From assembly GCA_024684065.1 (NCBI GenBank), contig JAIKXO010000348.1, positions 1 through 46,721 of the forward strand: DNA of 46,721 bases, in the 5' to 3' direction. A program made the translations under genes and the position numbers. This DNA is from Lachnospiraceae bacterium (GTDB lineage: Bacteria > Bacillota_A > Clostridia > Lachnospirales > Lachnospiraceae). Each line of letters begins with the position of its first letter. Positions within the stretch are counted from its first letter, which is position 1. This document shows positions 1 to 46,721 of this stretch, piece by piece. Below the pieces are notes generated by a model. That model was not told where the DNA came from, did no database searches, and saw only the letters and a list, made by a program, of their open reading frames with translations.

Positions 1-1685
1 GAAGCAAAAGCATCAATCCTTGCGATCACCCTTGCCGTCTCCTGCACCCTGTCAGCTTCAGCGGATATTTTATCGCGTACTTCGTTAAACAGGTCATATT
101 CCAGTGAAAACAGCTTATCCTCGGCGTTTAAGATCGTGTCCTCAAGCTCCTTAAGCTTGTCCGTCGTATATCTTTCCGCGTTTGTAAGCGTCTGCTTTCT
201 TATATAATCCTCAGGCACCAGGTTCCTAAAGGAATTTGTCACCTCGAAATAATAGCCGAAGACCTTATTATATTTTATCCTGAGATTTTTGATCCCGGTT
301 CTCTCACGGTCCTTTTCCTCAAGCTCTGCAAGCCACTTCTTTCCTTCGGTCTTGGCGCGTCTTAATTCATCCACCTGCGCGTTGAATGAGGATCTGATTA
401 TCCCTCCCTCCTTAAGCTGGATGGGCGGTTCTTCCTCGATCGCATCATTAATTAGTTTACATAAATCTTCAAGGGGATCCAGCTCGTCGATCAGCTTTTT
501 TAATTCCCTTGAAGAAAAATCCTCCTTGAGATTCTTAATATGAGGAAGCATTGATATTGAAGAAGCAAAGGATATGAGATCGCGCGGGTTAGCAGTGTGA
601 TAGCTGATCCTGCTCATAAGCCTTTCAAGATCGTAGATGGGATTGAGATATTCCCGGAGCTCTTCCCTGAGGACATTGTTCTCACAGAGATCTCCTACGG
701 CATTAAGCCTCTTTTCAATCTCCTTTTTATTTATCAGAGGCTGTTCAATGAAGGAACGCAGGGTCCTTGCCCCCATAGCGGTCTTCGTCCTGTCAAGCAC
801 CCCGAAGAGAGAGCCGCGCTTCTGCTTCTCCCTCATGGTTTCCGCAAGCTCCAGATTTCTCCTTGTCGCGGAATCAAGGAGCATGTAGGAAGAGGCTCTG
901 AAGGAGGTAAGGCTTTTCAAATGACTTATCCTTACGCCCTTGTGCAGCTCGTAGAGATATTTAAGCAGACTCCCCGCGGCGATAGTCTGAAGATCACCGT
1001 TCTTTAAGTCAAAGCAGTCAAGGCTATTAACCTTAAAATGTTCCTTTAAAGCCTTTTCGCACTGTTTGTCATCAAAATACCATGCCTCCAGTGAATAGAC
1101 AGTTACATTGAGCCTGTATTTTATGTCCGAAATGTCTATGCCGCTTATAAGAAAGGCTTCATTACAGATGATCTCCCTGGGCTCGAAGCGGAAAAGCTCA
1201 TCGATAAGCGATTCATTTGAGAACACTTCGGTAACAAGGAACTCACCGGTCGTTATGTCGCAGATCGACAGTCCGAAGGAATCGGCCATATAGACGATGC
1301 TCATAAGATAGTTGTTCTTAGATTCATCAAGGGCTGTTATATCCAGATTGGTCCCGGGCGTTACTATCCTTGTGACCTCTCTTTTTACAAGCCCCTTCGC
1401 TTCCTTAGGATCCTCCATCTGCTCACAGATAGCTACCTTATGACCTTCATTTATAAGCTTATTTACATAGCTTTCTATGGCATGATGCGGAACTCCGCAC
1501 ATGGGAGCCCTTTCCTCGAGCCCGCAGGATTTTCCCGTCAGAGTGAGTCCAAGCTCCTTTGAGCATAAAAGCGCATCCTCGAAGAAAACCTCGTAAAAAT
1601 CACCGAGACGGTACATGAGAATGCAGTCCTCATACTCCTTCTTGGTATCTATATAATTCTGCATCATTGGTGAAAGTTCTGCCAA
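1..1685 (-). CDS. mutS: DNA mismatch repair protein MutS, N-terminal 561 residues (3' end outside window)
   Basis: This is the mismatch-recognition ATPase of methyl-independent mismatch repair. Translating the minus strand gives a clear MutS N-terminus starting MAELSPMMQN, with the mismatch-binding GDFYE motif (F30, E32). The connector, lever and part of the clamp domains follow. The reading frame runs off base 1, so the C-terminal Walker ATPase and dimerisation domains are not in the window. I choose a TTG start at 1683-1685 because it reproduces the family's usual start (a short leader, then SPMMQ), and a GAGAGG site lies 9 bases upstream. An ATG seven codons further in would trim conserved residues. 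It lies 160 bp downstream of the RNase E/G gene on the same strand. Confidence 0.93.
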   Translation of the reverse strand, partial: MAELSPMMQNYIDTKKEYEDCILMYRLGDFYEVFFEDALLCSKELGLTLTGKSCGLEERAPMCGVPHHAIESYVNKLINEGHKVAICEQMEDPKEAKGLVKREVTRIVTPGTNLDITALDESKNNYLMSIVYMADSFGLSICDITTGEFLVTEVFSNESLIDELFRFEPREIICNEAFLISGIDISDIKYRLNVTVYSLEAWYFDDKQCEKALKEHFKVNSLDCFDLKNGDLQTIAAGSLLKYLYELHKGVRISHLKSLTSFRASSYMLLDSATRRNLELAETMREKQKRGSLFGVLDRTKTAMGARTLRSFIEQPLINKKEIEKRLNAVGDLCENNVLREELREYLNPIYDLERLMSRISYHTANPRDLISFASSISMLPHIKNLKEDFSSRELKKLIDELDPLEDLCKLINDAIEEEPPIQLKEGGIIRSSFNAQVDELRRAKTEGKKWLAELEEKDRERTGIKNLRIKYNKVFGYYFEVTNSFRNLVPEDYIRKQTLTNAERYTTDKLKELEDTILNAEDKLFSLEYDLFNEVRDKISAEADRVQETARVIARIDAFA

Positions 1686-1816
1686 TGTTTCAACCTCTCA
1701 AAATTTTCTATATTCATTCAAACAGCCCGTCAGGTCCGTTATCCGCATCGATTACCTTAACATGCCGTATTTGTATTTCGCGGAAAGGATCCGGGCTGTA
1801 ACAAACCGACCGGATG

Positions 1817-1836
1817 GCATAAACTTCTGTTTATGC
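1817..1836. repeat. Short hairpin, M2-type module
   Basis: Perfect 8-bp inverted repeat GCATAAAC/GTTTATGC around a TTCT loop, between the RNase E/G gene and mutS. It is the TA-paired version of the dispersed M2 hairpin (compare 16885-16906). On the transcribed minus strand the T-run precedes the stem rather than following it, so it does not look like a terminator. Confidence 0.7.
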
Positions 1837-1845
1837 AAAAACACA

Positions 1846-3018
1846 CTATCTGCTGCAGGGATCCGCATCGTAAAGCATCTCTCTGAGAGTAAGCCCCTCT
1901 CTCTTTCTGGTAAGCTCCGCAAGCCCGAGCTTTGTCATGTCAATGAGCTCTGTCCTTACACTGTCCTTTGCGATCTCTTCCCTTAAAAGCTCCATGAGGC
2001 CTTCCTCATGCTCCTTTTTCTTCATATTGATGAAATCAATGATCACTATACCGGACAGGTTCCTGAGCCTTAACTGTCTGGCCGCTTCCACGGCAGCCTC
2101 CCTGTTTATCCGATAGACGGTTTCTGCTTTTATTCCCTTCGCTTCATTCTTTCCCGAATTGACGTCTATGGCAACCAACGCTTCGGTCTGTTCGATGACA
2201 AGGTAGCTTCCGCTCTTAAGCCAGACCTTTTTATCGACTGCCCTTGAAAGTCCCGTTTCCAGGCCAACAAGACTCTTAAGGGGCAGAAGCTCATCCTCAT
2301 AGAGCGTCAATCTGATCTTCTCCTTAAACTGTTGCGGAAGGTCTTTAATATAGCCTTCCTTAACAAGCTCATACGCATCCTTAAGATCGGTTATGATCTC
2401 ATCAAGTTCGTTGAGCCCTATATCGTAAAGATCCCTTATAAGCTCATCCGCGGGCCTGTAAAGGATCGAATAATCCGTTCTTTTGTCATTATAATTAACG
2501 ACCTGATCCATGTCCTTAACAAGGGCAGCGATCTCATCATAAACATCGGAAAACGGGACTTGTCCGGAATTTGTCCGAAAGATCAGGCTGTATCTGAATT
2601 CATATCCGCTTTCGGAAAGACTTTTTGACAGCTCTTTTCTTTTTTTCAGGGAAAGTTTATGGGAATAAAAGGCCTTTGCCCCTTTCCTGTTACAGATCAG
2701 CACGCAGTATCTTCCGGAAACTGAAAGCTCGGTGGAAAGCGAGGCCTTTTTCTCGCCCTTTCCTTCTTTCTTGATCATGACAGGGATCGTCGTTTCCGGC
2801 CTGATCCCGGAGGTGTCAAGATATCCGTATTCCTCCTTTGAAAGCCTCACGAAACAGGCGTCGATATTTGATATTCTTTTATCGACCCGGCCGTTATAAA
2901 TATACCCTTCTCTGTTCCTGCCCGTATACAGTTTAAAGCTGAGAAAGGCTGATGAGTCCGATTCCTTTAACGCTAATATACGGCTTCCGTTATATTCGGT
3001 GATGACCGCCCTGATCAT
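1846..3018 (-). CDS. rng: Ribonuclease E/G family protein
   Basis: Predicted endoribonuclease of the RNase E/G family, acting on mRNA or rRNA precursors. The 390 residues include an S1-like RNA-binding region (about 35-70). The DNase I-like catalytic core carries the two metal-binding aspartates in AIDVNSG (D285) and IIDFINM (D328). The C-terminal zinc-link CPxC motif and the long RNase E scaffold are absent, so it is a short, compact member. Its ATG overlaps the stop of the upstream DUF2344 gene by 4 bp, indicating translational coupling. In many Firmicutes this gene precedes rplU-rpmA, but here mutS follows instead. Confidence 0.9.
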   Translation of the reverse strand: MIRAVITEYNGSRILALKESDSSAFLSFKLYTGRNREGYIYNGRVDKRISNIDACFVRLSKEEYGYLDTSGIRPETTIPVMIKKEGKGEKKASLSTELSVSGRYCVLICNRKGAKAFYSHKLSLKKRKELSKSLSESGYEFRYSLIFRTNSGQVPFSDVYDEIAALVKDMDQVVNYNDKRTDYSILYRPADELIRDLYDIGLNELDEIITDLKDAYELVKEGYIKDLPQQFKEKIRLTLYEDELLPLKSLVGLETGLSRAVDKKVWLKSGSYLVIEQTEALVAIDVNSGKNEAKGIKAETVYRINREAAVEAARQLRLRNLSGIVIIDFINMKKKEHEEGLMELLREEIAKDSVRTELIDMTKLGLAELTRKREGLTLREMLYDADPCSR

Positions 3019-3779
3019 TCTATATCCCTGCCTATGCTGTCAAGTGAAATAAAGTCCGGCATTACACCGTCACCTCCCATGCCCTCGGATGAAACCGTCA
3101 AGGCGCCTTTATCAGACGAGGATATCACCGTATACATATCAAGCCTTTTTATTGTAAACGCATGTTCCGAAGGTTCCTCATTCATCATGGAATACATGGC
3201 TTCCATCACCAGCTCGGGTTTGATATTGTCTACGCTCCCGCAGGACAGCTTAAGAAAAACAGAACAGGGATCCGTGAGTGTTTCCGTATGATGCTCATAT
3301 ATTAACGGCTTTATATCAAGCGTTCTTTCGCTCTTTTTGGTTTTCTTGGTAACAATGATCTCCGGTTTTTCAAACAGATCTTCAAGAGCCTGTTTTACAT
3401 TAAAGGACGGGGCTTTCCCCTCACGGAAACCGACAAGGTAATCCGCGGCGGCTACGCTTGACATCGCGTTTTTTGCGCCCTGTGGAAGTTCCCTGTAGGA
3501 TAAGATCTCTATCCCTTCAACGGAAGCTTTGTTCATCTGTTCTAACGCGGCCGATGAGGATACCGCGGACGTGGTTTCAATATCCATATATTCGCCCACG
3601 CTCTCATATCCGACCCCCAAAGGCAGGGCGAAGGACATGATCTGATGTGGACTCATGCCCGTGGAATATGCTATCGGAATGTTGCTTCTTCTGAGAAGCT
3701 GCTGGAAAAAATGCATAACATCCAGATGACCGGTAAATTTCATGGCTCCGGATTTTGTGAACCTGACCCTGATCTTCAT
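3015..3779 (-). CDS. TIGR03936-type radical SAM-associated protein (DUF2344)
   Basis: This protein resembles the DUF2344/TIGR03936 family, which almost always sits next to a TIGR03960 radical SAM protein. In some bacteria the two are one polypeptide. The family core is visible near the N-terminus: MKIRVRFTKSGAMKFTGHLD, then YSTGMSPHQIMSFALPLGVG. The function is not established, and a role in RNA modification is only a guess from context. I start at ATG 3777-3779 because AGAGAGG lies 8 bases upstream and the family begins with MKIR. The longer GTG start at 3836 would overlap the upstream stop and add 19 non-conserved residues. Confidence 0.85.
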   Translation of the reverse strand: MKIRVRFTKSGAMKFTGHLDVMHFFQQLLRRSNIPIAYSTGMSPHQIMSFALPLGVGYESVGEYMDIETTSAVSSSAALEQMNKASVEGIEILSYRELPQGAKNAMSSVAAADYLVGFREGKAPSFNVKQALEDLFEKPEIIVTKKTKKSERTLDIKPLIYEHHTETLTDPCSVFLKLSCGSVDNIKPELVMEAMYSMMNEEPSEHAFTIKRLDMYTVISSSDKGALTVSSEGMGGDGVMPDFISLDSIGRDIE

Positions 3780-3835
3780 AACAGATACCTCTCTGCGCTG
3801 ATTTGAAAAGTAAATCCTGCGCTTTGGTACGGACA

Positions 3836-5809
3836 CTAATTCGCGCCGACCCCGTCTTTTTTCTCTTCCCTGACGCCTTTTTGGTCAGTGCAGACTCCAG
3901 AGCCATACTTCATCACCCCGCAGCCCGCGCATCCTTCCCTGCAGTTTTTCGTAACTTTTTCCTCTAACGCATTTTTCCATTCCCTCTTGAGGAACTCCTT
4001 ATTCACTCCGATATCTATAAAATCCCATGGCAGAAGCTCATCAAGGCTCCGCTCCCTCCTGGTATAGAAATCGATCGGTACGTTGCACTCAGAAAAAGCG
4101 TCAAGCCAGTACTCTTCCTTAAAGGTCTCCGTCCATGCATCGAAACGGGCTCCGTTTTCATAGGCCTTTACTATAACACCGGAAAGCCTTCTGTCTCCCC
4201 TTGCGAGCGCCCCCTCCAATACGCTTACCCCGGTGTCATGCCAGTTATATTTGATGCTCTTGTGATTCAGCATGGATCGCATGGCATCGTTTACCATATG
4301 CGCCTTCTTCGTAAATTCTTCTTTGTCACCCATAGCCGCCCACTGGAAGGGCGTAAACGGTTTCGGAATGAAGAAGGAGGTGCTTGCCGTAATTGATACC
4401 TTGCCCTTACGCTCCTCCTTGGGAATAAGATCGTAATAAAGCCTTGCAATACTGTCGGAAATTTCCGCAATGCCTTTTATGTCTTCCTCACTCTCTGTCG
4501 GAAGCCCGAGCATAAAATAAAGCTTTATCCTGTTCCATCCGCCTAAAAAGGCTTTTTTACAGCCTTCAAGGATGTCTTCCTCCGAGAGCCCCTTATTTAT
4601 GACATTCCGAAGCCTCTGCGAGCCTGCCTCGGGGGCGAAGGTTACCGAGCTTTTCTTAACATCCTGGACCTTTTTCATAACGTCCAGAGAAAAAGCATCC
4701 ACCCTTAGGGACGGAAGGGATATGTTCAGCTTATTGTTCTCGGCATATTCTATAAGAAAGTCAACAAGCTCCGGAAGCCTTGAATAATCGCTGGAGCTTA
4801 GGGAGCTTAAGGATATCTCGTCCTGCCCGGAATTCTCAAGCATTTTTACCGCAGATTCCTTCAGGAACTCAAGACTTCTTTCACGCAGCGGCCTGTATAT
4901 CATTCCTGCCTGGCAGAACCTGCAGCCTCTGGTGCAGCCTCTCATGATCTCGAGAACTACCCGGTCCTGTGTGACCTTCATAAAGGGAACCAGAGGCTTC
5001 TCCGGATAAAAGGCCTCTGAAAGCTCTGTAACAAGCTCCCGCTTTACCGTTTTCGGAACATCGTCTGATACCGGTTCGAAGGAGGCTAACATCGGATATA
5101 CGGATCCCGGATCTGTATCATTTTCATTTTCGTTTTTGGCCTCCGGAGTCAGGCACGAGCCGGATGTAAGTCCGTAAGTAACCTTGTAGAGAGAAGGGAC
5201 ATAGAGTCCCGGAAGCTTACATGCCCTGCGAAGGAATGCTTTTTTGTCAAAGCCCTCTTCTCTGCACTCCTTATACAGATCAAACAACGCCCTGTACTGC
5301 GTCTCCCCCTCACCTATGTATACAATATCAAAGAAATCCGCGTAAGGTTCCGGATTATAGGTACAGGGACCGCCGCAAATAAGGATAGGGTCATCGTTTC
5401 CCCTATCCTTTGAATAAAATTCCAATCCCGAAAGCTCCAGTATCTGCAGTATGTTCGAATAGCACATCTCGTACTGCAGCGTTATGCCCAGGAAATCAAA
5501 TTCTTTTACCGGGTCCTGTGATTCAAGAGAAAAAAGCGGTATACCTTTTTCCTTCATGATCTTTTCGAGATCCGTAAACGGAGAGTATACCCTTTCACAC
5601 CAGACATCTTCATAGGAATTAAACAGTGAATAGAGGATCTGCATTCCAAGATGCGACATTCCTATCTCGTAGAGATCCGGAAAACACATGGCAAACCTTA
5701 TATCAACCGCACCCGGATCCTTCATTATGCTGTTTACTTCATTTCCTATATATCTTACGGGCTTATCGATATCTAACAGGATTTCGTCACTAAGCGCAAG
5801 CTTTCTCAT
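3836..5809 (-). CDS. TIGR03960-family B12-binding/radical SAM protein
   Basis: A 657-residue radical SAM enzyme. Residues about 35-200 resemble a B12-binding-like Rossmann region (CFPDLYEIGMSHLGMQ; ICGGPCTYNPEPYADFF). The [4Fe-4S] motif is GCTRGCRFCQAG, with C292, C296 and C299. A cysteine cluster near the C-terminus (CREGCAGC) may bind another metal centre. It belongs to the TIGR03960 family, whose substrate is unknown. Its start overlaps the hisIE stop by one base, and the TIGR03936-type partner follows directly, so all three are probably one transcript. The pair's conserved position next to an RNase E/G gene suggests an RNA-related role, but that is inference. Confidence 0.92.
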   Translation of the reverse strand: MRKLALSDEILLDIDKPVRYIGNEVNSIMKDPGAVDIRFAMCFPDLYEIGMSHLGMQILYSLFNSYEDVWCERVYSPFTDLEKIMKEKGIPLFSLESQDPVKEFDFLGITLQYEMCYSNILQILELSGLEFYSKDRGNDDPILICGGPCTYNPEPYADFFDIVYIGEGETQYRALFDLYKECREEGFDKKAFLRRACKLPGLYVPSLYKVTYGLTSGSCLTPEAKNENENDTDPGSVYPMLASFEPVSDDVPKTVKRELVTELSEAFYPEKPLVPFMKVTQDRVVLEIMRGCTRGCRFCQAGMIYRPLRERSLEFLKESAVKMLENSGQDEISLSSLSSSDYSRLPELVDFLIEYAENNKLNISLPSLRVDAFSLDVMKKVQDVKKSSVTFAPEAGSQRLRNVINKGLSEEDILEGCKKAFLGGWNRIKLYFMLGLPTESEEDIKGIAEISDSIARLYYDLIPKEERKGKVSITASTSFFIPKPFTPFQWAAMGDKEEFTKKAHMVNDAMRSMLNHKSIKYNWHDTGVSVLEGALARGDRRLSGVIVKAYENGARFDAWTETFKEEYWLDAFSECNVPIDFYTRRERSLDELLPWDFIDIGVNKEFLKREWKNALEEKVTKNCREGCAGCGVMKYGSGVCTDQKGVREEKKDGVGAN

Positions 5810-7086
5810 TATCTCTTACTCAACTCCTCGGTGATATCGCTCCAGTCAAGTCCGCACTCCGCCATAAGCACCATCATATGGTATAAAAAATCAGCCATTT
5901 CATATTTGACCTCTTCCTTATCCGGATTTTTGGCGGCAATGACTATTTCCGTAGCTTCCTCTCCCACCTTCTTAAGGATCTTATCTATGCCCTTATCGAA
6001 AAGATAGTTGGTATAGGAACCATCCTTCGGATTTTCCCGCCTGTCGAGTATCACTGAGAACACATCTGAAAAAACCTTTGAGGGGTTTTTGGACTGATGT
6101 TCTTTTTTCACTATCTCGTTAAAGAAGCATGAATAATTTCCGGTATGGCAGGCGACTCCGATCTGCTTTACCCTGGCAAGGATCGTGTCAAGATCGCAGT
6201 CAGCATAAAGCTCCTTTACATACTGATAATGACCGCTCGTCTCCCCCTTCACCCAGAGGCTCTGCCTGCTCCTGGAAAAATAGGTCATGATCCCGGTTTC
6301 TTCGGTCTTCTCATAGGCTTCCCTGTTCATATAGGCAACCATGAGAACCTGTCCGGTCTCAACATCCTGTACAACCACGGGCACAAGGCCTTTATCGTCT
6401 GTTTTAAGATCCTCAAAAGAAAGCTTATGTCTGTATATGTTCATGTTGAAGCCACGGTCTGAAAGCTCTTTCTTAAGTTCTCTTAATGAAGTGGCTCTTT
6501 GGTTTACATAATCTCCGGAAATTCCGGAAACACACTGATTTGAAAGTAATCCGGGCACTTCATCTTCGTTTATCACGCAGATGATCTTAAAATCCTTATA
6601 GGATTCCAGAACCCTGTCGCTTAAAAGAACGACTCCGCTTACATATTTCCTTATAAGCTCCGCATTGCTTAAGATCTCCTCTTCAACATCCACGCAGACC
6701 ATGATCGAATCCCTTGAAAACCGCTTTCCGACTTCCTCTATCAGGTCGATATTGCTCTGCTTTGCCATGTTAAGGGCAACATATCTGCAACCGGCATACT
6801 TAAGCTTCTTGACATCCTCGCTTCTCTTTATGTTTCCGGCTCCTATGACGGGAATATCGATATTCCTTGTCATTTCCCGTATGAGCCCCAAATGGATATC
6901 GTGCTCGCTGTCGCCCTCGGAAAGGTCAAAGACAAGGAGCATATCCGCTCCGTGATTCGCTAAGGAAACAACATATTCCACAGGTGCTGACGATACGGTG
7001 TCATCTGACTTAAAACCCGACACAAGAACGCCGTTTTTTAAATATATGCAGGGAACGAGATATTTTTTTTCATCACTTAATGCCAT
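5809..7086 (-). CDS. hisIE: HisIE with an N-terminal degenerate HisA/HisF-like domain
   Basis: Carries steps 2 and 3 of histidine synthesis. PRA-CH (HisI, about 222-325) has the signature around [13 protein letters not shown] and zinc cysteines C297, C313 and C320. The pyrophosphatase (HisE, about 340-425) has VGEEATE and [10 protein letters not shown]. The order HisI-HisE is usual, but about 215 residues precede it. This part reads as a HisA/HisF half-barrel family member: VPCIYLKNG aligns with IPCLDVKDG, so Y15 replaces the catalytic Asp, while D133 in CVDVE seems kept. The extra domain is probably non-catalytic. An AAAGG site precedes the ATG. It lies 25 bp after hisB and is fused by overlap to the radical SAM gene. 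Confidence 0.9.
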
Positions 7087-7111
7087 TATAAAACGCCTTT
7101 CAAAATCATTA

Positions 7112-7702
7112 TCACAGTGCGCCCTTGGTGGAAAGCACGCCCTTTATCCTGTCGTCAAATCCGCTCGCCTCGTCAAGAGCCCTGGCAAAGGCCTTGAACA
7201 TAGCCTCGGCGATATGGTGGGAATTAAGACCTGACAATACCTTTATATGGAGATTCATCATAGCCCCGTAGCTTACCGCGTAAAAGAACTCCCTTATAAG
7301 CTCCGTATCAAGCTCACCGATCCTTTCGGTATCAAAATGCGCTTCGTAGGAAAGATACGGTCTGCCGCAAAGATCAAGCGCACAGAGCACCAATGCGTCG
7401 TCCATTGGAAGTATCATGCTTCCATAGCGTCTTATGCCCTTTTTATCCGAAAGAGCTTCTCTGATAGCTGTCCCGAGGACTATTCCGCAGTCTTCGACAC
7501 TGTGATGGCCATCCACCTTAAGATCGCCGTCGATCGAAACATCGAGATCGAAAAAGCCGTGTTTGGAAAAGCCCTCCAGCATATGGTCAAAAAACCCGAT
7601 CCCGGTATTTATATCGGATTTTCCGCTTCCGTCAAGGGAAAAGGACATTTTAATCCTTGTTTCCTTTGTATTTCTTTCTATGTTAGCTGTTCTTTCTGAC
7701 AT
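7112..7702 (-). CDS. hisB: Imidazoleglycerol-phosphate dehydratase
   Basis: Step 6 of histidine synthesis, converting imidazole glycerol phosphate to imidazole acetol phosphate with two Mn ions. The 196 residues are the normal monofunctional length. Metal-ligand signatures [22 protein letters not shown] and [13 protein letters not shown] are all present. No histidinol-phosphatase domain is fused. A GGGGG site lies just upstream of the ATG. It lies between hisD and hisIE in the his cluster. Confidence 0.97.
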
Positions 7703-7742
7703 AAAACCCCCTGATCAAAACCCTGTACGAGCCGGTGATTTT

Positions 7743-7768
7743 AGGGAGCGCTGATTAAAGCGCTTCCT
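7743..7768. repeat. Hairpin after hisD, M4-type module
   Basis: A 10-bp stem (7743-7752 with 7759-7768, one G.T pair) around a 6-base loop, touching the hisD stop codon. On the minus strand the loop reads TTAATC, the same loop as the two hairpins at 40342-40365 and 40508-40531. The arms differ by paired changes (GCGCT/AGCGC here, ACGCT/AGCGT there), so I group it with the dispersed hairpin family. Confidence 0.6.
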
Positions 7769-9117
7769 CAGATCCTTATCCCTCTCTGGCTTATGACTAT
7801 CCTTCGGTTTCCAACTCTGGACACTGAACCCTCTTTCCTCACCCTTATGGAATTGGCATGCGCGGTAAGCCCCTCAGCCTCGGCAAAGCGTATGATATCA
7901 TCGGCCGCTTCAAGCAATGCGTCTCTTGAATATGAAATAATGCTTGACTTCTTAATAAAGGCATCAACGGAAAGCGGCGAGAAGAACCTTGCGGTCCCGT
8001 TGGTCGGAAGAACATGGTTCGGTCCCGCATAGTAATCGCCGAGCGGTTCGCTCGAATTGTCACCGATAAAGATCGCTCCTGCATTATTTATCTTTGTCAT
8101 AACCTCAAACGGCTTTGCGGTAAGGATCTCAAGATGCTCGCTCGCTATGTCATTTACGGCATCCACTGCTTCATCCATATTGTCCGCAAGAAGAATATAT
8201 CCGTAATTGGAAAGCGACTTTTTGATTATGTCCCTGCGCTCAAGATGGAGCAGGAAATCATCGATTTCAAGGTTTACCTTCTCGGCAAGCTCCTTTGAGG
8301 TCGTTATGAGAATGGCGGAAGCCATCTCGTCATGCTCCGCCTGTGACAGAAGGTCAGCCGCAACATATCTGGGATTGGCTGTCTCGTCGGCAAGCACTAA
8401 GATCTCACTCGGTCCAGCTATGGAGTCTATCGAAACATGTCCGAATACCGCTTTTTTAGCAAGGGCGACAAAAATATTGCCGGGTCCCACTATCTTATCC
8501 ACCTTCGGAACAGTCTCGGTACCGTAAGCAAGCGCCGCAACAGCCTGGGCGCCCCCGACCTTATAGATCTCATCAACGCCCGTTATATGAGCGGCGATAA
8601 GAGTACTGGGTGCCACCATACCTTCCCTGTCCGCAGGGGTCACCATGACAATCCTCTTAACTCCCGCCACAAGAGCCGGTATCACGCACATAAGGGTCGA
8701 GGAGGGGTACGAGGCCTTTCCTCCCGGCACATATACTCCCACCTTTTCTAAAGGGGTTATCTTCTGGCCTAAGATAGTGCCGTCAGGTCCGGATGAGAAC
8801 CAGCTGTTTGTTACCTGTTTTTCATGAAAAGCCCTAATATTAAAAGCGGCGCGCTCCATAACCTCGTAAAGACCTTTGTCAAAGCCCTGGACCGCCGCCT
8901 CCATCTCCGCTTCAGATACCCGCATATTAGAAGCTTTTATCTTATCGCAATCAAATTTATTTGTATAGCCGATCACTGCCTTGTCGCCGTTTTCCCTTAC
9001 GTCGGCAATGATCTCCTTAACCGTCTGTTCATATTCCCCGTACTGATCAGGGCTTCGCTTTAAAAGTGTTTTAAGGATATCTCCTTTCGAGCTTTCAGTA
9101 AGCCTTACTATCTTCAT
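7768..9117 (-). CDS. hisD: Histidinol dehydrogenase
   Basis: The final two steps of histidine synthesis: NAD-dependent oxidation of histidinol to histidine. It is 449 residues, near the family norm of about 430. Signature stretches include VGPGNIFVALAKKAVFG, IAGPSEILVLADE, LLSQAEHDEMASA and YYAGPNHVLPTNGTAR. These contain the catalytic Glu/His and zinc ligands of the family. It lies 28 bp downstream of hisG and is followed by a hairpin before hisB. Confidence 0.97.
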   Translation of the reverse strand: MKIVRLTESSKGDILKTLLKRSPDQYGEYEQTVKEIIADVRENGDKAVIGYTNKFDCDKIKASNMRVSEAEMEAAVQGFDKGLYEVMERAAFNIRAFHEKQVTNSWFSSGPDGTILGQKITPLEKVGVYVPGGKASYPSSTLMCVIPALVAGVKRIVMVTPADREGMVAPSTLIAAHITGVDEIYKVGGAQAVAALAYGTETVPKVDKIVGPGNIFVALAKKAVFGHVSIDSIAGPSEILVLADETANPRYVAADLLSQAEHDEMASAILITTSKELAEKVNLEIDDFLLHLERRDIIKKSLSNYGYILLADNMDEAVDAVNDIASEHLEILTAKPFEVMTKINNAGAIFIGDNSSEPLGDYYAGPNHVLPTNGTARFFSPLSVDAFIKKSSIISYSRDALLEAADDIIRFAEAEGLTAHANSIRVRKEGSVSRVGNRRIVISQRGIRI

Positions 9118-9145
9118 ATATTAACCTTTCGTCGGTAAGGATTTC

Positions 9146-9784
9146 TTACCTGATCCTTTCGCTGATTCTGGAAATGATATCATTTATCCTCTCATATTCC
9201 ATCCTCATGCTGACTCTGTTGACAATCATCCTTGCAGAAAGCGGACATACCTCTTCGAGCACCGTAAGTCCGTTTTCCTTAAGTGTGGATCCGGTCTCCA
9301 CGATATCTACTATCACATCGGAAAGGCCGACTATCGGAGCAAGCTCGATCGAACCGTTAAGCTTTATGATATCAACGGTCTGATGCTTTCTGTTATAAAA
9401 AAAATCCTTAGTGATCCTTGGATACTTGGTGGCCACCTTGATCATTTCATGATGTTTTAAAAGCTCCTCGGACCCCTTCGCACCGCAAACGCACATCCTG
9501 CACTTTCCAAAGCCGAGGTCCAGGACCTCATAGCATTTCCTGTCCTCTTCGAGTATGGTGTCCTTACCCGCAACCCCTATGTCCGCGGCTCCGTATTCCA
9601 CGTAAGTAGGCACATCCGGCCCCTTCGCCAGAAAGAATTTAAGCTTGAGCTCCTCATTTAAAAAAATAAGCTTTCTGGTGTTTTTGTCTTCCATCTCCAT
9701 ACAGCTTATTCCTATTTCAGAAAGGAGTTTCATCGTATCCTTGGCAAGCCTTCCTTTTGCCAATGCAAAAGTCAGATATCTCAT
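9146..9784 (-). CDS. hisG: ATP phosphoribosyltransferase, short form catalytic subunit
   Basis: First committed step of histidine synthesis, joining PRPP and ATP. At 212 residues it is the short HisG, lacking the C-terminal regulatory ACT-like domain. The PRPP-binding signature is DVIVDIVETGSTLKENGL. The short form requires HisZ for activity and histidine feedback, and hisZ is immediately upstream with a 6-bp gap. This is consistent with a hetero-octameric HisG/HisZ enzyme. Confidence 0.97.
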   Translation of the reverse strand: MRYLTFALAKGRLAKDTMKLLSEIGISCMEMEDKNTRKLIFLNEELKLKFFLAKGPDVPTYVEYGAADIGVAGKDTILEEDRKCYEVLDLGFGKCRMCVCGAKGSEELLKHHEMIKVATKYPRITKDFFYNRKHQTVDIIKLNGSIELAPIVGLSDVIVDIVETGSTLKENGLTVLEEVCPLSARMIVNRVSMRMEYERINDIISRISERIR

Positions 9785-9790
9785 GTCATT

Positions 9791-10786
9791 TTATCCCTCA
9801 AAAAGGTATCGGCGCAGTACGGTAATGAGTCTGTCCGCCATAACCGCGAAACCGACAGCCGGGGCCTTTTTACCGAATTCCGAAAGGAGATGGTCATACC
9901 TGCCCCCTTTGATAACGGCATCACCGGTTCCGTATGTATAAGCATCTACGATGATCCCGGTATAATAATGGTACTTTGAAAGAACAGACAGATCAAAGGT
10001 AATATAATCCTGCAGGCCCTTTTTTTCTATGATCCCATAGATAGACTCAAGCCTTTCAAGAGCTGTCAGGGATCTTTCGTTGCTTACCTCGGACTTTGCC
10101 AGACTTATCTTTTCTATTGAGCCGAACAGGTCACTGATCCTTAATATGAGCTTCTTACTTGAAGAAGGAATGGAAAGCTCGTCCATTATCTCGGAAGCTC
10201 CAAAGAAATTCTTGTTTGAGATCATCTCCCTGAGAGAAAGCTCTGCGTCACCCGTTATACTGAACTCATCACAAAGGCCCTTAAAGTATTCGACGTTTCC
10301 GACCGTTATCTGGAATTCCGAAAGTCCGGAACGCTTCAAAACCTCGATCATCATAAGGATGATCTCAGCATCTGCCTGAAATGAACCATCATTAATAAGC
10401 TCAGCCCCTATCTGAGTGCTCTCCTTGAGCCTGCCCTGAAGGTCTGAGCTGTTTATGAAAGTATTGCCATAGTAGCAGAATCTTAAAGGTTCTTCCGCTT
10501 CCATGTAATATTTTGCCGCGCATCTTGCTATCGAAGGGGTGAAATCCGGACGCAGTACAAGCGTATTGCCCTCCTTGTCAAAGAACTTGTAAAGCTCTTT
10601 TGAAGGAGTCGTGCCTATCCTGCTGGAGAAAACATCAAAAAATTCCACTGAGGGAGTTGCAATATCCTTATATCCGTATTCATGCAACATATCAAGAAGC
10701 TTAAGCGTAAGCTCAAGCTTCATTCTAAGTTCCTCTCCGTAAATATCCCTGAACCCTTCAGGAGTATGCAACAGTTTATTATCCAT
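9791..10786 (-). CDS. hisZ: ATP phosphoribosyltransferase regulatory subunit HisZ
   Basis: A class II histidyl-tRNA synthetase-like protein of 331 residues that activates short HisG and carries histidine regulation. It begins LLHTPEGFRDIYGEE and has motif-2-like LRFCYYGNTF. It ends with YTYGTGDAVIKGGRYDHLL, as in the HisZ family. It is shorter than HisRS (about 420 residues) and has no anticodon-binding domain. It is the first his gene here and follows rsbW after 56 bp. No strong Shine-Dalgarno site is visible. Confidence 0.93.
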   Translation of the reverse strand: MDNKLLHTPEGFRDIYGEELRMKLELTLKLLDMLHEYGYKDIATPSVEFFDVFSSRIGTTPSKELYKFFDKEGNTLVLRPDFTPSIARCAAKYYMEAEEPLRFCYYGNTFINSSDLQGRLKESTQIGAELINDGSFQADAEIILMMIEVLKRSGLSEFQITVGNVEYFKGLCDEFSITGDAELSLREMISNKNFFGASEIMDELSIPSSSKKLILRISDLFGSIEKISLAKSEVSNERSLTALERLESIYGIIEKKGLQDYITFDLSVLSKYHYYTGIIVDAYTYGTGDAVIKGGRYDHLLSEFGKKAPAVGFAVMADRLITVLRRYLFEG

Positions 10787-10807
10787 AGATATCCAGTTCT
10801 GTGCCTT

Positions 10808-10844
10808 AAGGTGCCATACCTTTTAAGAAAGTATCAGGCACCTT
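10808..10844. repeat. Hairpin at the rsbW stop, before hisZ
   Basis: An 8-bp perfect inverted repeat AAGGTGCC/GGCACCTT (10808-10815, 10837-10844) with a further 4-bp pairing inside (10816-10819, 10831-10834). It overlaps the rsbW stop and occupies most of the 56-bp gap before hisZ. It has no T-run on the minus strand. It could protect or process the mRNA between the rsb and his parts, but no function is demonstrated. Confidence 0.5.
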
Positions 10845-11250
10845 ATAAATTCTTTTTAATACACAGAATATTTTTCCCGTTTTCATGGCGGTATGTCATT
10901 TCGTCCATACTTTTTTTCACCATATAGATACCAAGGCCCCCGATCTGCCGCTCCTCAGCGGGAAGAGTGACATCAGGATCCTCCTTCTTCAAAGGGTCAT
11001 ATGGAACACCGCTGTCAATAAAAGTGAAGGATACAGAGGCGGGGTCATCGAAGGCCTCAAACTGCAGGGTTGCCATACCGGTTCCGGGTTCATACGCATA
11101 GTGCGCAATATTCACGAATATTTCTTCGACCGCTATATCTAATTGCGTCCTCGCCTTTATGGAGCAATCAAGGCCGCTCACAGCCTCATCAACGAAGGCA
11201 AGGACCTTGTCAAGGTTTTCAACCCTGGCTTCCAAACTGATCTCCTGCAT
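10843..11250 (-). CDS. rsbW: Anti-sigma factor, RsbW/SpoIIAB-like serine kinase
   Basis: A 135-residue GHKL ATPase of the anti-sigma type, which in this family binds a sigma factor or phosphorylates its STAS antagonist. Motifs visible are the N-box (EEIFVNIAHYAY), DSGVPYDP and the G2 lid GGLGIYMVKKSMD. It is directly downstream of a STAS antagonist gene (29-bp gap), forming a classical partner-switch pair. No sigma factor or PP2C of the RsbU type is adjacent, so the controlled target is unknown. The symbol is given by family resemblance only. Confidence 0.85.
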   Translation of the reverse strand: MQEISLEARVENLDKVLAFVDEAVSGLDCSIKARTQLDIAVEEIFVNIAHYAYEPGTGMATLQFEAFDDPASVSFTFIDSGVPYDPLKKEDPDVTLPAEERQIGGLGIYMVKKSMDEMTYRHENGKNILCIKKNL

Positions 11251-11279
11251 TTCAGTCCTCCCAATCGGATTAATAAAGG

Positions 11280-11576
11280 CTATTCGATATTTAAAATATC
11301 CATAAACCCGGTAACTTCAAAGATTTCCTTTATCTCTTCATTAGCGCCCGTGATCTTCATTCCATCCTTCTTGCTCATTGTCTTATGGGTAGATAAAAGA
11401 ACCCTGAGGCCTGCGGAAGAAATGTATGCAAGATCCTTAAAATCGAAAACAAGCTCGGTAGCATCTTCAAGCTCCGGACGAAGCTCTTCCTCAAGCGAAG
11501 GTGCGGTCGTTGTATCAAGCCTTCCTTCAAGAACTACGGTAAGTTTGCTTCCCTCTTTGTTTTTTGTGATGTTCAT
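11280..11576 (-). CDS. rsbV: STAS-domain anti-sigma factor antagonist, RsbV-like
   Basis: A 98-residue single STAS domain. The phospho-acceptor region is YISSAGLRVLL, with S53/S54 in the position phosphorylated by RsbW/SpoIIAB kinases. A near-perfect TAAGGAGG Shine-Dalgarno site lies 6 bases before the ATG, and a strong promoter candidate lies at 11639-11667. Gene order antagonist then kinase matches rsbV-rsbW. It is the first gene of a unit that may continue into the his operon. Confidence 0.88.
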   Translation of the reverse strand: MNITKNKEGSKLTVVLEGRLDTTTAPSLEEELRPELEDATELVFDFKDLAYISSAGLRVLLSTHKTMSKKDGMKITGANEEIKEIFEVTGFMDILNIE

Positions 11577-11638
11577 GACAATCCTCCTTATTTATTATCT
11601 TGGTTCAGAAAATGTTTTCATATAAACACACCCGATTC

Positions 11639-11667
11639 ATTATACATTAAAAAAAAATACATGGCAA
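11639..11667 (-). promoter_or_regulatory. Promoter candidate for rsbV-rsbW (and possibly his genes)
   Basis: On the minus strand there is TTGCCA (11662-11667), a 17-base spacer containing nine T residues, and a consensus TATAAT (11639-11644). It lies just after the recU stop and about 60 bp upstream of the rsbV start. Both hexamers and the spacing fit a housekeeping sigma-A promoter. Confidence 0.7.
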
Positions 11668-11671
11668 TTAT

Positions 11672-12205
11672 TTATTCTCTGGCAGACAAATCTTTATTTA
11701 TATAATCAAGATACGGGATGAGCAGGCCCTTTTTCGAAAGGATCCGGTAGTCCTCCTCCAGCTCCTCAAAGCGAAAGCTCTTTCTTCCTCCCTCCCTCCA
11801 CCGGTCCCAGAATTCAAGCAGCTTTAAAAATCTCAGGTAGAAAAACATATCCCTGTGTGAATAAAACAACAAAAAGAACGCTACACCGCCCTGCATTTCA
11901 AATTCCCGCATGAATTCGACCTGATGCTCGTGAATATTGGCAAGGGAAAAGGTATCTACGGCACATTCCTTGGCATCAAAACAGACCGGTATACCCTGCA
12001 CTGCCCCGATATAATCCACCGTGCTTTTCTGGTCAAAATATGCCAGGGTAATATGTCTTGATTCTTTATCGATATTTATAGGTGTTATTGGAGTGGGGAT
12101 TTTCTGTATCAGCGCAAGTCCCTTTTCCCTGTACTTTTCATTGGTCCGGTTTATGAGCTCTTCAAGCGTAGAGCCCCTGAGCCCTCTTGAATTCCAGGTA
12201 GCCAT
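11672..12205 (-). CDS. recU: Holliday junction resolvase RecU
   Basis: A 177-residue resolvase that cleaves four-way DNA junctions in Firmicutes recombination and chromosome segregation. The start RGLRGSTLEELINRTNEKY, the core STVDYIGAVQGIPVCFDAKE and the stretch LANIHEHQVEFM match the family. The Asp/Glu/Lys nuclease residues sit in DYIG and DAKE. It starts one base after the pseudouridine synthase stop, with its GGGGGAG site inside the upstream gene, so the two are translationally linked. It is not next to a penicillin-binding protein gene as in Bacillus. Confidence 0.92.
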   Translation of the reverse strand: MATWNSRGLRGSTLEELINRTNEKYREKGLALIQKIPTPITPINIDKESRHITLAYFDQKSTVDYIGAVQGIPVCFDAKECAVDTFSLANIHEHQVEFMREFEMQGGVAFFLLFYSHRDMFFYLRFLKLLEFWDRWREGGRKSFRFEELEEDYRILSKKGLLIPYLDYINKDLSARE

Positions 12206-12206
12206 A

Positions 12207-13211
12207 TCAGTAAACTCCCCCGATCACCCTGTCAAACGTTTCAGGCGGCTGTGCCGTAAACGTTTTGCCGGATATACCGTTCAGAACCCCTTTAAATTCC
12301 GGCATTATGATCTCATGAGCGTGAAGAAGCTGATTTGTTATACCGTACTCCTCCTTAAGCCGGGCGTTTACCCTCCGGTTTCCGTATTTGGGATCCCCAA
12401 GGATCGGAAAGCCGTCATGAGACAACTGTGCTCTGATCTGATGTGTCTTTCCGGTGAGGAGCTCGATCCTTAAGAGCGTATAGTCACCCGCATAGCGTTC
12501 GACCGTATAATCTGTTTCAATGTGAGACGATCCCTCCACATACTTATCAAAGATATTTACTTTATTGGTATCGGCATCCTTAAGCAGATAGGAGGAGGAA
12601 TGCCTGCTTTTGGCGTGTCCCTGACAGAGTGCAAGATAAAACTTCTTTATCGTCCTCTTCCTTAATCCGTCCGCGATCTCCTTCGCGCAGTTATAATTCT
12701 TTGCAAATATAAGGATCCCCGAGGTATTCCTGTCAAGTCTGTTGCATACGGAAGGATTGAAATCCTTAAGTACCGATTCCTGATCTTCTTTGGAAAGAAG
12801 ATATTTAAGGAAGTATTCATTTGCCGATTCGGAATCTTCCGAATCCCTCTGGGAAAGCATGCCGACAGGCTTGTTTATCAAAGCTATATTCTCATCCTCA
12901 TAGATGATAAGCTTTTCAAGATCAGGAAAGCCCGGCTTAACTGATTTCTCTCCTGCCGGCAGCTTTTTAAGCGCGCTTCGTCCGCTCCTCAGATCAGTGA
13001 ACTTCCTGTAGGTCTCATCCGAGAAAAAGATCTTTACACTATCCCCCGCTTTCAGCATCTCACTTCCCGAAGCTTTTTTGTCATTAAGAGTTATATTCTT
13101 TTTTCTCAGCATCTTATAGATAAACCCCGGGGTGGCACTGTTTAAATGCCGCTTCAGGAATTTATCGAATCTTCCGCCCTCATTCTTTTTTTCTATCTTT
13201 ATCTCAACCAT
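12207..13211 (-). CDS. RluA-family pseudouridine synthase (RluC/D type)
   Basis: A 334-residue enzyme that isomerises uridine to pseudouridine in rRNA. An S4 RNA-binding domain covers about 12-65 and the catalytic domain about 100-320. The catalytic motif is CNRLDRNTSG with D160 as nucleophile. A Cys-Asn replaces the more common His before RLD. The late motif LTGKTHQIRAQL is intact. The exact rRNA position cannot be assigned. It lies between a small membrane-protein gene (adjacent) and recU. Confidence 0.9.
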   Translation of the reverse strand: MVEIKIEKKNEGGRFDKFLKRHLNSATPGFIYKMLRKKNITLNDKKASGSEMLKAGDSVKIFFSDETYRKFTDLRSGRSALKKLPAGEKSVKPGFPDLEKLIIYEDENIALINKPVGMLSQRDSEDSESANEYFLKYLLSKEDQESVLKDFNPSVCNRLDRNTSGILIFAKNYNCAKEIADGLRKRTIKKFYLALCQGHAKSRHSSSYLLKDADTNKVNIFDKYVEGSSHIETDYTVERYAGDYTLLRIELLTGKTHQIRAQLSHDGFPILGDPKYGNRRVNARLKEEYGITNQLLHAHEIIMPEFKGVLNGISGKTFTAQPPETFDRVIGGVY

Positions 13212-13772
13212 CTATAGTACCACCGCTCTTATTTTTTCAAAAAAGGCAGGCTCTTTCTGTCCTGAGGTTTCTTTGGAAAAATGCTCTTTTAGTTCTCCCG
13301 ACCTTTTGAAAAAAGCTTCTTTGTCAATATATACCTTTACCGATAACTCTTTCGGATCTGATAAGACATTCTTCTGTACATGCTCAGAAAGCTTTTTTGC
13401 GCCCCCTGCATCGGTTTCTGAATACATGCATATATTTCCGCCGCCATAGACTAACGCCCTCACTGTATAGACCTTCTCGTAAGTGGTGAAAACAAGATCA
13501 TACATTACGTTTAAACCCTGCGTTATGCCGGAAAGCTCTTCATAAAACTCCTTCTTTGTGGAAGGCGTCTTCAGAAACATGATCGCCCTGACTGCCCACT
13601 TGCTGGCAGGAAGTATGGATAAAACGGCGATCACGGTAAACAGGTTTTTATTCGTATGGAGGGTGTGATATCCTAACAGATATATTCCTGCCGCAAGGCA
13701 GTACATACATATGGTTATGATAAGTGTTTTTTTCTTTTGAAAGGCAATATAGTCCTTCTCGCCCTTTTTCAT
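13212..13772 (-). CDS. Small membrane protein of unknown function
   Basis: I do not recognise a characterised family. The 186-residue product has two predicted transmembrane segments (about 16-34 and 43-62) after a lysine-rich N-terminus. A soluble C-terminal part of about 120 residues follows, ending in VYIDKEAFFKRSG and a charged tail. Its start overlaps the HAD hydrolase stop by 4 bp and its stop abuts the pseudouridine synthase start, so it is surely translated within the pepD-to-recU unit. Tight packing with RNA and DNA processing genes does not by itself show a role. Confidence 0.8.
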   Translation of the reverse strand: MKKGEKDYIAFQKKKTLIITICMYCLAAGIYLLGYHTLHTNKNLFTVIAVLSILPASKWAVRAIMFLKTPSTKKEFYEELSGITQGLNVMYDLVFTTYEKVYTVRALVYGGGNICMYSETDAGGAKKLSEHVQKNVLSDPKELSVKVYIDKEAFFKRSGELKEHFSKETSGQKEPAFFEKIRAVVL

Positions 13773-14452
13773 GAATGTCGCTCCCCGGAAGCTTTACTTT
13801 CTATGTCTTCAAGAAGCTCATAATAATCCTGTATGTAATAGTCAGCAAGAGATTTTTTTTCTTCCAGCTGGAAATCGGAAAAGTCATCCCAAACAGCGCA
13901 CACTTTCATGCCCGCGGCCTTTCCCGCCATGATCCCTGCGACCAGATCCTCAAAGACCAGGCATTTTTCAGGCTCAACCCCCAGATCCGCCGCAGATAAA
14001 AGATAAACATCCGGTGCGGGTTTCCCGCTTATCTCATTGCAGCCGGCCCTGATACAGTCAAAACATGATCCCAGGCCATGGGCGTTTAACGCTATGTCGG
14101 TCAGGTATTTGGAATTGCTTGTAGATATGCCTGTTTTATAACCGTTATTTTTAAGATATTCAAGAAACCTGCGGACACCTCTCTTTAAGGAGACCCTGTG
14201 TCCGTACATTTCGGCAGCCATGGAATTCCATTCATCCATTATCTGCCTTGTATCATCCTTAAGCCCGAACCGTTCCCTGAAATACACCGCTGTTTCATAG
14301 AAGCTCCTGCCTTCTATCGAGCGTTGGAGATCCTCGGGCATCGGTATGTTCTTCCTCCCGAGATATTCTATATCAATCTGCTTCCACATCCACATGGAAT
14401 CCACAAGTGTACCGTCAAGATCAAAGAGGACGGCAGAAATATCAGTTAACAT
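13769..14452 (-). CDS. HAD-superfamily hydrolase, beta-phosphoglucomutase-like
   Basis: A 227-residue HAD phosphatase with motif I FDLDGTLVDS, motif II STSNSK, motif III lysine in GKPAPD and motif IV VFEDLVAG. The cap inserted after motif I is of the helical C1 type found in phosphoglycolate phosphatase and beta-phosphoglucomutase relatives. The substrate cannot be read from the sequence. It sits between pepD and the small membrane protein in one transcription direction. Confidence 0.88.
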   Translation of the reverse strand: MLTDISAVLFDLDGTLVDSMWMWKQIDIEYLGRKNIPMPEDLQRSIEGRSFYETAVYFRERFGLKDDTRQIMDEWNSMAAEMYGHRVSLKRGVRRFLEYLKNNGYKTGISTSNSKYLTDIALNAHGLGSCFDCIRAGCNEISGKPAPDVYLLSAADLGVEPEKCLVFEDLVAGIMAGKAAGMKVCAVWDDFSDFQLEEKKSLADYYIQDYYELLEDIESKASGERHS

Positions 14453-14484
14453 AACATTGAAACTCCACGCCGGTAAAACTGTCT

Positions 14485-15897
14485 TTATATCTCAGCCAGT
14501 ATCTTTAAGAGATAATCCCATATCCGCTCAACGGAGCTCAGGCACAGCCTTTCCTTTTCCGTATTGACATACTCTATCGTCGGTCCTATGGAAACAATGT
14601 CCATATCCCGGATCTTGTCGGAGATTATCCCGCATTCCAGACCTGAATGGATGAGCGTGATCAACTGGCGGGTTCCGTACAGCTCTTCATGGATATCAAG
14701 CAGTCTGTCACGAAGCTCTGAAACCTCATTGTATTCCCAGGCATGGTAATTTGTGATTATACTGAACCTTCCCCCTATGGTTTCCGTAAGGAATTTGAGC
14801 TTGTCGCTTAAGGCATGCTTTTCAGAGGCAAGCAGGCTTCTTATGCTTATATGCATAATGAACGATTCTCTGTTTAAGGCCATTATCCCCATATTCGAGG
14901 AGGTCTGGACTATGTTTTCAAACTGCGGGTTCATCCTGACTATCCCGTCCGGGATCGTCATCAGCAGAAAAAGCATCCTCTGCTTTGTCTTTTCGGTAAG
15001 GACATTTGCGATCCCTTCATCTTTATTCTCGCAGTATATGGTCAGATTATCCTCAATAAACCTGTATTCCTTAAGCAGCGCATTATTGAAGCGGTCGATA
15101 AGCTCCTCAAGCCTGTCGGTATCCTTCTCCCTGATAAGAATTGAAGCCTTTGCCTCCCTCGGGATATGGTTATGGTCAAGCCCTCCCTTCAGATAGAAAA
15201 TGGAATACTCCATATAGAGATCGATATAATGGAGAAGCCTCCCCATAAGGATATTCGCATTTCCCCTGTATTTGTCTATCTCGAGTCCTGAATGCCCTCC
15301 CTTAAGTCCGCAGATCACTATATCATACATTGTACCGAACTGGCTCTCAAAACGTACGGGCACTTCACAGGATACCCTTCTCTCGCCGGCTGCTCCGACG
15401 AGCATCTCTCCCTCATTGAAATGTCCGAAGTTGATCATCTTCCGGCCTTTGAGGACGGAAAGATCCATCGCCTTTACACCCCTCATGCCGTCTTCAGCGT
15501 CTACGGTAAAGAGGGCTTCAATGGGCGGGTGCGGAATATCATCCCGTTCAAGCACAGAAAGGATATAGGCGATACCTATCCCTCCGTCAGCTCCGAGGAT
15601 AGTACCCTTGGAATAAATATAATCGTCTATAACGGAAAAATCATGGGCATCCCTGCTGATTATATCAAGATGCTCCTGCAAAACGACAGGCGGCTTGTCC
15701 TCTCCGCCCAAAGCTCCTTTTTTATTAACAATGATGTTTCCGTAAGGATCCCTTCTGTATGAGAGTTCAAGCCCGTCAACTATATTTAATATATAATTGC
15801 TGATCTGTTCGGAATTCCCGGTTCCATGGGGAATATTGCAGATCTCCCTGAAATGATGAAATACTCTTTCAGGCTTAAGTTCAGGAATATTATTCAT
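14485..15897 (-). CDS. pepD: Aminoacyl-histidine dipeptidase (M20 family)
   Basis: A 470-residue cytosolic metallopeptidase of the PepD/carnosinase-like M20C group, cleaving dipeptides such as Xaa-His. Zinc-ligand segments are visible: LQEHLDII, LGADGGIGIAY, and the late His in LIHSGLECG. The lid-domain signature GHSGLEIDKYRGNAN and the HNHIPREA segment are also present. A GGAAGGG site precedes the ATG. It heads the unit pepD-HAD-membrane protein-RluA-recU and is separated from the coiled-coil gene upstream by 157 bp of hairpins. Confidence 0.92.
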   Translation of the reverse strand: MNNIPELKPERVFHHFREICNIPHGTGNSEQISNYILNIVDGLELSYRRDPYGNIIVNKKGALGGEDKPPVVLQEHLDIISRDAHDFSVIDDYIYSKGTILGADGGIGIAYILSVLERDDIPHPPIEALFTVDAEDGMRGVKAMDLSVLKGRKMINFGHFNEGEMLVGAAGERRVSCEVPVRFESQFGTMYDIVICGLKGGHSGLEIDKYRGNANILMGRLLHYIDLYMEYSIFYLKGGLDHNHIPREAKASILIREKDTDRLEELIDRFNNALLKEYRFIEDNLTIYCENKDEGIANVLTEKTKQRMLFLLMTIPDGIVRMNPQFENIVQTSSNMGIMALNRESFIMHISIRSLLASEKHALSDKLKFLTETIGGRFSIITNYHAWEYNEVSELRDRLLDIHEELYGTRQLITLIHSGLECGIISDKIRDMDIVSIGPTIEYVNTEKERLCLSSVERIWDYLLKILAEI

Positions 15898-15964
15898 TTT
15901 GCCCTTCCATGCCGCTTCCGGGCGGCTTGCTTATATGCCTCAACCTGTGAAGCAGATCGCACCC

Positions 15965-16013
15965 GGCACGAACTTCAGTCCGCACCTGTCCGATCCGATC
16001 AGAAGATCGGACC
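15965..16013. repeat. Degenerate M2 + M3 hairpin pair
   Basis: Two consecutive 9-bp stems, 15965-15973 with 15978-15986 and 15992-16000 with 16005-16013, followed by the conserved ATTTCC tail. Both stems contain substitutions relative to the copies at 16.8 and 22.5 kb. On the minus strand every change leaves a G.U pair. On the plus strand the same positions are A.C mismatches. The minus strand is the direction of transcription here. Confidence 0.65.
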
Positions 16014-16023
16014 ATTTCCGAGG

Positions 16024-16048
16024 AAAAGGGTCTTAAACCGACCCTTTT
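16024..16048 (-). terminator. Possible terminator after the coiled-coil gene
   Basis: A 9-bp perfect stem AAAAGGGTC/GACCCTTTT (16024-16032, 16040-16048) lies 6 bp beyond the stop of the coiled-coil gene. On the minus strand the descending arm ends in TTTT but no longer T-run follows, so termination is plausible rather than clear. Confidence 0.45.
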
Positions 16049-16054
16049 CTTAGC

Positions 16055-16708
16055 TCATTTATTATTGATATCCGGTATGTCCACAGTCCTTGGCTTCGAG
16101 TTGGTGAAATTCATTGGAGGGCTCGCTGCTCCTCCACCCTCTATATTGGCGATATCCTGCTCAAGCCCCACCTGCGGATACAGCTGTGCCCTGTCCTTAT
16201 CCACCACTTCGGCGCATTGCCTCAAAGAACTTAAAAGGCTCGTATACCTGGCCTCTGCGGAATCGATCGCATGGTGCATTATCCCCTGGAGCTCCGCAAG
16301 CATATCATCCAGATATTTCATGGCTGATTCCCTGACGCTGTTCGCCTCCATCATCGCCTGGTCGACGGTCTGCTGGGCCTGGGCGTTAGCGATACGTCTC
16401 ACCTCATCCGCCTGCGCATGCGCCTGCTGCAGGATCTCATGCTCGCTTGCCATCTTATCCCTGCTTGCCTGGGCTTCTTTTACGATCGCGTCGGCCTTCT
16501 GCCTGGCATCCTGAAGGATGGCTTCCTTATTGCTTATGATCTTCTGGTATCTTTTGATCTCTTCGGGAGTCCTGGATTTAAGCTCCCTTAGATATTCCTC
16601 CAGTCTCTCCCTTTCGACGATTATATTTGTGCTTGAAAACTTCTGGTAATTGCAATCGTCGATAAAGTCCTCCATCTCCTCGATAATCTGTTCAATCTTG
16701 CTGCTCAT
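16055..16708 (-). CDS. Coiled-coil protein, DivIVA/ATPase-subunit-H-like
   Basis: A 217-residue, highly helical protein. Residues about 30-150 are coiled coil rich in Ala, Gln, Glu and Arg (DARQKADAIVKEAQAS; AHAQADEVRRIANAQAQ), a pattern often annotated as V-type ATPase subunit H-like or DivIVA-like in Clostridia. No transmembrane segment or enzyme motif is visible. The C-terminal 50 residues are Gly/Pro/Asn-rich and probably disordered. A GGGGAG site precedes the ATG. It is the last gene after coaD. A role in division or cell envelope scaffolding would be inference from the fold only. Confidence 0.75.
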   Translation of the reverse strand: MSSKIEQIIEEMEDFIDDCNYQKFSSTNIIVERERLEEYLRELKSRTPEEIKRYQKIISNKEAILQDARQKADAIVKEAQASRDKMASEHEILQQAHAQADEVRRIANAQAQQTVDQAMMEANSVRESAMKYLDDMLAELQGIMHHAIDSAEARYTSLLSSLRQCAEVVDKDRAQLYPQVGLEQDIANIEGGGAASPPMNFTNSKPRTVDIPDINNK

Positions 16709-16747
16709 TACATCTCCCCTTTTCTACCGCTATCCCCTTATTCCGTA

Positions 16748-16941
16748 CAGCGCCGATTTACGAAACTGCGCCGATTTGCGGAGCAAATCGTGCGCTTAGG
16801 AACGAACTTCAGTTCGTGCCGATTCGATCGTAAGATCGAATCATTTCCTTACTGCGCCGATTTGCGGAGCAAATCGTGCGCTTAGGCATAAACTTTAGTT
16901 TATGCCGATCCAATTCGACATTTTCTTTAGAAAATGTCGAA
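16748..16941. repeat. Intergenic array: truncated arm plus two hairpin-module copies
   Basis: This array fills most of the 306-bp gap between coaD and the coiled-coil gene. A lone left arm (16748-16765) is followed by M1 (16768-16795), M2 (16802-16817 core), M3 (16821-16842) and the ATTTCC tail. A second M1 (16854-16881), an M2 with TA-swapped pairs (16885-16906) and a different third hairpin then follow. That third stem pairs TTCGACATTTTC with GAAAATGTCGAA (16914-16941). No gene, tRNA or convincing promoter is seen in the rest of the gap. Confidence 0.85.
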
Positions 16942-17014
16942 TAAGTTCCATCATATACTTATAATCTGCAGTTTTACGACCTATGATGAATACAGTACAA
17001 TGCATAATTGCCTG

Positions 17015-17494
17015 TCATCTGTACTTCGCATACGTCAGCTTTGCTACAAAAGGAGGAACAAATTCGGATATATCCCCGCCAAATGCCGCTACCTCCTTAA
17101 CAGTAGAAGAACTTAGATACGCATATTTGAGATCGGTCGTAAGGAACATCGTATCGACGTCCTTCTCAGCAAGCTTTCTGTTGGTCTGAGCCATCTGAAG
17201 CTCATATTCAAAATCGGTAACCGCCCTGAGTCCCCTTATTATCACATGGGCGCCTTCCTTTTTGCAGCAATCCACCAAAAGCCCCTGATAGCTTCCGACC
17301 CTTATATTCGGAATATCCTTAGTAAGCTCCTTTAATATATTAACACGTTCATCTACCGAAAACAACGCATGTTTGTTCTTATTGTCAAGTACGTTTACGA
17401 TAAGCTCGTCAAATATATCCGAGGCTCTTTCAATGATATCCAGATGTCCGTAGGTTACGGGATCAAAACTCCCGGGGTAGATCGCTTTTTTCAT
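17015..17494 (-). CDS. coaD: Phosphopantetheine adenylyltransferase
   Basis: Penultimate step of coenzyme A synthesis, converting 4'-phosphopantetheine and ATP to dephospho-CoA. The 159-residue length is typical. The nucleotidyltransferase motif TYGH (14-17) lies in [12 protein letters not shown], and the second signature is [11 protein letters not shown]. An AGGAGA site lies upstream of the ATG. It follows rsmD, a common Firmicutes pairing, with only a hairpin pair in the 72-bp gap. Confidence 0.97.
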
Positions 17495-17511
17495 ACATAT
17501 TCTCCTTTACT

Positions 17512-17564
17512 GCGCCGATTTATGAAATAAATCGTGCGCTTAGGCACGAACTTCAGTTCGTGCC
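17512..17564. repeat. M1 + M2 hairpin pair between rsmD and coaD
   Basis: M1 is at 17512-17539 with inner arms GATTTAT/ATAAATC, two paired changes from the GATTTGC/GCAAATC copies. M2 is a perfect 9-bp stem GGCACGAAC/GTTCGTGCC (17543-17551, 17556-17564). The pair fills almost the whole gap inside a co-directional operon, so it is very likely transcribed. Confidence 0.85.
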
Positions 17565-17566
17565 GA

Positions 17567-18139
17567 TCATACAGCCCTTCTGAAAAAAACATGCTTATTA
17601 TTAAGATAATCCTTCTCCTTGAATATTTCCAGACCAAGATCATTAACAAAGGAAAAATCCGTATCCGCAGCGCTTTCCGCGATTATTACGGCCTCTTCCC
17701 CGAGAAGATTTCCTTTTGCTATAAGTTTAAGCACTTTCTTTTCATATCCCTCAGAGTAAGGAGGATCCATGAATATCATATCGAACCGTTCTTCCGGCTT
17801 TTTAGCCCTTTTTTCAAGGATACCGAGAGCGCTTATGACATCGGTTTTCATGAGTCTGCATCTGTCCTCAAAACGGCATGTCCTTATATTCTCTTCAATG
17901 CACCTTGCGGCTTCCCTGTCCCTTTCAACAAGAACAGCTGCTTCGGCTCCCCTGCTTACTGCCTCTATGCCTATACCGCCGCTTCCCGCAAAAAGGTCAA
18001 GAAACCTTGTATCTGAATATATGTACGGGGCAAGTACATTAAAAAGCGTCTCCTTTGTTTTATCGGAGGTCGGCCTGGTCCCCGTCCCTTTTGGTGTTTT
18101 AAGCTGAAGGCGCCTCGCCTCTCCCGCTATCACTCTCAT
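17567..18139 (-). CDS. rsmD: 16S rRNA (guanine(966)-N(2))-methyltransferase
   Basis: A 190-residue SAM-dependent methyltransferase acting on G966 of 16S rRNA. It begins MRVIAGEARRLQLKTPKG. The SAM-binding motif is FLDLFAGSGGIGIEAVSRGA and the catalytic motif IV is DPPY in IFMDPPYSEGY. Length and motifs match RsmD. It starts 4 bp after the parC stop and precedes coaD. Confidence 0.95.
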   Translation of the reverse strand: MRVIAGEARRLQLKTPKGTGTRPTSDKTKETLFNVLAPYIYSDTRFLDLFAGSGGIGIEAVSRGAEAAVLVERDREAARCIEENIRTCRFEDRCRLMKTDVISALGILEKRAKKPEERFDMIFMDPPYSEGYEKKVLKLIAKGNLLGEEAVIIAESAADTDFSFVNDLGLEIFKEKDYLNNKHVFFRRAV

Positions 18140-18143
18140 AAAT

Positions 18144-20408
18144 CTACTTTACCCTGCTTCCCTTTCCGTCGCGCTTGGCGAGCCTGATCTGTGACAGATC
18201 AACGCTCCTGCCATCAAGCTCCACTGTCTCCTCACAGCCGCTGGCATAATAGAATACGTCCGTAACAGCATCCCGCGAAGACAGCTTCATCCCTCTTACG
18301 CCAATGGCACTCTTTTTCTTGTTCGGGACCTCATCAATATCAAATTTCAGGAAAAACCCTTCCCTTGTATGCAGTATGACGATATCCTCCGCAACTATCG
18401 GAAAGATAGAAATAAGCTCGTCGTCATCGGAAAGCCCCGTAGCCATAACCGAACGTTTTGTAACATCGAACTCCGTCCCGTAGACCTGCTTCATCATGGC
18501 GTTCTTAGTCACGAACATCAGCTTTTTCAGAATAAGAAGCTCAAGAGGGCATACATAAATGATGTGCTCATTCTGGCTGTTAAAATTACTTACGTTGTCA
18601 ATGGGAGTCCCCTTATCCCGAAGCTTCCCGAAAGGCAGATCCAGAACTCTCGCCGTATGCATCATACCTTTATTCGTAAACACACAGACCCTTCCGGTAT
18701 TCATTACCTTAAAGACACAGCGGTTCTCTTCTTTAAGGACATCCGTATTTCTTTCATAGGTTCCCATGTCCACGGTCCTTGCGTAGCCGAACCGGTCCAT
18801 GACGAAAACGACCTCGCATTCTTCTATCTTCTTTTCCTCAAAAACAGCCTCCTCGGCATTGATGATTTCCGTACGTCTTTCTCGGCCATACTCTTTCTTA
18901 AAGCTGTCGAGCTCCTTTATTATAACCCTGTCCATGGTCCTGCGGTTGGTAAGGATGTCCTTGTACAGCTCGATGTTCTGAATGGTCTGGTCATGCTGCT
19001 TCATAAGGGCTTCGACCTCAAGACCTATGAGCCTGTGAAGCCTCATCTCAAGTATCGCGCCGGCCTGTTTTTCCGTAAACCTTAACTGTTCCGCCATTTT
19101 ACGGGAAATACGCGACTTAAAATTGATCCCCTCAGTGATCCCTTCTATCAGGCAGGCCTTTGCCATCTTTATATCTTTTGATCCCCTTAATATTTCGATT
19201 ATCAGGTCGATAACGTCACAGGCCCTTATAAGCCCTTCCTGTATCTCTTTTTTTTCGAGCTCCTTTTCCAGAAGATTCTGATATTTCCTGGATGCTATCT
19301 CATGCTGGAAATCGACATGATGCCTGATGATGTCCTTAAGACCAAGGGTTTCGGGCCTTGAATCGGCGACCGCGAGCATATTTACCCCGAAGGTATCCTC
19401 CAGCTTGGTCTTTTTATAGAGCATATTCTTGAGATTATCTATGTCCGCATCCTTGCGAAGCTCTATAACGATCCTTATGCCTTCCTTGGAGGACTGGTTT
19501 GAGATATCGACTATATCATTTGTCTTCTTCTGATCGATGAGTGCCACGATGTCCATAAGGAACTTTGAAATATTCGCTCCTATCATCGTATACGGGATCT
19601 CAGTGACGACAAGCCTGTTTTTGCCGCCCTTGCCCTTCTCGACCTCGACCCTGCCCCTGATTTTTATCTTACCGGTACCGCTCTCGTATATCGAAAGAAG
19701 CTCGTCCTTGTTAACGACTATGCCGCCCGTAGGGAAATCAGGTCCCTTTATATACTGCATCAGCCCTTCCGTGGTTATTTCCGGATCGGCTATGTAAGCC
19801 TTGACCGCTTCTATGACCTCAACGATATTATGGGGAGGCATATTGGTAACCATCCCGACAGCAATACCTTCGGCTCCGTTTATCAGAAGATTCGGGATCT
19901 TTGCCGGAAGGACTGAAGGTTCTTTTTCGGTCTCGTCAAAATTTGGGACGAAATCGATCACATCCTTATCAAGGTCTGCAAGGATCGCCTCCTGCGTGAC
20001 TTTCTGAAGCCTTGCCTCGGTATAACGCATGGCGGCGGCCCCGTCTCCCTCGATGGAGCCGAAATTTCCATGGCCGTCTACCAAAGGCATACCCTTTTTA
20101 AAGTCCTGTGACATGACCACAAGCGCATCATAGATCGAGGAGTCACCATGAGGATGGTACTTACCCATGGTATCTCCGACTATTCGGGCGCTTTTACGGT
20201 AAGGGGAATCAAAGCGTATTCCCAGCTCGTACATATCGTATAATGTTCTTCTCTGTACGGGTTTTAAGCCATCCCGAACATCGGGAAGAGCCCTTGATAT
20301 GATAACGCTCATGGCGTAATCGATATACGACTTCTGCATCACCTCGGAAAATTCCGTTTTAATGATCTGCTCTTCTATTATTTCTTCGTTATCCGATCTG
20401 CGTGGCAT
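18144..20408 (-). CDS. parC: Type IIA topoisomerase subunit A, topoisomerase IV (ParC) type
   Basis: DNA breakage-reunion subunit, 754 residues. The active-site tyrosine is Y129 in MRYTEARLQ. The region aligned to the quinolone-resistance-determining region reads KYHPHGDSSIYDAL, with the usual Ser (S90) and an acidic residue (D94) at the two resistance positions. The C-terminal beta-pinwheel is short and has no QRRGGKG-type GyrA box in its first blade, which argues for topoisomerase IV rather than gyrase. A late KSAIGVRGMKL blade motif is present. A GAGGGG site precedes the ATG. It is cotranscribed with the B subunit upstream. Calling it gyrA cannot be fully excluded. Confidence 0.88.
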   Translation of the reverse strand: MPRRSDNEEIIEEQIIKTEFSEVMQKSYIDYAMSVIISRALPDVRDGLKPVQRRTLYDMYELGIRFDSPYRKSARIVGDTMGKYHPHGDSSIYDALVVMSQDFKKGMPLVDGHGNFGSIEGDGAAAMRYTEARLQKVTQEAILADLDKDVIDFVPNFDETEKEPSVLPAKIPNLLINGAEGIAVGMVTNMPPHNIVEVIEAVKAYIADPEITTEGLMQYIKGPDFPTGGIVVNKDELLSIYESGTGKIKIRGRVEVEKGKGGKNRLVVTEIPYTMIGANISKFLMDIVALIDQKKTNDIVDISNQSSKEGIRIVIELRKDADIDNLKNMLYKKTKLEDTFGVNMLAVADSRPETLGLKDIIRHHVDFQHEIASRKYQNLLEKELEKKEIQEGLIRACDVIDLIIEILRGSKDIKMAKACLIEGITEGINFKSRISRKMAEQLRFTEKQAGAILEMRLHRLIGLEVEALMKQHDQTIQNIELYKDILTNRRTMDRVIIKELDSFKKEYGRERRTEIINAEEAVFEEKKIEECEVVFVMDRFGYARTVDMGTYERNTDVLKEENRCVFKVMNTGRVCVFTNKGMMHTARVLDLPFGKLRDKGTPIDNVSNFNSQNEHIIYVCPLELLILKKLMFVTKNAMMKQVYGTEFDVTKRSVMATGLSDDDELISIFPIVAEDIVILHTREGFFLKFDIDEVPNKKKSAIGVRGMKLSSRDAVTDVFYYASGCEETVELDGRSVDLSQIRLAKRDGKGSRVK

Positions 20409-20442
20409 AACTTCCCCTCAATTTTTTTCTTGTTTATAACAA

Positions 20443-22386
20443 TCAGACGTCAAGCTCCGCATCATGGGCATGCCTGTATATGAAGTCACGTCTGGGCGGG
20501 ACTTCGTTGCCCATTAACAGCTCCGTGGTCGTGGACGCGAGCCTTGCATCCTCTATCTCAACGAGTTTTAGCCTTCTCTGCCTGGGATCGAGAGTGGTTT
20601 CCCAAAGCTGCTCGGCATCCATTTCGCCAAGACCCTTGTAACGCTGAAGGGTAAAATTCTTATGGTGCTTTCTGTATTCCGAGAGTGCCTTATCATCATA
20701 AAGGTACTCCTCTTCCCCTCTCTGAGGCATTGCCTTATACAGGGGTGGCATCGCGATATATACATGTCCCTCGTAGATAAGCTCCGGCATGAACCTGTAA
20801 AACAGGGTAAGAAGGAGCGTCGAGATATGCGCCCCGTCCACGTCGGCATCAGCCATAATTATTATCTTATCATAACGAAGCTTCGTGATATCAAAGTCGT
20901 TTCCATAACCCTCCGAGAAACCGCATCCGAAAGCGTTTATCATGGTCTTGATCTCGGCATTGGCAAGTACCTTGTCAATGGTGGCCTTTTCGACATTGAG
21001 TATCTTTCCCCTTATCGGAAGTATTGCCTGATAGGAGCGGTCCCTGGCAGTTTTTGCGCTTCCGCCGGCTGAATCACCCTCCACTATGAAAATCTCGCAT
21101 TTTGATGCGTCCCGGCTCTCACAGTTTGCGAGCTTTCCATTGGAATCAAAGGAATACTTCTGCTTTGTCAGCATGTTCGTTTTGGCTTTTTCCTCTGATT
21201 TCCGGATCCTGGCTGCCTTCTCCGCGCAGGAAAGAACGGACTTTATTTCCTCAACGTTTCTGTCAAAATAAAGCACCAGTTCATCGCCGGTAACCTTTGC
21301 AACAGCCTTTGCCGCATCCTGATTATCCAACTTGGTCTTTGTCTGCCCCTCAAAGCGGGGATCCGGATGCTTTATCGAAACAACGGCGGTCATCCCGTTC
21401 CTTATGTCGGCGCCTGTAAAATTCTGGTCCTTATCTTTGAGAATCCCCAATTCTCTGGCATAATTGTTCATTACATTGGTGAAGACCGTCTTAAACCCCG
21501 TAAGATGTGTCCCGCCCTCGGAATTATATATATTATTGCAGAAACCAAGGACATTTTCATGAAATTCATTCACATACTGAAACGCCACCTCGACCTGTAT
21601 GCCCTCAGCTTCCCCCTTGAAGAATACCGGTGAACATACGGCCTCTTCATTTTTGTTTATATCCTTAACGAACCCGATTATCCCGTCTGGCTCATTAAAA
21701 GTGATCTCCTCCGGCGCTTCGCCTCTGAGATCTTTAAAAACTATCGTGAGACGCGGATTTAAATAGGCTGTCTCATGAAGGCGGCTTTTGATATCCTCTT
21801 CCTTAAACCTGGTTTTTTCAAATATGGTATCATCAGGGAGAAAATTAATTTTGGTGCCTGTTCCCCTGGCATTCCCGATGACCGGAAGGAGACCGTCGAT
21901 AAGCTCGACCACGGGCTCTCCCCTGTTATAGCGGTCATGGTAGACCTTACCGTCTCTTCTGATCTCAATATCAAGATAAACGGACAATGCGTTCACGACA
22001 GATGAGCCCACGCCATGGAGCCCTCCGCTGGTCTTATACGAAGAAGAATCAAACTTTCCTCCGGCATGAAGTGTAGTCATTACGATCCTTTCCGCACTGA
22101 CTCCTTTTTCATGCATCCCCACAGGGATACCCCTGCCGTTATCGCTAATGGTGGCAGAACCGTCCCGTTCAAGCACCACCGTGATCCTGTCGCAAAATCC
22201 CGCAAGGTGTTCGTCCACCGCATTATCTACAATTTCATATATAAGGTGATTAAGGCCCTTGGTGGTAACGGATCCGATATACATACCGGGCCTTTTCCTG
22301 ACTGCCTCCAGCCCTTCTAAGACCGTAATGCTGGAAGCATCATATGCGGACCCGCTTTCTGCGGGCCGTGCATTAGAACTGCTCAT
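20443..22386 (-). CDS. parE: Type IIA topoisomerase subunit B, topoisomerase IV (ParE) type
   Basis: ATPase and TOPRIM subunit, 647 residues from the chosen start. The GHKL part has YEIVDNAVDEHLAG, DNGRGIP and GLHGVGSSVVNAL. The TOPRIM part has EGDSAGGSAK and the acidic DADVDGAH triad, and the C-terminus has QRYKGLGEMD. I start at the ATG at 22384-22386 because GAGAGGGG lies 8 bases upstream. The ATG seven codons earlier has no ribosome site. The parE/gyrB choice follows the partner A subunit, and the B subunit alone is ambiguous. Confidence 0.9.
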   Translation of the reverse strand: MSSSNARPAESGSAYDASSITVLEGLEAVRKRPGMYIGSVTTKGLNHLIYEIVDNAVDEHLAGFCDRITVVLERDGSATISDNGRGIPVGMHEKGVSAERIVMTTLHAGGKFDSSSYKTSGGLHGVGSSVVNALSVYLDIEIRRDGKVYHDRYNRGEPVVELIDGLLPVIGNARGTGTKINFLPDDTIFEKTRFKEEDIKSRLHETAYLNPRLTIVFKDLRGEAPEEITFNEPDGIIGFVKDINKNEEAVCSPVFFKGEAEGIQVEVAFQYVNEFHENVLGFCNNIYNSEGGTHLTGFKTVFTNVMNNYARELGILKDKDQNFTGADIRNGMTAVVSIKHPDPRFEGQTKTKLDNQDAAKAVAKVTGDELVLYFDRNVEEIKSVLSCAEKAARIRKSEEKAKTNMLTKQKYSFDSNGKLANCESRDASKCEIFIVEGDSAGGSAKTARDRSYQAILPIRGKILNVEKATIDKVLANAEIKTMINAFGCGFSEGYGNDFDITKLRYDKIIIMADADVDGAHISTLLLTLFYRFMPELIYEGHVYIAMPPLYKAMPQRGEEEYLYDDKALSEYRKHHKNFTLQRYKGLGEMDAEQLWETTLDPRQRRLKLVEIEDARLASTTTELLMGNEVPPRRDFIYRHAHDAELDV

Positions 22387-22419
22387 ATGGATTCCCCTCT
22401 CAATCATTCAGAAACGAAT

Positions 22420-22578
22420 CTGCGCCGATTTGCGAAACTGCGCCGATTTGCGAAACTGCGCCGATTTGCGGAGCAAATCGTGCGCTTAGGCACGAACTTT
22501 AGTTCGTGCCGATTCGATCGTAAGATCGAATCATTTCCTTGTAAATCGTGCGCTTAGGCACGAACTTTAGTTCGTGCC
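22420..22578. repeat. Hairpin-module array in the parE leader
   Basis: In the 482-bp gap upstream of parE, an 18-bp unit CTGCGCCGATTTGCGAAA occurs twice (22420-22437, 22438-22455) and a third time as the left arm of a complete M1 (22458-22485). M2 (22489-22510), M3 (22511-22532) and the ATTTCC tail follow. Then comes an orphan M1 right arm, GTAAATCGTGCGC (22541-22553), followed by another M2 (22557-22578). The order left arm, full element, right arm looks like one element inserted inside another. The rest of the gap holds the parE promoter and a terminator. Confidence 0.85.
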
Positions 22579-22679
22579 GATCCGATTCATGGAGCGCTCC
22601 CCTAAACGCTTCTTTTGGATATCATTAAAAAAGACAGCCCGATAACGAAAAAAGGGCCATGTGTCCGATAAACAGGATT

Positions 22680-22708
22680 AGTATAGCAATATATAGTAAA
22701 AAAATCAA
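22680..22708 (-). promoter_or_regulatory. Promoter candidate for parE-parC-rsmD-coaD
   Basis: On the minus strand there is TTGATT (22703-22708), a 17-base spacer and TATACT (22680-22685). It lies about 300 bp upstream of parE, so the hairpin array at 22420-22578 would be in the 5' leader. No better candidate is seen nearer the gene. Confidence 0.55.
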
Positions 22709-22772
22709 GAACCAGATACAAGGTATAGTGCAAAAGGAAATGATTTATCGGTGTTTTTCATTATTGAGTGTC

Positions 22773-22816
22773 AAAAAAGAACGGTTCCGACCGTCAAATC
22801 AGTCAATCGGAACCGT
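22773..22816 (-). terminator. Rho-independent terminator of the aqpZ-SDR unit
   Basis: A perfect 10-bp stem ACGGTTCCGA/TCGGAACCGT (22781-22790, 22807-22816) lies 52 bp beyond the SDR stop. On the minus strand it is followed by TTCTTTTTTG, the classical U-run. It also separates this unit from the parE promoter. Confidence 0.85.
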
Positions 22817-22868
22817 CCTATTTATTCTTTCTGCTTTTAATTCCCGAAGTCTTACAGGTTGCTGCTTA

Positions 22869-23735
22869 TCAGCCGTCATTTACCTGAATATCAGACTCAT
22901 CTTCAGCCTGGAATTTTGATTCATCAAGGTTTCCGGGATCCTGCCCGATGTAGGCAAGAATACCGCCGTCAATATATATCACCTGCCCGTTAATGAAATC
23001 AGAGGCCGGGGATGCAAGGAACACCGCAAGTCCCATAAGATCCTCTGTTTTTCCCCAGCGCTGTGCAGGGGTCTTGCTCCTTATAAAACGGTCAAACGGA
23101 TGCATAGAACCGTCTGCCTGTTTTTCACGTAACGGAGCAGTCTGCGGCGTTGCGATATAGCCGGGGCCTATGGCATTGCACTGGATATTGTACTGACCGT
23201 ATTCAGAACAGATGTTCTTTGTCAGCATCTTCAGGCCTCCCTTGGCGGCGGCATAAGCCGAAACTGTCTCCCTTCCGAGTTCGCTCATCATAGAACAGGC
23301 ATTTATTATCTTTCCGGAGCCTTTTTTTATCATGTCAGGCAGCACTGCCTTCGAGCAGATAAAGGGTCCCGTAAGATCGACATCGATCACCTGATTCCAC
23401 TGTTCTAAGCTCATTTCGGTCATCGGGATTCTTTTGATGATACCCGCATTATTTACGAGAATATCAATGCTTCCGAGCTTTTCCTTCACATCGGCGACAA
23501 ACTTCTTTACATCGTCCTCCTTTGTTACATCACAGACAGCCCCGTAAACATCGATCCCGAGTTTTTTATACTCGGAAAGGCCTCGGTCAACAAGCTCCTC
23601 ATTAATATCGTTAAATACTATCTTTGCGCCTGCCTCGGCAAAAGCCGTCGCATACGCAAGCCCCAGACCGTAGGAAGCGCCCGTGATCCAGGCGACCTTA
23701 CCGTCAAGCCTGAACTTCTCCATAACTCCACTCAT
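22869..23735 (-). CDS. SDR oxidoreductase, gluconate 5-dehydrogenase-like
   Basis: A 288-residue classical short-chain dehydrogenase. The NAD(P)-binding motif is TGASYGLG (18-25), with D43 in FNDIN at the cofactor-selecting strand end, which favours NAD. NNAG is at 95-98 and the catalytic set is S148, Y161 and K165 (YAAAK). The overall sequence and the GGILAYIG end resemble gluconate 5-dehydrogenases of anaerobes. The substrate is not proven and other sugar acids are possible. About 20 acidic residues (EDESDIQVNDG) extend beyond the usual C-terminus. An AAAGGAGAG site supports the start. It lies 27 bp downstream of the aquaporin gene. Confidence 0.88.
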   Translation of the reverse strand: MSGVMEKFRLDGKVAWITGASYGLGLAYATAFAEAGAKIVFNDINEELVDRGLSEYKKLGIDVYGAVCDVTKEDDVKKFVADVKEKLGSIDILVNNAGIIKRIPMTEMSLEQWNQVIDVDLTGPFICSKAVLPDMIKKGSGKIINACSMMSELGRETVSAYAAAKGGLKMLTKNICSEYGQYNIQCNAIGPGYIATPQTAPLREKQADGSMHPFDRFIRSKTPAQRWGKTEDLMGLAVFLASPASDFINGQVIYIDGGILAYIGQDPGNLDESKFQAEDESDIQVNDG

Positions 23736-23762
23736 TGATCTCTCCTTTCAGCCGGCTTGTTC

Positions 23763-24452
23763 TTATTCTTTTTCCAGTATACCGTAAACAATAGCTGCAA
23801 GAGCTCCGCCGATAAGCGGGCCTACGATGAATACAAACAGAGACTTGATGGGATCGGTAACTCCGCCTATAGCGGCAATTATCGCAGGTCCGAAGGAACG
23901 GGCGGGATTTACCGATGTGCCGGTAAGGCCGATACCCAGGATATGGACAAGGGTAAGAGAAAGACCGATAATAAGTCCTCCGAAGCTTCCGTGCTTAAAT
24001 TTCTCCGAGGTTACGCCTAAAATCACCATAACAAAGAGGAATGTAAGGATTATCTCTACAAGCAGGCCTGCCGCAACACTGCCGTTAACACCCGCAAGAC
24101 CGTTGCTGCCTAAAGCACCCGTCTTATCCTCAACGTTACCGAGACTGAAGATAAGAGCCAAAAGAACCGAACCCACAAGGGCACCGATACACTGGGCTAT
24201 GATATAGCCGATGAAATCCTTTTTATTGATTCCTCCTCTTAAGAACACCCCGAGAGAGACCGCAGGATTAATATGGCAGCCGGAGATATTTCCGATGCAA
24301 TACGCCATTCCTACGATAGTGAGTCCAAAGGCAAGCGCAGTGAGCAGATATCCCGATCCGCTCTGAGCGTCGCACCCCACCAACATGGCTGTTCCGCACC
24401 CGAGTATTACAAGGGCGCAGGTTCCGATCAATTCCGCAACATACTTTTTCAT
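23763..24452 (-). CDS. aqpZ: Aquaporin Z-type water channel
   Basis: A 229-residue six-helix MIP channel with both NPA boxes (INPAVSLG at 61-68, VNPARSFG at 181-188). The aromatic/arginine selectivity filter aligned to E. coli AqpZ is F42, H170, T179 and R185. All four match the water-selective type rather than a glycerol facilitator. The channel lies in the cytoplasmic membrane. AAGGAGG precedes the ATG. It has its own promoter candidate and a structured leader, and it is followed by an SDR gene. Confidence 0.94.
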   Translation of the reverse strand: MKKYVAELIGTCALVILGCGTAMLVGCDAQSGSGYLLTALAFGLTIVGMAYCIGNISGCHINPAVSLGVFLRGGINKKDFIGYIIAQCIGALVGSVLLALIFSLGNVEDKTGALGSNGLAGVNGSVAAGLLVEIILTFLFVMVILGVTSEKFKHGSFGGLIIGLSLTLVHILGIGLTGTSVNPARSFGPAIIAAIGGVTDPIKSLFVFIVGPLIGGALAAIVYGILEKE

Positions 24453-24480
24453 TTTCCCCTCCTTTTTGTTTCGCGGCGGT

Positions 24481-24584
24481 ATGCACCGTGCTCTGGTTGA
24501 AATTATTGGTCATGCCAAAACGCACGATTTACTTCGTAAATCGACGTATTACCAGGGAAAGGCCGACAAAGATCGGTCTTTCCC
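24481..24584 (-). promoter_or_regulatory. Structured 5' leader of aqpZ
   Basis: On the minus strand the leader begins with a 12-bp stem (24555-24566 with 24573-24584). A CTGGT/ACCAG closing stem follows (24551-24555 with 24493-24497) that encloses two hairpins, CGATTTAC/GTAAATCG (24525-24543) and TTGG/CCAA (24506-24518). This gives a possible three-way junction. The two larger stems share one base (24555). It may be regulatory, or it may simply be intergenic hairpin repeats, since one stem is an M1 variant. Confidence 0.4.
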
Positions 24585-24598
24585 AAATCAACTATTTA

Positions 24599-24627
24599 AC
24601 TATATATTGTATCCGGAATTATTGCAA
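24599..24627 (-). promoter_or_regulatory. Promoter candidate for aqpZ
   Basis: On the minus strand there is TTGCAA (24622-24627), a 17-base spacer and TATAGT (24599-24604). It starts 17 bp after the aminotransferase stop and about 147 bp upstream of the aqpZ ATG. Confidence 0.6.
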
Positions 24628-24644
24628 GCACTTTTTATAGCGTT

Positions 24645-25823
24645 TCACGCCCTCTCTTTTATAGAGCTCAACCCCTTTTCAAGCCTTGACAACCCGTCAA
24701 GGAGCCTCTCTCTCGGGCAGGCTATATTCATCCTCAGGAAATATTCGCCTCCCGACCCGAAGGTCTCCCCGGAATTAAGGAATAATCCCGCTTCTTTCCT
24801 TAGTCTTTCGGAGAGCTCACCGGCCCTTATGCCATACTCCCCGCAGTCAAGCCATAGCAGATATGTGGAATCCGATCTCGTAACCCGGACCCCCGGGATA
24901 TTTTTCTCAATATAGGCAAGGGCGGTCTTTTTGTTCTCATATACATATTCGTTAAATTCCAAAAGCCAGTCTCCTCCGCAGGTAAAGGCTGCGACAGCTG
25001 CATCGGCGGATAAAATATTGGGAACGTTTATCTCGTCTGCCGAAAGGGATCTGTATACTTTTTTCCTGAGCTTCAGATCAGGAACCACGGCCGCCGCCGT
25101 CTGAATGCCCGCAAGGTTAAAGGCCTTGGTCGGGGATATTGCCACGATGAGATTCTTCCTAAGCTCCTCATCCAGAGACAGGGCGGATACGTATTCGGTT
25201 CCGGGATCTGTAATATCACAGTGTATCTCATCGGAGATCATTACGATGCCACGCTCATTACAGAGCCCAGCTATTTTCTCAAGTTCTTCCCTGCTTAATA
25301 TCCTTCCAACCGGATTATGGGGATTGCATACGAGCATAAGCTTCGCGTTGTCACCCGAAAGCTTTTCCTTAAGATCGTCAAAATCTATCTCCCATGTACC
25401 CTGTGCCTTATCGTAGATAAGCCTGCTCTCTATCACCTCCCTGTCATCACCCCTGATGATATGGTAAAAGCCTACATAAACAGGTGACAGGACCACAACC
25501 CCTTCGCCGGGGGCAGTAAATCTTTTTATTATGCTTGAATTTATAAAATTCACTCCAAGTCCGAAGATGAGCCAGCTTTCATCTATCCTGACATGATGGC
25601 GCTCTTCCCACCATTTCCTGTATGAACCCGCCCATTCCTTCGGGATAGAGGGATAGCCGTAAACACCCTGGCCGATCCTTTTTATCAAAGCCTCTTTCAC
25701 CTCCGGAACTACCTCAAAGTCCATGTCCGCGACCCACATCGGGAGCTCATTATCGGAAACAGACCATTTTTCTGAGTCCGTATTTCTTCTGTCGATCATT
25801 TTGTCAAAATCATATTTTCCCAT
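24645..25823 (-). CDS. patB: PatB/MalY-type PLP aminotransferase (cystathionine beta-lyase-like)
   Basis: A 392-residue fold-type I PLP enzyme of the MalY/PatB group, which cleaves C-S bonds of cystathionine or cysteine conjugates. It begins DRRNTDSEKW, as this group does, with WVADMDFEV. PLP residues visible are N170 in CNPHNPVG, D198 in ISDEIHCD and the Schiff-base lysine K233 in SPTKAFNLAG. I use the ATG at 25821-25823, with AAAGGGG six bases before it. The open frame continues 36 codons upstream, but that part lies within the MITE-like element and is not conserved. Confidence 0.9.
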   Translation of the reverse strand: MGKYDFDKMIDRRNTDSEKWSVSDNELPMWVADMDFEVVPEVKEALIKRIGQGVYGYPSIPKEWAGSYRKWWEERHHVRIDESWLIFGLGVNFINSSIIKRFTAPGEGVVVLSPVYVGFYHIIRGDDREVIESRLIYDKAQGTWEIDFDDLKEKLSGDNAKLMLVCNPHNPVGRILSREELEKIAGLCNERGIVMISDEIHCDITDPGTEYVSALSLDEELRKNLIVAISPTKAFNLAGIQTAAAVVPDLKLRKKVYRSLSADEINVPNILSADAAVAAFTCGGDWLLEFNEYVYENKKTALAYIEKNIPGVRVTRSDSTYLLWLDCGEYGIRAGELSERLRKEAGLFLNSGETFGSGGEYFLRMNIACPRERLLDGLSRLEKGLSSIKERA

Positions 25824-25842
25824 TTCTAACCCCTTTATCCGG

Positions 25843-26051
25843 AATATTTTCCACCTGTGCGGTTGACATGTATGATAATATCTGCATGCTGCCTGCAGCA
25901 AGGCAGATATTATCATACACGAGCAACCCACCTTTAAATGAGCAAAACGATTTGCGAAGCAAATCTTTAAGCACGCAAAGCGGGCGGTTTTGCGAATGTA
26001 TGTGGTGGGTTGGATTGCAAGAGCTATCCAACCGCACAGGTGGAATATTTT
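25843..26051. mobile_element. MITE-like element with 15-bp terminal inverted repeats and 8-bp target duplication
   Basis: Perfect inverted ends CCACCTGTGCGGTTG (25851-25865) and its complement (26029-26043) bound 193 bp. A perfect direct repeat AATATTTT abuts each end (25843-25850, 26044-26051). Inside is a 17-bp perfect stem (25869-25885, 25903-25919) whose loop holds a 5-bp stem. A second pair CAACCCACC/GGTGGGTTG (25924-25932, 26004-26012) encloses GCAAAAC/GTTTTGC and an M1-like GATTTGC/GCAAATC hairpin (25949-25965). No transposase or credible gene is encoded. The size, ends and duplication are the signature of a non-autonomous transposon. Confidence 0.8.
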
Positions 26052-26110
26052 TCAAAAAAACCGAAACAGCCAGAAAAGCCGTCATACATACAGGATGAGT
26101 AAAAGGCTGT

Positions 26111-26809
26111 TCAGGCAAGCAGCGCTTTATACTGCTCATTCCTTATTTTTTTTGAGGAAGACAGGATCAGATAATCACAGCCTGCCCTCCTTGCGGCTTC
26201 TCCATCCCTTGAGTCACGGTCTCCTATCATAATGATATCGGAAGCGCCGTATCCGTGATCGGCCATGATAAGCTTCAGTCCTTTGGGATCGGGCTTTAAT
26301 ACTCCGAGCCTTTCGTCCGTCGCCTCATAATATCCGTCGGCGGAAAGGCCAAGTGCTTCAAGCTTATCGGCAATCGGATAATCAGAAAAAATAAAGCATG
26401 AAATCCCATGCTTCTTAAGCAGGTCAAATATCCCCGCAGCCTCATCGTCGCGGCATCTTCTTATATATTCAAGAGGCCTTCTGTATATCCATTCCTCCAC
26501 GGCATCCTTTACTTCCTCTTTGGACATTTTAAGCAGGGAAGCCGTATAGGCATATTGCTGCCCGGCAAGTCCTTCTTCTGTCCCCGGCGTTTTTTCGGAA
26601 ACCTCTGTCTCATGCCAATTTTCCCGTATCTTTCTGAATTTTCTTACGGCTAAAAGCTCCTTTATGCGAAACGGATGCAGAAGATAAAATTTTACAAGCT
26701 CTGCCGCCATTATGAGACGCATCTTTTTCTGAAAATAAAGAGTGCCGTCGAGATCCCAGACGACGGCCCTGTATGATAGTAATGATCTGTGTTTTGTCGC
26801 CATACTCAT
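26111..26809 (-). CDS. HAD-superfamily phosphatase paired with UbiA
   Basis: A 232-residue HAD hydrolase. Motif I is WDLDGTLY with D19 and D21, motif II is FIFSDYP, the motif III lysine is in VLKPDP and motif IV is IGDRDSRDG. The cap is helical. Its start overlaps the UbiA-family stop by 4 bp. In related lineages a HAD domain is fused or adjacent to decaprenyl-phosphate phosphoribosyltransferase-like UbiA proteins, where it could remove the 5-phosphate from the polyprenyl-phosphoribose product. That role is inferred here. Confidence 0.85.
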   Translation of the reverse strand: MSMATKHRSLLSYRAVVWDLDGTLYFQKKMRLIMAAELVKFYLLHPFRIKELLAVRKFRKIRENWHETEVSEKTPGTEEGLAGQQYAYTASLLKMSKEEVKDAVEEWIYRRPLEYIRRCRDDEAAGIFDLLKKHGISCFIFSDYPIADKLEALGLSADGYYEATDERLGVLKPDPKGLKLIMADHGYGASDIIMIGDRDSRDGEAARRAGCDYLILSSSKKIRNEQYKALLA

Positions 26810-27732
26810 GTCTCAAACATCCATGCGTCGCTCCATATCGAAAGCGCCGGGATATCAACGAAAGTCAGAACAAGAAAAAGCACTACCAGAAAAGCCAGAT
26901 AAATAATAAGCGGCTTCTCGCGATAGAGCTTTTCAGGCTTCTGGGCTGCCGAATCAGGCTTATAGGCAATATAGAGATAAAAACAGAACAGGCCGATAAT
27001 AAACGGAACTGTAATAAGGTATTCAATCCTGTATTTTAACAGAAAGATACCTATGCAGAAGGTCGAGCTCATAGCGTAAAAGAACGCTGAGATCAAAAGC
27101 GACTGCTCGGTATAGTATTTAAAGGATCTGCGGTAAAGCCCCGCCTGCGAGGGATCTCCTATCATGCGGTACTCCGCAAACCGCTTGGTTGCCATGAGGA
27201 AGGCCCCGCCCATCCAATAGCCTATCAGAATACTGGAGGGAGGGATAAAAGCAGTCGTTACGATAAACCAGCCCAGAAGAAGCCTTATCATATTATTGAT
27301 GGATTCCGAAAGAACATCAACGTAGGGAAGATCCTTTGTCCTTGCCGGTTTTACATTATAAAGCACTCCCATAATAAGGAGCCATAATTCCATATACAGG
27401 AAATATCTGTTTACAAGGAGCGAAAGGATTACGCCGATCAGTATACAAACGGCATATTCCAGCATAACCAGGGAGAATTTCATGTTTTCCGAAACAACCG
27501 GGCGATATTTCTTAGTCGGATGAAACCTGTCAAACTCCGCGTCAAGCCATTCATTGATCACATAATTGGCGGAAGCAATGAAACATGTCGCAAAAAATCC
27601 AGTTATGAATTTAAGCAGAAGATCACCGGAAAAAGGCGTGTCCGTAAGCAGCATGGCTATTGCCGTTCCGGGTATGATGAATGCGTTCTTCACCCAGTGA
27701 TCCGGCCTGGCTATCTTGATATAATTATTCAT
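26806..27732 (-). CDS. UbiA-family prenyltransferase, polyprenyl-phosphate phosphoribosyltransferase-like
   Basis: A 308-residue integral membrane protein with about eight to nine hydrophobic segments. The N-terminal ARPDHWVKN and the first acidic motif NEWLDAEFD (N60, D64, D68) followed by RFHPTKKYRPV resemble the Rv3806c-like branch. Members of that branch move phosphoribose from PRPP to a polyprenyl phosphate. They differ from quinone-type UbiA proteins, which prenylate aromatic rings. The second motif region is DLPYVDVLSE. The coupled HAD gene supports the assignment. Quinone or haem prenylation is less likely, as no such genes are near. Confidence 0.75.
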   Translation of the reverse strand: MNNYIKIARPDHWVKNAFIIPGTAIAMLLTDTPFSGDLLLKFITGFFATCFIASANYVINEWLDAEFDRFHPTKKYRPVVSENMKFSLVMLEYAVCILIGVILSLLVNRYFLYMELWLLIMGVLYNVKPARTKDLPYVDVLSESINNMIRLLLGWFIVTTAFIPPSSILIGYWMGGAFLMATKRFAEYRMIGDPSQAGLYRRSFKYYTEQSLLISAFFYAMSSTFCIGIFLLKYRIEYLITVPFIIGLFCFYLYIAYKPDSAAQKPEKLYREKPLIIYLAFLVVLFLVLTFVDIPALSIWSDAWMFET

Positions 27733-27757
27733 TTATCAATCTCCCCTTTATATCATC

Positions 27758-27827
27758 CGGCAGATGTCCTTTTTCCCTGTTTATCCGATCTTTGATCGGA
27801 TCATTTCCTTCTTGATTACATCTGCCG
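27758..27827. repeat. Nested hairpin between rpe and the UbiA gene
   Basis: An outer 10-bp perfect stem CGGCAGATGT/ACATCTGCCG (27758-27767, 27818-27827) encloses an 8-bp stem ATCCGATC/GATCGGAT (27783-27790, 27794-27801) followed by CATTTCCTT. The inner part is the M3 module of the dispersed family with its usual tail. It fills most of the 104-bp gap and ends just before the UbiA ribosome site. Confidence 0.7.
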
Positions 27828-27836
27828 CAGGAATGT

Positions 27837-28493
27837 TTAATATTCCCTGAAAATCCCTTTGAAATACCTGACGTTTTCCTTTATATCCCCTTTAAACACC
27901 GAAGAGCCCATCACTATCACATTAGCGCCCGCATCAAGGACAAGCTTTACGTTTTCCTTTGTGATGCCTCCGTCCACTTCTATATCCGTGAAGAGCCCGT
28001 TGGCTTTAAGCTCTCTCCTCAGTGTTTTTACCTTATCAACGCAGTTTAAGATAAGCTTTTGGCCGCCAAACCCCGGCTCAACAGTCATGATAAGGAACAT
28101 TTTTGCCTTTCCGTAGAGAGGTCTCAGAACGGATATATCCGTGTCCGGCTTTACAGATACCCCGGCCTGCATCCCCAGGTCATTTATCTGCATGACCGTT
28201 CCGAGAAGATCGCTGCAGGCTTCCACATGCACAGTTATTATATCCGCCCCGGCTTCTTTAAAATTCTTTAAGAATCTGGACGGTTCCTCGATCATAAGAT
28301 GAACATCTAACTTCAGATCGGTCACCTTCCGGACAGAACGAAGAACAGGAAGTCCGAAGGAGATATTCGGTACAAACATTCCGTCCATCACATCAAAATG
28401 TATGTAATCGGCTCCCGCCTCCTCAGCTTTTTTTATATTGCTTCCCAGCTCTGCGAAATCAGCAGACAGTATTGATGGCGCTAACAGAATCAT
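27837..28493 (-). CDS. rpe: Ribulose-phosphate 3-epimerase
   Basis: Pentose phosphate pathway enzyme interconverting ribulose 5-phosphate and xylulose 5-phosphate. The 218-residue TIM barrel has the family marks APSILSADFAELG, HFDVMDGMFVPNISFG, LDVHLMIEEP, MTVEPGFGGQ and VDGGI. Metal-binding His and Asp residues are in place. The ATG overlaps the rsgA stop, with AAAGGAG just upstream inside rsgA. The rsgA-rpe order is standard in Firmicutes. Confidence 0.97.
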   Translation of the reverse strand: MILLAPSILSADFAELGSNIKKAEEAGADYIHFDVMDGMFVPNISFGLPVLRSVRKVTDLKLDVHLMIEEPSRFLKNFKEAGADIITVHVEACSDLLGTVMQINDLGMQAGVSVKPDTDISVLRPLYGKAKMFLIMTVEPGFGGQKLILNCVDKVKTLRRELKANGLFTDIEVDGGITKENVKLVLDAGANVIVMGSSVFKGDIKENVRYFKGIFREY

Positions 28494-29371
28494 CAGAATC
28501 TCCTTTTCCTTTCTTTAAGTTCCTCAAATATAGCCGAGTAATTCTGATACCGGGTTTTGTTTATTTCCCCGTTTTCAACGGCCTCCTTGATCTTACAGCC
28601 GGGCTCATGGGTATGGGAGCATGGCGAATAATAACATTCGAAACCTGTGTCAAACTCAGGATAGTATGCGCTGAGATCCCACGGATCCATACCGAACAGT
28701 TCAAAGGAGGAGAACCCAGGTGTGTCCATTATAAAGGTTTCCTGATCTATCGGTATTATCTCGGAATGTCTTGTGGTCTGCTTCCCTCGCTCGGTTTTCC
28801 TGCTAAGGCTTCCTGTTTCTGAGTATATCTTATCCTGGAGACAGTTTATGAGCGTGGATTTCCCGACCCCTGACGGCCCCGCAAGACTTGTGGTCCTGCC
28901 CTTCAGCAGTTCTTTAAGCTCAGGGATCCCTTCTCCGTTTATGGAACAGATAAAAACCGTGGGATAAGAGGAGTGTTCATAAACTTCCTTCAGTTCAAAT
29001 ATCGAATTTTCATCTGCTAGATCTGTCTTGCTGAAGCAGATCACCGATGAAAGCCCGTTCAAGGCATATTGAAGCAGAAGTTTATCAAGCATCATCAGAT
29101 TGGGTTCGGGGTAAGTGACCGAAAAGACTATCAACGCCTGATCCACATTGGAGACGTTCGGCCTTATAAGCTCACTCTTTCTGGGAATTATAGCATTTAT
29201 GCTTCCTTCCATATCCTTTGTGTCAGTGATATCTATCTCGCAATAGTCTCCGACCAAAGGCTTTATACCGGTCAGTCTGAAAATCCCTTTGGCCTTGCAG
29301 GCATAGGTCTCTCCATCCTCGGCAAACACATAATAGAAACCCGCGATCCCTTTTATTATCCTCCCCCGCAT
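28493..29371 (-). CDS. rsgA: Ribosome small subunit-dependent GTPase A
   Basis: A late 30S assembly GTPase with a circularly permuted G domain, 292 residues. An OB fold (about 1-70) is followed by G4 (FSKTDL, 113-118), the P-loop GPSGVGKST (165-173) and G3 DTPG (216-219). The C-terminal zinc site has C246, C251, H253 and C259. It lies between prkC and rpe, as in many Firmicutes. All functional motifs are intact. Confidence 0.97.
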   Translation of the reverse strand: MRGRIIKGIAGFYYVFAEDGETYACKAKGIFRLTGIKPLVGDYCEIDITDTKDMEGSINAIIPRKSELIRPNVSNVDQALIVFSVTYPEPNLMMLDKLLLQYALNGLSSVICFSKTDLADENSIFELKEVYEHSSYPTVFICSINGEGIPELKELLKGRTTSLAGPSGVGKSTLINCLQDKIYSETGSLSRKTERGKQTTRHSEIIPIDQETFIMDTPGFSSFELFGMDPWDLSAYYPEFDTGFECYYSPCSHTHEPGCKIKEAVENGEINKTRYQNYSAIFEELKERKRRF

Positions 29372-29375
29372 GCCG

Positions 29376-32084
29376 CTATTCCCTGTTAAAGGTCACGGCT
29401 ACCGGAGCAGTCGTAGTGTATTCCGCCGCAAGGTTTATATAGGTCACCGTAACTGCGCCGGAATCACTTCCCGTTATTCCGCTCTGCACAAGATTATAAG
29501 GAAATACTACCGTTGAAAACCTTCCAAGCTCGACCCCTGCGGCATTGACAAGTACTATTATCGCCTCAGTTCCGGCAAGATAATCTGCAGGGGCCTGTAT
29601 ATTAAAGTTACAGGAATAAGTAATGGGACCGGAACTTACCTTAAGATCCACATTATCACCCTCATTTACCGTCGTGCCCGCAGGTACGCCCTGAGCTATG
29701 ACGATTCCTTTCGCCACGGTATCATTTGGCTCTTCATTTACATTTGCATAAGTGAGGCCGGTTTCATCTAAAATAACCTTGGCTTCTTCCAAAGTCTTTC
29801 CGTTCAGGTCGGGAACGACTACCTCTTTTACGGGCCTTCCTGTGCATATGTAAATAGTGACCTCGCTTCCCAAAGGAGCGGTCGCTAACGACTCCGGAGA
29901 CTGCCTTACTACGGAATTCATGTCGGCAGTGGGATCATCCACTTCTTCTTCTAAGACCTTGAACTCCTCGTTCTCGAGAGAAACTCTTGCCTCGGCTTTT
30001 AACAGTCCAACTACGTTCGGAACCTCTATCATCTTAATATCGCTTTCGTTATCGCCCTCACCCTCGCCTTCAGCGGCTGCGACCTTTCCGCTTGAAACCA
30101 CAAGATCAAGCACTCCTCCCTCTTCTATGGCCTCTCCGGCCGCAGGCGACTGTTCGGAAATATAATCTTTTTCGTAAACCGTGGATTCCTTGTAGGACGC
30201 CTTTGCCGTAAGTCCCGCTTTTTTTAAGACTGCAGACGCTTCATCAAGGCTGAGCCCCACAACCGAAGGCGTTTCGACCATCCCTTCCGCGATTTTGCTG
30301 AGCGGGGTGGCACTAAACAGCCCCATGGCCCTTCCGACGACAAAAACCGCAACCAGGGCTATAACTACTGCGGCAACTATCAGGAGGAAAGACATGATAC
30401 CCTCCATCTTCGGGTCCACATCCCCCTCATCCCTGGTCTCCATATAGGTTTCTTCTTTATTCTTCTGTTTCAGGCGTTTCCTTTCATCACGCTCTAATTC
30501 TCTTTCCGCTTTCTCAAGCTCTCTGGCTTCCCTTTCGGTGCGTAATCTTTCTTCCTTCTCTGCTCTTTCCTGTTCCTTTCTTTCCTTCTTTTCCTGGGCC
30601 TTGCTTTTCTTTTTGTTCCGTGTCCTTGTATTCTTCCGGGAAGATTCTTCCTCGGTATCGGGTTTTACTTCCTCTGTTCTTTTCTGATTGACAAGCTTAG
30701 GGGTAAAAAGAAAATCTATCATCTCTTCATCCCCGTCATCCTCAAGTTCCTCTACCGTAGGAAGCTCGATCTGAGGTCTCATCTGCTGTTGCGGCTTTAC
30801 ATATTGCTGCTGGTTATTATGCTGCATGGCCGGATCCACGGGATATGGATTCTGCATCTGCTGAGCAGGATCGGGAGGATAGGGTCCCTGCATCTGGACA
30901 TACTGAGGATCCGCCATATACGGATTTGGCATCTGCTGAGCGGGAATCTCCCCCGGATATAAATTCGGTGCCTGATTCGCCTGAGGTCCATTATATCGCG
31001 GACGACGGTCGTTCATGGGCTGTTCCTGGGGGTGCGCGTCATTTCTCTGACGCATGGGATACTGATCCTGCATCCCGGGAATCTCGCCCTGATAAGGATT
31101 AGGCGCCGGTCGGCCTGAGTACGCCTGGTTCTGATACATCTGGTCCCTGTAGCTTTCCTGCATGGGATCCTTTGTCGACCGCATTATCTCCTGCCTGTCT
31201 TTTTCAGTGATCGTTCTTGTCCCGGCATTGCTTGCCGCATCCTGGATGACCACGAAATTTTCGTCAGGATTGATCAGGGAGCGCTTTAAATCATTTATCA
31301 GCTCCGTGATGTTCATATATCTTCTGTCAGGATTCTTCTGGGTACACTTAAATATGATCTGTTCTACTGATACGGGCATCTCCGCCACATACATCCTGGG
31401 CGAAGGCATTTCTTCCTGGATATGCTTGATGGCAATAGAGACGGTCGTCTCTCCGTCAAAAGGCACTCTTCCGGTCACCATTTCAAACAGCGTTATACCG
31501 ATGGAATAAATATCGCTTTTCGCGTCCGAATATCCTCCCCTGGCCTGTTCCGGCGAGGTATAATGAACGGAACCCATTGCATGAGTCGTAATGGTATCGC
31601 TGGTAGCAGCCCTTGCTATACCGAAATCCGCGACTTTGACCTTCCCGTCCCTTGATATTATTATATTCTGAGGCTTGATATCCCTGTGGATTATCCCCTT
31701 GTTATGAGCGGCCTCTATACCCATAGAGACCTGAATAGCTATGCTTACGGCTTCCTTTACCGAAAGCCGGATCTTTTTTTCTATATAATTTTTGAGGGTG
31801 ATACCGTCTACAAGTTCCATTACAAAGTAATAGAGCCCGTTTTCATCTCCCACATCATATACGTTTACTATATTCGGGTGCATGAGCCCGGCAGCTGCCT
31901 GAGCCTCCGCTTTAAATTTGGATACAAAGTTCTTATTGGAGGAATACTCCTCTTTCAGCACCTTGATGGCTACTTCCCTGTTGAGTTTCCTGTCGATGGC
32001 CTTGTATACATTGGCCATGCCTCCGGTGCCGATCAGTTCGATAACCTCGTACCGCCCGCCTAACATAGTCCCCGGAACTATCAT
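29376..32084 (-). CDS. prkC: PASTA-domain serine/threonine kinase with a P/Q/N-rich linker
   Basis: A membrane Ser/Thr kinase that senses muropeptides or lipid II in this family and controls growth and the envelope. Kinase domain about 10-270: GTGGMANVY, catalytic K41, HRDIKPQN (D135) and DFG (D153). Residues about 310-440 are very rich in Pro, Gln, Asn, Tyr and Met. They are followed by a strongly charged Lys/Glu/Arg stretch (about 480-548), one TM helix (about 564-584), three PASTA repeats (about 605-667, 687-749, 756-818) and a C-terminal beta domain of about 80 residues. At 902 residues it is well above the usual 600-700. It overlaps the prpC stop by 4 bp. Confidence 0.95.
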   Translation of the reverse strand: MIVPGTMLGGRYEVIELIGTGGMANVYKAIDRKLNREVAIKVLKEEYSSNKNFVSKFKAEAQAAAGLMHPNIVNVYDVGDENGLYYFVMELVDGITLKNYIEKKIRLSVKEAVSIAIQVSMGIEAAHNKGIIHRDIKPQNIIISRDGKVKVADFGIARAATSDTITTHAMGSVHYTSPEQARGGYSDAKSDIYSIGITLFEMVTGRVPFDGETTVSIAIKHIQEEMPSPRMYVAEMPVSVEQIIFKCTQKNPDRRYMNITELINDLKRSLINPDENFVVIQDAASNAGTRTITEKDRQEIMRSTKDPMQESYRDQMYQNQAYSGRPAPNPYQGEIPGMQDQYPMRQRNDAHPQEQPMNDRRPRYNGPQANQAPNLYPGEIPAQQMPNPYMADPQYVQMQGPYPPDPAQQMQNPYPVDPAMQHNNQQQYVKPQQQMRPQIELPTVEELEDDGDEEMIDFLFTPKLVNQKRTEEVKPDTEEESSRKNTRTRNKKKSKAQEKKERKEQERAEKEERLRTEREARELEKAERELERDERKRLKQKNKEETYMETRDEGDVDPKMEGIMSFLLIVAAVVIALVAVFVVGRAMGLFSATPLSKIAEGMVETPSVVGLSLDEASAVLKKAGLTAKASYKESTVYEKDYISEQSPAAGEAIEEGGVLDLVVSSGKVAAAEGEGEGDNESDIKMIEVPNVVGLLKAEARVSLENEEFKVLEEEVDDPTADMNSVVRQSPESLATAPLGSEVTIYICTGRPVKEVVVPDLNGKTLEEAKVILDETGLTYANVNEEPNDTVAKGIVIAQGVPAGTTVNEGDNVDLKVSSGPITYSCNFNIQAPADYLAGTEAIIVLVNAAGVELGRFSTVVFPYNLVQSGITGSDSGAVTVTYINLAAEYTTTAPVAVTFNRE

Positions 32085-32824
32085 ATCTCCACCTCATCAT
32101 AAAACGGATCGACTAAAATGACCGTAACATTATCCTTTCCCCCGTTATGATTGGCCATTTTTATCAGTCTGTCCGCACACCCCTTAAGATCTTCACTCTC
32201 ACTTACTATCTTTAATATCTCCTCTTCCTCCACCATATTGGTAAGTCCGTCAGAGCAAAGCAGGAGAATATCCCCTTCTCTAAGATCTACCTCAAAAAAA
32301 TCGATATCGATATCATCAAGAACCCCCACTGCTCTTGTAATGATATTCCTGTCAGGATGGGATCTGGCTTCATCCTTTGAAAGTTCTCCGCTCCTGACCA
32401 TCTCCTCAACGAGGGAATGATCCTTCGTTATCTGCATTATTTCGTCGTTTATGATATAGAGCCTTGAATCTCCGACATTTGCCACATAAAGGATATCATC
32501 GATCACACAGCCGGCCACGACCGTAGTCCCCATTCCGCTGTAGGACTCATCCTCCAGGGCCTTTTTATGTACCTCGGCATTAGCGGCCTCTATTGCCCCC
32601 TTCATTATCCGTACAGGTTCGGTATCCTCCGACATCATGGCTTCATGTTCGATAGTCCTGACAGTACATAGCGAAGCGTAATCTCCGGCGCTGTGCCCGC
32701 CCATTCCGTCTGCAACGACAAACAGATTCGGAAGATTGCCCAAAGGCATTTCGCAGAAGAAATAACTGTCCTGGTTCATATCCCTTCTTCTGCCAATATC
32801 TGTTTTAGCGTAAATCTTCAGCAC
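32081..32824 (-). CDS. prpC: PP2C-family serine/threonine phosphatase
   Basis: Metal-dependent phosphatase that opposes PrkC, 247 residues from the chosen start. Conserved elements are RDMNQDSYF, VADGMGGHSAGDYA, GMGTTVV, VGDSRLY, LLLCSDGL and GGKDNVTVI, with all metal-binding aspartates. The open frame continues to a TTG at 32842, but I take the GTG at 32822-32824. AAGGAG lies 7 bases upstream of it, and the family begins with a short strand before the T-D-x-G-x-x-R segment. It overlaps prkC, as is standard for the pair. Confidence 0.94.
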   Translation of the reverse strand: MLKIYAKTDIGRRRDMNQDSYFFCEMPLGNLPNLFVVADGMGGHSAGDYASLCTVRTIEHEAMMSEDTEPVRIMKGAIEAANAEVHKKALEDESYSGMGTTVVAGCVIDDILYVANVGDSRLYIINDEIMQITKDHSLVEEMVRSGELSKDEARSHPDRNIITRAVGVLDDIDIDFFEVDLREGDILLLCSDGLTNMVEEEEILKIVSESEDLKGCADRLIKMANHNGGKDNVTVILVDPFYDEVEI

Positions 32825-32868
32825 CGCATTGCTCCTTATCAAAGATTTTGATTTTATAATGGCACTTC

Positions 32869-33984
32869 TTAAAAACTATTCAGATAATGCCTTCTGAGCT
32901 GTCCGCAGGCCCCGTCAATATCACGTCCAAGCTCTCTCCTAATAGTAACATTAATATGATTTTTATCAAGTTTATTTTGAAATGCCCTGACCTCGGCTGC
33001 TTCCGGCTCTCTGAGTATAATTCCGCGAGCGGTTCTGTTTTCTGTGCCTTTTTGTTCTGCGGTCTCATGATCTCCGCCCGTATCCGGCTCTTTACGGACG
33101 GGATTTACGGGAATGAGGTTTACATGCGCATTAAGACCGTATAAAAGCTCTGAAAGCCTGTCCGCATCCTCATTTCCGTCATTAAAGCCTTTGATAAGAC
33201 TGTACTCAAAAGTAAGGCGCCTGTTTCTTCCCTCGTAATAATCACGGCAGGCCTCGATAAGCTCGTCGATAGCATAACTGTCAGCTATGGGCATCAATTC
33301 CCTGCGCTTTTCATCAAAAGCCGCATGCAGGGATACCGCCAGTGTAATACTCAGGTTTTCTTCCTTAAGCCTTTTTATCCCTTCCAGAATACCGCAGGTT
33401 GAAAGGGTTATGTTCCTCTGGCTTATATTCAGCCCCGATTCGGAATTAAGAAGTCTTATGAAGGAAACCGAGCTTTCGTAATTGTCGAGAGGCTCCCCCG
33501 AACCCATTATCACGACATTGGAAACCCGTTCTCCCGTATCCTTTATTATTCCGTACACCTGACCGAGCATCTCTCCCGCTGTCAGGTTTCTTGCAAGCCC
33601 TTCGATCGTCGAAGCGCAGAACCTGCAGCCCATCCTGCAGCCGGCCTGTGAGGACACGCACACGCTGTTTCCGTGCTCATACCTCATGAGCACGCTTTCT
33701 ATTATATTCCCGTCATAAAGCCTGAAGAGGTATTTCTTTGTCCCGTCAAGCTCAGAGCTTTTTACGAGCTCTTTCGTAACAGGATATATCATAAAGTCTT
33801 CTGACAGCTCATTTATAAGCGCCGCAGGAATATTTGACATTTCCCCGTAGTTTTCAACACGCTTTTTATGGAGCCAGTCAAAGATCTGATCCGCCCTGTA
33901 GCGCTTATGCCCCATATTTATGATAATTTCTTCAAGCTCAGAATGTAAAAGGCTCCTTATATCTGATTTATTTGTATGTTCCAA
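32869..33984 (-). CDS. rlmN: Dual-specificity RNA methyltransferase RlmN
   Basis: Radical SAM enzyme that makes 2-methyladenosine at A2503 of 23S rRNA and A37 of some tRNAs. From a TTG start (33982-33984) the iron-sulfur cysteines are C116, C120 and C123 in GCRMGCRFC. The C-terminal acceptor cysteine is C360 in DGACGQL. TTG is chosen because the family starts one or two residues before a KxDIRSL-like segment. Longer ATG starts run 47 bases or more into rsmB, and the TTG overlaps it by 17. About 20 extra hydrophilic residues (near DTGGDHETAEQKG) are inserted after the PVNPVR segment. Confidence 0.92.
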   Translation of the reverse strand: MEHTNKSDIRSLLHSELEEIIINMGHKRYRADQIFDWLHKKRVENYGEMSNIPAALINELSEDFMIYPVTKELVKSSELDGTKKYLFRLYDGNIIESVLMRYEHGNSVCVSSQAGCRMGCRFCASTIEGLARNLTAGEMLGQVYGIIKDTGERVSNVVIMGSGEPLDNYESSVSFIRLLNSESGLNISQRNITLSTCGILEGIKRLKEENLSITLAVSLHAAFDEKRRELMPIADSYAIDELIEACRDYYEGRNRRLTFEYSLIKGFNDGNEDADRLSELLYGLNAHVNLIPVNPVRKEPDTGGDHETAEQKGTENRTARGIILREPEAAEVRAFQNKLDKNHINVTIRRELGRDIDGACGQLRRHYLNSF

Positions 33985-35383
33985 TTTTCCTAAACCTTGC
34001 GATAAAAAAACCATCCGAGCCGTGTATTCCCGGAAACAGCTGTATATATCCCCTGTCCGGGCTTTCGCATTCAAGTCCTTCCGGAAGGACAGAGCTCAAC
34101 GAAACCGGCTCAAAAGGCAGTTCTCTTATGATAAAGTCGTAATTATCCTCGTTTTCCTCTCTGTCTATGGTACAGGTACAGAACATCAGCGTACCGCCGG
34201 GCTTTATATAATCGGTACAGACTTTAAGGATTTCCTTCTGGAGTTTTGCAAGCGCTGAAAAGTCCTCCTCTTTAAGCCTGTATTTTATATCCTTTTTTCT
34301 TCCCATGACGCCTAAGCCCGAACAGGGAAGGTCTGCTATCAGAACATCGAAGCTCTCATAAAGCTCCGGAGACCGCGTAAGCGCATCATGTGCCTCGATC
34401 CGGTATTTGGTCTTAAAGCCCTGTCTTTCTATGTTTTCCCTGATCAGTTCAAGTTTCTTTTCAGAAATATCCCTTGCCAGCAGGTATCCGCTCCCGTTCA
34501 GGATATCAAGTGCGTGACAGGTCTTTCCTCCGGGTGCCGCGCAGACATCCATGACCCTGTCTCCGCTTTTTATTCCCGAAAGGCTGACAGCCAGCATGGC
34601 ACCAATGTCAGATATAAAACAGAGTCCGTTTTTAAAGGCTTCACTTGAAGCTGCCCTTTCCTTATGCTTTATGATAAGCGCCGTTTCAGGATACGGGGCA
34701 TCTTCCGCTTCTATGCCTTCTTTCCGGAGAAGCTCCTTAAGCTCATCCTTTGATACCCTGCTTTCATTTGTCCTTATATACACAGGTCTTTCGGAAAGCT
34801 GATCCTTCAGCACTGTTTCAGCAATATCCTCCCCGTATTGCCCTATAAGCCTTTCCGTGATAAAAGACGGCATCGAACAGGTTACGGAAAGATATTTAAG
34901 AAGGCTGTCCTTTCTTTTCGGCCACAGGCTTTCCCCGTTATCCTCATCCCAGAGCTTACGGTCTCGTGACACTGCCGAAAGGACTCCGTTAACGTATCCC
35001 TTAAGCCCGCTAAGGCCTTTCAGGTCGCACAGTCTCAAGGCTTCGCTGATCGTAGCTCTCTCAGGTATCCTGTCCATATAGAAGAACTCATAGAGACTGA
35101 GCCTTAAAATCTCCAGAACTACCGGCTTTAACTTTCTTATCGGGACCTTGCTCTCCTTTTCTATGATATAGTCAAGCTTGAGCCTCATCTCCAGAGTGCC
35201 GTTTACGGCTCTGTTAATATAGGAAAGATCTCTTCTGTCAAGATATGAATACTTTGAAAGCACCGCTCCGAGAACCTGGTCACTTTTTTCACCCTTTTTA
35301 TCGATAAGGAGCAGGCTTTCAAGAGCGATCCTCCTGATAAATGCTTTTTTCTTTGACCCATTGGAGAACGCTTCTCTTTTCAA
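33968..35383 (-). CDS. rsmB: 16S rRNA (cytosine(967)-C(5))-methyltransferase
   Basis: m5C methyltransferase of about 471 residues. The N-terminal NusB-like RNA-binding domain begins around RRIALESLLLIDK. The SAM-binding motif is VMDVCAAPGGKT. The two cysteines are in ADLPCSGLGV (motif IV) and FCTCTIDREENE (catalytic motif VI). The start is uncertain. I use the TTG at 35381-35383, which overlaps the Zn-peptidase stop and has GGAG 11 bases upstream. The frame stays open to 35461, but that stretch overlaps the upstream gene and is not conserved. Confidence 0.9.
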   Translation of the reverse strand: MKREAFSNGSKKKAFIRRIALESLLLIDKKGEKSDQVLGAVLSKYSYLDRRDLSYINRAVNGTLEMRLKLDYIIEKESKVPIRKLKPVVLEILRLSLYEFFYMDRIPERATISEALRLCDLKGLSGLKGYVNGVLSAVSRDRKLWDEDNGESLWPKRKDSLLKYLSVTCSMPSFITERLIGQYGEDIAETVLKDQLSERPVYIRTNESRVSKDELKELLRKEGIEAEDAPYPETALIIKHKERAASSEAFKNGLCFISDIGAMLAVSLSGIKSGDRVMDVCAAPGGKTCHALDILNGSGYLLARDISEKKLELIRENIERQGFKTKYRIEAHDALTRSPELYESFDVLIADLPCSGLGVMGRKKDIKYRLKEEDFSALAKLQKEILKVCTDYIKPGGTLMFCTCTIDREENEDNYDFIIRELPFEPVSLSSVLPEGLECESPDRGYIQLFPGIHGSDGFFIARFRKIGTYK

Positions 35384-35384
35384 A

Positions 35385-36071
35385 TCAGTCGTTTCTCCTG
35401 CTTCCTCTGGACAAAAGGATAAGTCTGATAAGCGTGAGTATGGCTGCCGCCGCGGAGGCAACGTAGGTGAGCGCCGCCGCAGTCAGGACTTTTTTGGAAC
35501 CGCCAAGCTCCGATTCATCCACGATCCCGCTGCCCTGTAAATATTCAAGAGCTCTTTTTGACGCGTCAAACTCAACCGGAAGGGTGACTATCTGAAACGC
35601 GACGCCCAGGGTAAAAAGAACCACTCCGATGAATGTAAGCGGATGGAAGCTGAAGATAAGCCCCGCTATAAGGATCGGCATTCCAAGCTTCGAGCCAAAG
35701 TTAGCCGCGGGAACTATAGCGCTTCTTATCCTGAGCGGGAAGTAATCCTCGTTATGCTGCATGGCATGTCCGCATTCATGGGTCGCCACGGCGATCGCCG
35801 CAACGGAAGTCGAACTAAAGACCGAATCGGAAAGGTTTACCGTCTTTGAAGCCGGATTGAAATGATCGGTAAGCTCTCCGGGGACATGCATAACAGTCAC
35901 GTCATATATCCCGTTATCATGCAGCGCCCTCTGCGCAGCCTCCGCCCCGGTTATCCCGGCAGAGCTCTGTACCTTTGAAAACTTCTTAAATGCGCTCTTT
36001 ACCTTCGCCTGAGCGGCAAGTACGATAACAGCGCCGATGATCACAAGAATATAAGTAGCATCATAATACAT
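35385..36071 (-). CDS. Membrane zinc metallopeptidase, YugP type
   Basis: A 228-residue membrane protein with hydrophobic segments at about 5-22, 120-165 and 195-220. The zinc-binding motif HECGH lies in VATHECGHAMQHN. It matches the YugP-like neutral zinc metallopeptidase family, whose substrate is unknown. The Shine-Dalgarno AGGAGGTGATT (36076-36086) is one of the strongest in the window. The hairpin array begins three bases further upstream. Placement between fmt and rsmB is common in Clostridia. Confidence 0.9.
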   Translation of the reverse strand: MYYDATYILVIIGAVIVLAAQAKVKSAFKKFSKVQSSAGITGAEAAQRALHDNGIYDVTVMHVPGELTDHFNPASKTVNLSDSVFSSTSVAAIAVATHECGHAMQHNEDYFPLRIRSAIVPAANFGSKLGMPILIAGLIFSFHPLTFIGVVLFTLGVAFQIVTLPVEFDASKRALEYLQGSGIVDESELGGSKKVLTAAALTYVASAAAAILTLIRLILLSRGSRRND

Positions 36072-36088
36072 AACAAATCACCTCCTGA

Positions 36089-36411
36089 CAAAGTTTTTTG
36101 AATCTAATACTTTATGTCCGCTTATTATTTTACTTCAAAAAACTTTGGGACCGAAAATATGTGTTTTTTACATATTTTCGGCAATAATGAGTTTGTGTAA
36201 GCAAACTCTATCCATACAAAGATTTTTGTTTTTTAAAAATCTTTGGGACCGAAAATATGTGTTTTTTACATATTTTCGGCAATAATGAGTTTGTGTAAGC
36301 AAACTCTATCCTTATTAACAAAGTTTTTTGAAACCAATAATTTATGTCCCCTGATTATTTTACTTCAAAAAACTTTGGGACCGAAAAGTTCTGCTTTTTA
36401 GAACTTTTCGG
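36089..36411. repeat. Tandem array of three hairpin units
   Basis: This fills the 354-bp gap between fmt and the Zn-peptidase gene. Unit 1 has a 14-bp stem (36089-36102, 36134-36147), then CCGAAAATATGT/ACATATTTTCGG (36151-36181) and GAGTTTG/CAAACTC (36189-36208). Unit 2 has CAAAGATTTTT/AAAAATCTTTG (36217-36245), the same CCGAAAATATGT stem (36249-36279) and GAGTTTG/CAAACTC (36287-36306). Unit 3 repeats the 14-bp stem (36319-36332, 36364-36377) and has CCGAAAAGTTCT/AGAACTTTTCGG (36381-36411). Loops are rich in T. No promoter or gene is evident in the gap. Confidence 0.85.
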
Positions 36412-36425
36412 CAATAATCACTGAT

Positions 36426-37427
36426 TTATTCCGGTTTTTGAAACATTCCGCCCTTTTCAATCCGAAATCCCCTGAGAAAAGCGGAAGCGTCCATCCTTTT
36501 CTTACCCGCAAGCTGCACTTCCTTAAGCTTTAGCAGCCCGTCTCCGGTCGCTACAAGTATCCCGTCCTCAATCGAAACTACAGTACCCGGTGCTGTATTG
36601 ATCTCATCCGGTGAAAAACCCCGATCCGCAGGCTCCCTGACGTCATCAGGCAAAGCACTCTGCTCTTCAGACTTTTTTACAACCTCTGAAGAAAATATCT
36701 TCAAAAGCTTACCCTCATAATATGTATATGCTCCGGGCCAGGGATAAAGCCCTCTTACAAGCCTTTCTATTGTGCAGGCATCCTTCGAAAAGTCGATCAG
36801 GCCGGTTTCCTTTGACAGCATGGGTGCATAGCTTGAAAGCGCACTATCCTGCTTTACGGGATCCGTCTTTCCTTCCTCTATCAGTTTAAGGGCTTCGATC
36901 ACGGCTTCTTCGCCGAGGATCATAAGCCTTTCAAACAGGCTCTCCCCTGTCTCGTCATCGTTTATCCCGATCTCTTTCTGAAGAAGTATATCCCCGGTAT
37001 CAAGGCCTTCGTCCATCTGCATTATGGTAATGCCTGTTTTTCTGTCCCCGTTTATCACGGCCCACTGTATCGGAGCAGCCCCTCTGTATTTCGGGAGCAG
37101 GGATGCATGCACATTGATACAGCCGTACCTGGGCATATCAAGGATCTCTTTTGACAGGATCTGTCCGTAGGCTGCGACAATAAAAATATCCGCATCATAT
37201 TCTTTTAGCTTTGACACAGACTCTTCATCCTTGATCCTGTGGGGCTGAAAAACCTCTATACCTTCTTCCAGGGCAAGTTCTTTGACGGCCGTAAAAGAAA
37301 GCTCTTTGCCCCTGCCTCTTTGTTTATCCTCCTGAGTCACCGCACAGACAACCTCTATATCCGCACGTATCAGGGCATTAAGGATTCCGGAAGCGAAATC
37401 CGGTGTCCCCATGAATAACGCTTTCAT
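36426..37427 (-). CDS. fmt: Methionyl-tRNA formyltransferase
   Basis: Formylates initiator Met-tRNA using 10-formyl-tetrahydrofolate. From the chosen start it is 333 residues beginning MKALFMGTPDFA. The catalytic Asn-His-Asp triad sits in INVHASLLPKYRGAAPIQWA and MDEGLDTGD. A C-terminal OB-fold domain is present, with a slightly long linker (DDVREPADRGFSPDE). The ATG at 37425-37427 lies 4 bp after the def stop, with GGGGAG 8 bases upstream. The frame continues to 37502, but that part overlaps def and is not conserved. Confidence 0.96.
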   Translation of the reverse strand: MKALFMGTPDFASGILNALIRADIEVVCAVTQEDKQRGRGKELSFTAVKELALEEGIEVFQPHRIKDEESVSKLKEYDADIFIVAAYGQILSKEILDMPRYGCINVHASLLPKYRGAAPIQWAVINGDRKTGITIMQMDEGLDTGDILLQKEIGINDDETGESLFERLMILGEEAVIEALKLIEEGKTDPVKQDSALSSYAPMLSKETGLIDFSKDACTIERLVRGLYPWPGAYTYYEGKLLKIFSSEVVKKSEEQSALPDDVREPADRGFSPDEINTAPGTVVSIEDGILVATGDGLLKLKEVQLAGKKRMDASAFLRGFRIEKGGMFQKPE

Positions 37428-37431
37428 CCTC

Positions 37432-37920
37432 TTACTCCCCGGCTTCTTCGGTTTCTTCGAGTTCATCAACGTCCATGAGCCTTCCCTCAACCTTTTCAAC
37501 ATAAAGGTGGCCGTCTAAATGCTCAGCCTCATGGATAAGTGCCCTGGCCTTAAGCTCAGTCGCCTCAATTTCTACAGGCTTCATTTCCCTGTCAAAACCA
37601 AGGACCCTGACATAGTTCGGTCTCGTTACCTGTCCGGTTTTTCCGGGAACGCTGAGGCAACCTTCGTTGCCAACCTGCTCGCCATCTGTGTCCGCTATTA
37701 TCGGATTGATGAGGCAGAGCGGATCCTCGCCCGTATCTACGACGATTATCCTCTTAAGGACCCCTACCTGCGGAGCCGCAAGACCAACACCGTCAGCATC
37801 ATACATGGTTTCGAACATATCATCAATGAGTTCCTGAAGCCTCGGAGTCATCTCCTTTACTTCCTTGCATTTTTTATTCAGGATGTCATCCCCAATAATC
37901 CTTATTGTTCTAAGCGCCAT
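37432..37920 (-). CDS. def: Peptide deformylase
   Basis: Metalloenzyme removing the formyl group from new proteins. The 162 residues carry all three motifs: GVGLAAPQ (44-51), EGCLSVPG with metal ligand C88, and HEAEH with H130, E131 and H134. A Glu/Asp-rich tail ends the protein. It sits between priA and fmt in the conserved priA-def-fmt order. Confidence 0.97.
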   Translation of the reverse strand: MALRTIRIIGDDILNKKCKEVKEMTPRLQELIDDMFETMYDADGVGLAAPQVGVLKRIIVVDTGEDPLCLINPIIADTDGEQVGNEGCLSVPGKTGQVTRPNYVRVLGFDREMKPVEIEATELKARALIHEAEHLDGHLYVEKVEGRLMDVDELEETEEAGE

Positions 37921-37952
37921 TTAACATATTCTGCCTTTCTTTTTAAATATCC

Positions 37953-40220
37953 TCAGTATCCGCTCATCGGGTCGAGATCAAAGCTGAGCCTTGCTCCCGC
38001 CCATTTCCCTTTAGACTCATTCTTTCTTTCCCTGTCATAAAAAAACAGTTCATCTTTAATGGCGGTCAGGACAGAAAGATCGGGGCATTTTACATACATC
38101 ACTCTCCTGTATATATCGTTAAGCTTCTTTATGGAAGCGTCCGCAGGGCCGATCCTCCTCACTTTGATTCCGCCATATCTGTTTATTATAGCATCATTTA
38201 CCATTTCTGCCAAATGGTCAGTATAAGAGACCGCTGTTTCCTCCCGGCCCGCTTCCACAAAGACCACTAACAGATGCCCGGCCGGAGGATAATCAAGAAG
38301 CTTCCTGAAAGCGATCTCTTCATTATAGAACATATTATAGTCCTGTTTTGAAGCGGATACTATGCTGTAATGCTCCGGGTTATAAGTCTGTATGACCACC
38401 TTACCGTTAAGCCTGTCCCTTCCTGCCCTTCCGGCAGCCTGTGTAAGCAGCTGGAACGTACGCTCCGAAGCCCTGTAGTCGTTTACGAACAGGGACATAT
38501 CCGCAGCCAGTATCCCCACCAGTGTAACGTACGGAAAATCATGCCCCTTTACTATCATCTGAGTTCCTATAAGAATATCCGCCTCTCTGTTCGCAAACTG
38601 ACTCAGTATCTTTTCATAATCGTCCTTTTTCCTTGTCGTATCAGCGTCCATACGGAGGGTCTTTACATATGGAAAAAGCTTTTTTGTATATTCCTCGATC
38701 TGTTCGGTCCCGGCCTTCATAGCGCTTATATAAGCCGAACCACATTCGGGACAGTTCTTTATATCAGCCGTTTCATAGCCGCAATAGTGGCAGACGAGCT
38801 TCCCGTTTGCATGCCTGGAAAGTGCGACATCACAGTGAGGGCATTTAACGACATGCCCGCAGGAGCGGCAGGAAATAAAGCCCGAATATCCACGCCTGTT
38901 CAGAAACAGCATTATCTGCTCGTTCCTTTCAAGCCTTTGTTCGATTCCCTCTTTAAGCGATCGTGAAAAAACAGATCTGTTGCCTGCTTTAAACTCCTCC
39001 CTCAGATCAACGACCTCGGTCTCAGCGAGCGCCGCGCCATCCTTTGCCCTCTTTTCTATAGTATACAGCTTATACCTCCCCTGTTCAGCCTCAAAATAAG
39101 ATTCAACCGAAGGAGTAGCAGATCCCAGTATTAGAGTGGCCCCGGACAACCTGCAAAGCTCTGCCGCCACATCTCTGGCATGATATTTCGGGCTCTTCTC
39201 GCTCTTATAGGAATTCTCATGCTCTTCGTCTATAACGATGAGGCCCACATCCGAAAACGGTGTAAACAGAGCAGACCGCGGACCGATCATTATGGATATC
39301 TCTCCCTTTCTCGCTCTCTCGAACTGATCATAGCGTTCGCCCTCTGAAAGCTTTGAATGAAGAGTTGATACTCTGTCGCCGAAGCGTCTGTAAAATCTCA
39401 TAAGAGTCTGGAAGGTGAGGGCGATCTCAGGTATCAGTACAATAACCTGTCTGCCGCTCTTTACAACCTCAGAGATTATTTCCATATAAATCTCTGTCTT
39501 ACCGCTTCCAGTGACCCCCCTTATAAGACAGATGTCCCGTTTCCCTTTTTTGTAATCATTGATTATCGCCGACGCTATCCCGGCCTGCTCACTGTTTAGA
39601 CTTACTCCTTCAGACGGCCTGATATCCGTCTTAAAATTCCGGTAAACCCGCTCGGATTCCTCCTTGACGATGCCCTGCTCCAACATCGCTTTTATAGCGG
39701 AGGAGGAGATATTTAATTTCCCGGTTACCAGTCTTTTATCAAGCGTCCCGTTTTCAAGAAGGGCTCCAAGAAGCCTGGCCCTTGCTGTCCTGTGTTTTTT
39801 TTCAAATTCATTAAGAAGCTCCTTTGCTTCATTTTCCGATATAACCAGTTTAAGGCTCGTCATTTCCTTGTTTTTGGTTCTCTTTTTTACCGGAAATACG
39901 GTTTTCAGAGCCTGTATCATGGTCGAGCCGTACCGGTTCCTGATAAACTCCGCAAGCCTTATAAGCCTTCCCTCCGCCAGCTCGTTATCAAGCACTACGG
40001 AATCGATCTGCTTTATCTTTTCCTCTTCTATCTTCGGTTTGTCGGAAATCGCAAGGATATAGCCTCCTATAAGCTTGTTGCCCTTTCCGAACGGGATCAT
40101 CACATAGGCCCCAACCGAAGCTTCCCCTGAAAGCTCCTCGGGGATCCTGTACTGGAAGGTCTTATCTAAGGAATCGTTTATAATATTTACAATGATATCA
40201 GCATACAGGCTGCCCATCAT
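37953..40220 (-). CDS. priA: Primosomal replication restart helicase PriA
   Basis: A 3'-to-5' superfamily 2 helicase that reloads the replisome at stalled forks, 755 residues. The N-terminal DNA-binding domain is followed by Walker A GVTGSGKTE and Walker B VIDEEHENS. The zinc-binding region has four CxxC pairs (CRSC, CPHC, CHYC, CPEC). Motif V/VI includes IGTQMIVKGHDFPYVTLVG and LLTQAAGRAGR. GGGAG precedes tandem ATGs, and I use the first. It heads the long housekeeping operon. Confidence 0.96.
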   Translation of the reverse strand: MMGSLYADIIVNIINDSLDKTFQYRIPEELSGEASVGAYVMIPFGKGNKLIGGYILAISDKPKIEEEKIKQIDSVVLDNELAEGRLIRLAEFIRNRYGSTMIQALKTVFPVKKRTKNKEMTSLKLVISENEAKELLNEFEKKHRTARARLLGALLENGTLDKRLVTGKLNISSSAIKAMLEQGIVKEESERVYRNFKTDIRPSEGVSLNSEQAGIASAIINDYKKGKRDICLIRGVTGSGKTEIYMEIISEVVKSGRQVIVLIPEIALTFQTLMRFYRRFGDRVSTLHSKLSEGERYDQFERARKGEISIMIGPRSALFTPFSDVGLIVIDEEHENSYKSEKSPKYHARDVAAELCRLSGATLILGSATPSVESYFEAEQGRYKLYTIEKRAKDGAALAETEVVDLREEFKAGNRSVFSRSLKEGIEQRLERNEQIMLFLNRRGYSGFISCRSCGHVVKCPHCDVALSRHANGKLVCHYCGYETADIKNCPECGSAYISAMKAGTEQIEEYTKKLFPYVKTLRMDADTTRKKDDYEKILSQFANREADILIGTQMIVKGHDFPYVTLVGILAADMSLFVNDYRASERTFQLLTQAAGRAGRDRLNGKVVIQTYNPEHYSIVSASKQDYNMFYNEEIAFRKLLDYPPAGHLLVVFVEAGREETAVSYTDHLAEMVNDAIINRYGGIKVRRIGPADASIKKLNDIYRRVMYVKCPDLSVLTAIKDELFFYDRERKNESKGKWAGARLSFDLDPMSGY

Positions 40221-40281
40221 ATAATCTCCCGTGAAAGTTCTGTTGAACCGTTTCCCCGTCTTTCTTTGTTACCATGGAAAT

Positions 40282-40325
40282 GATCCAGTCTGAAGACCGA
40301 ACCCGACATTTGTAAACAGATGTCG
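40282..40325. repeat. Inverted M3 and M5 hairpins upstream of priA
   Basis: Part of the 342-bp gap between priA and the MATE gene. On the minus strand, CGACAT/ATGTCG-cored stem M5 (40304-40325) is followed by M3 (40295-40303 with 40282-40290) and the ATTTCC tail. M3 here pairs fully only as minus-strand RNA, with three G.U pairs. Additional small stems lie at 40409-40423 and 40493-40509. No priA promoter was recognised in the gap. Confidence 0.65.
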
Positions 40326-40341
40326 AATTGATTTTCGCGCT

Positions 40342-40365
40342 GGAAACGCTTTAATCAGCGTTTCC
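40342..40365. repeat. M4 hairpin, first copy
   Basis: A perfect 9-bp stem GGAAACGCT/AGCGTTTCC with loop TTAATC. An identical stem and loop recur at 40508-40531, and a covarying relative occurs at 7743-7768. Confidence 0.75.
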
Positions 40366-40429
40366 CCAAGCACACTCAAAGCACATTATTTTACTTCATA
40401 GATCGGCGCGGCAGTTATTGCCGACAGCC

Positions 40430-40458
40430 TTGATTTTATACCTAAATCCTTATATAAT
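40430..40458 (+). promoter_or_regulatory. Promoter candidate for the MATE gene
   Basis: TTGATT (40430-40435), a 17-base spacer and consensus TATAAT (40453-40458) on the plus strand, about 105 bp upstream of the MATE start. The leader then contains a CCGCGC/GCGCGG stem and the second M4 hairpin. Confidence 0.65.
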
Positions 40459-40507
40459 CAAGAATGCTTACCGTATAGGAAGTGGCTTCGCCCCGCGCGT
40501 TTGGCGC

Positions 40508-40531
40508 GGAAACGCTTTAATCAGCGTTTCC
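40508..40531. repeat. M4 hairpin, second copy, in the MATE leader
   Basis: Identical stem GGAAACGCT/AGCGTTTCC and TTAATC loop to 40342-40365. It directly follows a GC-rich 6-bp stem (40493-40509, sharing two bases) and ends about 30 bp before the MATE start codon, so it lies in the presumed 5' leader. Confidence 0.7.
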
Positions 40532-40562
40532 CTGAAAATTTAAACAAAAAAGGGATACTATT

Positions 40563-41966
40563 GTGGATAAGGAGAAAGAAGTATTTATAGAAAACCGGAT
40601 GGGAACCGAGCCCGTCAATAAACTTTTGCTGAGCCTCGGGCTTCCGATGATCGCCTCCATGCTCGTCCAGGCCTTTTACAATATTGTCGACAGCATCTTT
40701 GTCGCAAGGATAACCGATGTAGGAAGCATGGGAAGCGCGGGAACAGATGCTTTGGTGGCGGTAGGCATGGCCTTCCCGTTTCAGACCCTGATCATAGCCT
40801 TTGCCGGAGGTACCGGCGTCGGAATGAACGCCATGCTTTCAAAAGCCCTTGGTGAAAAGGATTATAAAAATGTAAACAGGATAGCCGAAAACGGTGTTTT
40901 CTGTTATGCGGTCTGCTTTGCCATTTTCTTTATAGCAGGTATTTTCCTGCCCGAGACACTTATCCGTTCACAGGGTGGAACCGGGCTTTCCCTCAGCTAC
41001 GGAACACAGTACTTAAGGATAGTCAGCATGGGTTCCATAGGGATATTCTCGCAGTTTCTCTTCGAGAGGCTCTTACAGTCCACAGGCAAGACCATATATT
41101 CCATGATAACCCAGATGAGCGGCGCAATTATAAATATTATTCTGGATCCCATACTTATCTTCGGGTACTTCGGCCTTCCCGAGCTCAAGGTCGCGGGTGC
41201 TGCCATAGCCACCATAATCGGGCAGATCATAGCGGGCATTATCGCACTCTATTTTAACCAGACTAAAAACCCGGAGATCAAAATAAGCTTCAAAGGCTTC
41301 AGGGTAAACCCTTACATAGTAGAACGGATCTATGTAGTGGGAGTTCCTTCAATTATAATGCAGTCTATCGGTTCAATAATGACCTATAGCATGAACAAAA
41401 TCCTTGTAAGCCTGAACGAAGCCAGCGTTGCGGTATTCACGGTATATTTCAAGCTGCAGAGTTTATTCTTCCTGCCCCTGTTTGGCATGAATAATGCTCT
41501 TATCCCGATCATCGCGTACAATTACGGAGCTCAGAAACGAAGCCGCGTCATCGGGGTGATAAAATGCGGCATGTTATACGCCCTTGGGTTCATGCTCTTC
41601 GGATTCATCCTTTTCGAGGTTTTCCCTGACAGGCTTCTGCTTATCTTTAATACGGGAGATCCTTCTCTTTTAACGTACGGAGTCCCGGCACTAAGGCAGA
41701 TCGCCTTTCATTTTCTGTTAGCCTGGTTCTGCATCATTGCAGGCTCTTCCTTCCAGGCGCTCGGTAACGGAGTGTACAGCCTGATAGTATCGATAGCTAG
41801 GCAGCTTGTAGTTCTGATACCCGCCGCATATATACTCGCAAAGATCGGAGGACTGGACCTTGTATGGTGGAGCTTCCCGATAGCAGAACTTATGTCCCTG
41901 TTATGCTCGGCATTCTTCTTACACAGGATCAATAAAAATATAATCTCAAAAATACCGGAAACATAA
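40563..41966 (+). CDS. MATE family efflux transporter
   Basis: A 467-residue polytopic protein with about 12 transmembrane helices in two related halves, typical of Na+- or H+-coupled multidrug and toxic compound exporters. The N-terminal region PVNKLLLSLGLPMIASMLVQAFYNIVDS matches the family. The second half has VGVPSIIMQSIGSIMTYSMN. The substrate is not predictable. The start is GTG at 40563-40565 with AGGGA 8 bases upstream. It is one of only two plus-strand genes and diverges from priA. It has its own promoter candidate. Confidence 0.93.
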   Translation: MDKEKEVFIENRMGTEPVNKLLLSLGLPMIASMLVQAFYNIVDSIFVARITDVGSMGSAGTDALVAVGMAFPFQTLIIAFAGGTGVGMNAMLSKALGEKDYKNVNRIAENGVFCYAVCFAIFFIAGIFLPETLIRSQGGTGLSLSYGTQYLRIVSMGSIGIFSQFLFERLLQSTGKTIYSMITQMSGAIINIILDPILIFGYFGLPELKVAGAAIATIIGQIIAGIIALYFNQTKNPEIKISFKGFRVNPYIVERIYVVGVPSIIMQSIGSIMTYSMNKILVSLNEASVAVFTVYFKLQSLFFLPLFGMNNALIPIIAYNYGAQKRSRVIGVIKCGMLYALGFMLFGFILFEVFPDRLLLIFNTGDPSLLTYGVPALRQIAFHFLLAWFCIIAGSSFQALGNGVYSLIVSIARQLVVLIPAAYILAKIGGLDLVWWSFPIAELMSLLCSAFFLHRINKNIISKIPET

Positions 41967-41968
41967 CC

Positions 41969-41997
41969 TTGCTAAAACGAGCAATGAAATATATAAT
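41969..41997 (+). promoter_or_regulatory. Promoter candidate for mscL
   Basis: TTGCTA (41969-41974), a 17-base spacer and consensus TATAAT (41992-41997), beginning just after the MATE stop. The leader of about 95 bases includes a near-perfect hairpin GTAAAAATG/CATTTTTAC (42041-42060). Confidence 0.65.
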
Positions 41998-42099
41998 TAT
42001 TAAGAATTTATAAAATGTTTTCCGATATAGCCGCGAAGATGTAAAAATGCACATTTTTACGGTATAAAAAGCCAAAATAATCAGGTCAGGAGGTCATCT

Positions 42100-42552
42100 A
42101 TGAAAAATTTTGTAAAGGAATTTAAGGAGTTTATCTCAAGAGGCAGCGTGATGGATCTTGCAGTCGGTGTTATCATCGGCGGAGCTTTCCAGTCCATCAT
42201 CAATTCACTCGTAAATGACATCATCATGCCGATCATCACTCTGTTAACCGGTGGTATTGATTTCTCAAACTGGTTCATCGCGCTTGACGGCTCTCATTAT
42301 ACGACGCTTAAGGCAGCACAGGATGCGGGTGCTTCAACCCTTAACTATGGCGTATTCATTACCGCTGTTATCAATTTCCTTTTGATGGCTGTAGTTATCT
42401 TTTCCATCATCAAGGCAATGAACAAATTCACTGCCGCCGCTACCGCAAAGCTTAAGAAGGAAGAGGAAGAAGCCAAGGAAGAAACTCCCGAGCCTTCCGC
42501 AGAGGAGAAACTCCTTACCGAGATCAGGGATCTTCTTAAAGATAAGAAATAA
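42100..42552 (+). CDS. mscL: Large-conductance mechanosensitive channel MscL
   Basis: Pentameric emergency release channel opened by membrane tension on osmotic downshock. The 150 residues begin [25 protein letters not shown], the amphipathic N-helix and first pore helix. The second TM helix is around [20 protein letters not shown], and the cytoplasmic bundle [11 protein letters not shown] closes the protein. A Glu/Lys-rich linker makes it slightly longer than the E. coli protein. AGGAGG lies 6 bases before the ATG. aqpZ elsewhere in the window also serves water balance. Confidence 0.97.
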
Positions 42553-42618
42553 AGATCAGAAAAATATAATTATGTAAACAACTCTTTTATTTTAATATTT
42601 TTTATGTTAGAATGATTT

Positions 42619-42640
42619 TGGGTTGGGGAAACCCATTTTC
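42619..42640 (+). terminator. Terminator candidate after mscL
   Basis: A 6-bp stem TGGGTT/AACCCA (42619-42624, 42630-42635) with loop GGGGA is followed by TTTTCCTTT on the plus strand, 66 bp beyond the mscL stop. The stem is short, but it is in the right place and orientation. Confidence 0.55.
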
Positions 42641-42649
42641 CTTTACTTA

Positions 42650-42731
42650 GGGGCTTGCCTGGGATGTCGCGCGGCTGACTATGGCAGGCTCCGTTTTTTG
42701 ACTGTTTTTGAAGTCCGAACAGCTGCCGCGC
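42650..42731 (+). terminator. Second stem with T-run and an overlapping alternative stem
   Basis: GGGGCTTGCC (42650-42659) pairs along all ten bases with GGCAGGCTCC (42683-42692), including two G.T pairs, and GTTTTTTG follows. GCGCGGC inside its loop (42669-42675) can instead pair with GCCGCGC (42725-42731). It could be a second mscL terminator or the end of a small RNA. Confidence 0.5.
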
Positions 42732-42760
42732 TTACGCAGATCATATATTACGCATTTTAC

Positions 42761-44683
42761 TTACAGCTTGGACCGGCTCCTGTGCAGGACGCTGTGGACT
42801 GTTTCTCTTGTGATAGCCCCGTTTAACGGCTTTGTGATGTAATCGTCTATGCCAAGCTCTCTTATACGCATAATTGTTTCCATACTCCGGTCTCCCGTCA
42901 TTAAGATCACCGGTGCATCCGAATCCTTTCGCATTTCCTGATACAGTGTAAATCCATCAATATCAGGCATCATAAGGTCAAGCACGATAAGCGAGATATC
43001 GTTGTCCTTAAGCGCTGCAAGTGCTTCTTCTTTTGTCTGGACTCCGATGACATTGACTTCTTCCATGTCATACAGTACATGCATAAGGACCATGATGACC
43101 ATCCTGTCATCATCAACAACTAAAACATTATGTACACTTTCCTCCGTCTGACGAAGTTCATACTGTGTATCCTCATCTATGATCTTAAGCATGATATCCG
43201 CGATCTCAGGGTCAAACTGACTTCCCTTGCCCTTAAGGATCTCATCGCGAACTACGTTCTGGGGCAAAAGCTTCCTGTAGCTACGGTCACTTGCCATGGC
43301 GTCATATGCGTCCGCCACGGCAATAATACGGGCTATTTCCGGAATATCGCCTCCCTCAAGACCGTTGGGATATCCTTTTCCGTCATACCGTTCATGATGA
43401 TACTTGGTTCCGTATCCGATCCTTGCATCATCATGGATGTCACATACGATATGGTACCCGCTGACCGGATGTATGCGTACCTGATCGAACTCCTCATTGG
43501 TCAGCTTTCCCGCCTTATTGATCACCTTGTTCGGAACCCGTATCTTTCCCACATCATGAAGGATACCGGCATAATATATTATGTTCAGCTCTTCTTCTGA
43601 TTTGCCCATCCTTCGCGCTATCTCCACCGCATATTCAGCCACTCTCTGGGAATGGCCGCTCGTATAGCGGTCCTTTGCATCGATCGCAGATGCCAGAGCG
43701 CGAATGATATTCATATTCATTTTCTGCATGCGCTCTAAGCTTTCCTGCTCTCCGAGCTCCGCCTTTGATATTCTCCTTAAGGAAACCACGCAGAACACAA
43801 CTATCACCGCAAAGATCAGCAGAGACAAAAGAATGCCGGCAAGGATCTGCGATCTCAGTTTATGGTAAAGATCCGAATTCTGGACGACTATGACCACCTG
43901 CAGGCCGTTTTCCATACTGTCGGTAAACACGGTGGAATACCCGTGACCCGTCATCATCTCAAATCCGTTTCCGCCGCTTTTCCGGATCCCCTCCCACATA
44001 ATGGGCCATTCCTCATAAGTCGAATAATCCTTCCCGATCTCCAGAGGATCTGTGTGGGCGATAACAAGGCCTTCGCTGTCTGTAATAAAGCAATACCCCA
44101 TGTCATCCATCGTCATCTGCTGAGCAATGTTCTGTACTTCATCAAGCAGGATATCCAGTGAAAGGACGCTCTCCTGATCGGAAAGCATCTGGCAGAAGGA
44201 CACGATCATCTTTCCCGTATGTACATCCATATAGGGAGCAGTTAAAACCATTTTGCCATTTCCTCTGATCGCCTCTTCATACCAGGCCCTTGTTGTCGGA
44301 TCAAAACCTTCCGGAGCGCTCCATCCGGAACCATTAACGAATTTCCCATTCAGATAACCATATATTGCAGTAAAGTTTTCATCAAGCTGGTGCTGCATGA
44401 CTCTGGTTTCTTTCTCTATGTATTCGGTCAGCTCATCCCTGCTTGTGCCGCTTTTCAGCATTTCATCGACAGTTTCGGCCACAAGCCAGAGAACATCTCC
44501 CCCTTTGTTCAGATAGGCTTCGATCATGGATGACTGGCTTTTCAGATTGCTCACGCCGAGATCGTTTATATCCTTTACGGAACTTTTGTAGAACGATCTG
44601 AATATGAATGCAAGCATAATCGTCTGCAAAATAAATATCAGTATGATCGCAAAAAGGAAATGCTTTGCTGCAGCGCCCTTCAT
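42761..44683 (-). CDS. dCache-HD-GYP-receiver protein, probable c-di-GMP phosphodiesterase
   Basis: A 640-residue membrane sensor. TM1 (about 8-29) is followed by an extracellular dCache-like domain (about 30-276, with FDPTTRAWYEEAI and APYMDVHTGKMIVSFC) and TM2 (about 280-301). The HD-GYP domain has HDVGK (H376, D377) and HHERYDGKGYPNG (GYP 437-439). A C-terminal receiver domain (about 519-639) has phospho-acceptor D569 and K618. The receiver is at the C-terminus, the reverse of RpfG-type proteins. I start at 44683, where GGAGAG lies 5 bases upstream. The ATG at 44731 has no ribosome site. It follows a hybrid histidine kinase that may phosphorylate it. Confidence 0.9.
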   Translation of the reverse strand: MKGAAAKHFLFAIILIFILQTIMLAFIFRSFYKSSVKDINDLGVSNLKSQSSMIEAYLNKGGDVLWLVAETVDEMLKSGTSRDELTEYIEKETRVMQHQLDENFTAIYGYLNGKFVNGSGWSAPEGFDPTTRAWYEEAIRGNGKMVLTAPYMDVHTGKMIVSFCQMLSDQESVLSLDILLDEVQNIAQQMTMDDMGYCFITDSEGLVIAHTDPLEIGKDYSTYEEWPIMWEGIRKSGGNGFEMMTGHGYSTVFTDSMENGLQVVIVVQNSDLYHKLRSQILAGILLSLLIFAVIVVFCVVSLRRISKAELGEQESLERMQKMNMNIIRALASAIDAKDRYTSGHSQRVAEYAVEIARRMGKSEEELNIIYYAGILHDVGKIRVPNKVINKAGKLTNEEFDQVRIHPVSGYHIVCDIHDDARIGYGTKYHHERYDGKGYPNGLEGGDIPEIARIIAVADAYDAMASDRSYRKLLPQNVVRDEILKGKGSQFDPEIADIMLKIIDEDTQYELRQTEESVHNVLVVDDDRMVIMVLMHVLYDMEEVNVIGVQTKEEALAALKDNDISLIVLDLMMPDIDGFTLYQEMRKDSDAPVILMTGDRSMETIMRIRELGIDDYITKPLNGAITRETVHSVLHRSRSKL

Positions 44684-44804
44684 AAATTCTCTCCTGTGTA
44701 AAAGGATTTTGCCCTTTAAATCTGCTGACATAAAACTAATAATATCTAAGAGTAATAAACAGTTAGCTTTGGAATCTTTTAACTATAGATATGTCCTGCG
44801 GTCA

Positions 44805-46721
44805 TTACCGGGGCATTGCGCTCTTTATGGTCTTAACCGTCATATCATATGTCTCAAGCATTTCCAAATGCTTTTTTTCTATGTTATCCCAGTCTTCTCC
44901 ATCAGAAGCCTTTTCGAGCCATTCCGCCGTGTCACCGAGGCTTACCGCCCCTATAGTTCTCGAGGTGCTTTTTAAAGAATGAGCCTGTATGGCATAGTTC
45001 TTTTTGTCACGCTCTTCAAAATACTTCTTAAGTTTTTCCATCCTGTCGGGAGCACTCTTTAAGTATTCGTTCAACAGGATCTGATAAAAGTCCTCATCAT
45101 TTTGGGAATTCTCCATCCCCTTTTCGGGATCTACCCCCGCTTTTATAAGGGTTTCAAAGAATCCGCCTGTTTCCGCTCCATTGCCGGTTTCCCGTTTGTC
45201 CGTCATTTCCATGTTAAGTGCCTCCTTTGTTTCGTTTAATATTGATTCCTTTTCGGAAGATTTTTCTTTTTCGTTGTTTTCGCCTTTATTCTCTATCTTC
45301 TCCTGCGGAAGATATTTAAGTACCATTTTCTTAAGAGCGCATCCGTCTATCGGTTTTGTGATATAGTCAGTAAAGCCTTCCTCCATATAACGCTTTTTAG
45401 CTCCCTCTATGGCATCTGCGGTAAGACATACGACCGGAGTGTTCTTTCCTTCCCCTTCTTTTTTCCTTAAACGGTGCAGCGTCTCTATCCCATCCATCTC
45501 CGGCATCCGCTGATCTAAAAAGACCATATCGTATTGTGTTTCTGAAAAAAGCCTTAAAGCCTCTGCCCCGCTTCCTGCAAGATCCATCTTTATGCCCGTA
45601 TCCATCAAAAGCCCGGTTGCCACCATAAGGTTCATCCGGATATCATCGACTATGAGAATATGGGCGGAAGGAGCATAAAAAGTTTCTTCACAGGGATCAG
45701 CCGGTTCTCTGCTTCTTTCATACTTCTCCCTGAAATTGCCGATGGGATCGACAGCTTCTATCCTCTGAGGTATGCTTATAATGAACTCGCTTCCCTTATT
45801 GAGCTTGCTCCTGACCTCTATCCTGCCATTCATCATGTCAAGCAGCTGATGTGTAATGGCAAGCCCCAGCCCCGTACCTTCGATAGAGCTTTTCTCTGCC
45901 ATATCCATCCTCTCAAATCTCTGATACAGCTTCCCAAGATCTTCCTGCCTCATTCCGATCCCCGTATCACGAACCGTGAACATGAGATCCAGGGTCTTCC
46001 CTGCTTCATTCTGATATGGCTTTTCTCCGGTAACAGAGAGTGTTACCCTTCCCTCGGGAGTATATTTTACGGCATTGTTAAGTACATTTGTCACTATCTG
46101 GCGTAACCTTACCTCATCACCGTACAGACAGTCCGGAAGCGCCTCTTCAACATCCACTACATATTCAAGGCCCTTTGCCTGCGCCCTGAAACCGACCATA
46201 TTACTGACATCATTGAGGATGGAGCTCAACTCATATCTTGCCTCCCTGATCTCAAGCTTTCCGGCCTCGATCTTGCTCAGGTCAAGGATATCGTTTATTA
46301 TCGAGAGCAGGCTGTTTCCCGCACTGTCAATATTAGCCGAATAATCCGTAATATCGGCAAACACCTGCTTTATACTTTCCCGGTCAGAAGGCAGCGCCCC
46401 GTAAGCCTTCATGCTTTTATGCCGGATCATCTCATTCATGCCTATTACCGCATTTATCGGTGTCCGGATCTCATGGCTCATGTGCGCGAGAAATTCACTC
46501 TTTGCCGTATTTGACTGTTCTGCTATTCTTCTGGCCTCCCTGAGCCTGTGGTTTTCAACTATATTCTGCTCAAAATATACCACGATGATAATGACTGTAG
46601 CGGCCACCGCTATGAGGATAGATATAATGAACAGGATCACCGGCAGGATCACATATACGCCGCTTTCCCGCTCATCAAGCGCAGCCTCATTAAGTACGTT
46701 CTTTATCCATATTCCCAGCAA
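44805..46721 (-). CDS. Hybrid sensor histidine kinase with receiver and HPt domains (5' end outside window)
   Basis: The visible 638 residues begin inside the protein. They cover a TM helix (about 22-50 of the visible part), HisKA with H83 in HMSHEIRTPINAVIGM, and HATPase with NVLNNAVKYTPEG, DTGIGM and GTGLGLAI. A receiver follows (ILIVDDIRMN, acceptor Asp in FLDQRMPEMDG, Lys in YITKPID), then a long Glu/Lys/Asn-rich linker. The C-terminal HPt has AHSLKSTSRTIGA. The domain set forms an internal His-Asp-His relay whose HPt could pass phosphate to another receiver, such as that of the next gene. The sensor domain lies beyond the window edge. The TTG at the edge is not evidence of a start. Confidence 0.93.
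   Translation of the reverse strand: MLGIWIKNVLNEAALDERESGVYVILPVILFIISILIAVAATVIIIVVYFEQNIVENHRLREARRIAEQSNTAKSEFLAHMSHEIRTPINAVIGMNEMIRHKSMKAYGALPSDRESIKQVFADITDYSANIDSAGNSLLSIINDILDLSKIEAGKLEIREARYELSSILNDVSNMVGFRAQAKGLEYVVDVEEALPDCLYGDEVRLRQIVTNVLNNAVKYTPEGRVTLSVTGEKPYQNEAGKTLDLMFTVRDTGIGMRQEDLGKLYQRFERMDMAEKSSIEGTGLGLAITHQLLDMMNGRIEVRSKLNKGSEFIISIPQRIEAVDPIGNFREKYERSREPADPCEETFYAPSAHILIVDDIRMNLMVATGLLMDTGIKMDLAGSGAEALRLFSETQYDMVFLDQRMPEMDGIETLHRLRKKEGEGKNTPVVCLTADAIEGAKKRYMEEGFTDYITKPIDGCALKKMVLKYLPQEKIENKGENNEKEKSSEKESILNETKEALNMEMTDKRETGNGAETGGFFETLIKAGVDPEKGMENSQNDEDFYQILLNEYLKSAPDRMEKLKKYFEERDKKNYAIQAHSLKSTSRTIGAVSLGDTAEWLEKASDGEDWDNIEKKHLEMLETYDMTVKTIKSAMPR

Follow-up and report, generated by a model that had tools for sequence, protein, structure and literature searches.

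A gene-less mobile element of Lachnospiraceae with a conserved folded core and a likeness to Clostridiales-1 RNA

The element and its neighbourhood

The window, by which we mean the whole stretch of 46,721 nucleotides that was analysed, carries a 193-bp element at 25851–26043, between an aminotransferase gene and a HAD hydrolase gene. The element encodes no gene, and like other MITEs it is short and has no transposase gene. The features of the locus are the following.

24645..25826, minus strand: aminotransferase class I/II (PF00155)
25843..25850: left target-site duplication AATATTTT, exact 8-bp repeat
25851..25865, plus strand: left terminal inverted repeat CCACCTGTGCGGTTG, perfect, the same as the left end of a 1,665-bp insertion sequence (IS)
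25853..26041, plus strand: full-length match to RF01699 (Clostridiales-1), 44 bits, below the gathering score of 48
25861..25928, plus strand: hairpin A, of variable sequence, with arms of ~26 nt and a bulged A near its base
25924..26012, plus strand: hairpin B, outer stem CAACCCACC/GGTGGGTTG, inner stem GCAAAAC/GTTTTGC with two small hairpins
25938..25944, plus strand: box 1, ATGAGCA, agreeing with the RF01699 consensus aUGAGcA
25949..25965, plus strand: small hairpin GATTTGCGAAGCAAATC, resembling the dispersed M1 hairpins
25991..25997, plus strand: box 2, TGCGAAT, agreeing with the RF01699 consensus UgCGAAu
26008..26033, plus strand: hairpin C, GGTTGGATTGC/GCTATCCAACC, its base within the right end
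26029..26043, minus strand: right terminal inverted repeat CAACCGCACAGGTGG, perfect
26044..26051: right target-site duplication AATATTTT, exact 8-bp repeat
26111..26809, minus strand: HAD hydrolase

An earlier note, made from the letters of this DNA, had described 193 bp with perfect 15-bp ends and an exact 8-bp duplication of AATATTTT, and all of these properties were reproduced. The location that it gave, between the HAD gene and the aminotransferase, also held; the latter matched PF00155, and the name patB is that note's own label. Two minus-strand open reading frames (24645–25931 and 25810–26139) enter the element. They were read as extensions of the neighbouring frames, because the aminotransferase domain begins only at residue 34 of the frame starting at 25826 and the ATG at ~25823 is preceded by AAAGGGG, a putative ribosome site recognised by eye. 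With the frames read in this way, the claim that no gene is encoded stands. The aminotransferase gene starts ~20 bp beyond the duplication, and a terminator-like hairpin (26065–26083, minus strand) is located between the end of the HAD gene and the element. A promoter and terminator scan yielded only weak sites, and a scan of the window for further matches to the ends CCACCTGTGCGGTTG or CAACCGCACAGGTGG, with up to three mismatches, yielded none.

The paired and branched interior, with a 17-bp hairpin enclosing a smaller one, was borne out by folding. The DNA fold of the whole element reached -63.4 kcal/mol (z -11.05), and none of 200 shuffled sequences folded equally well; the RNA folds of the two strands gave z values of -12.5 and -10.9, and the interior still folded when the ends were removed (z -7.2). 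The 17-bp hairpin (25869–25885 with 25903–25919) is perfect and holds the small hairpin in its 17-nt loop. The base of hairpin A, GGTTG, falls within the left end of the element. On paper, boxes 1 and 2 would permit tandem G.A pairs.

Copies, target sites and a candidate parent insertion sequence

Further copies of the end pair elsewhere had been set beforehand as a test of mobility. The pair was found at similar spacing in 25 stretches of public genome contigs, which hold 26 other copies; the record titles are mostly Lachnospiraceae, and otherwise less defined Clostridia or bacterial assemblies. A copy is also present in a cultured strain, D16-51 (RAYE01000038.1). Ten genomes chosen for holding copies contained 72 exact ends against 0 for a reversed-pattern control. 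The spread of the element across genomes is patchy: carriers made up 4 of 200 genomes in a sample of one family, 16 of 81 and 7 of 38 genomes in two genera, and, by BLAST, 2 of 37 in the genus whose copies most resemble that of the window, counts that include the genomes at the sample centres, themselves carriers. In viral contigs, 56 stretches each had a single exact end without an exact partner, and these were taken as chance matches.

The fetched loci provided 56 element readings, two of which overlap others, and 55 could be tested for a target duplication. The 8-bp flanks were identical in 31 of these copies and differed at one position in 13, at two in seven and at more in four, so that 44 of the 55 agreed within one mismatch. 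When flanks of different copies were paired as a control, 117 of 2970 pairs were exact and 666 of 2970 were within one mismatch. The exact duplications conform to AAAWWTTT. Some exact ends with an AT-rich outer flank had no visible partner (L046, L054, L058, L060, L071, L072, and L089) and ran on into other sequence, and these were read as one-sided deletions or decayed copies. Nested or tandem ends were observed at L202:2043–2350 and L061:2999–3216, where one element has apparently been inserted into or beside another.

An empty site was recovered for a sibling copy. The joined flanks of the 219-bp copy L063 (genome G008) match G243, a genome of the same genus, over all 640 bases at 97%. The empty site shows AATGATTT once, and the occupied one shows two copies of AATAATTT. 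The empty-site check proposed earlier thus succeeded for this sibling but not for the window's own site, which has no alignable empty allele because the closest HAD orthologues that were found are only ~60% identical. Among the 37 genomes of the genus whose copies are most like the window's, none has an element beside HAD, and 35 lack any match to the element. The elements of G001 and G002 are on contigs other than those that carry HAD; in G209, HAD is followed by an aquaporin gene, with neither aminotransferase nor element.

These data bear on the idea that the sequence has been domesticated as a cis-acting sRNA or as the leader of the aminotransferase gene and that its mobile appearance is incidental. 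The element does lie immediately upstream of that gene, and RF01699 is filed as an sRNA gene; yet the copies are dispersed, they are flanked by target duplications, one of them has an empty site, no element adjoins HAD in the 37 related-genus genomes, and the RF01699-matching strand is antisense to the aminotransferase gene. An aminotransferase-specific regulatory leader is largely refuted by the copies elsewhere and the empty site, and we regard it as very improbable. The copies, the duplications and the sibling's empty site support instead the past transposition of a non-autonomous element, and the element is a short gene-less mobile DNA of gut and rumen bacteria.

The earlier note had left the parent family open and had suggested a search for a full-length insertion sequence sharing the ends. 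Such a sequence was found in another genome than the window's, G322, and it makes a candidate parent with an ISKra4-like transposase. Five fetched IS copies in G322 have both ends; four are 1,664–1,665 bp long, and one is shorter and consists partly of N. Their left end is identical to CCACCTGTGCGGTTG of the element, their right end, CTACCTGTGCGGTTA, has two mismatches, and exact 8-bp duplications were seen by eye in three of the five. The same genome also contains a folded MITE remnant with an exact end, L198 (47.6 bits). At L190:2057–3325 lies a decayed relative of this IS, 1,269 bp long; its 15-bp ends are perfect, and its other strand has fragments resembling a transposase.

The G322 IS contains frames of 93 and 401 aa. 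Its transposase gene likely carries a frameshift, judging by its homologues, because three of the four that were fetched are single frames of 493–499 aa. The 401-aa protein matched NF033572 (ISKra4) over 364 residues with 89–90 bits (E 2.7e-25 and 1.5e-25), and the next-best transposase matches were ISLre2 and then ISH6. Six homologues, five of them longer (493–503 aa), scored 71–87 bits with the same model. All of these values are below the NCBI curated cut-off of 205 bits for membership of ISKra4, so we name the transposase "ISKra4-like"; by its profile match it is distantly related to ISKra4. An 8-bp target duplication is known for the ISMich2 group of ISKra4. The G322 IS therefore shares with the ISKra4 family the transposase match and the length of the duplication, and differs from it in a score far under the cut-off.

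Among 5.8 billion proteins searched, 2125 relatives were detected, 120 of which were among the matches listed. A homologue was detected in only 6 of 25 element-bearing genomes, and none was found in G001, G002, G007, and G008; many carriers therefore lack the transposase gene, or their assemblies miss it. When single ends were followed in the first ten genomes, they proved to belong to truncated elements or to adjoin host genes, and no transposase was recognised among the frames read there.

Folded and AT-rich interiors

The interiors enclosed by these ends are of two kinds. Eight elements with the same ends have an AT-rich interior with no fold (z +0.5 to -2.5) and no boxes. Of the other readings, 41 were scored and seven short ones were left unscored; 40 of the 41 had z values of -5.0 or lower, down to -14.7, the sole exception being a damaged 137-bp copy, L205 (z -0.6). 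The eight unfolded elements use the same ends, and therefore folding is unnecessary for transposition; a fold required for transposition was ruled out in this way, and the transposase would need the ends and not the fold.

The folded copies also vary in length. Shortened versions without whole hairpins were found, some copies have gained a hairpin, and sizes of 88, 100, 136–137, 152, and 219–220 bp occur, several with exact duplications. The GGTTG/CAACC of the ends recurs at the bases of the hairpins; these repeats could serve as direct repeats for hairpin deletions and would permit branch migration between two pairings.

The pairing is retained while the stems change. RNAalifold predicted 54 pairs from 20 interiors, and 29 of them showed changes on both sides. 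For hairpin A, 958 of 1025 cells are paired in 41 unique copies, and 18 of its 25 pairs occur as two or more Watson–Crick types. An earlier count, based on 29 unique copies and including one mis-indexed pair, gave 90% pairing in this hairpin versus 24–40% in slid controls and up to 82% with shuffled partners. The bulged A was retained in 27 of 29 copies of the hairpin. The boxes persist as well: the pair was present in loose form in 32 of 35 full-length copies, 17 of which had the strict form, and on the opposite strand in none of the 35. Among 20,000 background windows, the loose pair was found in 241 and the strict pair in four.

The counts bearing on the folded strand and on gene orientation are suggestive at most. 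G.U cells outnumber A.C cells by 96 to 17, which only suggests that the plus strand is the folded one; counted as distinct column and type events, the difference is 22 to 12 (p 0.12), and in hairpin A alone it is 19 to 8 (p 0.052). The orientation against genes was 25 to 5 in a crude count, in which the elements of L061 and L202 were counted twice, and 10 to 5 when genes were called more strictly (p 0.30); other thresholds gave 11:6, 10:4, and 8:3 (p 0.18–0.33). Single neighbour genes were antisense in 48 cases and sense in 24, and these cases are not independent.

Could the folded interior be a product of mutation alone? Palindromes are prone to mutation, and an ordinary MITE might keep its hairpins perfect by template switching between the arms or by gene conversion, with no selection on the fold. 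Such a process agrees with the loss and gain of hairpins as wholes, with the eight unfolded AT-rich elements bearing the same ends, and with the G.U excess that is not significant when distinct events are counted. Correction between arms, however, should erase imperfections, yet the bulged A and the boxes persist, and it should not favour G.U over A.C cells. It also leaves unexplained the matches to RF01699 and the same boxes in a second family with other ends, described below. We therefore consider a purely mutational origin unlikely, and favour a core that is conserved on its own account.

A possible link between the element and intergenic hairpins of the host had been suggested. The GATTTGC core that the element was said to share with the dispersed M1 module was indeed found at three window hairpins, 16773, 16859, and 22463, with one mismatch (loop GGA versus GAA). 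Palindromes flanked by GCGC, GATTTGCGGAGCAAATC, are dispersed in the two window regions 16773–16875 and 22400–22590 and are accompanied by hairpins such as ACGAACTTTAGTTCGT and GATTCGATCGTAAGATCGAATC, and palindromes similar to the GATTTGCGGAGCAAATC type were observed in G002 at L275, L277, L279, and L283. When 15 genomes were searched for GATTTGCGNAGCAAATC, G001 had two occurrences, both inside elements, and G002 had it in nine places, four in elements, four outside them and one that was not read; all four outside have GCGC on at least one side, as in the M1 of the window. The sequence was absent from the other 13 of the 15 genomes; five of these belong to the same genus and lack the element. 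The proposed link of the element to host hairpins thus finds partial support: this distribution may reflect exchange of a small hairpin. Exchange of sub-hairpins with host hairpins was set aside, the cases being few.

Relation to Clostridiales-1 RNA and the proposed mechanism

In a table of Weinberg et al. (2010; PMC2864571), the row for Clostridiales-1 RNA (RF01699) reads Clostridiales/human gut. This family was the top Rfam match of the window element, over its full length and on the plus strand only. Three folded elements elsewhere also matched, all on the element's plus strand: L025 at 49.3 bits, which passes the gathering score, L021 at 45.0, and L012 at 39.9. With E up to 1, five of the eight folded elements tested gave no match and both AT-rich control elements were silent; at the gathering score, no element was matched in L001–L020. 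Plain identity with RF01699 was rejected, most tested copies being below its cut-off. In the literature searched, no title or abstract among the matches listed linked Clostridiales-1 or RF01699 to a MITE or to ISKra4.

The likeness lies in architecture. In both, which occur in related bacteria, the same strand has a long variable hairpin, then the box hairpin, then a third hairpin and a closing stem, and the element has this hairpin order and the aUGAGcA/UgCGAAu boxes on one strand. The third hairpin of the element differs from the RF01699 consensus in having no internal loop, and the closing stem, 7 bp in Clostridiales-1, is in the element the 15-bp transposon end. The flanks of seven classical copies were examined, and six showed by eye neither long ends nor a duplication; in L006, the closing stem reaches into the flanks. 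Five of nine classical copies have the loose box pair.

Several neighbouring sequences were recorded at these loci. In L006, a classical RF01699 copy (320–473) with palindromic flanks lies 2 kb from an element, and just after it another copy of this kind begins. A third element type, 136 bp long with ends GTAACAGTTCAG and an exact 8-bp duplication AAATTTTA, adjoins a classical RF01699 copy at L264:207–342, and L020:6249–6447 has ends similar to this type without a matching duplication. An Rfam drum RNA (RF02958, 76 bits) is located at L007:5063–5194, within 1 kb of an AT-rich element.

Matches to RF01699 below the cut-off in other genomes led to a second family of elements, 142–172 bp long, with ends GTAACTATTCAGA and the same boxes; shorter derivatives also occur. 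In eight copies, the 8-bp flanks differ on average at 1.75 positions versus 4.75 in other pairings, two of the eight flank pairs are exact, and only 2 of 40,320 permutations were as good. A ninth copy found later, L335, has flanks that differ at four of eight positions. Another dispersed family, with a CATGAGGAAGTAGCCCG core followed by GATTCCGAATG and with similar flanks, was observed in G331 (L267, L269, L270, L271, and L273).

We compared the families by models R1, built on the CCACCTGTGCGGTTG elements, and R2, built on the GTAACTATTCAGA elements. R1 gave weak matches in the second family (L257 at 27.1 bits; two of six fetched loci at 21–22 bits), no match at 35 control loci, and one of the nine classical Clostridiales-1 copies (E 0.006). 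R2 matched 18 of 19 folded loci of the first family on the right strand, missing L017; the window element scored 34.4 bits (E 9e-6). Among the nine classical copies, it matched L253 and L252 at E <0.01, one at 0.034 and one at 1.3. However, R2 also matched the box-less control L172 (32.9 bits, E 2.4e-5) and two other hairpin elements, L259:2277–2437 and L020:6260–6386, so its scores near 30 bits are only supportive. Locus L256, with 47.3 bits for RF01699, 42.6 for R1, and 51.3 for R2, looks like an intermediate between the element families and Clostridiales-1.

The resemblance might instead be convergence, hairpin-rich sequences of similar size tending to score with each other's models. In keeping with this, unrelated hairpin families score on the window element (e.g., RF03540, 30 bits), R2 matched a box-less control, and most folded copies have no listed RF01699 match. 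On the other hand, RF01699 is the top match, at full length and on one strand only, one copy exceeds Rfam's own cut-off, its consensus boxes agree with those that the elements conserve by themselves, and the background frequency of the box pair is low in both its loose and its strict form. Convergence is accordingly a rather doubtful account, and the interior is better described as a three-hairpin module related to Clostridiales-1. This module occurs in no fewer than two MITE families of Lachnospiraceae, whose ends CCACCTGTGCGGTTG and GTAACTATTCAGA are unlike, and we tentatively raise the possibility, at somewhat less than even odds, that a Clostridiales-1-type structured RNA (or single-strand DNA) domain is itself what is conserved and that differing transposon ends carry it. 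If so, a catalogued "sRNA" would be partly a mobile module, its interior staying as its ends change, and an orphan Rfam family with no known function would gain a genomic identity as the interior of a mobile element.

In conclusion, the reading that we prefer, with a probability of roughly 0.78, is that the element is a MITE mobilised in trans and that the structured core it carries is conserved in its own right. It has the inverted repeats and duplication of a MITE, dispersed copies, a sibling with an empty site, and an IS with matching ends. On the comparative sequence evidence, the element moved as DNA, and a predicted fold is retained in its core. The ISKra4-like transposase likely binds the 15-bp ends in trans, and the 193-bp DNA would have been inserted by a staggered 8-bp cut at an AAAWWTTT target. 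The core may be conserved since one strand, probably the plus strand, folds when single-stranded, most likely in the form of RNA, within transcripts that run across the insertion. In the least certain step, the folded RNA would serve to bind a host factor or to render the insertion tolerable. The chances are about even that the folded strand has a role, which would most simply be that of an RNA limiting the harm of insertion or recruiting a host factor.

The ends, the target and a candidate transposase are now available for tests of mobility, and the element provides a case of a bacterial MITE that conserves a folded core and not the ends alone. Structured bacterial MITEs include NEMIS/Correia, ERIC, RUP, and BOX, which are short and gene-less, have inverted ends and can fold as RNA. 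By description, the element resembles them in all of these properties; it is set apart from them, again by description, by the covariation of its separate hairpins and by the occurrence of a related core between other ends.
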